From Polytrichum commune (lineage: Eukaryota > Streptophyta > Polytrichopsida > Polytrichales > Polytrichaceae), in the NCBI GenBank assembly GCA_950295325.1, contig OX485805.1, positions 14,619,501 through 14,683,500 on the forward strand: a stretch of DNA of 64,000 nt, given 5' to 3'. This document shows positions 1 to 64,000 of the stretch, piece by piece. Within the stretch, counting starts at the first letter, position 1; every line of letters begins with the position of its first letter. A model generated the notes under the pieces. That model saw only the letters and a program-made list of their open reading frames with translations, did not search any database and was not told where the DNA came from. Both the position numbers and the translations under genes were made by a program.

Positions 1-245
1 ACAATGAGGGCACCATCATCTTGAAGAAACTGCATGGCAAACTCAAAATGCCTCTTGATCCATATGGATTCCACTTTTCCATATGGTTTAGTCTTTGGAT
101 GACGGTTCCAAGGTGGAATTTCACCAGCAATACCAAGTCCAGGAACAGGTAAATCCTCTGGAACATCAAAGATAACAAGATCAACTACATTGTCAGCTTC
201 ACAATCCGCATAGCTTCGAATCTTTTTACCTTGATGATCTTTAAT

Positions 246-860
246 TCATGCCTTCATACGCCTCCAAATCTTTGGCTCATCACTCTCAGTAACATCATCA
301 AACAAGTTCAAAATACCTAAAGGACTATCATGGATGATCTCTATCCTACTCTCTACATCATCCAACTGCGAGCATGTGATAGTATACACCGTTTGTGAAG
401 AAAAAGGGGCAACGGAAAGAGGCACCTGAGAAACCAAAGGAGTAATAGTAGCGGGCATGCTACTGCCTGAAGGAGAAATACCCACATAAGAAAGAAGTTT
501 CTCTGGCCCTTCCTTTAACACAAGCTTCGCCAACTCTTTGTTCCGTGCCGCAACCTCCTTCTTCAACTTTATTTCCTCCTCCTTGCCTTTCTTCTTTTCT
601 TCTTTCTCTTTCAAACGAGTTTCAACCTTTGCTTTCTTGTCAGCCAATTTCTTCCTTTGTTTGTCAGATATAGAGTTGTCATCACCCACCTCCGATGCAT
701 CTTCTTCAATATGCACCAAATTCTCAACCTCTAATTGTTGCATCATATTGTCACAACTAGCCTTTAAGGCTCTCTCCTCTCCAGGACATCTTTCATTTTC
801 CTTTAACTCAAGATACCAAGGACATTGAAGAAGATGAGGTCTTCCAAAATATTTTTTCTG
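246..860 (-). pseudogene. Lys/Glu-rich coiled-coil block of the same gene
   Basis: The stretch encodes about 65 residues of alternating Lys and Glu with heptad-like spacing (KQRKKLADKKAKVETRLKEK and onwards), preceded by an acidic segment (HIEEDASEVGDD). A Ser/Pro/Thr-rich linker and a short acidic tail (FDDVTESDEPKIW) follow. The upstream frame is continuous to 1238 except for a TAG near 861, and the downstream frame is continuous to the window edge except for a TGA at 246-248. Both stops are one substitution from sense codons. It would make a long helical spacer between the upstream region and the methyltransferase-like segment. No independent function can be read from it. Confidence 0.45.
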
Positions 861-2600
861 CTATTTTGAAAAAATACATTCACTACTAGAAACATCCATC
901 CACTTGTTAAAACGTTGAGGAATGTTCTTCCTATCAATGGCCCCCTTAATCACCAACTCCCTCCAGAAATATCTCAAGATAGCTCTCTTCATAGCATTCT
1001 CAGTACCAGCTTGGACAAGAAATAACTCTTTCTTTGTATAAGTGCCATCCTTTGAAAAAAATTCTTTGAAAGCCTTCCCCCACAAAGTAATAGAATGGGA
1101 CTCAATCCAAGTTCCAATATCGTCCACTGGGTTGGGCAAGTCCTCGGTCTTCAATATGATAGCATCTTCTTCCATAATTTTCTCAAATCGATTTACTGCC
1201 TCTTCCTCTAACTGCAACAATGTACAATTATTCAGCAAAACAAATTCAATTCAATCCATCTAATTCTCAAATTTTAGATATAACTTAAACTTCATAAAAA
1301 ATACAAATATACGGTTCAAAATAACATACCCCAGCCCAGAAGGCAGCTTAATCTATCCAAATCCGAATAACTGAATCAGAAGCGGATGAGGGAGGAAAGT
1401 TGTATTCTTTACGACTCTCCTTACTCATATTCCACCACCTTAACCATCTCTCTTTATGCTTCGAAGAAACCTTTGTTGTTGCAATAAGTTGTAGTTTCTC
1501 TGAAGTCATCTCAAGCTTCACTTGAAAGATATCAAAGTGATGAATAATCTACTTTCAAAAGTACAATTAAATTAGTAAAAATTTGCACTACAAAAAAATA
1601 CATAATATAGAAAACATTTAATGACATATATGCAAAATTTACGACATTAATTGTTTAGGTTTAACCCTCTCAAACCCGTAATCAAGCCAACCACACAAAA
1701 TAACATCACAAAAACCAATGAAGGCCTCCTAATTTAACTAATCACTTACCTCAGCCACATAGAACTTCTTCTAAAACAAAGCATACAATAACCATGTAAA
1801 GGGCAGTAAGAGGATTATTATTTCATAAATATTTATTATAAACGTCCCATCTAACTTCTCTCAGATCCGAGACCATGCAAACCAAGTTGAATAAAATTAC
1901 AAAAAACAAAAAAATATATGATAGATGGTGGAGCACATACCTCTCTTATGAAACCCTCTCCATTTGCTAGATTGGCAATTGCGAGGTACCGAGATAGGTC
2001 TGTGGAGAGGGAGGTCTTCTTTGCCTCAACAGCCTTAGTTGCGGCGGCCTGTAGTTCAAACGGACTTCCAATTCTATCTTCGCCTGTATCGGTGACAAGA
2101 CTGTCTTTGTACCACCTGATTGCCTCTTCTTGTGCTGCGGAGATTTCTCGCTACAAACAAAGATAACAAATTCAGACAAGTTCTCATTTAAACTTGTAGG
2201 TGACAAATTGAAAGTAGACAAGTAATTTACCTCGTATAAACAATTGATGAATGCATCGTGAGTAAGATGATACCACTTCCGTCTCTTCCCACCGTGACGA
2301 TTCCACTCAATAATACTAGCTTGAAGGTCTTCATCACTGACAAGTCCTTTAAGTTGATCAAAGTCTAGCAATCCCAATTGCTGGACACGCTTGACATTGT
2401 GCGTGAAGTGTTGGGCGACGTAATCAACCTGGTTTTTCCTAGATTGCATACACCTCAACTAAGAATACAAATGATACACGATGCATTTACTAACATGAGT
2501 ATTTAAATAATAAATAACAAGAAATTCGAAATTCAAATAACATATTTTGAAAAACTTACTTGTTCCAATTTGTCATCGCATGCAATAGCATGTTACAATT

Positions 2601-3152
2601 TTATGAAGATACGTTGATAAAAACAGAACGTACGGGAACATGAAAAAATGCATCATCTTTATGGAGGGCACTAATGACATCCATCCATGCAATATGACGG
2701 TGATTCCCGTCCCATACGTAGAAAAACTGATTAGAATATTTTCCTAATGCTGGATTTTTTTCCAATCGAGCTTCAAACTCCAAATCCTCCTTGCGCCACA
2801 AATCCGACCATGAAGCCCGATGAGTCTCCGTGACGGTTGCTTCTTCCATTCTGAAACTCCTTAAGGATAGATAGAAGCAGGCTGATGCCCGCCTATACCC
2901 ACGAGAGAACTCTGCCTTCAACTTCTGAATGTCAGTCTTCAAGGGCTCTCTAACATCCTTCATAGGAATCATCCTGCACAAGGGCACGTCAAGTTCACAG
3001 TTTGGAGATTCAAGTGCACTTTGAATTGCATCATGTGAATTGCCTCTCACGGCTCTCCGTAATTTCTCCTCAATCTCTGCTAAACCACCATCTTCAACCT
3101 CCATGTTGACCTTTGGGCTCTCGCTTTCACCCTCTGCAAATTTGTGAGTCAT
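2601..3152 (-). pseudogene. ParB/sulfiredoxin-like exon of the 0-3.2 kb gene
   Basis: This 183-residue block holds an acidic N-terminus (residues 1-50), then LDVPLCRMIPMKDVREP (about 54-70) and LKTDIQKLKAEFSRGY, and after a charged insert the sequence FFYVWDGNHRHIAWMDVI (about 143-160). A basic-loop DGNHR (148-152) behind a hydrophobic strand, with the preceding strand-helix pattern, is the layout of the ParB N-terminal nuclease/sulfiredoxin fold, where a G-x-H-R motif binds nucleotide. ParB-type domains are usual in bacterial and phage partition or methylase proteins and are uncommon in plant nuclear genes. The block ends at a TAA (2601-2603), after which the same frame continues as coding-looking sequence to a GTAAG donor near 2559. 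The stop therefore looks like a later mutation. The assignment rests on a short motif and needs a profile search. Confidence 0.45.
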
Positions 3153-3169
3153 CTGCGCATATGGATAAG

Positions 3170-4105
3170 AGAATTGAGAAATAAGAACATTTTCAAAAAA
3201 AGAAAATGAAATAGTACCCGTCCACCCTTGTTTCGGATCCGAGACAACAAATTTAACGCACAAAATTGGAGTGAGTCCCTTAACGAATTGAGAAATAAAG
3301 CATTTTTGAAAAAAAAACTACAACCAAGCAATGAGGACAAGAGCATTTTCAAAAATAAAGAAATGATATAGTACCCGTTCACCCTTGTTTCGGATCCGAG
3401 ACAACAAATTTAACGCACAAAATTGGAGTGAGTCCCTTAACGAATTGAGAAATAAAACATTTTCGAAAAAAAAACTACAACCAAGCAATGAGGGCAAGAG
3501 CATTTTCAAAAAAAATAAAATGAAATAGTAGCCGTCCACCCTTGTCTCGGATCCGAGACAACCCATTTAATGCACAATCCTAGAGGAAAACTGACGGGTT
3601 TCTCTGATGTACATGAAGCCTTGCCCGCTTAGAACCCAAGGCTATGAGAACAAGCGCATTTTCAAAATAAACAAAACAAATAGTACCCGTCCACCCTTGT
3701 TTCGGATCCGAGACAACAAATTTAACGCACAAAATTGGAGTGAGTCCCTTAACGAATTGAGAAATAAAGCATTTTCGAAAAAAAAAACTACAACCAAGCA
3801 ATGAGGACAAGAGCATTTTCAAAAAAAATAAAATGATATAGTATCCGTCCACCCTTGTTTCGGATCCGAGACAACAAATTTAACGCACAAAATTGGAGTG
3901 AGTCCCTTAACGAATTGAGAAATAAAGCATTTTCGAAAAAAAAACTACAACCAAACAATGAGGACAAGAGCAATTTCAAAAAACAAAAAAATGAAATAGT
4001 ACCCGTCCACCCTTGTCTCGGATCCGAGACAACCCTTTTAATGCACAATTCTAGAGGAAAACTGACGGGTTTCTCTGATGTACATAAAGCCCTGCTACTT
4101 GACAA
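3170..4105. repeat. Six-copy ~157-bp tandem array with a GGATCC-centred palindrome
   Basis: GGATCC centres lie at 3235, 3392, 3549, 3704, 3862 and 4020, so the unit is 155-158 bp. Each unit has an A-rich half (AAATAAAGCATTTTCGAAA type) and the text TAGTACCCGTCCACCCTTG just before the palindrome. Units 3 and 6 carry the perfect palindrome TTGTCTCGGATCCGAGACAA. The other four carry one change in the left arm (TTGTTTCGG). Units 3 and 6 also share a different right flank (about 3560-3620 and 4031-4095) that the others lack. The array is therefore a three-unit block of about 470 bp duplicated once. It directly abuts the start of the ParB-like pseudogene, whose presumed upstream exon it may have displaced. 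Confidence 0.9.
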
Positions 4106-4780
4106 TTATCTTTCAACACTCTGGTATCATTTTCTGCTGAAGCTGGAGAGCGATCTTTGACATGTCAAATGACCTAAGCCAAAAGAATCAACTCTTCAGG
4201 AAATGATTTTTCATAATCTGATTTAGAATTGACCTATATCTGATTTAGAATAACCTCATTTTTTGCTTGATTTGGTAACTTGAATGTTTGGGGGTAAAAC
4301 ATTTACCAAAATCTAATCTCAAGCAAGCCATGCGTTTAAGCACCAGGATGACAATTATATCTCTCTCTAAGTTTGAGATTAATCTCCAACAATTTCATTT
4401 GACCACCAAACTTCATTTTAATGGTGAATTTAAGAAACTGATTCAAGGCATTTGAGTTGAGCATACAAGTGGAGAGGAAGACAATACCCCGACAATGCAG
4501 TGAACTTATCAACAACTTGTGCACGCTAATTGCAAGTTTTCACAAAACATGCAATGTTTTTTTCCAATTCAAAACACAATGTGAAGTTGCAATTTGACCC
4601 CACATAGAGACACCAAACCCTAAGCTCCATCCCCTTCAACTCTGCAGTGCAGATTACGTTTCTCCTGTGCTGACAGATCAAAAACACACACATTATTATT
4701 TCTTTTTAAGCAGCTCCGGGAGCACTCTGGACTTCAAGCTCCAAGTCAGGGCTTGGGATGAAATATGGCCATGGATGAAC
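4106..4780. other. Gene-free stretch, nothing recognised
   Basis: This stretch is AT-rich and has no coding pattern, tandem repeat or RNA gene that I can support. It separates the palindrome array from the next isolated palindrome and the first 25S rDNA fragment. Confidence 0.5.
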
Positions 4781-4790
4781 CCCGATTTAG

Positions 4791-4810
4791 TTGTCTCGGA
4801 TCCGAGACAA
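4791..4810. repeat. Isolated copy of the GGATCC-centred palindrome
   Basis: A perfect copy of the 20-bp palindrome seen in the array. It is followed within 10 bp by a partial echo (CCGAGACAAG at about 4817-4826), which runs straight into 25S rRNA-like sequence. The palindrome therefore sits at or very near a junction with rDNA. Confidence 0.85.
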
Positions 4811-4822
4811 CCATTCCGAGAC

Positions 4823-4893
4823 AAGCATATCACTAAGCGGAGGAGAAGAAACTAACCAGGATTTCCCTAGTAACGGCGAGCGAACCGGAAAGT
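4823..4893 (+). rRNA. Fragment from the 5' end of a 25S rRNA gene
   Basis: The text AAGCATATCACTAAGCGGAG, then GAAACTAACC and TAGTAACGGCGAGCGAACCG, matches the very conserved start of nuclear large-subunit rRNA, with a few differences such as ATCACT for the usual ATCAAT. Only about 70 bp are present. The left edge begins inside an echo of the palindrome rather than in the expected upstream rRNA sequence, and the right edge fades after GCCCATG. It is a displaced fragment, not a working rRNA gene. Confidence 0.8.
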
Positions 4894-5020
4894 GCCCATG
4901 CAATGGGAGAACTCTAGTTTAGATTGAGTTATCTATGCATTACTAAAATCAAAAGCCCACACCCTAGACATAACGTTACCTTGTTTTAGGTATTTTCTTA
5001 GTTGCGAAACCTGTCGAAGA

Positions 5021-5046
5021 GGGTTTAGGGTTTAGGGTTTAGGGTT
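5021..5046 (+). repeat. Short interstitial telomere-type repeat (TTTAGGG)
   Basis: Nearly four copies of GGGTTTA in a row. TTTAGGG is the usual plant telomere repeat. The run lies about 130 bp after the first 25S fragment. It may be a repair scar or a terminal motif of a repeat, and no long telomeric tract is present. Confidence 0.8.
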
Positions 5047-6200
5047 GATTTAATAGCGAGACATACGGCCTGCCATGTGGAAACTATCTGTAGCACATTT
5101 CAAATGCATAAGCACTCTTTCTGTAGCTGCCACTCAGGCTTTCATAATGATTATTAGCATTTTTGAGACTGCAGTAAGCTCTAAGAACTCGCATAAATTT
5201 CGTTAGTGTCACCAATGGCGCAATCTCCGCCTTCAAGTTTTGCAGTGGCTAGACTAGAGGAATTTCCTGCGGTTTCAAGATTCACATAGTTTGGAGTGAC
5301 ACATTAAGTTCTTTTTGACCGCATGTACTTAATCCATATACAACTAAATTCCTCTCTTGAAAGATTGCCAGGGAATTGATTCACATAAATAGAAATGGAC
5401 ATTACAAGTAAATTATGAGACTCTGGAGATGTTCTTGTACTTGGATGAGGCAGCTTGTCACTACACTGAGCTATAACTATTTAAAGTTGTATATATCAAA
5501 GAGCTAACCGTGAAGCTCAGAACAGATTGAAGAAAATTTGGGTATTTTATCCGATTCTAACCTATACGAGTTCATCAAGGCAATAGATATTGAAGTTACC
5601 ACCAAAATTCAAGGCAACTGGTACACCTTCAAAAACACAGTACACTATTCATGGTTTTTAGTGTCACTTACTATTTAGAGTTACACAGTGCTGTTAAAAA
5701 ATTACTGTTAGCGTAAGTTTTTACCAAGTTAAAAATGTTTTTTGAAATTTAAGAAAAAAACCATTTTCTAAAATGTCCAACCAACCAATTCGACCTTTGT
5801 CAGTGAAAGAACGAAGATGTGAAAGAATATTTGTAGCCTTGCGTAACTCCAAATAGTAACTGATAGCAAATACCACAAATGGTGCAGCTGGGTAACATCT
5901 ATTCCAACGAGCACAGGGAACTTCTGGAAATTTATCGCCACATGTAGAAACATGTCGTAATAAATTGCCAAAGCTTCAGCACAATGACGGAGGGATTCTA
6001 AACATATAAGTAGTGAACTAAGAATTTAGCTCTGTGATAGTTGGAACATTAAATTGTCGATCAGCGGAGTACTGCTCAGTGCAATAGAATTTCAAGATGC
6101 AATTTCCTCTTACCTGGATAATTAAGAGCTGTCAATGCCTCATGACACTCAGCTTCACCCTCAGCATCTAATACATCCTCAGCCTCTTCTTCACCGGAAC
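5047..6200. other. Gene-free stretch, nothing recognised
   Basis: AT-rich sequence with short open frames only. I see no protein family, RNA gene or clear repeat. Confidence 0.45.
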
Positions 6201-6207
6201 AATGAGA

Positions 6208-6499
6208 ATACCTGTTGGGACCCGAAAGCCTTGTCTCGGATCCGAGACAAGGCTTCATTGAGGCGCAAGGAACCTGACAGGTGGGATCCCCCGGTAACAA
6301 AGGGGAGCACCATCGACCGACCCTGATCTTCTGTGAAAGGTTTGAGTGTGAGCATACCTGTTGGGACCCGAAAGCCTTGTCTCGGATCCGAGACAAGGCT
6401 TCATTGAGGCGCAAGGAACCTGACAGGTGGGATCCCCCGGTAACAAAGGGGAGCACCATCGACCGACCCTGATATTCTGTGAAAGGTTTGAGTGTGAGC
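6208..6499 (+). repeat. Two tandem 146-bp units made of 25S rDNA plus the palindrome
   Basis: The 25S text ATACCTGTTGGGACCCGA recurs at 6208, 6354 and 6500, exactly 146 bp apart. In the first two occurrences GACCCGAAAG is followed by CCTTGTCTCGGATCCGAGAC and the rest of the palindrome, then CTTCATTGAGGCGCAAGGAA, then more 25S-like sequence leading back to ATACCTG. In the third the rRNA simply continues. The two units are nearly identical (one visible difference, ATCTTC versus ATATTC), so the duplication is recent or homogenised. Confidence 0.85.
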
Positions 6500-6630
6500 A
6501 TACCTGTTGGGACCCGACAGATGGTGAACTATGCCTGAGCAGGGCGAAGCCAGAGGAAACTCTGGTGGAGGCTCGTAGCGATACTGACGTGCAAATCGTT
6601 CGTCAGACTTGGGTATAGGGGCGAAAGACT

Positions 6631-6661
<31 letters not shown>
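6500..6661 (+). rRNA. Internal 25S rRNA gene fragment
   Basis: The segment reads GATGGTGAACTATGCCTGAG, then CCAGAGGAAACTCTGGTGG, GACGTGCAAATCGTTCGTC and GACTTGGGTATAGGGGCGAA, ending at TAGTAGCTGGTTCCCTCC. These are strongly conserved large-subunit rRNA words in their normal order. Where the next rRNA bases should follow, unrelated sequence begins at 6662, so the fragment is cut. With the two upstream units it represents one short part of 25S rDNA, far from the 5' fragment at 4.8 kb. Confidence 0.85.
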
Positions 6662-7085
6662 GCGGGTCTTCACAGCAAAGGCAGTGCGGCCGTGATGTGC
6701 TCGTTGCCGTCTGAAGCATGAGAAGGATACGCATAAGGAGGTCTGTCAGAGTGTATATTATGGTGGCTGCAGGGAGCCGAACCATCTCCTTAGGAGCCAT
6801 TCCAAGTGCCACATCTGCCATATCATTGATTATCTGTTTCATCAGGAGCCCCTGCAATGCTAGGGATTGTTCCGCTAACGGTGCGCATGCAAGGTATTTC
6901 CGTGATTTGTAGACAAGTGCCCATCCCAGGGCTGTCAAATTACCTATCGCACATCGAGGTATGGGAGAATCCAAAGGGTGCGACAAAATACTATTGTTCT
7001 CCCGACCGAATTTTATCGACTGACCTTGGGTGTAACAAACTAATTGCACCAACTCCCGGCGGTAGTGTCCTGTCCTTCCTTCCAT
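6642..7085 (-). CDS. Unrecognised open frame next to the rDNA fragment
   Basis: A 147-codon frame starts at ATG 7085. Residues 55-125 look protein-like (for example GWALVYKSRKYLACAPLAEQ and APKEMVRLPAATIIYTLTDL), with helix-rich, mixed hydrophobic composition. I do not recognise a family. Its last few codons overlap the end of the 25S fragment, so its 3' end is probably truncated by the rDNA junction. It could be an exon of a broken gene or chance. Confidence 0.2.
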
Positions 7086-7135
7086 TTTTCTTTCAATCTA
7101 ATTCTCCACCCCAGAACATCCGTCTGAGCAGCTAA

Positions 7136-10100
7136 ATTTGAACGCTGGAGACCTGTCGATGGTTGGATGTGGCCGACATAGCCCTCTCTGACGACAAATT
7201 TACCAAGCACACAAACATATGCAACTGCAAATCACAAGTAGGTGAACGAAAAATGTTGAGGAAGTCCACATACATGTTACTTAATCCATGGAGCCTACTA
7301 GCACGAGTACCGCCCACATCGTCAAAAACAGGACTTCTTCGAGCTCTCTCGAGAAAATTTCTATCGAAGCAGCGCGTGCTGGAGCGAAGAAACCAAGACG
7401 ATGATGAATCTCGCCAGCCTGCAGCTCATCATGTGGGGATCGTAGTATGCTGGAGATGCCTACAAAACGAGACACTGTGACTTCCGACTACGATCTGTAC
7501 AAGAGTAGATTCATGCGTCCATCGTGAATGTGAAATTTGCATGACGGGGAAGATAATTTTGCAGCCTGCCTCAAAGGTAATTCTCCGTGCGTAGGATCAG
7601 CCGGCTACTCCAATTTTCTGTGCATGTAATGCAGCCGACGACGGAAGGAGCTCCAAGGCCTAATTGCAACAAGAACCAACCGACGCAAGCTTTGGATGAG
7701 CTCATCCCTGGGACAGCAAGAGTGAAGAAGTGGATTGATGCAGCGGAACATCAACGCTGCGCGGATTATCCGTCGTATGAGGACCGAATTAGTCGGCAAG
7801 GCTCCAATCCCGAGACAGAGGGAGCCAAACATTGGAATAACGTCTCTGATCGCGATTGCAAGCAATCGTGTGGCTCCACCAAGAGAGTTTCTGTCCATTT
7901 TTTTTCCAGTTTGGGTGATCTTGTATGCTTTCTAATAATGGAATAAATGTGTCTCAGATGTGTTGTAACAAAAAGAAATGAAGAAATGTTAGGGTGAGTT
8001 TCCATGTAGGATGCTCGCCCACGGGATTCTATCGGGAATAAAGACAAACCTGCCCAAATATATGTAGAGGGAATATGGTGGGGTAGCATTCATATGTGCC
8101 AACTAGTTACTCCCATCTTCTCAAATCCGGACCCATCTACGAACTTCCTCCTCCCAATTACCAAGGTCATAGTTCTAGACCTACATCAGTTCTTTTGAGT
8201 CTTGAGCTTGACCTTAATCCTTTGATGACAGGTATGTGTAGATTAAATCTTCTTTAGTGGACACATGGAAGTGTAGCGAACCGTGTCCACAACCCTTCAT
8301 GTTCTAGCGGACTGCCATAATGTGGTTTGGATGATTGCTTATGCTTAACTACATGCAAACACCTCCAACCCACTATTATCTAAAAACTAGTGGGTGAGTG
8401 ACCTACATGGAAACTCACCTTTATCCCGGGATGTTGGACCCCTCGGTCATCGCTTAGCAAAATGGAGTCACCATAATCACATATCAGAAGGTCAATGGGA
8501 GGAATTGCTCAAGACGGTGAGGGTTGTCCGGAGAAATCGGCAGAGGTCCTAAGAAGAAAAATCATTGACCTTTACTTGAGACGATGTGATTTTATTCTCA
8601 TGGATCCTCATAGTTGAAATCATGGGCTTCTGGATACGAGTTCTTAAGCTACACCATGGTAATCAACCGTGATCAGAGCAGTGTAAAAACCTCCTCCTCA
8701 AATGATTCATGAGAAAGAAATGCCATGGAATGTGCATTTCCTCAAGTGGCACAAATGCGTTTTGACTGCGTTAATGGCAGCTTATTGAGCACAATAATGT
8801 CACAAATACGACACTTTCTCTCAGTGGAAGCTTAGAACGTCACAAAGTTGACAAACGAAGATGACATTAAATCCACTGGATTTCAGTAATTTGGGGTGTT
8901 GTGTGAGATAAATTGAGGAGTAAAAATAGAAGAAGCATTGATTTGGGCTCTCTTGAATAAAGTGGTTGCGGTTGAATTCTGGAGGACACGTTAAATTGTC
9001 AATTTTAATGATAAATGCCACATATGTGCTCTTGACATATATTGAGATTGTGGCACATCTAGTCATATATAGGAAAGGCTCTTCAAGACCGTTGGACTAG
9101 CACCATGAGATTTTTGGGAAGAAAATCCCCGCCTCATGTAGCAAATCCTCTTAAATTTGGCAGCACGCCACTTGCACATTGTGGACCATTTTAATTGAAC
9201 GAAATGACCTCACCTTGAATAATATTAGGTGGGATGCTAGAAAGGTTATGGAAAGTATAGAAAGGTTATTTTATGAGATCTACTTGACTATACTATAGTT
9301 GCTTTCAAAAAGCCTCTCAAAGGCTCGAAGAGGAATTCCATAGCTATCTACGATGATGTTGTCACCAAATTCGACACTTGGGGGGCATCAACAACCTCTT
9401 CTATCATATGTCGAATACTAGGATTATGTAAGATAGTCGTGCACCTAATGTTGGCTTAGTTGGCCATTCTTAGGTTGTTCACAGTCCTTGACAACTTTGT
9501 GATTCACCAGTTATTGCCAAGCTAATTACCCCGGCTCTCTTATTTTGGGCTCTGGTGGACTTTTATGTTTTTGGCAATATAATTATTGAACATATTATGT
9601 TTTTCTGTAATAAATAAATAAATCACATGGCTAATGTATAACTGCATTTAAGTTTATTTGGACAAACCCCTTTGTCCAAAATTCATAAGGGATGTACAAT
9701 TCTAGGGACAAAAACACATAATGACAACAACAAAAGCAACAACAACCACAACTTGAATGTTTGTATTCCATGTTCACCAACCACCATAGTTGTGTAGTTT
9801 TGCAATTTAATGTACATCATGTGGGCAGTTAGAATTGTTCGGAATTCATGCATCCATATATACTTCAATCCTAGTTTGTGTGTGCTGAAAGGTTTATTAT
9901 CTTTACCATCATATACCATGGTCATTACATTGCATATCTAGAGGTTAAAACTTCTAGAACCTTTTCCAACTCCCAATCGATTTTCCATTGTTATGTATAC
10001 ATGAAATATCAAAAGAAAATGTCATTATTAGCTTCTCTCTAGCTAGCTTTGTGTTTGTGTTTGTTAGGCAAATTGAAAACACATTAGTCAAATTCGTCGA

Positions 10101-10700
10101 ACTTGTCTTTATACCCTTTCATTGACGAAGTTTTATGTCTCAAGTGTTTCAATCAATCATCATATTGTAAATTGCTACAATATCAACTCTTTGAATTTAG
10201 ACTAAAATATTACATGACCTTTGTTTGATGTACCTCTATCAACCTCAACTTGAGTCCACCAAAGATGGGCTCATTCTCTCAACAAAAAAGATATTATTTC
10301 TTTCTTTCTTTCTTTTGATTTGGTCAATGGAGGTATTGCAAGCATGTGTACTACATCTTTCGCTATTTCTGCAAGATGGATTACAAAGTGGACACTTTCA
10401 TGCACGCACCCAGCTTTAGCTACAATGAGGTTATGCATATTTTAGAACTTGCTAAAGTTGCTGAACTACTTGTGTAGTTCCTTGACTTCCTTCATGCTTC
10501 AAGGTGCTTGGTAGTGATCTTTTTAGTTCGTGAATCCCATCTTCAAATAGCGGAATTGATTTGAATTGCCTTTGATTTGTATTTGAATCTGCACATTATT
10601 AAAAGATCATATTTATGAAACCATGAATTTTCCAATCTTGGATACAAAAGGATTGCCATGAAAATGACTATTTTTCTCTATTTTTTATTCTCAATTGTGA
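7136..10700. other. Long gene-free stretch, nothing recognised
   Basis: Several short open frames occur, mostly overlapping on both strands around 7.2-8.0 kb. None shows a family motif or convincing splice signals. From 8.1 kb the sequence becomes plain AT-rich intergenic DNA. Confidence 0.4.
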
Positions 10701-10713
10701 CTATAGAATATTC

Positions 10714-10730
10714 TTGTCTCGGATCCGAAA
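10714..10730. repeat. Partial copy of the GGATCC palindrome
   Basis: TTGTCTCGGATCCGA is present, but the right arm breaks off and continues as AAGGACATGG. It is the only copy in the window that is truncated in its right arm. A T-rich tract follows at about 10750-10920. Confidence 0.75.
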
Positions 10731-11205
10731 GGACATGGACAAAAAAAATTCATTTTTTTTATTATCTGTTTTCTTTTTTTTGACTTTTCGTGGATAATAC
10801 TTAAAATTTTAATTTACATTCTTATTCCCTTATTTTATGTTCCCTATTATTTTGGAAGTTTTTTTTCTAAATTTTTTTTTTCGTTTTCTTCCGTTTCTTT
10901 TTATGGATGGTTTTTTCAAAAGTTTATAATTTCTTCCACTCCACGGTTATAGGCACCATCCACAGTTAAACGTACCATCTACTTTAGTCATATTTGTAAA
11001 GAAACTATACGAAGAGTCCTACTCAATGTAAGAATTAAGTCAAATATTCTGATTTTTTTTTTTAAAAATCAAAATTTGTTTTCAAAAATTTCAAATTTTT
11101 TGCTCACCGCTCGCCGCTCACTGCTCACCGCTCACAAGATAGCGTCGCTGCTTACTGCTTGCACCTATGATAATTTTGTGGTGAGCCATTTATCATTTTG
11201 TGTAG

Positions 11206-12033
11206 GTGCGATCATTTCGACTGAGTGGCTCGTGTGCCATGAACTTATGTGGTGTGGCTTGTGGGAGGCTCGACATGTTCTACGAGCTCGGCTTCGGAGG
11301 TCCTTGGTATGCAATTACTCATACTGCCTATTCAAATCTGAGTAGGATGCTCTGAGATGATTGGAATCTATTTTTATATTATACTGGCTTGGGAATGGCA
11401 CTCTAATCGTGGATTGGGTACCTGATCCCATCGTGGGTCAGAATCCCCAATTGAAACTGCAAAGTGTTGTGGAGTATGTTGAAGCTGTCTTTTGCAGCTG
11501 ACTTTGTGATGGGAATTGTGACCTTCATTTGGAGAGGATGGGATGCGCGCATCTAGGTTTTGAACATGTCTGAACATTTCTGGGGATGTGTTTCACAACA
11601 GGGATGTTGCCGGAGGAGCTATAATTCTACAAGAGGCAGGTGGCCTCGTCTTTGATCCGTAAGTAACACCTTTTTTTTGTCGTCATTTAAAGGTACTGCT
11701 CTTATGAGTGCGCAATCTGTAAATTGGCAGTGGAGACTAGAGTACCTATCTACTGTAGAGTGCTTCCTGCATTGGCTTCCCATGAACAAACACTTCAGAA
11801 TGAGTACTCTGCGACATGCCCGTGTCACATTGGTGGAAACCACTCAATCCTATGTGGAATTTATTGTTCAGACTTTAGAAGCACCTTACGAATAACCATT
11901 TTGTGCTGTCAATTTGACTAAAAGATGAAGTTTGGAACAGGATTCTAAGTCTGTGTGTCCTAACAAATGCAGATCTGGGGATGAGTTTGATATCATGTCA
12001 CATAGGGTGGCAGCATACCCACTTTGCGTGTGA
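11206..12033 (+). pseudogene. 3' part of an inositol monophosphatase (VTC4-type) gene, truncated
   Basis: Three exons with GT-AG borders join in phase. They are 11206-11306 ([27 protein letters not shown]), 11602-11658 (DVAGGAIILQEAGGLVFDP) and 11973-12033 (SGDEFDIMSHRVAAYPLCV, stop). The W of the GGPWDVAGG junction is split across the first intron. WDVAGG...EAGG is the second inositol monophosphatase signature, with the metal-binding Asp in place. In plants this family includes VTC4, which removes phosphate from inositol and L-galactose 1-phosphates. The last exon stops where the family normally continues (VAA-x-NPHLK type), and I find no upstream exons with the first signature in the preceding kilobases. 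It is therefore a gene fragment, about a third of the usual ~270 residues. Confidence 0.75.
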
Positions 12034-12543
12034 AAGGGGGTATGAATGGGCTGTGCAGCAGCAAGTGAAATATCATGATTCATCTCAATTTATTAAAAAG
12101 ATAATATCTACAGTTCATTACATCAATAAGTAATCAAAGCCGCTGCGTACTTGTGGATTTGATGTTTCACCCATATTTTATGTGTTCCAAACTCTGTACC
12201 AAACCCTGTACCAGATGAGTAGTCATTAGTTTAGATCAATGCTCCGCCGACCATGTGGAAGACCATGATGGTCGAAGTGGTCCAGATACGCATGATGTCC
12301 CTAAACCCAATCCGATTCGGCCATAATGGTAATCCACATGGAGGCGTACTTCGATCCCGTGGTGGCCATGGCTTATAGCTCCACAAATTGGGATCACGAG
12401 CACTCTCACTTTGATCACCAATCGCCTATACTGTACTCTGTGGCTAACGTATAGTGCAGGTGATTTGGTCAAACTTGGCCGCGGTCGCGCTTCACCGGCA
12501 ACACTCCTGTTTTAGTACCAGCAAGCACGACAGAAACCTACAA
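12034..12543. other. Spacer between the phosphatase fragment and the B3 gene
   Basis: No coding pattern recognised. An AT-rich first half gives way to a more GC-rich segment before the ATG at 12544, which may hold the promoter of the B3 gene. No clear TATA element can be assigned. Confidence 0.35.
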
Positions 12544-14470
12544 ATGGCGGATCCATGGTTGGCGTTGGAGGTGTTGCGCGAGCTAGACGAAGCGAATGCT
12601 CGCTACTTCGCGCTCACACTGCACTCTCCTCGTTCACGGTACTACCTGGTAAGTTTAGGGTGTCCTTCTAATTGGCAACGCGAAGCACCCAACCTTGTGC
12701 TCCCAAACCGTGACGTGAATGAGGGTATTGGGTAATTTCATGGGTGCATTCTGACGGCGTGTATGGGGTTGGCATGTTGCAGGAGATTCCTGCCACATTC
12801 ACCGCCGAGACGGGTTGGCCGAGCGAAGAGGAGTGCACCCTGGTCACCTCGATCAGCACACTGAAGGAGTGGCCCCTTCAAATCCGGCGACTCGACGATG
12901 TGCTACCAAGGGTATCAGCAGTGAGCGTCAGTGGCGGGTGGGCGAAGTTTCTCGCGGACCATAACCTTGGCGAAGGCGCGTTCTTGACATTCGAGGTCGT
13001 GGACGAACGGCGTCTTGTGGTCGCCCCTCCACAATCGCAGCACCCCCGAAGACTTACACGTGCCACAGCAGCTCCACAGCGACATTGACCTAGTGCGCGA
13101 CCTCCTTGAACGCGAGCCTCCCGAGGCAGGGGACAGTCAGCACACACAGTCGCCACTGCTCTCCGAAGCCCATGGCGACGAACGCCCCCACTTTCGCAAA
13201 ACACTCCGGAAGACGCACACTTTGAAGAACGACTCCAGCAGAATTGTAAGTGCGACCCCCCATTGATGGCATTGTGGTCACTCATTTGTGAACATTTAGG
13301 GTATTTGTTCCACTCTAGAAGCGTTGCGCATGTAATAGTAATTGAGCCGATATACTGTTTTGGAGAGGGTTTCGGCATTGTGCAGTTATGCAGGTCAGTT
13401 CATTACCTATATGTTATTTCAATTGTTGCAGGGATCTGGTTATGTCAGATGAGCAAATTGAAGTTCAGGGGAGGAAGGGTTATACCGAAGTTGTCTGACA
13501 AATTGGGCATTGTGGACTTGTGTGCATTGTGTTTGTCGCCACTTTGCCTTTGGAATTGGTGTCTGATTGTTCTACCTTTTTTGTGGAGGTTCTGTCTTTG
13601 GTTGTGCAATTATCCACCATTCTGTATCTACATTTATGTACTTCTGGGTCTTGGGGTGGGAAATGACACTAGGTGAATTTCTCCACCATTTGTAGACCCC
13701 AATTGGGTGCTCCATGTACATTCTCATTCAACCCCCAACTGCAAGTTCAATTGTTGAAGGAGTCTGGCTATGATGGATGGGGCATTTGGTTATGCAGGAT
13801 CCGCCTGAGAGTTGCAAGTAAGGAGTGCAATGAGTTGGATGAGAGAATGTGGGTAGTTTGAACCACTTTGAGAAGTATCTGGTCCCCCGAAGTGGGCTTT
13901 GCTAAATGTCTCTAGATTGCTGTTGTGAATTCGATTGTAGGTTGTGCCCATACCTGACACCACGTCTTCATCTATACAATTATTCTACTTGGGGTGGGGG
14001 ATGTACGAAGTTGATTGTCTGCTTTGCGGTGATATGAAGAGATGTGGATCTAGCAAGTGCTTCCAACTGCTGTAGGAGATGCAGAAGTGCCAATTGAACT
14101 CTAGACACTAACTACCATTGTCCAGTCCTGATATCCGTGGGGACTCACTACCTGGGAGTGAGATATATCATCAAGTCTAGCCATTGAGTTGTTTGTTGTT
14201 GGGCGAGGGTGCTTGGGGTGTGTGCAGGATGTCCCAACGGCATATTGGCGCACTCTCGGAGTGGAGGGGTTCGACGGCGTCTAGTACACCCTACACGGCC
14301 CATTGTTGCCATGGACTGTGAAGACAGCTATGCATACATACGGCAAGCAGACGTTCTGCTCTTTCACGAAGGGTTGGGCAGGCTTCTGTACCGGCAACGA
14401 ACTGAAGCTCGGCGACACGGTGGTTTTCACGAAGGTTGGTCCCGTCGAATTCCAGGTGAAGAAGGTGTGA
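12544..14470 (+). pseudogene. Two-B3-domain DNA-binding protein gene, disrupted
   Basis: Exon 1 (12544-12648) starts MADPWLALEVLREL and reads RYFALTLHSPRSRYYL. It splices (GTAAGT...GCAG) in phase to exon 2 at 12783, which begins EIPATFTAETGWPSEEECTL and contains SGGWAKFLADHNLGEGAFLTF (split here between the W strand and the L-x-E-G turn). This is the strand, GW-x-x-F and N-L-x-x-G-D pattern of a B3 domain (REM-like group). The coding reading then shifts by one frame near 13020-13050, and the other frame gives a charged linker to a GTAAGT donor at 13247. The last exon (14228-14470) holds a second B3 domain with TLHGPLLPWTVK and KGWAGFCTGNELKLGDTVVF, but a TAG lies in frame at 14282-14284. Two disruptions suggest a pseudogene, though a sequencing error or unseen exon is possible. 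B3 proteins bind DNA in the nucleus. Confidence 0.7.
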
Positions 14471-15459
14471 ACGGTGGAGGCTGTTGGGTGGAGGACGTTG
14501 AAGCTGAATAGCTGGCTCCCCTGTCTGGTCGTCAAGGATTGGGTTATCCGTAGAGGCGCGGCGTGCGGGATAGGTTCAATGTAGTAGTAAAGCGACGCTG
14601 CGAGGTGTACAACTTGCTAACACAGTCAAGACACGGTCGGTGTACATAGTTTTAGTCTTCTAGACTGTTGCTGCGAGACATAGTTCCGGCGAACACAGTA
14701 GTGACGTGTTTTGTACATAGGACTCAGGGGGGAGGGTTTTGTTTAGGGATCAAGCTGGGATTTTGAGCGCTCCGATCCCGGAAGCACATGTTGGATTTAC
14801 TGTCTGTGGGCGGTGATGCCACGAACATTTGGACATGTAACCTCCTTTGCGTTGTCTATATGAACAATAATTTCTTGCACATCTAAAATGTAATGTGGCA
14901 ACCTGAGTGCATTGTTCCTGCACAGTCATCGAGCAGCGGAACACACCGCCCGCAATCCATGGTCCTGGAAATTGGTTGGGATGCCCCTGTAGTGGGACAG
15001 GGACGTACCTTACGGCGGTTTCAGAAGCCGCTCACCATTCGTCCATGTGGCACACAGTCGTTGCCCATAGGGTCACCTCACACAGCGGTTGGAGTAGGAA
15101 ACAGGCCGCACCGGTTACCAAACTCACCGGGGGACCCCTGTCTGGCGTCACATCGTCCACCCAGTACGAGACCACGTACACCGTCCAGCGTACCTCCACC
15201 CCCCCAACCCACACCGTATACGCCAACTACGGATACGTATTCAGTTTTCTCAACCCACCGGACCCCCTCGCACTTAGAAATGTAATAATAATACTCTGCA
15301 TAACCATTACAAGAAATAACTTCACAGCTATCATCCACACTTCTAAACCCACCCGCACAAAAAAGTTGCACAGTAGTCGCGGTAAAGTAGGGCTATATAT
15401 CAGCCACCAAATGCACCTCTGCACCAAAATACTGAGGTTCTACGCGCACCAACCATCAC
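14471..15459. other. Spacer before the retrotransposon remnant
   Basis: Moderately GC-rich sequence with a TAG-rich 3' region of the B3 gene at first, then a C-rich stretch (about 15110-15260) with overlapping short frames on both strands. No family recognised. No 5' LTR of the following element is visible here. Confidence 0.4.
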
Positions 15460-15897
15460 GTGCAACCTCTTTTAAGGGTTAATCTAGTACACGTAGATGG
15501 GACTCAAGAGGAGGACGCCATCTTGGAGGCTTCTAAGTTAGAGGAACCTTTATATTTTAAGACTACATCCACGGGTATAGTGGTTGGTCACGACGTCAAG
15601 GATTATCCCGATGTGCCGGCGGATTGGTATAGAAACAAGGATGAGCAAACCCACGTGGCGGAGAAAGATTGGCAGTATGTGGATGTGAAATTGAAGAATG
15701 GCAAGGTCCGCCAAATGAAGATGGGGTCAAAATTGGAGGAAAATGAGGTTAAGGAGTATAGCAATTTGGTAGATGAATTTAGCGACACCTTTGCTTGGTC
15801 ATACAATGAACTTAAGGGGATTCCTAGAGAGATGGTGGAACATCGTATTCCTTTGATTCCGGGAGCAAAACCGATTAGACAAAAAAAAAAAGGATGA
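15460..15897 (+). pseudogene. Ty3/gypsy pol: segment between protease and reverse transcriptase
   Basis: The frame includes EYSNLVDEFSDTFAWSYNEL and KGIPREMVEHRIPLIPGAKP, the conserved lead-in found just before the reverse transcriptase of plant Ty3/gypsy elements (D-x-FAW-s-y-d-l...H-x-l). It ends in a run of eleven A, where the frame slips before continuing as the reverse transcriptase. The upstream protease is missing. Confidence 0.8.
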
Positions 15898-16712
15898 ACC
15901 CAAAATTACAATTGGTGGTTAAAGCGGAATTGGAGAGATTGTTGAACGCCGGATTTATTAAACCGGTAGAGATTACGGATTGGGTGTTTCCAATGGTGTT
16001 GGTGAAGAAGAAGAACGGAAAACTAAGGGTGTACGTCGATTATAAGAAATTGAACGCTTGCATACATAAAGACTATTTTCCCTTACCATTTATCACGTTG
16101 CTACTTGAAGAGGTGGGAGGTCACGCGCGATATACTTTCATGGATGGGTATGCGGGATACAATCAAATTTCAATCGTCCTACAAGATATCCATAAAACGG
16201 CTTTCACTACACTTTGGGGGACTTTTGTGTGGGTCGTTATGCCATTTGGGCTATGTAACGCCCCTGCTACTTTCCAAAGATTGGTTATGTACATTTTCAA
16301 CGACTTGTTGTTCAAATCCATGACCGTGTTTGTAAATGATTTTAGCATTCAAAGTAATGTGAGTGATCATTTGCAATGCGTTAGGAAGGCGTTGGTGAGG
16401 TGTAGAAAGATGAGGTTAGCTTTGAATCCCAATAAGACATTCTTAGGAGTCAATATGGGAGTCTTGCTAGGCTACGTGGTTAGTGAAAAAAGAAGGGAAC
16501 CGGATCCAGAAAAGGTCGTGGCCATAAGCAAGTTAGAAACTCCAACCAATTCCAAAGGGATCTCTAAATTGTTAGGACACGTTGGGTGGTACCGGGAACT
16601 CATTCCGAATTTCTCAAAGATAGCGGTCCCTATCATACAATTGCTCAAGAAGGATGTCAAGTTTGAATGGACGCATGCCAAAGGGCTTTCGAACAATTGC
16701 GGGATAAATTGA
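15894..16712 (+). pseudogene. Ty3/gypsy reverse transcriptase, active site altered
   Basis: Reverse transcriptase boxes are visible in order: VKKKNGKLRVYVDYKKLNAC, then YTFMDGYAGYNQI, WVVMPFGLCNAPATFQRLV, FVNDFSIQ and LLGYVVSEK, followed by the connection region LGHVGWYRELIPNFSKIA. The first catalytic Asp (in FMDGYAGY) is present, but the second motif has Asn for the first Asp of the usual DD pair. The frame closes at 16712 because of a shift near 16680, and the RNase H region continues in another frame. Without the Asp the enzyme should be inactive (family knowledge). Confidence 0.85.
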
Positions 16713-17917
16713 GCACCTATCCCATTTTGAGGCCACCCGATTGGAGTAAACCCTTCCATGTTTTTTGCGACGCTAGCAACGTAGCGGTGGGTAGTGCGCT
16801 TTCTCAATCCACGTGAGAGAAAGAAAAAGATCAATTTATTGCTTATGCTAGCAAGCAATTGACACCGGCCGAACGGAATTATTCGACCACCGAGAGGGAG
16901 TGCCTAGCAATTGTGTTCTCGGTAAAAAAATTTCGACACTACCTCTTGTGTAACCCGGTAGTCTTCTTTGTGGATCACATGGCCATTAAATATTTGGTAA
17001 ACAAGGCGACACTAAGTGGTAGATTAACAAGGTGGGTTTTGCTATTAGAAGAATTCGACTACACGGTGGAATATAAACCGGGCCGCATGCATTTGCAAGC
17101 CGATCATTTGTCTAGATTGTCGGAAAAGATGGGAGAAAATCCGGTGGACGATAGGCTCATGGATGATGATCTCTTTGTGGTTACTTCAAAACTGGATTGG
17201 TACGCGGGTATCGTGGAGTTCTTGACAACCCAAACATTACCGGAGGAGTGGTCCAAGGAAGAAAGAAGGAAGGTTAGGGTTAATAGTAGACATTTCAGGG
17301 TGTTGGGACATATATTGTTTAGGAGGGGAACCGACGGCCTACTTAGGAGGTGTGTGTCCGCAACAGAGGTGCCTTCCATTTTATTGGCATGCCACGATAG
17401 TGCATGCGGCGGACATTTTTCAGGTCAACTTATTGGTCAAAAAATACTTAGAGCCGGATACTTTTGGCCTACCTTATTTCAGGATTTACACGATTATGTA
17501 AAAAAATGTGATGCTTGCCAAAGGTACGCCAGAATTGATCTTAGAATGGAAATGCCACTACATGTCTCTTTGCCATTAGTTCCTTTTGAAAAATGGGGAA
17601 TAGATTATGTGGGACCGGTTCATCCTCATTCCTCAAAGGGAATGGTTTACATCGTAGTAGCCACGGAATATTTAACAAAGTGGGCAGAGGCCAAAGCAGT
17701 CAAAACGGATACGGCCGCTCATGCGGCTACTTTCATGTATGAAAACATTATCACTAGGTTTGGATGTTCTAAAATCCTAGTCAGTGATAGAGGCACACAC
17801 TTTCTGAATGATCTCATTAGTGAGATGACTAGTAGGTTTCAAATAGACCATAGAAAACTACACCTTACCATCTGCAGACCAATGGTCAAACGGAGCGTGT
17901 CAACGGGATTTTGGTAA
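16680..17917 (+). pseudogene. Ty3/gypsy RNase H, zinc finger and first half of integrase
   Basis: RNase H starts in a different frame from the reverse transcriptase (ILRPPDWSKPFHVFCDASNV), meets a TGA near 16815, then continues as AERNYSTTERECLAIVFSVK and HLQADHLSRL. The integrase finger has H-x-S-x-x-GGHF (about 17391-17420) and CDACQRYA for the two cysteines. The core shows WGIDYVGPV with the first catalytic Asp and LVSDRGTHF with the second. The frame ends at 17917, after a slip that moves the third catalytic residue into the next frame. Confidence 0.85.
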
Positions 17918-18444
17918 GCATTCTACGCAAGACAGTTATAGACCCAAAGCAAGATTGGGACGTCAAATTGACAACGGCACTATGGGCATACCGGACAACC
18001 TACAAGGTGACCACCCATGCTACACCATTTTCATTAGTGTATGGTTTGGAAGCCACACTTCCGATCGAATATGAGGTAGAATCACTTAGGGTGGCCATAG
18101 GTTCGAGACTTACCAACAAACAATCCTTGAAGAATAGGCTCACCGACTTAGAAGAGCTTGACGAGCGAAGACGGACGGCCGCTCAACACATCGAGGCTAT
18201 TCAACGTCGAAGAAAAATCATCTTCGACAAACGACATAAGAAACGGGCACTTCAACCGGGAATGATGGTAATGATACAAGACGCAAGGAAGCTTGAGTTT
18301 CCTGCAAAATTTGATGCGGTGTGGTTGGGTCCTTACCTCATACACGCGGTTTTTTCTAACAACTCACTCCAATTGGAGACATTGAATGGTGAATTTTTTC
18401 CTACCCGTATTTCAGAAAGTAGATGTAAGGACTACAAAGCATGA
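17878..18444 (+). pseudogene. Ty3/gypsy integrase C-terminal part
   Basis: In this frame the sequence TNGQTERVNGILVSILRK carries the catalytic Glu, followed by LWAYRTTYKVTTHATPFSLV and GLEATLPIEYEV, the standard integrase C-terminal blocks. The protein ends LETLNGEFFPTRISESRCK with a natural stop at 18442-18444. No chromodomain is present. Confidence 0.85.
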
Positions 18445-18866
18445 TTCGGCACTTACCTTCGGAGCAAGAAATTTGGGATCTATCCCCCGATGGTCGTCAA
18501 TAATGTGAGCCCAAAATGGTGCCCACATGAGTTCTTAATTCTTTGAAACCATTAGAAATTATGTTTTGATGTTTTATGATTATTCATAAAAATATAAAAA
18601 TAGTAAGGCTTGAATGAAGTTATGTTTAGGCATTAGGCTTGTGTGAAGTGGATTGATTAGAAGTTTATTGGTGTGAAGAAAGTTCCTTAGTTAGGTGAGC
18701 GTAGTACATGGTGAACCAAGGTTAGTTCCTTGAGTTAAATGGTTGAATTAGGATCTATGTTGTTAGTTTAAGAACCGAAGGCTTAGAGGATAGGATGAGA
18801 GCCTACAAAGTAGGAAATGATCAAAAGGGCTTATCTTGAGCCTTGGGGGTGCTCACCTCCCACCTC

Positions 18867-18876
18867 ACTATATAAC
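18867..18876 (+). promoter_or_regulatory. TATA-like element of the LTR
   Basis: CTATATAACC followed by a pyrimidine-rich CTCTCTCCTCTCTCTTTCCC tract. This is a typical LTR promoter arrangement and lies about 365 bp into the LTR. Confidence 0.5.
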
Positions 18877-19220
18877 CCTCACTCTCTCCTCTCTCTTTCC
18901 CTCTTTCCTTCGTGCTCCTTGGCACCCCACGTGTTATAAGTGTGGGTGTGTGGGAAGCAAGAGAGGAGCACGTGTGTGTGCAAGGTTCCAAGTTGAAAAA
19001 TCAAGACTAATTAGTCTTTAAGTTAGCTTCACATTGTTGGATGTGGTCTTGGATTTAAGGTGTTGAAGAAACAAGAGCTTAATTCATCATGTTCAACTTT
19101 TAGCATTTAGATTTATAGTGTTTAAACTTAGTTAAACTTGTGATATTTAGATTTTTAACATTTAGATTGATGTGGGATTATTAGTAATTAATTTCAGTGG
19201 GTTTAGCCTAAGGCTGAGAC

Positions 19221-19690
19221 GGCCAGCTGCTACTGCCGGCTTCAACTGAACTACCCAGTTGCTGGACCTGCCGGCTTCAACTGGTGCTACCCAGCTGCTG
19301 GACTGCCGGGCTTCAACCGGACATGCCCAGCTGCTAGACTGTCGGGCTTCAACTGGTGCTACCCAGCTGCTAGACCTGCCGGCTTCAACTGGTGCTACCC
19401 AGCTGCTGGACCTGCCGGCTTCAACTGGTACTACCCAGCTGCTGGACTGTGGGGCTTCAACTTGTGCTACCCAGCTGCCGGACTGGCGGGCTTCAACTGG
19501 ACCTGCTCAGCTGCTGGACTGCCGGGCTTCAACTGGTGCTACCCAGCTGCCGGACTGCCGGGCTTCAACTGGACCTGCTGAGCTGCTGGACTGCCGGGCT
19601 TCAACTGGTGCTATCCAGCTGCCGGACTGCCGGGCTTCAACTGGACCTGCTCAGCTGCTGGACTGCCGGGCTTCAACTGAACCGTCCAGC
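19221..19690 (+). repeat. 36-bp minisatellite, about 13 copies, inside the LTR
   Basis: TTCAACTGGTGCTACCCAGC and the following CTGGACTGCCGGG recur every 35-36 bp (for example TTCAA at 19241, 19276, 19312, 19348, 19384 and 19420). Because 36 is a multiple of three, long open frames appear (12-residue repeats such as DCRASTGATQLL). I take these as a by-product of the period, not as a gene. Variants alternate (TGGTGCTACC versus TGGACCTGCT), hinting at two-unit higher-order structure near the right end. Confidence 0.9.
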
Positions 19691-20339
19691 TGTTGCTTGG
19701 GTTTGTGAGTTGGGTCAACCAACTAAGTTATGGCCGAGCTTAAGCTGGGTTTGCCAGTTAAGCTAGTTAGGTTAGGCTAGATAATAAGCTAAGTTAGTTA
19801 GGCTAGTTAGTTAGGCTAGATAGTTAGGCCACTTGTGTCAAATTAGTTGGTGTAGTGGCTACACTAAGGGGTGAACTTGGGAAGGAGTTGTGAGGGATTT
19901 GTGGAAGAAGAGGCGATGATAAGTTATATAAGTGTTTTTCAACACTTGTATTAAAGAGTTATGTGCATCATGGAATCAACAAGTTATAGCCTCAGCGAGG
20001 TGTCATGCGCTAGTGAAGAATCAACAGCCAAGACCAAAGTTGCACAAAGGAAATCCTTGAAGGCATGCGTGACAAAGGCGGTAGGGTGGACTCTTGAAAA
20101 AACCAAGGATGTACCTTGTAGTTAGTTTTTTGGTTACAAACAAAACCCAGGGGAACAATCAGGGAAGACTCAAAAGGTGATTTTTACAACATCTAGGTGT
20201 CTCAGATAAGATTGATTAGGGAAAACACAAGGTTGCAACACTTCATTTCAAGTAAGGTATGACAATTGGTTTATGAACAGGGATAAAAACATAAAAAAAA
20301 ACACTCCAGGTTAGTACATGCAAATGTGACAGTCTCTCA

Positions 20340-22160
20340 CCTCACTCTAAGTTCCCAGGCAATAGTCTGGCAGTGAGTTCATTTTACTTGGACCAAGTGC
20401 GGTGCACAATCATAGGGCTCGCCATCGTCCATAGTCATTTGCAGAAGTAACCCATTTTAGTCTTGCTAATCAAAGTCCAGGGCCCTTTGATATTGTCCAT
20501 AGGCTGGTATTTAATTAATCATTTTAATGAAACTTGAAATAGTCGGTACTGTCATCCCCTCGGGATTGTCGAAATTCTTTACTTAATCTTATCATTTAAA
20601 TTAGGTTGTCTGGCAATAGTCCTTACCTGGGCCCAGTCAAATCAACAGGAGCATCCTCGGATTGCGACAATATGCCAAACCACATATTCATGTATAGTAA
20701 CCTTTCATATTATCCAAATCATAATATTATCACAATTGCGCTTTAAGAATTCAATTTAATCAAGTTATCATTCAATCAATATTATTCATAATTTTACTTC
20801 ATTAACCCATCATGAGATTAGAGCTTAGTACCTTCATTTATCTCCTTTCAAGACTAAATTCAGTTCATCTTAGACTCCGATTAATTTCACTTTGCCTCTT
20901 CATAATATAAGTAAATATCAAGCTTACTTGCCAGGCTGCCAATGGTCAGGTCTATTCGGCTTCGAAAGTCTATAGCCTCCACCCGTCGTTCGGTTGCTGT
21001 CCACCAGTGACAGTGAAGCGGATTCCCCCTGTAATATCACTCGGCTATGGCCTGGACTCGGAGGATTACCTGCTACCAGCTCTGCAACTAAAATCACAAT
21101 CTTGCTTCCTCACAGTCAATTGCCTCATAATTACAGAAATTAAACATAGCTTCATATCAACAAGATAAATCAGACAATGGCCTAGATACATATTAATTCC
21201 ATTTCGAGATCAATGTTATTGAACACAGATTATGGCCTTTTTGCTTATGCATAATAATCAGACAATTGCATCAGGCCCTTCCATTTCCAGTAATCCAGAT
21301 ATTCGTGTACGGATAATCAATTCTCACAAAATTCATGGTGAGAATTCTTGATTTAATCACATGCTGGCTACATCGTATTCACGTAAACACTCGGCTTTGC
21401 AAATGTCAATTTAATCAGCCTATGGCCCTCAATCTCAATCTGTATTCTCTCGATGCTTCCTCATCACTCATCATTCAGACAATCTTCTCCATTTTCAATT
21501 CATCAATCAATTTTATTCATTCTTCATACATAAGTTAGTTTATGATATTATCAGATTTTCCCAAAAAACAACCATGTGAGAATCTTTGGACTCAGTTCGA
21601 TAAGTGCAAGAGACAAAAACAGCAATTGTACAATTACATTCATACATGCACACACACACAGTCCCTTGGCTGCATTTACATTTTGTTTCACAAACAAATC
21701 TCCCTCAGATTATATCAGTTCATAGCCTCTGATTCAATAACACACTCACGACAATTCAATATTCAATAGGATGCAAAATTAATATATTCAGTTCTTGGCC
21801 ACTGTCTACAATACTGCTACACAGACAATGGCCCAAACAAATACAGTTCACAATCCAGTTATACACCCTGGATTGGAAATTACAGTCGAAATAACAATCA
21901 GATTATAGCCTGAAAATCACCGAGGAATCACTCCTCGGGAATCTGTAACTCTCTTACAGATATACCACACTAAAAAAATTGACTTCTATCCACTCCCAGC
22001 CACACACTCACCTCTCTCTCCAAAGCTGTATCACCTAAAAGAAGTCTCCTCTTCTCTGGAAGACAATGGCCTAAGTACTCTCCTGGCACCTCTTAGATTC
22101 CGGCCATAGCCTTTACAGTTACTTTCTTAACTTCCAGTCCATAGCCCCTTTCCCACTTAA
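20340..22160 (+). other. Gene-free region with a recurring ATRGYC word
   Basis: No gene is visible. The six-base pattern ATRGYC (mostly ATGGCC, ATAGCC and ATAGTC, often preceded by CA or TT) appears about 16 times on this strand in 1.8 kb, spread over the whole stretch, for example near 20363, 20435, 20542, 20612, 20943, 20971, 21047, 21178, 21231, 21422, 21724, 21830, 21905, 22067, 22107 and 22142. Fewer than two would be expected by chance. The flanking words do not form a regular tandem repeat. Confidence 0.5.
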
Positions 22161-22439
22161 TCATTTACAATTCTGAAGTTCAAAAAGGGCACTATTTACA
22201 CTGAAATATTGTTTCCTCATAAAAAATTCAAAAATTAACACCACATACCTATGCAAGAGAGTCACACCAATAAAATGTCATGACTTGAATTGAGTTGGAA
22301 GTTCATCAAGGTAGAACGCACATCCCATGTTACTACAAGTTTTTATGTTAGACATGTGATCTCCAAACCCATCACCCGGACTAGGACACTTAAGGGTGGT
22401 AGGTTTGGCCTCGCATGTTTTATTTGGTTTTATTATGAA

Positions 22440-22606
22440 TTACTTGAGATTATAAGGTAGAGGGCCCAATGTCCGCCAATGGTGGTGCCAACTGCCGAGT
22501 GTTGAGTGTTGAGTGTTGGAATCATGGTTTTATTCACATAAATCATGTTTTTTTGCATTAGAACCAAAAACCCAATGCAAGTTGGGTTTTTTCCACCCTT
22601 GCAAGG
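22440..22606 (+). repeat. Dispersed repeat, copy A (pairs with 37262-37435)
   Basis: It shares TTGAGATTATA, GTCCAATGTCC-type and CCAATGGTGGTGCC words, a triplicated GAGTGTT, ATGGTTTTATT and TTGGGT...TTGCACCCTTGC-type words with the copy at 37.3 kb, in the same order and orientation, with many substitutions and small indels. It ends about 90 bp before the left end of the 13-kb inverted-repeat element. Confidence 0.75.
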
Positions 22607-22698
22607 CCCACTTGGCTAATAAGTTACACAGACGCTCACACCTTTGGGTTGGGCCCCCACCACTATTACTAATGTAATGGGGTTGAGTGAAAATCTAA

Positions 22699-22729
22699 CA
22701 TTAGGGGAGGAATGGACTCAAAAGGTGCC
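22699..22729 (+). repeat. Left terminal inverted repeat (31 bp)
   Basis: Exact inverse of 35721-35751. Homology stops on both sides: inside it continues TGCCTTGTT, and outside it is preceded by AAAATCTAA. Confidence 0.85.
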
Positions 22730-23126
22730 TGCCTTGTTAAATGCCCGGAAAATCCATTTCCGGCTTTTAGGGTACCGAGGTACAAGGGGTGTACCCATGT
22801 GCTCGCGTGGCACCTAAGGTGCCATTGGACTTGGGCCGGGGTCCGGGCCAATGGTGTCATGCCTTGTTGTCAGCCATTGAGTTCTTGTTTTAGGGTACAA
22901 GGTAGTGGGGAGTACCCACATCCGGACGAGGACCGACGAGTCTCGCGCATGCTAGGTACGCAGCACTTGCACTGCGTACATTTTTTTGTGATCATGCCAT
23001 GGAGCTCCTGTGGGCGGCAACAAAGGAGGGCAAGGTAGTGGGGCTTAGTGTAGGATCAAACAGATGGGGATTTGTGGGGGGAATTAAAATTTCTGCGAAT
23101 GTGGGAGGTTGGGGTCACCAAGTTCC

Positions 23127-24749
23127 ATGCTGGGTTCATTTCAAACAGAGTGTTTTGCTGCCTTTATGTGGATGTTTGCTGCGTGGAATTGGACTGCGGA
23201 GTTGCCTGTTGCCGCAATGTTGTCGAGGAGGCCCAAGACTAAGATCCAATCCATTGTTTTGCACAACACTCACAATGCGGACGGCCAATGGATTCCAACA
23301 AAGTATGAGATTGGATCATGGGTGACTCTAAATCCTGGCTCATCTGGAGTTTGGGCAAGAGATGCCAAGTTGCATGGTGGAACAACTGTCAGAGGTGCAT
23401 ACAAAGGGAAAATAATTGATTGGAGATTTAGTGTACCTAATGTTGGTCGTGAAGTTACCACCAACCCTCGCGCTGAATCCATATTGATAAGATGGGCTTA
23501 TTCTCCACGGCAAACGCGGCTGGATCCCGATGTGGTCGTGCAGATACCCAAGTGCAATTGTAAGTATGTGGTTCATGATGCAGTTACACTCCTTCCCTTG
23601 TTTGTGGGTTGTAGCTTGTGATTACCACCTAACTAACCTGTGGTTGGGTTCTTGCAGATGTGTATGCATCGTATTTTGAAGATTGGGTCGACCCACTTTC
23701 GCTCCTGGGTGTAATAGTCGTGCTCCACACAGAAATTGGGGAAGCCCAGAGGAATGGGAGAGCCCATTCTGACCTGCTGGAGAATGGTATTTTCTTTTGT
23801 GGTGACACCTATGTTCCTCCCACCCCAGGCCAATTGTATAGTCACCTGGAGCCTATAGAATTGCCGGCATTTGAGGATCCTGCATGGCCATTACCGGACA
23901 TGCATTGTAGTGAGGCTTTTAGAGCCAAATTCTACTCTGATTTCAAAGGGGTTACCAAGGCAAGGACTGGTAGTAGCATGGGGCACTTGCAATGGTTTCT
24001 ACCAATGCATGTCATGGTAGACCTATTTCACGTTGCCAGGAACCTCCATAGAACTCCAACCATGGTTGTCGTCAGTGGAACAGATGAGGATTTGTTTTCG
24101 AGTTTGATGGACCCAGGGTGGGACTCAAAAATTCATTGTGGCAAGGATATAATCAACTGCGTGGTGGCTAAGCATACGGTCAAATTCAGGTGAGGACATG
24201 GTTTAAGCTTAGGGTGTGCATATCTTCTACCTTTGGTGGTTACACATGTTCTTCTAGGGTTACTGATGTGTGTATGTTTGCAAATGCAGGTATCACATGG
24301 GGGGGAGCATGCTATATGCTAATTTTCAATATGGTAGGCTTCGTCTATTGGGAGATGGTGTTACTTGGGAGCACATTGACCAAGTGCAGAATGAAGTTAT
24401 GGTGGAGGTGAAGCTGGCTATTGGTGATCATGAGATTGGCATTATTGAGGTGGGGAGAACATGGCCAATTCATCATATTCGCGAGGAGGCACGCATAATT
24501 TTGGGTGTTGACACCCCTGATGACTTCACACTATGGATTTGCCATGCTGGCCAAGCTGACCTTAAGGTATGCCCTCAATGTCTTGGATGTGGTAGTTTTC
24601 AACTTGTAATTTATGCTAGAATTGCACGGTGCTTGGGCTGACATTGTGCTCTGTTGGAATGACAGGTCAATCGAAGGCAAGAGGGCAAAATGACTGTGGG
24701 TGATGCAATGCCTCCATGCACCTTTAGGGTGGTTGCAAACTACTCATAG
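23127..24749 (+). CDS. Four-exon gene with a C-terminal ubiquitin-like domain
   Basis: Exons 23127-23559, 23658-24189, 24290-24566 and 24666-24749 join in phase at GT-AG borders, giving about 441 codons with no internal stop. The start is the first ATG in the open frame, so an upstream exon is possible. The N-terminal two-thirds (KTKIQSIVLHNTHNADGQW, DLFHVARNLHRTPTMVVVSG) match no family I know. The last ~85 residues begin VEVKLAIGDHEIGIIEVG, continue IHHIREEARIILGV and FTLWICHAGQADLKVNRR, and end TFRVVANYS. That gives two strands, a helix, then strands with a DLKVN turn, the layout of a ubiquitin beta-grasp fold. There is no terminal Gly-Gly, so it would be an internal Ubl domain, not a conjugated modifier. 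It is the only one of the three element genes on the plus strand. The intact exons suggest recent function or transposition. Confidence 0.65.
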
Positions 24750-25762
24750 TTTCATAGTGTTAGAGATTTTGAACTGGCAGCAAGTGATTCAACCACTCTG
24801 CCACTTCATCTGGTATATAGTGTAGTATATTTTGGGTTCCAACAACTTTGTGGGGACTACAGCAGTAACTTGGATGTGAGGCAGCTTTTATAGTCCTCTA
24901 GCATTAGTCCATTGTAGATTCAACTTGGAACCTTACCTGTTGTAATCTTGGATTTTGTTGTCCATTAGTAAATTTTGACATATTGACTTCCCACAATTGG
25001 TAGATTTGGTGTTACCTGATGCATCAATTCCATGCTGAATTCATACTTGGTGTTGTTGAACTAAACATTTGCCTTGATTTTCTTCTTGTTGTGTCAATAT
25101 TTATCACTTTCTACTTCAGATGTTAGTCCATGCTGATATTGGTTGGGGCCACCACACATTGTACAACTGGTTCAATGTTAAGAGGTTTTTTCCATTGTGT
25201 TTCAATATCAGGGTTGTTGTATCTTCATATCCAAGTATGTGTGTTTTCACCTTTCATGTTGGAGTTCAGTCAATTGTTAAGTGGCAAATTGTTGGGTTTA
25301 CCCAAAAGACTGGGTTGGTGAGCATCAGGGCAAACCACAGTCAGCTGGGCTACATGTTGCTGTCAACATTGAATCCAAACAGCCCATGTAATACCTTTTT
25401 CAGCAAGACACTTAAAGCTTGACCCTATACGCATAGCAAAGAGACAGGTCCGCCAAACAAATGGATGCACTTGACATGTGCAATGGTTTAGATAGTTCTA
25501 AGGATAAGAAAGAGAACGCTTGGCTGTTCAAAACTTTATTGCTTTATGGGCGCATTGTACATTGATGCCTCCAATGTAACATTGGTTTTCAAAGGCCAAA
25601 AATCTGCCAAGGGGCTATATACATCAAAATTGCCACAAAACTATGAACCTGACTACATCCTGGGAGCACCACAACTCTGTATTGGTGGTCTCCGCTACCG
25701 AATAACCTATAGAGCAAACATACTATACATCAATCTGGTGCTTCGTGCAAACTGCTTGAAAC
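24750..25762. other. Spacer between the convergent Ubl-like and RING-like genes
   Basis: This probably holds the 3' untranslated regions of both genes. An open stretch at about 25120-25420 is not recognisable and has no convincing splice links. Confidence 0.35.
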
Positions 25763-27574
25763 TCAATCCGCTAGTGATATTACAGTTTCCACCAGGCGAT
25801 CAATTAGGCCAGTGTTGAAGATAGCTTGAGCCTCCTCAGAGACACTTGGCGTCGCTCCTGAAGCCCTCCTCTTATGTCGAGAAGACCCCTCTTCGGCCCA
25901 GAATCCCTTTGAGGTCCTCCCTCCAGGTATGGCAGTATCAGGTGGAACAACTGCCAAGGGAGCTATGTTGATTGATTCAGGTGATGGTGGTATTGGGTCC
26001 TCCAAGTCCACAAGGACATAGTTTGGACTGGGGGCACCAGAGTCCTCATGTAATTTGGGTCCATTCACTCTGATCCTCTTGCCACGAACATGTTTAGCTT
26101 CTATTTCGCTAGTTGTCCTCTTCCTGACCTCGAAATCTTGTGTCGGTGGAGTCGTCGGCACAAACCTGTTTGGACCCAGCGGCTCAGCCCAAGCCGTTTG
26201 ATCCTGGCCAGCAACCTCAACCTCTACTTTCATCCCCTTGTCAAGAGGGAAACCCCAACTTGCCATCCAAATCCCACTGGCCTTCTCACCACATCTTGGG
26301 CAATATCGGTGTCCCACTACCAACATTTCCCACAGACAATGGGGATGGTACATACACCCACACGAAAAAGGAACTGCCACATTCTTCAAGAAAAATCTAC
26401 AACAACCAGGGCATGCTTTGGACAATGGACCCTCGGTGTCATCAGCGCAGGTGGGGAGCTTGTCAAATATACACTTTGGACGAATGGTGATCATGGCCAA
26501 ACGTTGTGTTTCCACCTGTTTCTTCAACACTTCTGATTCCTCATTCTTGGTAGCCCACTTCAAGTACTTGGCATCAATCTGGGCTTCCAGCTTGTGGAAC
26601 TTTGCTCTCAATTGGTCAATTTCTTCATTGTTGGCCACCATCATCATCAAATTGTCGCGAGCAGCTTCGTCCACCTCTGCTTTCTCCCTCAGCATTGCTA
26701 ATTTCCCCAACCTCGCAGACTTGTCCTTCAATTGCCTGTGCTGGGCGTCCAACTCAAGATCTTTGGCGTCGCAAGCGTTCAGCTGTGTTTGCACACTGTT
26801 TTGCTTTTCATTCAAGGTGTCAAGGGTAGCAGCCAGTTGCTTGACCTCATCCAAGCTGGCTTGTAGTTTTGATGTCAGCTGCTCTAATGACACGCTGGAA
26901 CCACCTGATGCAGATGCCGGTTTGTCTCCACCACCTCCCTGCGCAACTGCAGCACCCAAGATATTGACAATTGCCTGCACTTGCAACATTGGTGCAGGTG
27001 GTGAGAGCTTCATGGGATTCTTGGCAGGGTGCTCCAAACGCTCGGTGTACACCTTCGAGGCGTGCCCAGCCCAATTGACTGCTTTGTTGCGGCCATAAAA
27101 CATGTAGGCCTCCCGCAAAAAACTGATTGAGATACAGCCATTGTCTGGCTTCTCCCCATAGATGTTCTTGTATAGTGCAAGGTAGGTGTCTCGAGCAGTA
27201 GGGTCTCTGCACTTGTCCAGTGGGAACCTGGATTTGTTGTCATCGTCCATGTAAGGCCAGGTAGAGGCATAGCTAGAAGCAGGGCACTCTGACTCCGAGA
27301 TTTTGGTGGGCAGTGGGCCTTCGCTGCAAAGACCCAGCGTGGATGCGAACCATTTTTCGTCGTACTTCGCCGCTCGTCTCCCCATCAAGAAAGGCACTGC
27401 CTTCAACAACTTCTTCCTCAGCGCGGGTTGAAGCTTGTGCAGGTCAATTGGGTCATCCCATTGTGTCTGCACGACTGTCTCCAAAACATCAGGTGCGTCT
27501 CCTCGATTTCGGCGCGAGCCAGAGGCCCCTCCAGAATCATCTTCACGCCAGCGGCGACGAAGGGAAACGCTCAT
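25763..27574 (-). CDS. Intronless gene: coiled coil plus RING-type C4HC3 zinc finger
   Basis: A 603-residue open frame starts at ATG 27574 (MSVSLRRRWREDD). Residues 40-180 are globular with no known family. Residues 228-360 form a long coiled coil (LEQLTSKLQASLDEVKQLAA). Residues 388-428 give a zinc-finger pattern: C388-x2-C391-x13-C405-x-C407-x2-H410-x2-C413-x11-C425-x2-C428. The spacing is that of a RING finger, with Cys in the usual His position (C4HC3, as in RING-CH/RINGv types). The tail carries basic runs (KHVRGKRIRV), possibly a nuclear signal. RING proteins commonly act as E3 ubiquitin ligases, recruiting an E2. Here this is inferred from the motif alone. The complete frame over 1.8 kb, with no decay, contrasts with the pseudogenes elsewhere. 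It is convergent with the Ubl-like gene, which makes a shared pathway an attractive inference. Confidence 0.75.
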   Translation of the reverse strand: MSVSLRRRWREDDSGGASGSRRNRGDAPDVLETVVQTQWDDPIDLHKLQPALRKKLLKAVPFLMGRRAAKYDEKWFASTLGLCSEGPLPTKISESECPASSYASTWPYMDDDNKSRFPLDKCRDPTARDTYLALYKNIYGEKPDNGCISISFLREAYMFYGRNKAVNWAGHASKVYTERLEHPAKNPMKLSPPAPMLQVQAIVNILGAAVAQGGGGDKPASASGGSSVSLEQLTSKLQASLDEVKQLAATLDTLNEKQNSVQTQLNACDAKDLELDAQHRQLKDKSARLGKLAMLREKAEVDEAARDNLMMMVANNEEIDQLRAKFHKLEAQIDAKYLKWATKNEESEVLKKQVETQRLAMITIRPKCIFDKLPTCADDTEGPLSKACPGCCRFFLKNVAVPFSCGCMYHPHCLWEMLVVGHRYCPRCGEKASGIWMASWGFPLDKGMKVEVEVAGQDQTAWAEPLGPNRFVPTTPPTQDFEVRKRTTSEIEAKHVRGKRIRVNGPKLHEDSGAPSPNYVLVDLEDPIPPSPESINIAPLAVVPPDTAIPGGRTSKGFWAEEGSSRHKRRASGATPSVSEEAQAIFNTGLIDRLVETVISLAD

Positions 27575-27629
27575 GGTGGGACTCGCTGGCTTGGTTCAAG
27601 CAAGTTGTATCTACTGTGAGAGGCGACCC

Positions 27630-27870
27630 TTAAGATAACTACAAGATGGCCAGAACTACAAGACGAATTCGACTACAACTGCCAGTTGGATTGATGAACT
27701 CCAAGCCTCCAAGAACTACAAGTCGGAGATGGCTCCAAAAGCTCCACGATCTAGCGCCTTCACATACCAACTGTTTCCAGTAATTACAACTCTATGTTGA
27801 TAACTACAAAGATGACCCAATTCCACCAGCTACAAACTTGAGCGGATTCCAATAGCTACAAGGAGAAGAC
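27630..27870 (-). promoter_or_regulatory. CTACAA-rich upstream region of the RING-like gene
   Basis: CTACAA (TTGTAG on the gene strand) occurs seven times in about 240 bp, near 27636, 27655, 27672, 27715, 27804, 27830 and 27855, starting about 60 bp upstream of the gene's ATG. The spacing is irregular. It may be a promoter element cluster or a degenerate repeat. Confidence 0.35.
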
Positions 27871-27932
27871 TGCTACCCTTCAAGCAGTAGCGAAGCCGAA
27901 GTGGTCCCAACAACCAAGAATGTCGAATGCGG

Positions 27933-28205
27933 TGAAGGTGAAGCTGGCTATTGGTGAAGAAGGCATTTGTGCATGTGGCTCCACCAACTGTTCGAATTGC
28001 TCCCTCCCAAAACAACGAGAGCGGCAAAGGACTAAATTGGTGCAATCCTGTGAGAGTACGAGGATGTGATGCCCACATGATTCAGTGTGAGGACTTGCCA
28101 TTGAGTGTTACTCACACTCAATTCACATGGCACCACTTACTACAGTGCTCACCAAAGTCCCTCAACCAAACCGCAAGGGTGTTAGGCCATAAGAAGCCAA
28201 CGTAA
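27933..28205 (+). other. Partial echo of the Ubl-domain exon
   Basis: AGGTGAAGCTGGCTATTGGT plus GA (22 bp), the start of the ubiquitin-like domain at about 24409, recurs at about 27938, after which the sequences diverge. An open frame runs on to 28205 without a known family. It may be a remnant of a second, rearranged copy of the Ubl gene, or a small gene conversion tract. Confidence 0.4.
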
Positions 28206-28218
28206 TGTTATTTTTTCC

Positions 28219-28297
28219 ATTCATCCACCACTTGGGTCCATTCATCTGCCATCTGGGTCCATTCATCTGCCACTTGGGTCCATTCATCCGCCACCTA
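28219..28297 (+). repeat. Short tandem repeat, ~22-bp unit, four copies
   Basis: CATTCATCCACCACTTGGGT and variants (CATCTGCCATCTGGGTC, CATCCGCCACC) follow each other four times. It marks the start of the non-coding repeat block inside the 13-kb element. Confidence 0.8.
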
Positions 28298-29610
28298 ACT
28301 AGTATTCCATGGGGTGAGGATCCCTTTCATGGTTGTGGCCATTTCCACGTACAACCGTGAATTGACCGTTTAATGTTTTAAATGGTAATCAAATATTTAT
28401 ACACAATAAATGCACTACCAAACTCCTAATCACATCCACGACACTTGGCTGGGTGAGGAACGCCCTCGTGTCCACATGAATAACTTGTCACCACATAATC
28501 GAATTCGTACAACAACAAATCATTTATTTCCAACATGCGGGTGGATTGGAAGCAAAAATTAAATTGCGTCCGACTTTGGTATGGTTAGTCAACCCATTGT
28601 GAGACCCATTGTGAGACCCATTGTGAGACCATGTAAGTAGGCATTGTGAGACTATGTAAGTAGGCATTTCTTTACATACAAGTAGGTCTAAATGGTTCTA
28701 AATGGTTATTCATCCCAAATGCTTGGCTACTTGGGGATATCAAGAACCTAACTTAAACCTCTATGGGGTGTGGATCCACTAAATGGTTGTGGCGAATTCC
28801 ACATACATCCATGAATTGACGTTTAGAGGTTTAAATGGTAATCATCCATTTGTACACATTAAATGCTACTAGGAATGTACTAATCACATTCAACACACTT
28901 GGTTGGGTAAGGAACGCCATCTTGTCTACATCAATAACTTCTCACGTCATAATAGAATTCGTACAACAACAAATCATAATTTCCACGATTTTGGTGGATT
29001 GGAAGCAAATATTTAATAGCATCCGACTTTGGTATGGTTAGTCAACCCAATGCTTGGTTGGGTCCATGTCCAAGCATACTATGCACAACGCTAGTTGACT
29101 ACCTCATCCACTACCAAGTCCATGACCATGGTTAGTATCACGTCAAATACAAGTAGGCATGGCGGATGTCTTTACATGTAGGCATGGCGTGGCGGATGTC
29201 TAAGTGCCAATGCAAGTAGCTCTAACTGGTTATTTACATATAAGTAGGTCTAGATGGGTGAAGATGGTTATTTTGCCGAAATGGTCCACTACTTGGGGAT
29301 ATCAAACACCTAACTAGTATGGTGTGTTTGGTGGATCCAGGTTATGGTTGTGGCCAATTCCACATACAACTGTGAATTGACTCGTGTGGAGCTTTAAGTG
29401 GTAATCAATTATTTTGTCCACAATAATTGTACATGGAAACTACTAGACACATCCAACACATTTGGTTGGGTATTAAATGCAAGCTTATTTTCGTCAAGAT
29501 CTTGGCACGTCATGTTTTAATTCGTACCATTCCACCACTAATACACAATAATTATGGTGGAATGGATGTAAACATTGAATAGCAATTGACTTTGGTGTGG
29601 TTAGTCAAAC
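28295..29610 (+). repeat. Three diverged tandem copies of a ~300-bp block with spacers
   Basis: Copies start near 28295, 28748 and 29308 with CCTAACTAGTAT-type text. Each continues through GGTTGTGGCC...TTCCACATACA, GTGAATTGAC, AATGGTAATCA, CACTTGG(C/T)TGGGT, GAATTCGTACAACAACAAAT, GGTGGATTGGAAGCAAA and GACTTTGGTATGGTTAGTCA in the same order. They differ by many substitutions and indels, and spacers between them differ in length. There is no coding pattern. The block separates the RING-like gene from the transposase-like gene. Confidence 0.8.
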
Positions 29611-30260
29611 CATGTCGTGTTTGGGTCCATCTCTCCACATACTATGCACTCGGCTAAAATGAACATGCAATCCACTACTTGTAGTGTGACTATGGTTAGT
29701 ATGTCGTCAAATATCATATAGCCCACACAACAATTAGGGTGTGACTCGATCCTCAACATCTCATGATAAATCACATTGGGTTCTATCAATTGGCACATGC
29801 AGTGCCCAAATATATTTGGATTGGGTCACGCCATTTCTTAACCCATTAGTCTAGTAGAGTATTCATTAATAGGTCTCGTCCTTGATGACCAATTGCACAA
29901 TTCTACCACTTGCAAGTAGGCATGGCCAATGCGCTCATTGGATGTGTGTGACAATCAGTATGTTGTCAAATATCACATAGCACTCCAGTCGATGAAGTAG
30001 GGGCACAAGCCAATTGACGGTGTTGTATATTAGGCCACACGATCAAACATACATTACAACATGACATGTTGGGCCCATCATCCCATTTGGGCCAACGCAA
30101 AAGGCAATTGATGGTGATCCCGATATGGGTGTACAAACCCGTGGCGGCCACCGCCATTGTTTTAGATACTTATTACAACCTACACCTTGGGAAGGAATTA
30201 ATATTACCCACTACCAAAATTTTCAAATTGTGACTAGAGCCATGCTTAGAGGCGGACTAC

Positions 30261-30293
30261 CCCAAACCCCAAACCCTAAACCCTAAACCCTAC
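30261..30293 (-). repeat. Interstitial telomere-type repeat inside the 13-kb element
   Basis: CCCCAAACCCCAAACCCTAA continues to about four CCCTAAA-type units, two exact. It is the reverse-strand form of the run at 5021. Confidence 0.75.
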
Positions 30294-30751
30294 ACCCTAC
30301 AATGTGATAATGAGCGTAAGATTAGCTATAAGGGGCAGGATGGCTAATCATAGTTGTTCATGCCAAAGTGAAGTTATAGGAAGTTGCAACCAATTGTAGT
30401 TGCCACAAGTGACCCTTACAACAAACGTGGTGGCACCAAGTATCATTGGGGCTAGGACCACAAACTGTGATGAGAGCGCATGATTAGAGGCGGACGCCAA
30501 TCTCGACATGTGCCGCATGAGCCATATTTATGATGACCGGTAAGGAGATTTGGCTTCAACGTGAATTAGACTCGTATACATGATGTGGGGTTACCTATCA
30601 TCATACAGAATCGGCAAGGTATGGGATTAGGGTGGTTCCATTTATCTTGACATTAAATGTGGCAGTGGATTCAACACTCTGGTACTAAGTACAGGGAGGG
30701 GGGGGGGTTGTAGTGGTCAATTATAGTTTAAGATGTTCGTGGTGTGGGTGT

Positions 30752-30985
30752 CCATTCATCCGGTTCCCGTGGCCAACGTTAGTTGTTTGCACCAGACATC
30801 CAACATTATGTTTTGATGGCTAATACATAGCTCAGGACACATCAAAATTGCTCAAATATGCCGTTCATCCGCTTCATATTACATTCATCCGCTTCACGTG
30901 GCCATAGCTAGGTGTTTGCACCAGACATCCAAGCAAATATTTTGATGGCTAATACATAGCTCAGGACACATCCAAATTGCTCAAA
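30752..30985 (+). repeat. Duplicated ~120-bp block
   Basis: The text CATCCG(G)(C)TTC, GTTTGCACCAGACATCCAA, TTTTGATGGCTAATACATAG and CTCAGGACACATC(A/C)AAATT appears twice, about 125 bp apart, with few differences. It lies just downstream of the 3' end of the transposase-like gene. A G-run of ten is nearby at about 30698. Confidence 0.8.
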
Positions 30986-31077
30986 TATTCTCCAACTTTT
31001 GATATAAAGCTACACCCTAATTTACATCACTTAGCTTCAAAATGTATTTCCAAACCTACAACCTAACGTGCTACACA

Positions 31078-34000
31078 TTATCCAATAGCCGCTGAAATTT
31101 CATCCACCACTTCATCTGGGACTGTTGAGTCTGAAGTTGGGGGCATGTCAACCGCTCTACTAACCCACCTGCTACCTACACGATTCCTAGTTGCAGTCCA
31201 CGCAGCATGGGCAGCATTCGCCCCCGATGTATGATAGGCTAGGCGTTTACGCTCTGATATTTGGGCTTTGTTTACATCAACAATGGGAGCATGCAAAGAC
31301 ATTTCCCTCAATTTTGCCTTGTTTGCAAACCTATGTTGGATATTTTGATACCAGTGCTGGTATTGTTGTACAATAGCACTAGACCTTCGTTCGGTGCCAC
31401 CATGTTGGGTGTGGTGTTGAAGACTGGACTTGGCCGCATGGTGGGACTTCTCCATCCCCTGGTTGTTCCAAACAGCCAAACTTCCATATTCTTGAACGAA
31501 CCATGGGGCGTGCCTTACAAGAACATGCTGCAAACCATACAACAATAAAATTTAGGCAATGATATGAACCCTGCTTGAACAATACGGCAATGGCCTAACA
31601 AAGCTCTATGCTGGAATAAAAATGACTTACCATGTAGTGGGTGACATGTTCCTCTCCAAAATTACGAATGAACAACCTTCCGAACTCTTCCACCTTTGTT
31701 TGGAACACAGATCGTTCATCGTTTGTGAGAGTCAATCCACACAAATATGGGTAGATTTGTTCCAACGCAGTCCATGTTGCCACCCTACCAAGGTAAGCTT
31801 GCCCTCGCTGTAGTTGGTTGTCTTCCGAACGAAGGATATCTTTCCACACTCGATCCTGGCCCGACCAAGTCGATGGTTGGAACAATTTCCCAGCATTAAC
31901 TCCACTTAGAGAGGGTTTTTTTGGTATGTTGTTGTTGGGTCCACTGCGGTCAATGTCTTTGCTGATGACCACGTTTCCGCCGTGCATGCCTGTAGCTGAT
32001 AGAGATTTCTCCATTCTCTTTATTGCTACTTCCTTTCTTGATGGGTTGGACATGTTCCAAATGAACATAATATGCAAATGTATTAGTTTTTCGGTGATCC
32101 TGGTTAGAGCATGTAGGGTGCAGATGTGAACTCTCTCCAACGGTATGGGAAGAATAGGCTTCCACCTGTCTCTGTTGCCAACCTCGATTGGCCCCATGCT
32201 GACACTACGTGCAAACAACCCACTATTCCAGTTGTTTTTTGCTCTACTTTTTGCTACAAGTGAAGCAGTTGGAGCCGACACCACCACAGATTTCTGCCTT
32301 TCTTGATTGCAGTAGACACACGCGAACTTGGACATGGCACCACCCTTTAGTCCATACATGCACTTGATGGTCTTCATATCAGCACTCAAATGCCATTCCA
32401 CTTTGAATGTGCCTATGTCTGGTACCACCAAAGGTTGCCCTGATTCTTGGGCAGCAATAACTTCCGGGAATTTTGTTTGGGAAAATGTCCACTTTAGAAC
32501 CTCATATGACTCCTTTGCCACAAGGAAACATGCTATCGGCCAAATCTCCTGTTCCGATTGCACAGAGAAATATCTTTCATCGTTTTTTATGACCTCTGGA
32601 TCTAAGGCTCGATTCATGAGGGTAATGGAAACTCTCTCAAACTTTTTTCCATGCATAATCTCGGCCTCATCAAGTTTTAGCACAAACTTGAGCGGATCAT
32701 CACCAACCTCTGCAAATATAAAAATTCGGACCACCATCAGTTTCTGACAAAACCAAAATTCACATACAACATTGAATGATTCATGACCCAATTCCAGGAG
32801 CTCCTCCACATACCTGCTTCGGTTATCCCATATAATGCCACCATAGTCCGTTGAACAGCTTCAATGTCAGCAAAAAAAGTGTTTTTGTCATTCAGAACAA
32901 TCATTTTGTCCTTCTGGTTCTTTGGCTTCGATGATGTCCTAGTTGGTGCCACCTCATGCGTATTGTTGATGTGGTAGTAGTCCCCCACAAAATCCTTGAG
33001 CTTCATGTTCAAGTCCACTCTCAACATTCTCACCTATCACACCCGTCATCAATACATTAGGTAAGGTCATGTGAGGACGACTCACTCTCTGGTGGCCAAA
33101 ACAATTGAAAATTGCACAGTAGGCAGTGGGACTAACATACCTTGTTAGGAGTAGGCAGGAAGTTGGCTTTAAGGTCTTTGTCCACAATACCAACTCAACC
33201 CTTGATAGTTTTGTAGATTTGTCCATAACCACGTTGGGACACCCCTGTCATGTCACATGCTGCCAAGATTGACTCAGTATCAATCTCAGCAGCAATCTTC
33301 TCTAAGTAGTGGTTGGCCATTCTTCTTCCAACAAAACCCAATTTTGATGTGGATCCAAGAGCTAATGCTTCATCTCTTGATAACATCCCAGCAAGCGCGG
33401 TAGCAGTCCCTTCTTGAGTGGATTTGGGACCACACAATCTCTTCCTACTACCACTTCCCTTGTTGCCATCAACCAACTGGTGGTGAGTCTTGGGTTGCAA
33501 CAACCGCCTAATTGCTGAAATACGAGCACGTCGTTGACCTCCTTTTTGCGCCAATTGGTCCAAAGACAATGTGTGGCGAAGCTGGGACCTCGTACCAAAG
33601 GGTGTCATCACCATCTTATGTAGTTTCTGTTGGAGCCTCACCATTTCGTTTTTGGCATCAGTTAATTCACATGTAAGGGTGTTAAGAACATGTACGTGTT
33701 CTTGGCTCAAGATTGCAATGCGGTCATCTGATTCTCTTTTTCCCTCCTCTAAAGTTTGTTCATGAGCATGTGTTGCCTCTCTGGCTTGACATTCATATAC
33801 ACAGAGATGTTGCTTGTACGCAGCCAAATTAATTTCCAAATCACGTTGCAAGGCTAGACATTGTTCTCTCAAGTGCTCACTCTGTAGTTGGTAGGAATTC
33901 ATCTCATCAGTTCTAACTTGTTGCAATTCAACCACTTGAGCTGCCCAACCCTTTTTCACTACATCCAATTCACTCAACAATTCACCAATATAATGTTTCA

Positions 34001-34499
34001 AGCGTTCAATCTCTGTATTGGTACTCACATTGTGGTCTAATACTTTCTGCTGAAGAATTCTCACAAAATTGGTGCTATATCCATTTGGACCTGCCAACTT
34101 CTCGACATACCCTAAAAGGCCTGCTTGCCCATGACATACAAACTCTAAAAATGCCTTTAGTGTCCTGAACGGTGGAGGCATGCCAGTGGAAGGATCTGTC
34201 GGATAGATGGACCCATCAAGCCACAAATCAATATTGGTGTCACCTGCTTTGCGCTTGATTGGGAAAGAGCTTCTTGGATTTTGCCCCTCCTCAATTCGAC
34301 TACCCCTTTTAAAAACATGCGCATACTTTGAATCAAGAACCACTGATGGAACATAGGCCCTGACAATGTTGGCTTCATCAAGCAATGCCATTACAACATC
34401 CAAGAAAACAGTGGAACAATGGCAACTGATTGAGTTCTTGACACAACAGAGGGTGTGGTTCTCCCAGTGTCGATGGAGGGGAAACCTAACAACCGTCAT
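31078..34499 (-). CDS. Four-exon gene: long coiled coil plus transposase-like domain
   Basis: Exons at 33141-34499, 32814-33033, 31631-32709 and 31078-31527 join in phase at GT-AG sites, giving about 1,035 codons. An ATG at 34499 is the first Met in the open frame, which continues upstream without one. Residues about 170-300 form a coiled coil (EIERLKHYIGELLSELDV). Next comes a basic Gln/Arg region. The C-terminal half has WHLSADMKTIKCMYGLKGG, then FACVYCNQER (a CxxC knuckle), PIPLERVHICTLHALTRITE and LAVWNNQGMEKSHHAAKS. This D...CxxC...H-x-x-LH...Q-G-x-E-K arrangement resembles, from memory, RNase H-fold transposase-like proteins of animal transposons. The Asp, a central position now Cys, and the Glu would be the active-site candidates. 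One TGA lies in frame at 33195-33197, near the end of exon 1. The gene may therefore be disabled or use an unseen splice. Confidence 0.55.
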
Positions 34500-35720
34500 A
34501 CCAGATTCGGAAGGTGGATTTTGGGTGGGAAATTGGAATGTTGGTCGCAGTTCATCCACATTAGAATCAGTACATTTGGGGGGAATTAAAATTTCAACAG
34601 CACTGTGTACTGGAGGTTGTGGACACCAAACAATTATGAATGGTTGGTCATAGATCCACCGCCGCAATCATATTCCAATGTGACATCAGATAGTTGAAGT
34701 AAAATATCTACAAGTAACCTCATTTATATGGAAATGGCAATTTTGCATGGGGACGTTGTGAGAAATTGGGAGCCATCAGCAACCCTGATTTTGCCAGTAT
34801 AGTTGCACTCGCGATTAAAGATATTGTGTTTGATTAATCTATTCCAACATATTTCCTTGGGATCCCCAACTATGAAGTTTACTGAAATGTTTAAAATAGT
34901 GGATTATTGTCTACAAACTAGTATATAGAAGTAATTGTTCTAATTTGATTTGACAAGAGCCAACAATTGGGAAGAATGCACAACTCTGATAGTAAAATTG
35001 CGGACAATGGAAGTTAGAGTGTACTTTCATCATGGGCCCCTCATGTTGACTTAAATCAACGGCTGCATTTCATGTAGCTATGAGGGAACTACCAATGAAT
35101 TATCTCAAATTTATGAACTAGTTCCACTAGGACCAATGCAGCAAACACTAAATAGTGGTCCCAACTAACGGCATCGATGTGATCTACCTATCTTGTATTT
35201 AGATTGGTCTTCAATTAGTGGTGGGAGGATCAAGCAAGTGGGGTGAATGAACGACTTTAATATGATCTCACTAACTTGCTACAATAATGGCCCCGATTTT
35301 GTGATGGCAATAATCAACGGCTTTGATCGGGCTATGATTCCACTAATGGGGTGCATGTTTAGTGAATCTCCCCCTCAATCAACCCCATATCAAGTAGTCA
35401 TCACATGGACAAACCTAGTGACACATAGCTTCCCCCATTGTGGTACACCTCAAGTGGGCGTGTACTTCAAGTACCGGCCTTGCGAATCCCTCACTCATTG
35501 AGAAGACTCCTCCTTAGCTCCACGTAGATTTCCATCCCTCATCCATCCGCCACGCAAGCATAGAAGTGGATGATTTAAGTTGCCAACCGGGCAACCCAAA
35601 CACCACCTCATCGTACTTCGGCTCATCGATGTGACGCCGGCTGGACAATGAGTGCACCATTTAGTTCTAGTTTGTACGCCCAAATATTAGAGGAAAACCC
35701 TTTTCTCAAAAAAACTCGTG
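34500..35720. other. Right subterminal region of the 13-kb element
   Basis: The open frame of the transposase-like gene extends to 34667 without an ATG, so a 5' exon could lie here. From 34.7 kb on it is AT-rich with no coding pattern. A GGGGGAATTAAAATTTC word near 34578 also occurs near 23077, just before the Ubl-like gene, in the opposite gene context. Confidence 0.35.
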
Positions 35721-35751
35721 GGCACCTTTTGAGTCCATTCCTCCCCTAATG
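35721..35751 (-). repeat. Right terminal inverted repeat (31 bp)
   Basis: Exact inverse of 22699-22729. It is followed outside by CCCCTTATAAGTTTGTGG, a sequence that also occurs in inverted form near 48343-48360. Confidence 0.85.
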
Positions 35752-37260
35752 CCCCTTATAAGTTTGTGGTGAATTTTGTGTCAAGTGGGACCTTCTACAT
35801 TGATATGTGTAATTGGGTCATCCCACGCCATGGTGATTATCCCGATTAGTGTGTGTTACTATTCGGAGTTACGTAGGGCAATAACGTCCTACTCAAGAGG
35901 TCAATCTCTACTAATGAAAGTTCAATAGGTTGTTCGGACATTATAGAACATAAAATGACTTGCTTGGTAAAATTTTACATTCTCATTAAAGAATTATAGC
36001 ATTGTGTAACCCCGACTAGGAATACTAAATGAGATAATCAATGTAGTCATATATCGACATCCCATACTATTTTGTATATTTACTACTCAGTAACAAACTA
36101 TAATATATACATACATCTTTCACATGACATTACTTAGTTGATGAGCTATGTTCATGGACCCCATAATAGATTCAAGAAAAAAAACCTTTGCATGCTAGAA
36201 TTCTAGTGCTTTAGACTAAATCTAAAGTCAGGGCAGTTGAACACAACTCAATAGCTAAGTATTATTATGCAATGTGGTTAATACAAAATTGAATAAAAAG
36301 GTTTTAGGTTTATGTTATTTGGTTTTGACCCAAGACAATTTTGCATGGGTGAAGAGGCAAACTATTCGCAAAGACCATGACTTTACGAAGCAACTACATA
36401 ACAATTTCTTTCCAAAGAAAGAGTTTACAATTAAAAAAACACTATGATATTTTATAGTTGCTTGTCGAAAAGTTCACAATACACAGAGTGAGTACTCCCT
36501 ATATGTGAGGAATCCTGGGGTTAAAAGACAATTATGCTTATGTGATTTCCGGTCTCACGGAACGCACCCAAGACCTCTATAATGTTATAAAAATCCCAAT
36601 TGCACATATGAATGTGAACTAATATGGGGTCTTTGATATTAACTCCGGAGTCATTCATCTAGGACTAATAATCTACATGCCCCAATCCAATGGACTCCGT
36701 TTTCACCTAGGGTAATATGTAGTGGTGGGGGCACGGCTCAATGAGATGGCCAACAAGTAAGGAAGTTAATTAGAGTGGAAGATATTTTGGCCAAGAGCAA
36801 ACAATGATCAATTTGTTGTTGCACCTTGTCTTATAACTTATAGTTGAGCCATCCATGCATGCGGCCCATGCAAGACCATGCTTATATTATCATAGTATGC
36901 GATTAGATTATGATAAAAATTACGTCACTTCAAGGCCCTTGACATTACCCGGGTCACTTCAAGGCCCTTCAACGCATGGTCAACTCTGGAAGTTCACCCC
37001 CCCTCACCCGCTTTCTTGGTTGGGGCATACCACCATGTACACTGGTTCTTTGGAGGCAAGGGTTAAGGCATCCAACAAGGAATAAGTGTATGGGTTGGTT
37101 CGCCCAAATCCGCCTGCTCCCCTTATGAGGGCACAAGACGGCCTTTCACACAAGGCTGGCACCACGTGGTTTTTTACAATTGGGTTTTTCATAGTTTTTT
37201 TCAAAAAAAAAAACCCCAATCATTTGAGGTCCAGCAAAATCCGGTTTCATTCAATTTTAT
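35752..37260. other. Gene-free stretch right of the 13-kb element
   Basis: AT-rich sequence with no coding pattern. The direct repeat GTCACTTCAAGGCCCTT occurs twice near 36925 and 36953. Confidence 0.4.
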
Positions 37261-37261
37261 T

Positions 37262-37435
37262 ATAGATATGTTGAGATTATAGGGCAGAGGGTCCAATGTC
37301 CACCAATGGTGGTGCCGAGTGCCAAGTGTTGAATGTTGGAATGAAACCATGGTTTTATTTGCAAAAATTTGGTTTTTTGCATTAAAACCAAAACCCCAAT
37401 GCATCGGCTAGAAAAAGTTGGGTATTTTGCACCCT
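37262..37435 (+). repeat. Dispersed repeat, copy B (pairs with 22440-22606)
   Basis: Same ordered words as copy A: TTGAGATTATAGGGCAGAGG, CCAATGTCCACCAATGGTGG, CCATGGTTTTATTTG, TTTGCATTAAAACC and TTTGCACCCTTGC. The copies are in the same orientation, 14.8 kb apart, and bracket the 13-kb element plus 1.5 kb. Confidence 0.75.
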
Positions 37436-38668
37436 TGCTTCCATAAACTTGTATTTAAGTAAATTTGGATATAATTTCAAAATCTAGACTTTTTGGTTGC
37501 TTCAGCTCTATGGGCGAATTTGTCGATACACGTTTACGATACCTACATTTTATGGGAGATATATAAATCCTTAGTGATTACTTTAACGTTATGTTATTAA
37601 AATATAATGGAAACATCAAATGTATCTTTTTGATGTTAAATCCATATAATCAAATGTTGAAAAGTGGAATTATTAAAACTTATAGTTTTAGAACTATTTA
37701 AATATTATCATAATGAACTCTATAGGTTCTATTGCAGGATTATGTCATACAATCCTATTGAAGGATCGTATGATAGAATTCAACATGTTATAATTATGGA
37801 CATGTTATAATCAAGTCATAGGACAACATTGAGTGATTCCATGTCAAGTGCAAATATTTCAAATTATGTTGTGAAGTTTTGATTTGAGTAAAATTTGAGT
37901 GAATAACTATGAAAATAAATATATAAATGAATATCAATGTAGTGCAATGGCTTGTGATGTGCATTTACCACCTTCTACGCATTGCTAGGTGGGCATGGGG
38001 TGAAAGAATCATACTACATCACAAACTTCTAAATTCATATACCAACACAATTGCACATTGAATTGCAACATCTACCAGGCATAGGGTTGCATTCAATCTT
38101 CAATTTCTACATTTCATAGTTGCAAGACCCAAAAGGTAGAACAATGAGTTTAAAAGAATGTTGCATTAGCACTAAGTAGACTCAATATCTAACTCTAAAG
38201 GGTTTAGGGTAGAAGAACCTATAATGAACACTTTGAGCACTTGAGACTCTTAACATGTATAAAACAATTCCTTAAATTTTTGGGAAATTAGTAAGGCTAT
38301 AACAAAGCTAATGCATTGACAAATGTGTGGCATTATAATATGTTGAGTTAACAAATGTGCAAAACCATATTATGATTTGGAATTGTTCTACATGGAATAA
38401 AAACTGTAATTCCCATATCCCAATAGACTTGCACAACATGGGACATGTAAACATATTTATAGTATCTTACACTTCAATATTGAACAACTTTCAATGTAAG
38501 AAATGCTTGCAAATTGAACTTTGTCCCTTTATCTTACATTATTAGGCATTCACTACAAATACGTAAGTACTCACATAAATGTTGTCAATATCTTAAGGAA
38601 CTGTAAAGTTTTCCTCTTGCATTGTAAACTCTTCTTGTAATGTTTTCTTCATATTTGATACATGTTTT
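37436..38668. other. Gene-free stretch downstream of the receptor kinase
   Basis: Strongly AT-rich and without coding pattern. The first part left of 38669 is likely the 3' untranslated region and terminator of the kinase gene. Confidence 0.4.
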
Positions 38669-45732
<7,064 letters not shown>

Positions 45733-46006
45733 CCTGAACAAACACACCATAACAATGATTCTGTCATATCTTTTTTGTAGACTGAATGTCTGTACTAAAC
45801 AACAGGGTTGGTACCAAACTCTCAAAGTCACAATGCAATGCAATGCAAAATCTAGTAAAATTATCATATCACATCAATAATCAAATCGGGGACAAGTTTC
45901 TTCAAGTATAATTTACAATATTGTACCATATCTAATGATCTAACAATGATTTGTTTTATATTCTGTTCCTGTGATTAGGTACTATGAGAACAATCAGTTG
46001 CAATAG
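45733..46006 (-). promoter_or_regulatory. Proximal upstream region of the receptor kinase
   Basis: The likely promoter and 5' untranslated region lie between the ATG and the duplicated block. It is AT-rich. No TATA box can be assigned with confidence. Confidence 0.35.
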
Positions 46007-46360
46007 AAAATGCGCAGGATGTAAGAGACATGGAGAACGTGCGCCACTGCACAGCATAATTAGAAGTGGGCCAGTGGTATCACGTGCTCTTCTTGCTACT
46101 TCAGTTAATTTAATGTCTGGATGTGGCATGCTGAAGGACAATTTCCCAAACAAAATATAATTCTATTGCACAGGTACAGATGAATTGAAAATGCGCAGGA
46201 TGTAAGAGACATGGAGAATGGGCGCCCACTGCACAACATAATTAAAAACAGGCCTGTGGTTTTGAGCGCTCTTCTTGGCACTTAAGTTAAGTTAATGTCT
46301 GGATGTGGCATGCTGAAGGACAGTTTCCCAGACAAAATATAATTCTATTGCAGCACAGGT
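46007..46360 (+). repeat. Tandem duplication, 181-bp period, upstream of the kinase gene
   Basis: AAAATGCGCAGGATGTAAGA through GTCTGGATGTGGCATGCTGA and AAATATAATTCTATTGCA appears at 46007 and 46188 with about 10% differences. It begins 275 bp upstream of the kinase start codon, so it may duplicate promoter elements. Confidence 0.9.
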
Positions 46361-48555
46361 TCGGGTGAATTGTCCTATAAGTTTATATAGAGTCGTAGAC
46401 ATCATGAAGCTCCAGCCAGTGGAAGAGGAAGAAATTATAATACTATGCATCACATAGTACACTCTTCCCCTGCCGACACAAATCTAATAGTCGTTGCGCT
46501 CAGGAAAATAACATTGACAATTGTCATCATTAGATCTCTGTGCAATTGATCATAGATGAAGAAGCTGTGGAAGGGCCATGAAGTTCATCACCTCTGCGCA
46601 ATGGTGGTTGATGTACACAGGCGTGGATAGACAAGACACAAGGCTCCTCAATTTCATCACCTCTATCCCAATATCTATAACTAGGGTAGAACTGCACAGG
46701 AGAAATACACCGCACACTCCAGAGAGTTCACTCTAAGCTCTCTATCACGAGAGTGGGAAAAAGAAATGCCATTTAGCTGGTTTTGGAGTCCGGTAGCCGT
46801 CGTGCTCGATCTCGTACCTGACAGTGGGCCGAGCAGTAGCTGATTTTGACTATCCCACCTCATCACAAGTTTGTTCAAAAAATTGTACACCAAGTAAAGT
46901 TATGCTCTTAACTTGATCAACATAACTTTTGGTCGGGGAGTTGGGCTGTTTTGCACACGACACCTTCCATAGTTGGTAAGTTCTCGGTGCATGCTCGAAG
47001 GTAGTGTGGAGGTTTAACTGAAGAAATTTTCATATTGGATCATTGATGATCAAATTCATATTCATTTTGGCATGCCAAGAGGTGCTAAAATGAATTTGGC
47101 CCTCAATGAACTGAAACACCACCTCCAAGCATGCACTCCAAGTAGAAAGAAACTATTGACTTTGTATGCAGAACAACTAATGGAAAATCATAGGGACCAA
47201 CGTCTTGCAACAAAAACTTCCATAGAGGTAAAGGATATCAACTCTAATGTACTCTCTTTGAGCGCTATTTAGCAATTCGCCAACAATTTCTTCTAGAGCG
47301 AAATCTGGGAGGTTTGTGAATCTGGAATCTAGCAACTCACCTTCTGCCTCGCAATTCAAACAGATCCGATCCTCACCACCACCACGTCCAGAGGCCACGC
47401 TCAGCGCATTAAACTAAAGCATTCTGAACACGAACAAAATAAAAATTCAAGCTCCCCGCTCAAATTAAACTTGCGCCAGAAAGGAGCAAGCAGTTCCAAG
47501 ATTTTGGTTTGAATAAATTTACAAAAACCCAAGGAAATCTCAAGCCAGAAAAAAAGTGGAAGAAACAACGGGTTCCACGGCTGTTGGACTCCCGTCGACG
47601 GATTCCAACTTCACAAAAATATCTGACAACATCAACAGGATGATCCTCTGAATTGTAGATGGAAAATGCTTCAGATATTGACAATGACAAAGAGAACAAA
47701 ATAGTTTCAGAAGGTTGAGAGGCGTATCCAAGTCACCAAGCAAACAAATGTTCCATACCTCGATCAGTGGAGCAGCTGATTCAGCATTCCAGCTTCTCGA
47801 CGAAGAGACAAATTACAGCGACAAATACTGGGAAATAGGGCCGGAGGTTGGAGGTCGGAGCCTTAAATCTTCAAGATTCATAGATCTGGTGCGTAAATCC
47901 TAATCTCCACAAGTGATAGATATCGGCCAAGGATTCGTGGAGTTGAAGGTGAAAATATTGGGATCCCTTTAGCAAACACTAAGGTAAGTGGGCCTAATGT
48001 GATTACTCAAATTAAGTGGACACCCAAATACTTTCAATAGTGGTGTATGCTTATGTGTTAGCTAAGGGTTTAGTTCTATGGAGTGCACTAGGCATCATGG
48101 TCTTAATACGTGGTCATTAAGGTTTATTGAAGGATTAAAGTCTTGAATTTTTCATGATCCTACCTCCCACCCCTATGCAGGAGGGAGCAAATTATTGCAT
48201 ATGAGCCTACCTCTCATTCATATGAACAGAAGCCATGAAATAATATCCATTCCAAAGGTTATTTTTTAGTTTATCTAACACCAAAATCAATTTGAAAGCC
48301 CCTGAATTAGTCTAGTCAAACTATTTGAGATGAATTGGCCACAAACTTATAAGGGGTCAAGTTTCCATGTTGGATGGATGAGAGGTACACTTGTATGAGA
48401 TAATTCCCTCCCCCCTCCCTCTCGGATAAGAAGGTCTCAACTTGTGATGTTTGTTGACCATGTCACTAATGTGGTCAAAGTCACTCATGAGATGAAGAGT
48501 TTTTTTTTTTTTTTAAATAAATTATTGGAGGATAGTTTGGAGGCATGAAAGGCAA
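46361..48555. other. Gene-free stretch, nothing firm
   Basis: Two short frames look mildly protein-like: plus 47072-47272, with LNELKHHLQACTPSRKKLL, and minus 47177-47398, starting MASGRGGGEDRICLN. They overlap each other, and neither has family motifs or clear splice partners. At 48343-48360 is the inverse of the 13-kb element's right flank. Confidence 0.3.
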
Positions 48556-48567
48556 TGGATCCGACCA

Positions 48568-51112
48568 GGGGTGTTTTTTCACAAAGTTTTTACCCATCCA
48601 CGTCCAAAAACCTCAAATTGAAAGGCAAAAAAATTGCAACCCATCCCAAAACCGGTAATTTCAAAACCAACCCGTCCATGGAAAGGTAAAAGAAAAAACA
48701 AACCATCCCAAAACCGGTAATTTCTAAACCAACCCGTCCATGAAAAGGTTAAAGAAAAAAAACAATTTGATAAAGATAACCCGAAAGATGTCGGCATGTG
48801 ATTGGTTGCACTTGGAAACAATAGTATCTTCCTTCAATTCTACTTTATCTATTTTAGCTGCAACCTACCCCATTTCGTCCACATAGACTAGTTCAAAGAA
48901 ACAGACTTAGATCCTTCACAACAGCTTGTTGTCTCCTTCATCCTTTTCTCTTGGGACTGTATCTGCTTCCAAAGATACCGATCATATCTTCCAATTCTTC
49001 TTTCCTTGTCGCGGTTTGAACCGGTTGCGGTGATGAGTGCCGTTTCCTTTCCTCTCTTTTTTCCTAAGTTGCACTTTCTGACCTAGTCTTTAAGTTCATC
49101 CTTTCCCCTGGTTGTTTCACCTTCAATAAACAAATGGCACTCTGGTGACTCAAGCAACACACTAATCAATGATGAGGATTCATGAACTTGAAGTAGCTCC
49201 AATAGGACTCATCAACCATGCCAGCTAAGTAAGTAAAGTGAGTTGAGATCCTAGGTTGAAGTTAGAAACTTCAGATGCTTTGATGCGCATTTCATGTGCA
49301 AATATTCCAGTTGAAAACATCAATTGGAATGCAGTGATGCTTGTTTGGAGAAACATGAAGGATAGGAGAATTCATCCACTTCTTTGAAGGGTAAGTAGCT
49401 CTTTGTTTTTTAAATTTTGAACATGTTTATATATACTAATTCATATTCAATATACTAAGTTTACTGTGAGCCCAAAATGCGTGCTCCCACAGGTTCTTAA
49501 ACCTTTACCTTGAATTTAGGAAATCTATGCTTTGGGTTTTTATTAAATGATTAAAAACATAAACATGAGTGATATTTATTAGGATAGGTGGGGTTATTGT
49601 TAGTTTTATTTTTGAGTTGATAAAGGGAGTAGGAAGTGTTGACGCAAGAAAGGTCGAGGCAGGGTTTTAGAGTTTGAATTAGGCAACATCCCTGCCCATT
49701 TTGGGGGGGTCCCGGGGTTTTAGAGGATAGGTTGTGATTCCGGTGTGAGGAGGGAAGACCTTGGTGTGTGGGACTTCTTCTGGAGGTGAGCGCTGGCTCG
49801 GAGGAGAGAAGGAGAACCAGGAAGACCCTGGTGGGAACCGAGATTGGGCAGGCAGAAGCAGGTTAGCAGGGGGAAATCAATGAAACAGAAGCTAATGCGG
49901 GGCGCCAGGAGGCCATGCTTGCAGCTGCTTGAGTTGCGGGAATCTAGGTGGGCAGGGGAAACAGGCTTCTAGAGACCGGTGGTGTTAAAGGAAAAGATGC
50001 GAGGGCCAACCTCGGCCAATGGAATTTTGATAAGGGAGGAGGGTATTCTGCAATTGTAGAAATGCGAGGAGTCGGTAAGACTGATGGGAATTCCCTCAAA
50101 ACTACTTCCAGAATCAAGCAACATTGAATGGGAGCGGCGAGCAATTTCTGGGACCAATGCCGAGGCGAAGGCTCAGACTCAACCAGAAGGTGTGGGCGAC
50201 GTCTAAAATGTTTGTGGGTCGGCACTAGATCTGCAACATGGTGATGGAATCGAGAGGCAGCAGCGGCATGTTGTTGGGGAATTGCTCCTGGGAGCTGGAT
50301 CGGTATGGGGGAAGGTTGAACCAGGGGGCCGCGGCACTTGAGAATGCACCGAGCTCGGGTTAGGAGGGGCTGGTGTAGACAGACAGGTGGATGGGCCATC
50401 AACGGTTGGTTACAGGGCAGAGGGCAGCATACCCACAATACATATTTGCTAGAATAAGGGAAGAGGGCACTCAAGGCAGTAGTGGGGGGGGTTAAGTAGA
50501 TAGCTTAGCAATTTTGGGGGACTTAGGATTAATTTTGAGGTTGGATGGTGGATTTAGTAAACCACCTTAAAGTATTTTTGAATACTTGTTTTCTCTTTGA
50601 TTTATGAATAAACAATGGGTGCACAAATATTGGGGTGGCGGGCTAGTTTAGGATTTGATTCTAAGAGCAAGAGGAGTTTAAGTTGATGATGTGTGCTCCC
50701 TAAGCCTCTACCCAGACTACGACGCATAAGGGTGGGGGTTTAGGGCTCACATTCACCTTCAATTATAATTAATCTTTGACATAATGTTAAAAAGGTTCTA
50801 AATTTTGTGGTTGATGAATTAATGTATGCAGGTGAATCAAGCACTTCAAGATTGATATTTTGATTGGGTATTAGTGGTTTGGTTGCATTATGCTTATATT
50901 CACATGTCATATATGACATAATGTAATTGATATTTGTACCATTTTTTTTTTTTGGGAAAAAAATATTTTTTTAATACTATTTTTAGAACCCGTCCAAAGT
51001 GAATTTGACACGTCCCAAAACCGGTTCATTTTCTAAGAACCCGTCCATTGGAAATGTTTTTGTTTATGAACATGTCCCTAGACATGTTAGGGACCTTGTG
51101 AAAAATCACCAT
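48568..51112. mobile_element. ~2.5-kb inverted-repeat element with 12-bp target duplication
   Basis: TGGATCCGACCA occurs at 48556-48567 and again at 51113-51124, framing 2,545 bp. The inner ends are imperfect inverted repeats: GGGGTGTTTTTTCACAAAG on the left and the inverse of CTTGTGAAAAATCACC on the right. Both subterminal regions carry several direct copies of ACCCGTCC and CCCAAAACCGGT (about 48595-48745 and 50988-51056). No transposase frame is present. Half its length is a nested solo LTR. The target duplication size and G-rich ends would suit a non-autonomous Mutator-like element, which is an inference. Confidence 0.7.
49465..50751 (+). mobile_element. Solo LTR (1,287 bp) nested in the inverted-repeat element
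   Basis: The sequence opens TGTGAGCCCAAAATG and closes GGGCTCACA, a perfect 9-bp terminal inverted repeat with TG...CA ends. The flanks are TTTAC (left) and TTCAC (right), a 4-of-5 match for the 5-bp duplication expected of LTR elements. No internal retroviral-type genes are present, so recombination between LTRs probably removed them. The opening closely matches 18502, so both belong to related families. An open minus-strand frame at 49944-50474 has no family motif and is probably chance. Confidence 0.8.
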
Positions 51113-51561
51113 TGGATCCGACCATGTGAATCGGGGAAAGTAACCTGAAAGTGCATATTGAACAATTCTCAACCCCTTTCATTGAAACACCCTTAGAGCT
51201 TGACACAGGACATGGAAGGGGAGAGAGGTTCCCACAATAGAAGGGAGCACTTGTATGCATAAACATATATTTATTTCCCCCTCTCATTGAACGGATACCG
51301 GAAAGACATGTGTTCAATGACATTGGATTATATTTTCAAAATATCATGTTCAATAGTCAATATAATTGGGTGGCCTTGGGTCCGAATTGACCCCAAACTA
51401 CGAAATGATTTTGGAGAGGTACCCAAACCGAACAGAATGGTTGGCGGTTCGATTCTTGGCTGTGAAGTCGTCTCTCTACCTGACAAAAAAACTACTCAGG
51501 TGGTCAAGCACCTCATGTGTTCCAAATATACATATATATAAAATTGGGTGGCCCTCTAGCT

Positions 51562-52085
51562 TAGGGGCTTAATATTCAACGCAATCATAAGGGGTATGAT
51601 GTGGGTGTGCAACTTTGTACTTAAGGGTATCCTGTGAGTGTACAACTTTGTACATGTTCGTTTTGGTCATAAAAACTTTGTAATAAGGGGTCCCACACAT
51701 ATGTGACTCCTACTCTCAATGCAGACTTTGAGAAGTGTGTGCAAAGTTGAAATTGTCCGTTTAAGAACCGCTTTCATAATCTTGGCCCCTTTTTGCATGG
51801 TCTTTCCACTACATTACGTCTAGGGGCTTAATATTCAACGTAGTCACTATGGGTATCATGTGGGTGTACAACTTTGTACATCTTCTTTTTGGTTATGAAA
51901 ACTTTGTAATAAGGGGTCCCACACATATGTGTCTCCTACTCTCAATGCAAACAACAACAACATCATCATAGTCATAATAATCATAATAATTAATCATACA
52001 AGAAGTGGGTGCAAAGCTAAAATTGTCCATTTAAGACTCGTTTTCATAATCTTGGCCCCTATTGCACGGTCTTACCACTACGTCT
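51562..52085 (+). repeat. Tandem duplication, ~259-bp period
   Basis: GGGGCTTAATATTCAACG starts at 51564 and again at 51823. Both copies continue through GGTATCATGTGGGTGTACAA-type text, ACTTTGTAATAAGGGGTCCC, CTCCTACTCTCAATGCA and CATAATCTTGGCCCC. The second copy has an inserted AT-rich (ATAATC) stretch at about 51955-51990. Copy 1 also holds an internal short repeat of the TACAACTTTGTAC segment. Confidence 0.85.
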
Positions 52086-52089
52086 ATTG

Positions 52090-53475
52090 TGATAGATATT
52101 GTGGGCCACATTGTTGGGCTTATTCCACACAAAAAACATTGAGGATTATCTATGAGGGGTGAAGATTATTTACCAACTGTACAAATTTAACAACATAGTT
52201 GCATGTTGTAGGTTACGTCATTCTATTGGATTGAAATAGTGTGCAATAAAAGAGACTAACAACTTAGGGAAGGAGACGAGTTTATAACATGGGTATGACA
52301 AATGTCATTAGGATTGATGCACATTGTTTTCTTACATGATTGTGTATATTGCGAGTCACACTATATGGATGTCCAAGGTTACATTGCACATATGCTCACA
52401 CTATTTCTATACTTGGTTTAGTTCCAAAGCACCACATGATTACAAGATCTATAAGTGGATTTAGAATTTGTGACCTTCATAGATCTAACATTCATTTAGT
52501 CATCGGACACCAATGATCTTCCCCTAGATGGCTACAAAATATATGAAGATGGATATCAAAATTTGACCTTCATAGACTAAGTTTCTATAGATCTAGTGGT
52601 CAACATGAAATCAATGGTGAGACAAAGTGACTTAGCTTCTTTCTTCCCTAGGGTGCATATAAGTTCATACCAATACCAATACCAAACCTAAAATATTAAA
52701 GTTTCTTGAGGATAAAAGAGGCATGTTTCCTCATTTGCCTATAACTTTTGCAATTAGCTACATTGATCATGGTAAATCTTGTAAGCAAATATAGAGTGTG
52801 ACTATCACCCTTCACATTCCTATAGTGTGGCCCAAAGTATACACCATCATGCGTCATGTTACACTTGAATCTTCAACCACTCACTTTGTTCTCGTTCTTT
52901 CACTTCTAAGTTGTGGGTAAGCTATCAATTAGGAATAACAAAGAATGATAATCCAAAGAGCATAAATTCACTTCCTATGTCCATGAATTGAGGGAGAAAA
53001 CATCAAAAATGACATGCAAGTACTTCTTGATGGTATATGCAGCCAACATTTGAATGATCAATGCAACCGAATGGCTAAGAGCTAGGTGACAAATTTGGTG
53101 TTATAGAGATATAACAAGAAATTTTACAAGGTAGACTACTTGTTTGTGAAAAACTACCATGAATTGACAAAGATATCGTCATGTATTTCTTGCACCTCCA
53201 ATTTCATACAATTTTGGGTAGATAAATGATGTGCACCCACATGATGTCCCCAAAAAGATTTCCTCAAACTTATTAGTGCAGCCATCATATTTACCATAGT
53301 CATGTACACCCTAAGCTCTATAATGTTGTTGCCTCTCTTATATCCCTAGATACTAGGGAACGGATGTGCTTAGTTTAAACCTCCCTCCTTTTTGTCACAC
53401 TTCCCTCCCATATATCATGGGTTTTGACATTAAGGAGGTTAGAGTTTACTTTGAAAGGACTCTAACATGCAACAA
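52090..53475. other. Gene-free stretch, nothing recognised
   Basis: AT-rich sequence with stops in all frames. No repeat or RNA gene seen. Confidence 0.4.
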
Positions 53476-53495
53476 TCATGCCAGGAAGAAGTTTT

Positions 53496-53569
53496 TTTTT
53501 TTTTTTTTTTTTTTGAGACAGAAGGCCAAACGGCCAACGCCAAAATGGATACCACAAAAGAAAAAACAC
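53496..53569 (-). mobile_element. Very short poly(A)-tailed retroposon with 16-bp target duplication
   Basis: GCCAGGAAGAAGTTTT occurs at 53480-53495 and 53570-53585. Between the copies lies a T-run of about 20 (a poly(A) tail read on the other strand), then GAGACAGAAGGCCAAACGGC and GCCAAAATGGATACCACAAA. The target duplication, the poly(A) and the insertion of only 74 bp are hallmarks of target-primed reverse transcription by a LINE machinery acting on a short or truncated RNA. Confidence 0.85.
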
Positions 53570-53940
53570 GCCAGGAAGAAGTTTTCAATGTCAAGCACCT
53601 CTGATATTTGTTATGAAACAATTTGATGACAAGACACTAATAAGTAGAAAAAGGGAAAGATATTGAGATATTCGTTAACTTGAGATGCATGTGAGAAAAT
53701 GCAAACACCTAATTTAGGTGGTGTTCATGTGAATGATGTTTCCTAAAAGGAGGGCAAAGTTCATTTGTCCAGTCACTGATGTCGCTCTGATTGGTCGTCG
53801 ATGCTGAGTTTAGGGCATGTCTTGAATCCAACTCCTCATCAGAATCAAGTGCTAAAGTAAGGTAGAGGGCGCTACAATATATAAAACCGACGCCCCACCC
53901 AAAAGCAACACATGTAAACGCCTTGCAATTGCCAACACTT

Positions 53941-54160
53941 TATTGTAGTAGGGGCACCTATTCCTGATCATGATCCCATCGGCAATCTAGAGGGCACTGG
54001 GATTTTGATAAGGTTGGTATTGAGTTTTGATCAAGTCGTGTGAACCAAGATTGTCATGACAAGTGTCGTGGTTTTGAGTGCTAAAGTGGGGAGGAATGAG
54101 CGGTTATGACAATCTCTAGACATTGGCTCCAAAAAATCACAGTAATTTCAATTTAAGGAT
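53941..54160 (+). repeat. Dispersed repeat, copy 1 (pairs with 59041-59300)
   Basis: It shares AGGGGCACCTATTCCTGATC, CCCATCGGCAATCTA, ATTTTGAT(A/C)AGGTTGG, a GATCA...TGTGAACCA-type segment, CATGACAAGTGTC and TCTAGACATTGG with the second copy, in order and orientation, at roughly 75% identity by eye. Confidence 0.75.
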
Positions 54161-54164
54161 TTTA

Positions 54165-56855
54165 TTTATTTATTAGCAGTAGTATTTCTTGCAGTCCTCC
54201 TAATTTCTATCTTCCTACATCAACCATAAATTGGAATATGGGAAGAGAGAAATATGATTGTACTTAAATATGAATATGTATGAATGCATGTGTATGAGAG
54301 AGAGGAAATACAAGAATGTATATGAGTTTGAAATGAGAAAGAATTAGGTTTAGTACCATATAATAGAAACGAGTGAGTGAAGTTGGCAAAGTGAAGTAAA
54401 GGAAGCCCTTGAGACGATGCAAGAGGATATGACCAAGGATCGTAGTAAGTTTATCAACATTATGAGAAAGATAGCAAGCAATATTCCTAGATATAATACA
54501 AATCAATCTTGAGAGTTGATGTTGTAATATAAGTGGGAGAAGCATAGTGAGAAAGGCTATAGCCACAGTGCCATGAAGCACAAAATTAAGCATGTACGTA
54601 GTTGAGACAAAGTCGGAGATGGAAGGCTTGAACACCATTGGGATACATATATGAGGGATCGTAGAGGACCATTGCTTTGTGACAGAAGAGAGGTTAGGAA
54701 AGAGAAAAGGTAGTTAGCTTGAGTTTGAGTGGAATAATAAGGAGATTGTTGGGCAAGAGAGAAGAGTTGAACTCATGATGAGTGACCATCCCGTCAAAGT
54801 ACGAAATGCAAGAAGTGAACTTTAAGATATCTAGGGTTGTCAACAATCTAGATTAAAAGGCTATAGCCCTAGAGCAAAAAGGTTAGTCTTATAATCATGA
54901 TTGGATGTTATATTTGTGTCGATGATGTGATGAAGATTAGGCCAGTTGAGCTTTATGCTAACTGGGGATACATCCTATGCAATTGTATGTTTACCTCAGG
55001 TGTTTGCAAGGATATCATGCACACAATTGCATGTTCAGAATGCTATATGTGTGTGATAATTTATGAATGATATAAGTTAATGGGAGGAAGATTAGAATAA
55101 ATATAAAAATATAAAAAGAAGAATAAATATGTTAGCAATGCAATTTGGTTTATGATTGATGACATTGAAATGAATATTTTGATTAAGGAAGAAGACACTA
55201 TCCCCAATAGGATGAAATATCCATTGGGAGACTGTGGCCACTATTGCCAATCAAAAAGATTATTGCCCAAGCTAAGAGAATTTCACAACTGACGTAGAAG
55301 CATGTTATAAAATATATAAGAGTCGTCATATAGGGAAGACCCACGCCCCAATGAATTTCTCCCATCAATTCTCTTTTTTAAAACCAAAAGTCAATTGGTT
55401 TAGTGTTTTTTCCTTCCAATCTATTTGTCATGATTGAGATTTGCACAAATGAACCTTAGGAGAAAAGATATTGAATGATGAACCTTATAAAGTGGAAATT
55501 TGGAGGAAATGACATGAGATAGTTATAGAATTCCTCAAAGCAATGTGAACTTCGTATTCATGAAAATGACACATTGACATGTGATTTTTTTATTTTTCAA
55601 GACCGACTCAATTTCTAGTCATGCAAAGTGCACTTTAAGTTTGGAGAAATTTGCATTTTGAAACAAACTTTGTATGGGCACCTATGATACAAGTTCATAG
55701 AGTGAGAAGAAGTCCATCTAGATCATAATTGTTATGTTTTGATTGCTATCAAGAGTGTTTGAAGTAACAATGAAGAACATAATATTCATGAATTAAAAAT
55801 ACTTCTTCCTTCGTTATCACTTGCACATGTTGCTAGCATTTTGGAATTACATGTGGATGTAGTTGACAAAAGTTGCCTTCGAAGACCAAATCAAGCCAAC
55901 GTTCTTTGTAATTGAGAAAAACAACATTTGTGACATTTTCACAAATACCATGTTTGTGAAATTAATCATTGTGGACACTGTACCAGTCTTCCTTGAGCTT
56001 TAGTTCCATGGGTTGTTTGTTGTTAAGCTTTAACCCATAGAAATAACCTAAAATACAATAAAAAAAAAGTATCAAATGGTTAGTTATTGTTGTTTGATCA
56101 TGTTGACATGTTGCCCACGTCGCCTTTTCATGTTGTTGATGTGTTTCTCAAAGTCAAATGTGCCATACTTTTTAAATGGCTATGTACTATCCCCATAAAA
56201 GATCCTCACACTAGAATCAATAATACTATTCATGATTGATAGTTGACAACTTGCGATCCCGTTCAATGGTCAAAAGTATATATGTGTGGATTTGGATGTA
56301 CCTAGTTTACATGACTGCATATTATCTTATCATACTTTTTAGGGTTGGACATATTGTACATTGGTGAATGCCTCTTGAACATCCATTGACTTATGTTTTG
56401 GTCCATTGTTCTCTTTTTAATTAGGTCCTTTTGCCTTAGGTTGGTACATGTAGATGCATCTTCAATAAAGTTTCTTCCTCCAATACTTATATATTTATAT
56501 ACAATATTTCCATACAAATAGGCACTTGGGACCAGGGCTTGGGGAGAACCGGCGGATAGTTACAGATGAACCGGCTGAGTTTGAGAAATAACCAGTTGAA
56601 GTTCGAGACTTCAGGAGAATTACGGATCATTCTAGAGAAATCTTTAGAAGAATATTCTTCAAAGGAATGAAAGCAAAACCGGAAGATGTCAACATGTAAT
56701 CAGCTGGATTTAGAATCACTAGGATCTTGACCAAGTATGCCCAAAAACTTCCCGGGCATTGCTTGGGACACAAATTCTCAAATGCTTCACTGTGATGTAC
56801 ATATATACTAATTGTCAAGTACTTCAGATAATTCTAATGGTCGGCATTTAAATTG
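54165..56855. other. Gene-free stretch, nothing recognised
   Basis: AT-rich. One hydrophobic minus-strand frame (54264-54638) has no family match and low-complexity composition. Confidence 0.4.
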
Positions 56856-58858
56856 TACTATGGAATCCCAATACTACAACACGTGAATTATACGACTTCG
56901 ATTATTCTGTCAAAAAAACTTTCTAGCATCAATTTACCCCAATAGTACGACTACATCGTTCATAATACGACATTTTAAGGCCTGATTTGTCATATAATAG
57001 AGGTGATTAATGTGTGCAAGTGGTGGGATCCACAATAAGACTCGTCTTGGGATTGGGGAGTACATGGTGAATTCATCCATGGTTTAGCTTAAGTTAATTC
57101 AAGTTAATTGTTTTGAACCTTGGCTTCAAAACATACATTACATCATTGACTGTTGGGGTTTGGATGGAGGTTGAAGGGGTTATGGATTGTTGGATTTGCA
57201 AACTAGAAGTATGAAGTTGTTGATTTTTATTCTTGATTTGAAATTTGTCCTCACATCTCTTACAATGGGAACTTCAGTCCTCGCCAACCTATACTTCTAG
57301 ATTTGCCCATGTCACTCTCAATTTCTTGGCTTTGGAGGTGACAGTAGAATCGAGTGGTGGATGCTTTTCATTTTGGGTTGTATTTTCAACAATGTCGGTG
57401 TTGATGACCACGTCTCCACACAAAACAACTTGCACGTACCTCCTCCGCATTGGTTATGGTGCTAGAAGATATTTACAATGTGGATGAGGTTGGTTCACTT
57501 TATTGTGCACAACCAAACAAGACACTAGGGCAAGGAAAAGCTCGTGGGTGCAAAATTCAAAAGGATCGTCTCACTCTTGCTTCTTTGTTGTAAACACGAT
57601 AAACATTGACAAGTTGAAACTTGTGATTATTTACAAATCTCTATGCCCATGATGCTTTGAAGGTACTTGCCAACAAATTATGTGTGATGGTTTGCAAACC
57701 AACTGGCATGGATGACATCAGATGTATTTGAGAATTGGATGATGAGCCTCAATGTACATTTCAAATCTCAAAAGTGGAATGTACTTTTAATTAGGAACAA
57801 ATATGGTAGTCATTCCCTAAGGTTGTTGGTAAGGTTGAATCGTTTGGTTTTCAACTTTGTAATTGAGCAATATTGTTATTGCTTTCATACCATCTATTGC
57901 TACAAGTGTGGTAAAACCATTATATTAGTTTAAAGAAGAAGCTTTTGGAACGGGTTCTCTCTCAATTTGATTCTTCTATTACTCATCAAAACCTAATATA
58001 ATATTAAGGAATATAATGCCTAATCTAAGGCATGCTATTATGTAGTGCCCTCAAGTGGGGAGAGAAATGAGTTCCCAAATCATACGAAACAATTGGAGAA
58101 TGTCCCAGATTGTAGTTGTAGACTAGAGTGCCGATTTTGCCATGGATCGTGAACATGAGAAATCAAGAACAAAAGATGCAACAAATGAATTGACAAATCT
58201 CATTTTCTCTTTGAATCTTGGAAATGAAGACATGCCTATTGAAGAATGTGTGCAAATGGCAGGAGAGGAAATTGTTGATGTAAAGTTCAACATGTTCGAG
58301 TTGGTGGATTTGGCATGGGGTAGAGAATTTCATTAAAGTTAAATTTGAATAAAGAGCCCATGAAGGGGAATGATGTGGATGAATAGCCAACACCAATAGT
58401 CAAGCTTCCTCAAGCCCATGACTATGCCCAATTACTATCAAATGTAAGCATCCTTCATAGTTTTCAATTGTAGATGTGATGAACATGCAATATTTTATGG
58501 ATAAATTGAACAAGATGTCGATTTCCAACAGCAACAACCATCATTAGAAGACAACAAATTCTTACTTTAGTAGTGTGTGACATTATGAAGACATCATCAT
58601 GAGACTATATTTTTTTTAACCCCATATTGTGTGACATTGTGGGCATGTTTCTTTAATAAAGATGTTCTTTCATACTTATGTATCGTCATAGTGCATACAA
58701 AGTGACGTTTTACATTGAAACATGCCATTTTCTTGAAATTCCTTGATAGTACGACATTTTAGGCCAAAATGTCATATTATATAGATTATGACATTTAGAT
58801 AATACGACACTTTCTTGTGCGATCAAATGTGTCATATTAAACGGGGAGAACAATAGTA
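56856..58858 (+). mobile_element. Decayed pogo/Tigger-type (Tc1/mariner) transposon
   Basis: Putative ends TACTATGG...TCCC (56856) and the inverse of CAATAGTA (58858) both start with TA, the target duplication of this superfamily. Both ends are rich in TACGAC and its inverse GTCGTA/GTCATA (56890-56990 and 58747-58845), a subterminal repeat pattern. A transposase remnant lies between them. The ends are degenerate, so exact borders are uncertain. Confidence 0.55.
57480..58560 (+). pseudogene. DDE_1 (pogo/Tigger-like) transposase remnant
   Basis: Pieces in different frames follow the family order. These are a QKDRLTLASLL-type segment near 57563, then WMTSDVFENWMMSLNVHFKS with LLIRNKYGSHSLR (57707-57825), KKLLERVLSQFDSS near 57935, a MDREHEKSRT frame at 58142-58336, and PTPIVKLPQAHDYAQLL followed by FMDKLNKMSISNSN at about 58390-58550. 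In active relatives the LLI-x-DNC-x-x-H segment carries a catalytic Asp. Here it reads LLIRNKYGSH, so that residue is lost. Several frame changes and stops confirm decay. Confidence 0.65.
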
Positions 58859-59040
58859 CCAAAGTATAAAAATACTAATTACACTTCTAGATGCCCAAAT
58901 TGAAAACCTCGCTATTCGCATGATTGAATCCCCATGGGAATTTTCAAGTTTTTGTTGAAATCAAGACATAAATCTTATTCCACCATGTGACATTTCTAAA
59001 TTTGGCTACAAGATAACAACTCTGTGCTTCATCATGTATA

Positions 59041-59300
59041 GTAGAGGTGCCTATTCCCGATCAGGGCCCCATTGGCAATCTATTGGGTATTGGAATTTCA
59101 ATCAGGTTGGGAATGAATTTCAAACATGATGGGACTAAGTTTTTGATCATGCTAGAACCAATAATGGCATGACACATGTCATAGTTACGAGTGTTAAAGC
59201 GAAGAGGAACAAACAATTAAAACGAATGTTTATGGTAGACTCTAAACATTGGTAATATGTTCAGGTGAATTTTTAGCTTCAAAAAATCACAATATTTTTT
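59041..59300 (+). repeat. Dispersed repeat, copy 2 (pairs with 53941-54160)
   Basis: AGGTGCCTATTCCCGATCAG, CCCATTGGCAATCTATTGGG, TTTCAATCAGGTTGGGAAT, CATGACACATGTCATAG and ACTCTAAACATTGG keep the order seen in copy 1. It sits just outside the pogo-like element, about 5.1 kb from copy 1. Confidence 0.75.
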
Positions 59301-61870
59301 ATTTAAGAATTAAAATTACCAAAAAATTACAGTTATGTTGATTTTTTATCTTCCTACACTGAAATTTTTTACACAGCCTTGTACTTCTCTGGATCTGGCG
59401 CAGAATCTCTTTAGTGCTCGGTAATGGGTGTCTCCACTCTACACAACCTATTATATTTTTCACTAGAGTCATTGTCCATTAAGTCATCCAAAATCTTGTA
59501 ACATTGGCTGCACTAGATGCCCAACTTACTTGCCAAACTGAGTCAAAGTAGGAATCAATGAAATTATTATTCTTTCGGATACAATCCTTATACTTTGGTG
59601 GGCACTTCAAGTTGGTGTGGTAACGGAGCGGCAATTGTGTGAGGAAGTACTAAAGGGAAACGTGGAAGCAATTGGGATGAAGTCCCTCAATGTATGCCAA
59701 CTAAGAATTCCCATGGAAACCATGTAACTTCTAGGCGAAAGCGATGGGAACCCCAATAATTTTATTTAAAAAAAGAGATATGCAAAATTGACCTTAAAAT
59801 TAGCACTAGAGATCTCAAATCAGTCCTTTAAAATTAGATTGTCAACCATGAAGGGAGTCGCTTTTTATCAAATGCAAAGGCTATCATCAACACAATTTTA
59901 CGTAGTTTAGCTTTGCAATGTCTACAAAAGTAAATTAAACGATTAGAAATTAAAAATGAAGAGGTGCATCTTATAATTAAGATATGCCTATTTTTAATGG
60001 TTAAAATTCTAAATATGTCATCAAAGATCCCTAATTAGTCTATTGAGGTCAAGTCCCTCACATAATAAACTATAGGGCGTTTGTTTTCACACTAGATCCC
60101 CTTCATCCTCTGTGGATGAGGTCACTAGGATGTTGCAAACCCGAGCCCTCAAACGTATGCACCCCTCTATACGGGAAAAGGTGTAGCAAGACAAACCTCC
60201 TTCAAATCTATCATTTGGAAATTTATGGAATCTTCCAGAAACTCCATCCAGATCTACGATTCCCCATAATTATACAGAGGCGCTAAATCTCATAACCTCT
60301 AATATCTACGGAATTGGTAGAGATTGTAATTTCGCCAGGGTCACCATCTATCGTATGGATAGATAATGGACATAGGGGATGAACTTCAGCGCCAACTTCA
60401 GCGCGCTCAAGTCTGTTCTCTCAGCGCGGCAGCGAAGCTCTGAAAAGCTTTCTAAAATCGGTGTATTCAAACCATCGATCGTCAGCTGCTAATGAGTAGG
60501 TCATTTGTGCTGAACACTTGCTCGTGTGCATCTGCGTTTTTCATTTTCCTGATATATCTCAATAATTTAGCAAGTCTTTTAGTGCCGCACCACAGCATTT
60601 TCCAGCTGCATTGGATAGTCACACGCGAACGATGTTTCGAAGCTGGAATCATGCACATGTTGAACTTGTGATTGAACCTTGTGATCAGTCTTTTGTGTCA
60701 AAGAAAAACCTCTTAATGGAGTCTAAAAACTGTTCAATGTTCTCTCCACGCAGGCTCGATGGTTGCAAGTCGGGGTGACGGAATGCAAGTTTGCCAATCT
60801 GAGTGGACTCTCGACTTGAATAGTATTCCGAGGAAAGGAGGTAAGTTGGTGCATCTCCTCAGAATCAAATCTCGTGTGAAAAGGGGTAGATAATCTTATA
60901 CATTTCTCTAAAGTATTGAAGCGCCATGAGAGGTTGCCACATACTTGACAAATCAATCGATAGTGATACATTGATTTCTCCTCGTCTTACGGTCCGGTTC
61001 GGGATCGGCTTCTACCGTTTCTAAAGACATTACGCAACCAAGAGAGTCTAGTGATTGAACCAAACCAGGATTATTCCTCTCTACCCGGCTTCCTCATCGA
61101 TCAAGTATCAGCAATTCTTGTAAGGAAGCTTGGCTGTGGAATTCTGTCACTTCAACCTAATCTGTTATGATTGCGCTGTGAGCAAACTCGATATAACTTA
61201 GTTCCGCAACCTCTAGGGAAACTCTTTCCGTCGGTGGAGGATGACGAGCCTTGTGACTTACTCCATGGTGCAGAGAATGATAAATTTTCATTTCTCTTCC
61301 ACTTGAGCACGGTGCACCAGAATCAAATATTTCCTGGACTTCGTGCTTCAGCGACACAGAAGACTTCACTCTAGCGGAAATTTTGAATTACTTCTTTGAT
61401 TACCAGTTCTGTGTGGACGCCGATTTCTGTTAAATTGTAGGCGAATTGTTGTCACTGAGTATCACGCTAATTAATCAGAGGAGCAGAAATTTAAAAACTG
61501 TGTCGCATAAGACACTGTGAGGTAGCAATTTATATAGAGTAGAACTTAGTGGTAGAATGCAGCCAATTCCTTGTGAGCTGATCCCGAAAACAGCTGAATC
61601 GCAACAGTTTCAACTTAAGCTAGCAAGTACGTAGAACTCACATAGAAGTGTTTCTGGATTTTGAAGATTGAGAAGCCCATCTGGATACTGTATCTTTACT
61701 TCCTCGTGGGAAGTAAAATGCGCCTGGGTGCGCCAGAGAGTCTACGTACTCCCCGTTTTACTAATCGTCGACGGATGTTAGAAGTTTGAGCCCACTGGAA
61801 TCCTATTTAGCTGGCCCCTCGTGATCCGCGCGCGGCTGCTGGGATTCCACTGATATTCACAACCAGTGTC
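59301..61870. other. Gene-free stretch with faint coding-like pieces
   Basis: Short protein-like snippets occur on the minus strand near 59550-59700 (text like CPPKYKDCIRKNN) and on both strands near 61.2 kb. None can be assigned to a family or linked by convincing splice sites. The GC content rises around 60.4-61.4 kb, which could mark an old gene. Confidence 0.3.
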
Positions 61871-61879
61871 TGAAAAGTT

Positions 61880-62190
61880 TTTGAAGTTATTGAGGTTAAT
61901 TGCCTACCCCTTTAAAAGGGCATAGGCTATTTCCCTCATGGCATAGGTTGCATCCTACAATATCAAATTTTTGTAAGTTGAAAACCTTTTGAGTTTTTAA
62001 GTTACCCGCCAATTGCCTTCAAAACTAATTTTTAGTAGGTTAAAATCCTTCATATCTTTTATTGTTGTAGGCTTTAAATTCAAAATTTGAGTACTAAGTG
62101 GTATCCTTGGCAGGAATTGAACCTGGCTAAGCCCTTCACCACGTTTGAAGGCCAAGGATTAACCAACTCTTTTTTAAAGAGTTGATTATA
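61880..62190 (-). mobile_element. tRNA-like SINE candidate
   Basis: On the minus strand a tRNA-like head reads AGTTGGTTAATCCTTGG (A-box-like, about 62169-62153), then GGTTCAATTCCTGCC (B-box-like, about 62125-62110). About 30 bases separate the two boxes, as in tRNA. The acceptor arm does not pair properly and a long AT-rich body follows, so this is not a tRNA gene. No target duplication was located, so the borders are approximate. Confidence 0.45.
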
Positions 62191-62199
62191 ATGAAAGGT

Positions 62200-64000
62200 T
62201 GCTAAAATTCAAATGAGTTTAAGGGTGAAAGTCCTCACCATCTTCTGATTCAACCTCTACTCTTCTTGCAAGATATTTCTCAGGATTAGTAAACAAGAAT
62301 CGAAACTTTCTTGAATCCTTCCACAAAGATATAGCTTCCTCCAAAATAAACTCAAAATTTTTGGTTGGTCCTTCAATCGCCACCCGCATCACACTATCCA
62401 AGTGTGTTGTTGTCATTCGATTCCTTTTCTTCTGCTTGATGTGATGAGTTGTGATGAATGGTATTTGTAAAGATTGGCGGGAAGGGAGTTAGGGCTATTA
62501 TTGATATCCGTCTATGTGCCACCCAAGAGCCCCGAGTATTAGCCTAAAGATATGTACTTAGGTCAACTAATTTCCCAATTTGAAGAAGGATGAATGTCTA
62601 AAATCCTTTCTTTTAAAAACTTTGTAGGCAAAATTTCCTACATGTTTTTTATCACATAGGTTGATATCCTATGTTTTTAGATTGTCCATAGGCTCTTTGT
62701 CCTACACTTTCAAAATTTTATAGGCTAAGTCACAAATTTTGTAGGCTGCATTTACACTAGCCTTAGGCTCTTGGCGGACTATGTTCACAACTGACATAAG
62801 CTTATAAAAGAATCCTCTAATTATAGTACTGTAGCTCCAGTAATGTCTGTACGACCTGAATATTTTTAATTCGCTTTTAGTGATGTGAATCTGATATTCC
62901 GGTCGTTCCGGAAGCTTGCAATTTGTGCAGAAAGTGCAGGATACCTCACTCTGTTTACTGTATCACTGACTAATGAGCCTGTTATTGACACGTTACTATG
63001 TGAAAGTTACACTGATGTACAAGGGGAGATTCTTATTGAGTTTCCACTGAGGCTACGGAACTAGTGTCCCATATGGTCACAGTACTATGCAACAATAGAA
63101 TTATAATCCAAGTATACAATATTGTGATGTTTAGGTGTCATTATATTGTTTTAGTTATGATATATAGATAGATAGATAGCTAGATAGATTTGTGATTACA
63201 AATTAGTGATCAAAATTGTAACAACTATTTTCTAATCACTTATTTGATTGTGTTTTGATAATTCATAACATTACACAATTGAGTTTGTGTGTTGGGTGGG
63301 ACCATGAATAAACTAAGTTCTATTCAAAATTATACTTTGTTTATTCTCATAGCAAAGCAAAATACTGCACTAGCACATTCAAGCTAAAATACTCAAGTGA
63401 AGCAATATACTAATATCATTAAAATGTAACGGATGATAACAACTGAATAATGTTAAGTTGTTGTGAACTCATGAAAGTCCACATAATTTTTTATTTCTAA
63501 GTCAAACGATACTTAAACAAAGAGTGCAACATGTACATGCTTTAAGGCCAGTCTTACTGAATTCAGATGCACCAACATAGCTTATTCTGTGGCATGCAAG
63601 GGGTCTGTGGAACATCTTATGGAAGTGTTCCAACTTGTTGTAAATATGCCACATAACTTTCGAGCACTACCAGTTATGTTAGATAATCTTTCTACCTCAT
63701 TTTCTTGGAGCTTTGATTCTCTTTGTTCTAACTTAGACGCTGCTGGAGCTGATTGTAAGACAGTTCACCAATCCTTAATCACTTGCACTCTAATCAAATT
63801 AAGTAGCATCTCCAGGTCAACTTTCCATCACTTCTAAAATTACCTTCTCTTTCCACTCACAAAGGACACTCCTAACTAGTGAACAAATCTGAAGTTAGTA
63901 ATGAGCAGCAGCATATTTCGCAATTCGATGTCACGATTAGGAATAATATGCATTGTGTTGTTGTTTAGAATGTACATGTTGTACATCCAAACATTGGCTA
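62200..64000. other. Gene-free right edge with faint exon-like text
   Basis: An exon-like stretch at 62881-63063 follows a TTTTAG acceptor and reads FRSFRKLAICAESAGY, ending at a stop. No partner exons are visible. A GATA microsatellite lies at about 63163-63190. TTTGTAGGCT-type words at 62615-62770 echo the body of the SINE candidate. Confidence 0.3.
63163..63190 (+). repeat. GATA microsatellite
   Basis: ATAGATAGATAGATAGCTAG: about six GATA units with one interruption, in AT-rich DNA. Confidence 0.8.

Follow-up and report, generated by a model that had tools for sequence, protein, structure and literature searches.

The interval from 22699 to 35751 of the window (the whole 64-kb stretch of Polytrichum commune DNA that was analysed: assembly GCA_950295325.1, contig OX485805.1, positions 14,619,501 to 14,683,500, forward strand) is best read as one copy of a plant group of cut-and-paste elements that is related to RAG yet lies outside the known Transib/RAG elements, and that carries a chromatin reader and a RING protein of its own. 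We put the probability of this reading at roughly 0.78. The features of the element are as follows.

22699..22729, plus strand: left terminal inverted repeat, 31 bp, CATTAGGGGAGGAATGGACTCAAAAGGTGCC, perfectly paired, none expected by chance, with matches elsewhere in the genome
23217..24749, plus strand: gene 1, predicted BAH-domain protein, 411 aa; exons 23217-23559, 23658-24189, 24290-24566 and 24666-24749
25763..27574, minus strand: gene 2, coiled coil plus C4HC3 RING finger, 603 aa, single exon; RING at 26413-26306
28216..29713, no strand: degenerate repeats within the element, in the gap separating gene 2 from gene 3
31079..34499, minus strand: gene 3, putative RAG1-like transposase; exons 34499-33141, 33033-32814, 32709-31631 and 31527-31079
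35721..35751, minus strand: right terminal inverted repeat, 31 bp, perfectly paired, none expected by chance, with matches elsewhere in the genome

Direct comparison of the arms and the open frames between them confirmed the original prediction that a perfect 31-bp inverted repeat encloses three genes: the arms (31 nt each) are 100% complementary across 12,991 intervening nucleotides, and the first 21 bases of the end occur twice in the window at up to 3 mismatches against 0.00 expected from 100 shuffles. Across the whole genome, with up to 2 mismatches allowed, this 21-bp core matches 111 times, 55 forward and 56 in reverse; the reversed control matches in neither orientation. The proposal that other copies of the end might bracket the same three genes held at two further genomic places, where the order end, gene 1, gene 2, gene 3, end recurs over 12.0 and 25 kb, and broken trios in the same gene order lie at two more. 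When 13 end-bearing places with longer stretches were examined, any of the genes was present in 5 and all three in 3 (one of these broken). Many ends enclose none of the three genes, an outcome that the original prediction had named as counting against it. It occurs only in part: all 20 of the short end pairs selected for their spacing have these ends as their borders (within 3 mismatches of CATTAGGGGAGGAATGGACTC in 20/20), are 391-566 bp long and MITE-like, and fit non-autonomous derivatives. Intron positions in the window agree with the spans of relatives found by tblastn.

Gene 3 has four exons; its 1,035 codons are interrupted in frame once, by a TGA at codon 435 (33197-33195), and the C5 copy has two in-frame stops of its own. 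The original prediction called it long and transposase-like, which stands as far as transposase goes, but its RAG1/Transib-like character was missed; this character emerges from the predicted structure of a relative, P0002, which is 38% identical to the window query and was modelled with moderate confidence (pLDDT 64). All 24 PDB matches of the model at E<=0.001 were to RAG1 (23) or Transib (1); absence from these matches does not count against a superfamily. Alignment with RAG1 points to D540 (32671-32669), D637 (32380-32378) and E912 (31452-31450) as candidate catalytic residues and to C657, C660, H887 and H892 as candidate zinc ligands (CxxC and HxxxxH); the E block and HxxxxH were aligned by profile, the CxxC and the second D by hhalign, and the first D by eye. 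At the sequence level support for RAG1 is weak taken by itself: the profile comparison scored 12.6 bits where the best shuffle scored 11.5, and hhalign gave E 0.049 at a probability of 1.1%. RAG1 was absent when profile A1 was searched against PDB sequences (mostly coiled-coil matches), when the P0002 sequence alone was searched against them, and in Pfam. The gene 3 family is probably RAG1-like on the modelled fold, and we infer catalysis from the aligned residues.

A second subfamily in the same genome is represented by a 5.6-kb element with related ends, starting CATTAGGAGTG, and with only two genes, RAG1-like and BAH, in convergent orientation. Its transposase exon is 55% identical to that of the window subfamily, and a search of the genome with the transposase exon returned nine full-length subfamily-2 matches at 50-57%. 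At the empty site of one element of this subfamily the rejoined target matches 40/40 scored sites over exactly 300 bp, with a duplication of 0 bp; this element inserted without a target-site duplication. Among the window-subfamily MITEs, 0/20 have at least 4 identical bases directly at the ends, identity of 3 bp was found in 1/20 (0.2 expected) and of 2 bp in 4/20 (1.6 expected), and no common pattern of offset duplication was seen in the 20. One of them, L015, has an 8-bp repeat located 4 bp away from the right end.

Gene 1 is open throughout its four exons, which are joined across three GT-AG introns, and a protein search returned 19 relatives. Judged by the predicted structure of one of these, P0016 (45% identical to the window query; moderate model, pLDDT 68), gene 1 is a member of the BAH family: the fold spans residues 4-193 of the model and is closest to the plant histone readers SHL and EBS. 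The domain was not found by sequence in Pfam, and the A3 profile matched no BAH chain among PDB sequences. The gene had been described beforehand as one ending in a ubiquitin-like fold. What is left of that description is the last ~85 residues, in which the P0016 model has a beta-beta-alpha-beta-beta order at low confidence (ten-residue pLDDT means of 29-73 from residue 331), with no structural match of the modelled tail on its own and no Pfam match for the window tail; these ~85 residues are perhaps ubiquitin-like.

The coiled coil and C4HC3 finger ascribed to gene 2 were borne out, with eight zinc ligands at RING spacing (C-x2-C, C-x-C-x2-H-x2-C, C-x2-C), all kept in 7 of the 8 aligned sequences, those that span the RING. 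Its best matches among PDB sequences are E3 RINGs, RCHY1 at the top (E 0.014) and the coiled-coil BRE1 among them. The product is most likely an E3 ligase. The competing reading, in which the protein serves as a structural or DNA-binding subunit and its RING-like zinc finger does not act as a ubiquitin ligase, is a lesser but serious candidate: the evidence is at the level of motifs, the Pfam RING models fall below cut-off (zf-RING_2 E 3.3), and RING fingers can be purely structural. The retention of the eight ligands and the E3 identity of the best PDB matches, BRE1 included, speak against it.

Three further explanations bear on the element as a whole. An inverted repeat arising by chance around unrelated plant genes would fit the lack of a visible target-site duplication at the window copy, but it is rejected as vanishingly improbable given that shuffling yields none, that the genome holds 111 core matches against a control of 0, that the same gene order is end-bounded at two further places and that 20/20 short pairs have the same ends. 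The earlier suggestion of one mobile unit, bordered exactly by the repeat and containing genes for a transposase and a RING protein, is upheld. Another possibility is that the transposase belongs to a different DDE superfamily, one that combines an RNase H core with a zinc-binding insertion, the RAG1 match reflecting the general fold. Its sequence similarity to RAG1 is marginal, and the lack of both a target-site duplication and an RSS-like heptamer is unlike Transib/RAG as described in the parts of PMC7204232 and PMC4411706 on which we draw; we nevertheless regard this as unlikely.

The last explanation, that an ordinary transposon has picked up a BAH and a RING gene from its host as passengers with no role in transposition, has in its favour that plant transposable elements often carry pieces of host genes, that the compact 5.6-kb element, the one examined, lacks gene 2, and that host copies of gene 1 may exist. 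We consider it improbable because: (i) dN/dS between element copies is below 1 for all three genes (0.20-0.44 overall; 0.281 and 0.438 for gene 3) and is 0.20-0.25 for the two supposed passengers (0.195 and 0.246 for gene 1, 0.215 and 0.240 for gene 2); (ii) a subfamily with so diverged a transposase exon again pairs BAH and RAG1-like genes; (iii) BAH and RING genes recur together in two loci at 28-41% identity and (iv) the genome has 18 matches to gene 2, of which the 3 that are nearly full length and free of stops all lie within end-bounded elements; the others are broken or incomplete, and four of these have gene 1 pieces beside them.

Under the preferred reading of a RAG-related plant element with its own helpers, the gene 3 recombinase would use a RAG1-like DDE core to recognise ends starting CATTAGG, cut there and join the element into DNA, a joining step that left no target-site duplication in the sister subfamily. 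The gene 1 reader, as a functional counterpart of the RAG2 PHD finger, would tether the transposase complex to a histone mark, and the coiled-coil RING protein, a likely E3 ligase, is encoded beside genes 1 and 3 in the long elements. The mark read, the E3 activity, the target of the RING protein and the targeting role are parts of the model that we infer, and either accessory protein may control the transposase or host silencing. VANDAL VANC offers a plant parallel as an anti-silencing helper encoded beside a transposase, albeit of another superfamily and with other helper domains; the accessory protein here may also act on chromatin. The subfamily-2 element also resembles the Spy elements of the PHIS superfamily, which are DDE transposons that insert without duplication. 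PHIS groups differ in their duplications and Spy transposases are Harbinger-related (in the portion of PMC4482050 consulted), whereas the best structural matches of the plant family, through the P0002 model, are to RAG1.

A close comparison is with the RAG-like transposons of animals (RAGL/ProtoRAG, TransibSU). RAG1 and RAG2 are of transposon origin, and the RAG-like elements described are animal ones, at least in the excerpts of PMC4411706 and PMC7204232 used here. The plant group would share with them a RAG1-like DDE core (P0002 model), a second gene for a histone reader (in the plant group a predicted one) and, in subfamily 2, a convergent gene pair like RAG1L-RAG2L. It differs in its host, in a reader predicted to be BAH, over residues 4-193 of the P0016 model, rather than kelch-PHD and in having the RING on a separate gene. 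RAG and Transib elements have heptamer-like ends and a 5-bp target-site duplication (PMC4411706 and PMC7204232, as excerpted); that duplication is absent at the subfamily-2 empty site, and the plant ends, judged by eye against the consensus given in the excerpt of PMC7204232, start CATTAGG rather than with an RSS-like CAC heptamer. The same excerpt of PMC4411706 gives canonical Transib as a transposase core only, unlike the plant element with its extra genes, and confines RING and Chapa domains among known elements to Chapaev and RAG1. As in Chapaev and RAG1, a RING finger accompanies a RAG1/Transib-type transposase, here in a separate coiled-coil gene. CACTA (EnSpm) elements are set apart by their CACTA/CACTG termini and by a 3-bp duplication; the plant ends start CATTAGG, and 3-bp identity at the ends is confined to 1 of the 20 MITEs. 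Among the matches listed from the open-access PMC literature, no RAG1-like element of plants that also bears a BAH or RING gene was found.

The chances are about even that RAG-type transposition was not invented by animals, and that plants have a RAG1-like recombinase with a convergent BAH reader in place of the RAG2 PHD and cutting without duplication. If so, the design of RAG1 plus reader would either be of great age or have been reached on two occasions, and the RING finger carried by RAG1 would have its counterpart in the separate RING gene. A plant RAG1-like group with its own reader would be a second case of a transposase paired with a histone reader, making the steering of recombinases by readers testable; a RAG1-like enzyme that inserts without duplication would represent a departure in mechanism, and the RING gene would give a concrete test case for a transposon-encoded E3 in plants.

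Searches beyond this genome found no relatives in viral_contigs (genes 1, 2 and 3), genome_contigs (genes 2 and 1) or plasmids (whole element), and Pfam scans of the element proteins gave nothing above cut-off. Relatives from the protein search were 79-96% identical for gene 2, while for genes 1 and 3 identity did not exceed 53% where much of the query was covered (one match at 61% over 11%), a gap probably due to a length filter, since single exons of close plant copies of genes 1 and 3 fall outside 0.55-1.75 of query length. An Adiantum gene model, P0012, was considered as a transposase fused to a gene-2-like protein and rejected as homology: its tail came 947th in the list of reported sequences when 5,001 were searched with the gene 2 profile, had a BLASTP E of 1.2 and has a single stretch in common with gene 2, CxxxYHPxC.

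The perfect 31-bp inverted repeat that the original prediction placed around three genes stands: its arms, at 22699-22729 and 35721-35751, are 100% paired, and a chance origin is ruled out (2 observed against 0.00 expected). The BAH and RAG1-like labels below rest mainly on predicted structures of relatives.

Features of the window and its element
15436-18444: retroelement, polymerase and integrase-like frames (by eye; P0010 match)
inside the element, + strand: gene 1, BAH-family protein, 411 aa, four exons, GT-AG introns
25763-27574, - strand: gene 2, coiled-coil RING protein, 603 aa, single exon
inside the element, - strand: gene 3, RAG1-like transposase, four exons, 1,035 codons, one in-frame TGA at 33197-33195
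39331-41230, - strand: leucine-rich-repeat receptor-like kinase gene pieces (by eye)

Relatives found by protein search span the exons up to or close to the proposed borders, and relatives in the fern Adiantum nelumboides, together with the gene content, point to a plant host.

At two other places, copies of the end, a CATTAGG-type terminal repeat, also bracket the same three genes, in keeping with the single mobile unit originally proposed. In the 407.8-Mb assembly (64 contigs; the seven looked at are 42 to 78 Mb each), the 21-bp end core has 111 matches with at most 2 mismatches (55 forward, 56 reverse; control 0). We took 20 long stretches from 13 end-bearing places among the matches listed, and any of genes 1-3 was present at 5 of the 13: (i) at C5:15485225-15497222 (12.0 kb) and at C2:68669024-68694046 (25 kb), two ends enclose the full trio in the window's order and orientation; (ii) C4:47674600 has gene 3 and the beginning of gene 2, and further loci beyond it carry the remainder of gene 2 and then gene 1 pieces, keeping the relative order but interrupted by stops; (iii) C4:36732677-36743848 has gene 1 pieces and no other element gene; and (iv) C1:6660100 has gene 3 pieces. 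At four others of the 13 a partner end lies 0.4-1.2 kb away. Outside the 13, C3:16267927-16.30 Mb carries genes 3, 2 and 1, broken and in the same relative order, enclosed by an end pair 88 kb apart. From the matches listed we also chose 20 short pairs by spacing; since both ends are present in all 20 and they measure 391-420 bp (19 pairs) or 566 bp (one), they look like non-autonomous MITEs. Four end copies are clustered within 66 kb (C4:2708798, 2725524, 2751263 and 2775195); their flanks are almost identical, the cluster apparently arose by duplication and inversion, and no element genes were found in the stretches examined.

In the genome, 61 stretches match the catalytic exon of gene 3. 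They include 7 places at 91-100% (one of them split) and nine full-length matches at 50-57%, the remainder being partial or more distant. One of the nine, at C2:14308000-14319999, represents a second, compact subfamily; here a RAG1-like gene (+) and a BAH gene (-) converge on each other. Nothing else in the 12 kb resembles the window's end as closely as the two ends of this element, CATTAGGAGTGAAATGAACCC and CATTAGGAGTGGAATGGACCC, do (5 and 3 mismatches; next-best 7), and these enclose 5,577 bp. Between them we found no relative of gene 2 (best profile E 0.38) and no further frame of 150 aa. The ends have thus diverged in step with the transposase/BAH pair.

This compact element is inserted within a gag-like frame. 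When the 5,577 bp were excised, with nothing else removed, and the 150 + 150 flanking bases were matched to the genome, all 40 places scored (out of 152 candidates) matched positions 1-300, each over exactly 300 bp, at 100% identity in one and 99% in 39. These are empty sites, and therefore this one element inserted without target-site duplication. In the window's subfamily, none of the 20 MITEs has at least 4 identical bases directly at its ends; 3-bp identity occurs in 1 (0.2 expected) and 2-bp identity in 4 (1.6 expected). At least 40 copies of the insertion region exist in the genome at 99-100%, and to the right of the element (C2:14314000-14319999) the gag-like frame runs into a stretch that by eye looks like a cytosine DNA methyltransferase (GWPCQGHS, FENV).

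RAGL elements are described as carrying RAG1L-RAG2L genes in convergent orientation, with heptamer-like ends and duplications of 5 bp (PMC7204232), and Transib elements as typically showing 5-bp duplications (PMC4411706). The present group lacks two of their defining marks, and we have therefore filed it as a relative of RAGL/Transib, outside them. Among known elements, RING fingers are said to be limited to RAG1 and two Chapaev subgroups (PMC4411706). The accessible text of a plant transposon review names seven TIR superfamilies and lacks the word Transib (PMC10741241); that of an Ectocarpus paper describes retroelements with chromatin-reader domains and giant DNA transposons with epigenetic accessory genes, and lacks the words BAH, Transib and RAG1 (PMC12477816).

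Seven proteins, four of them 589-608 aa long and three shorter, are related to gene 2 at 79-96% identity, and the gene is therefore multi-copy beyond the window. Its RING pattern is C-x2-C, C-x-C-x2-H-x2-C, C-x2-C, with ligands intact in 7 of 8 aligned sequences, those that span the RING; in the PDB its sequence matches RCHY1 best (E 0.014), followed by BRE1 (0.13) and RING1B (0.2). Of its 18 matching stretches in the genome, three (window, C2 and C5) are near-full-length and stop-free, several are broken, and others form a divergent set at 27-43%. A gene 1 relative adjoins divergent gene 2 at two loci, L061 and L062, and L063, overlapping L061, contains a gene 3 exon; no CATTAGG-type end was found within these 3-kb loci. 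Nei-Gojobori point estimates of dN/dS for genes 1, 2 and 3 of the window copy are 0.195, 0.215 and 0.281 against the C5 copy, whose gene 3 carries two stops of its own, and 0.246, 0.240 and 0.438 against the C2 copy. The corresponding dS values are 0.286, 0.511 and 0.155 (C5) and 0.069, 0.269 and 0.038 (C2). Within each pair of elements, gene 2 exceeds genes 1 and 3 in dS by a factor of 1.8 to 7, which suggests that the RING gene has been swapped between elements.

With folds and motifs as our guide to cutting, histone binding and ubiquitination, we favor a scheme in which gene 3 most likely would bring two CATTAGG ends together, cut in RAG1 fashion and join the ends into a target cut without stagger. 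Gene 1 would most likely guide the complex to chromatin bearing a particular histone mark, like the RAG2 PHD finger, and gene 2, where present, would most likely ubiquitinate the transposase or a host factor.

An exact 19-bp word, TGGGGGGAATTAAAATTTC, is common to 23075-23093 and 34577-34595, directly upstream of genes 1 and 3, which point toward each other; it may serve both as a control or binding site. Inside the element, between genes 2 and 3 (30259-30299), lie about six copies of ACCCTAA, the plant telomere unit. The element is flanked by a direct repeat of about 190 bp (77%; 22417-22602 and 37244-37438), some 97 bp from its left end and 1.5 kb from its right, which may be a dispersed repeat or mark an older, surrounding element.
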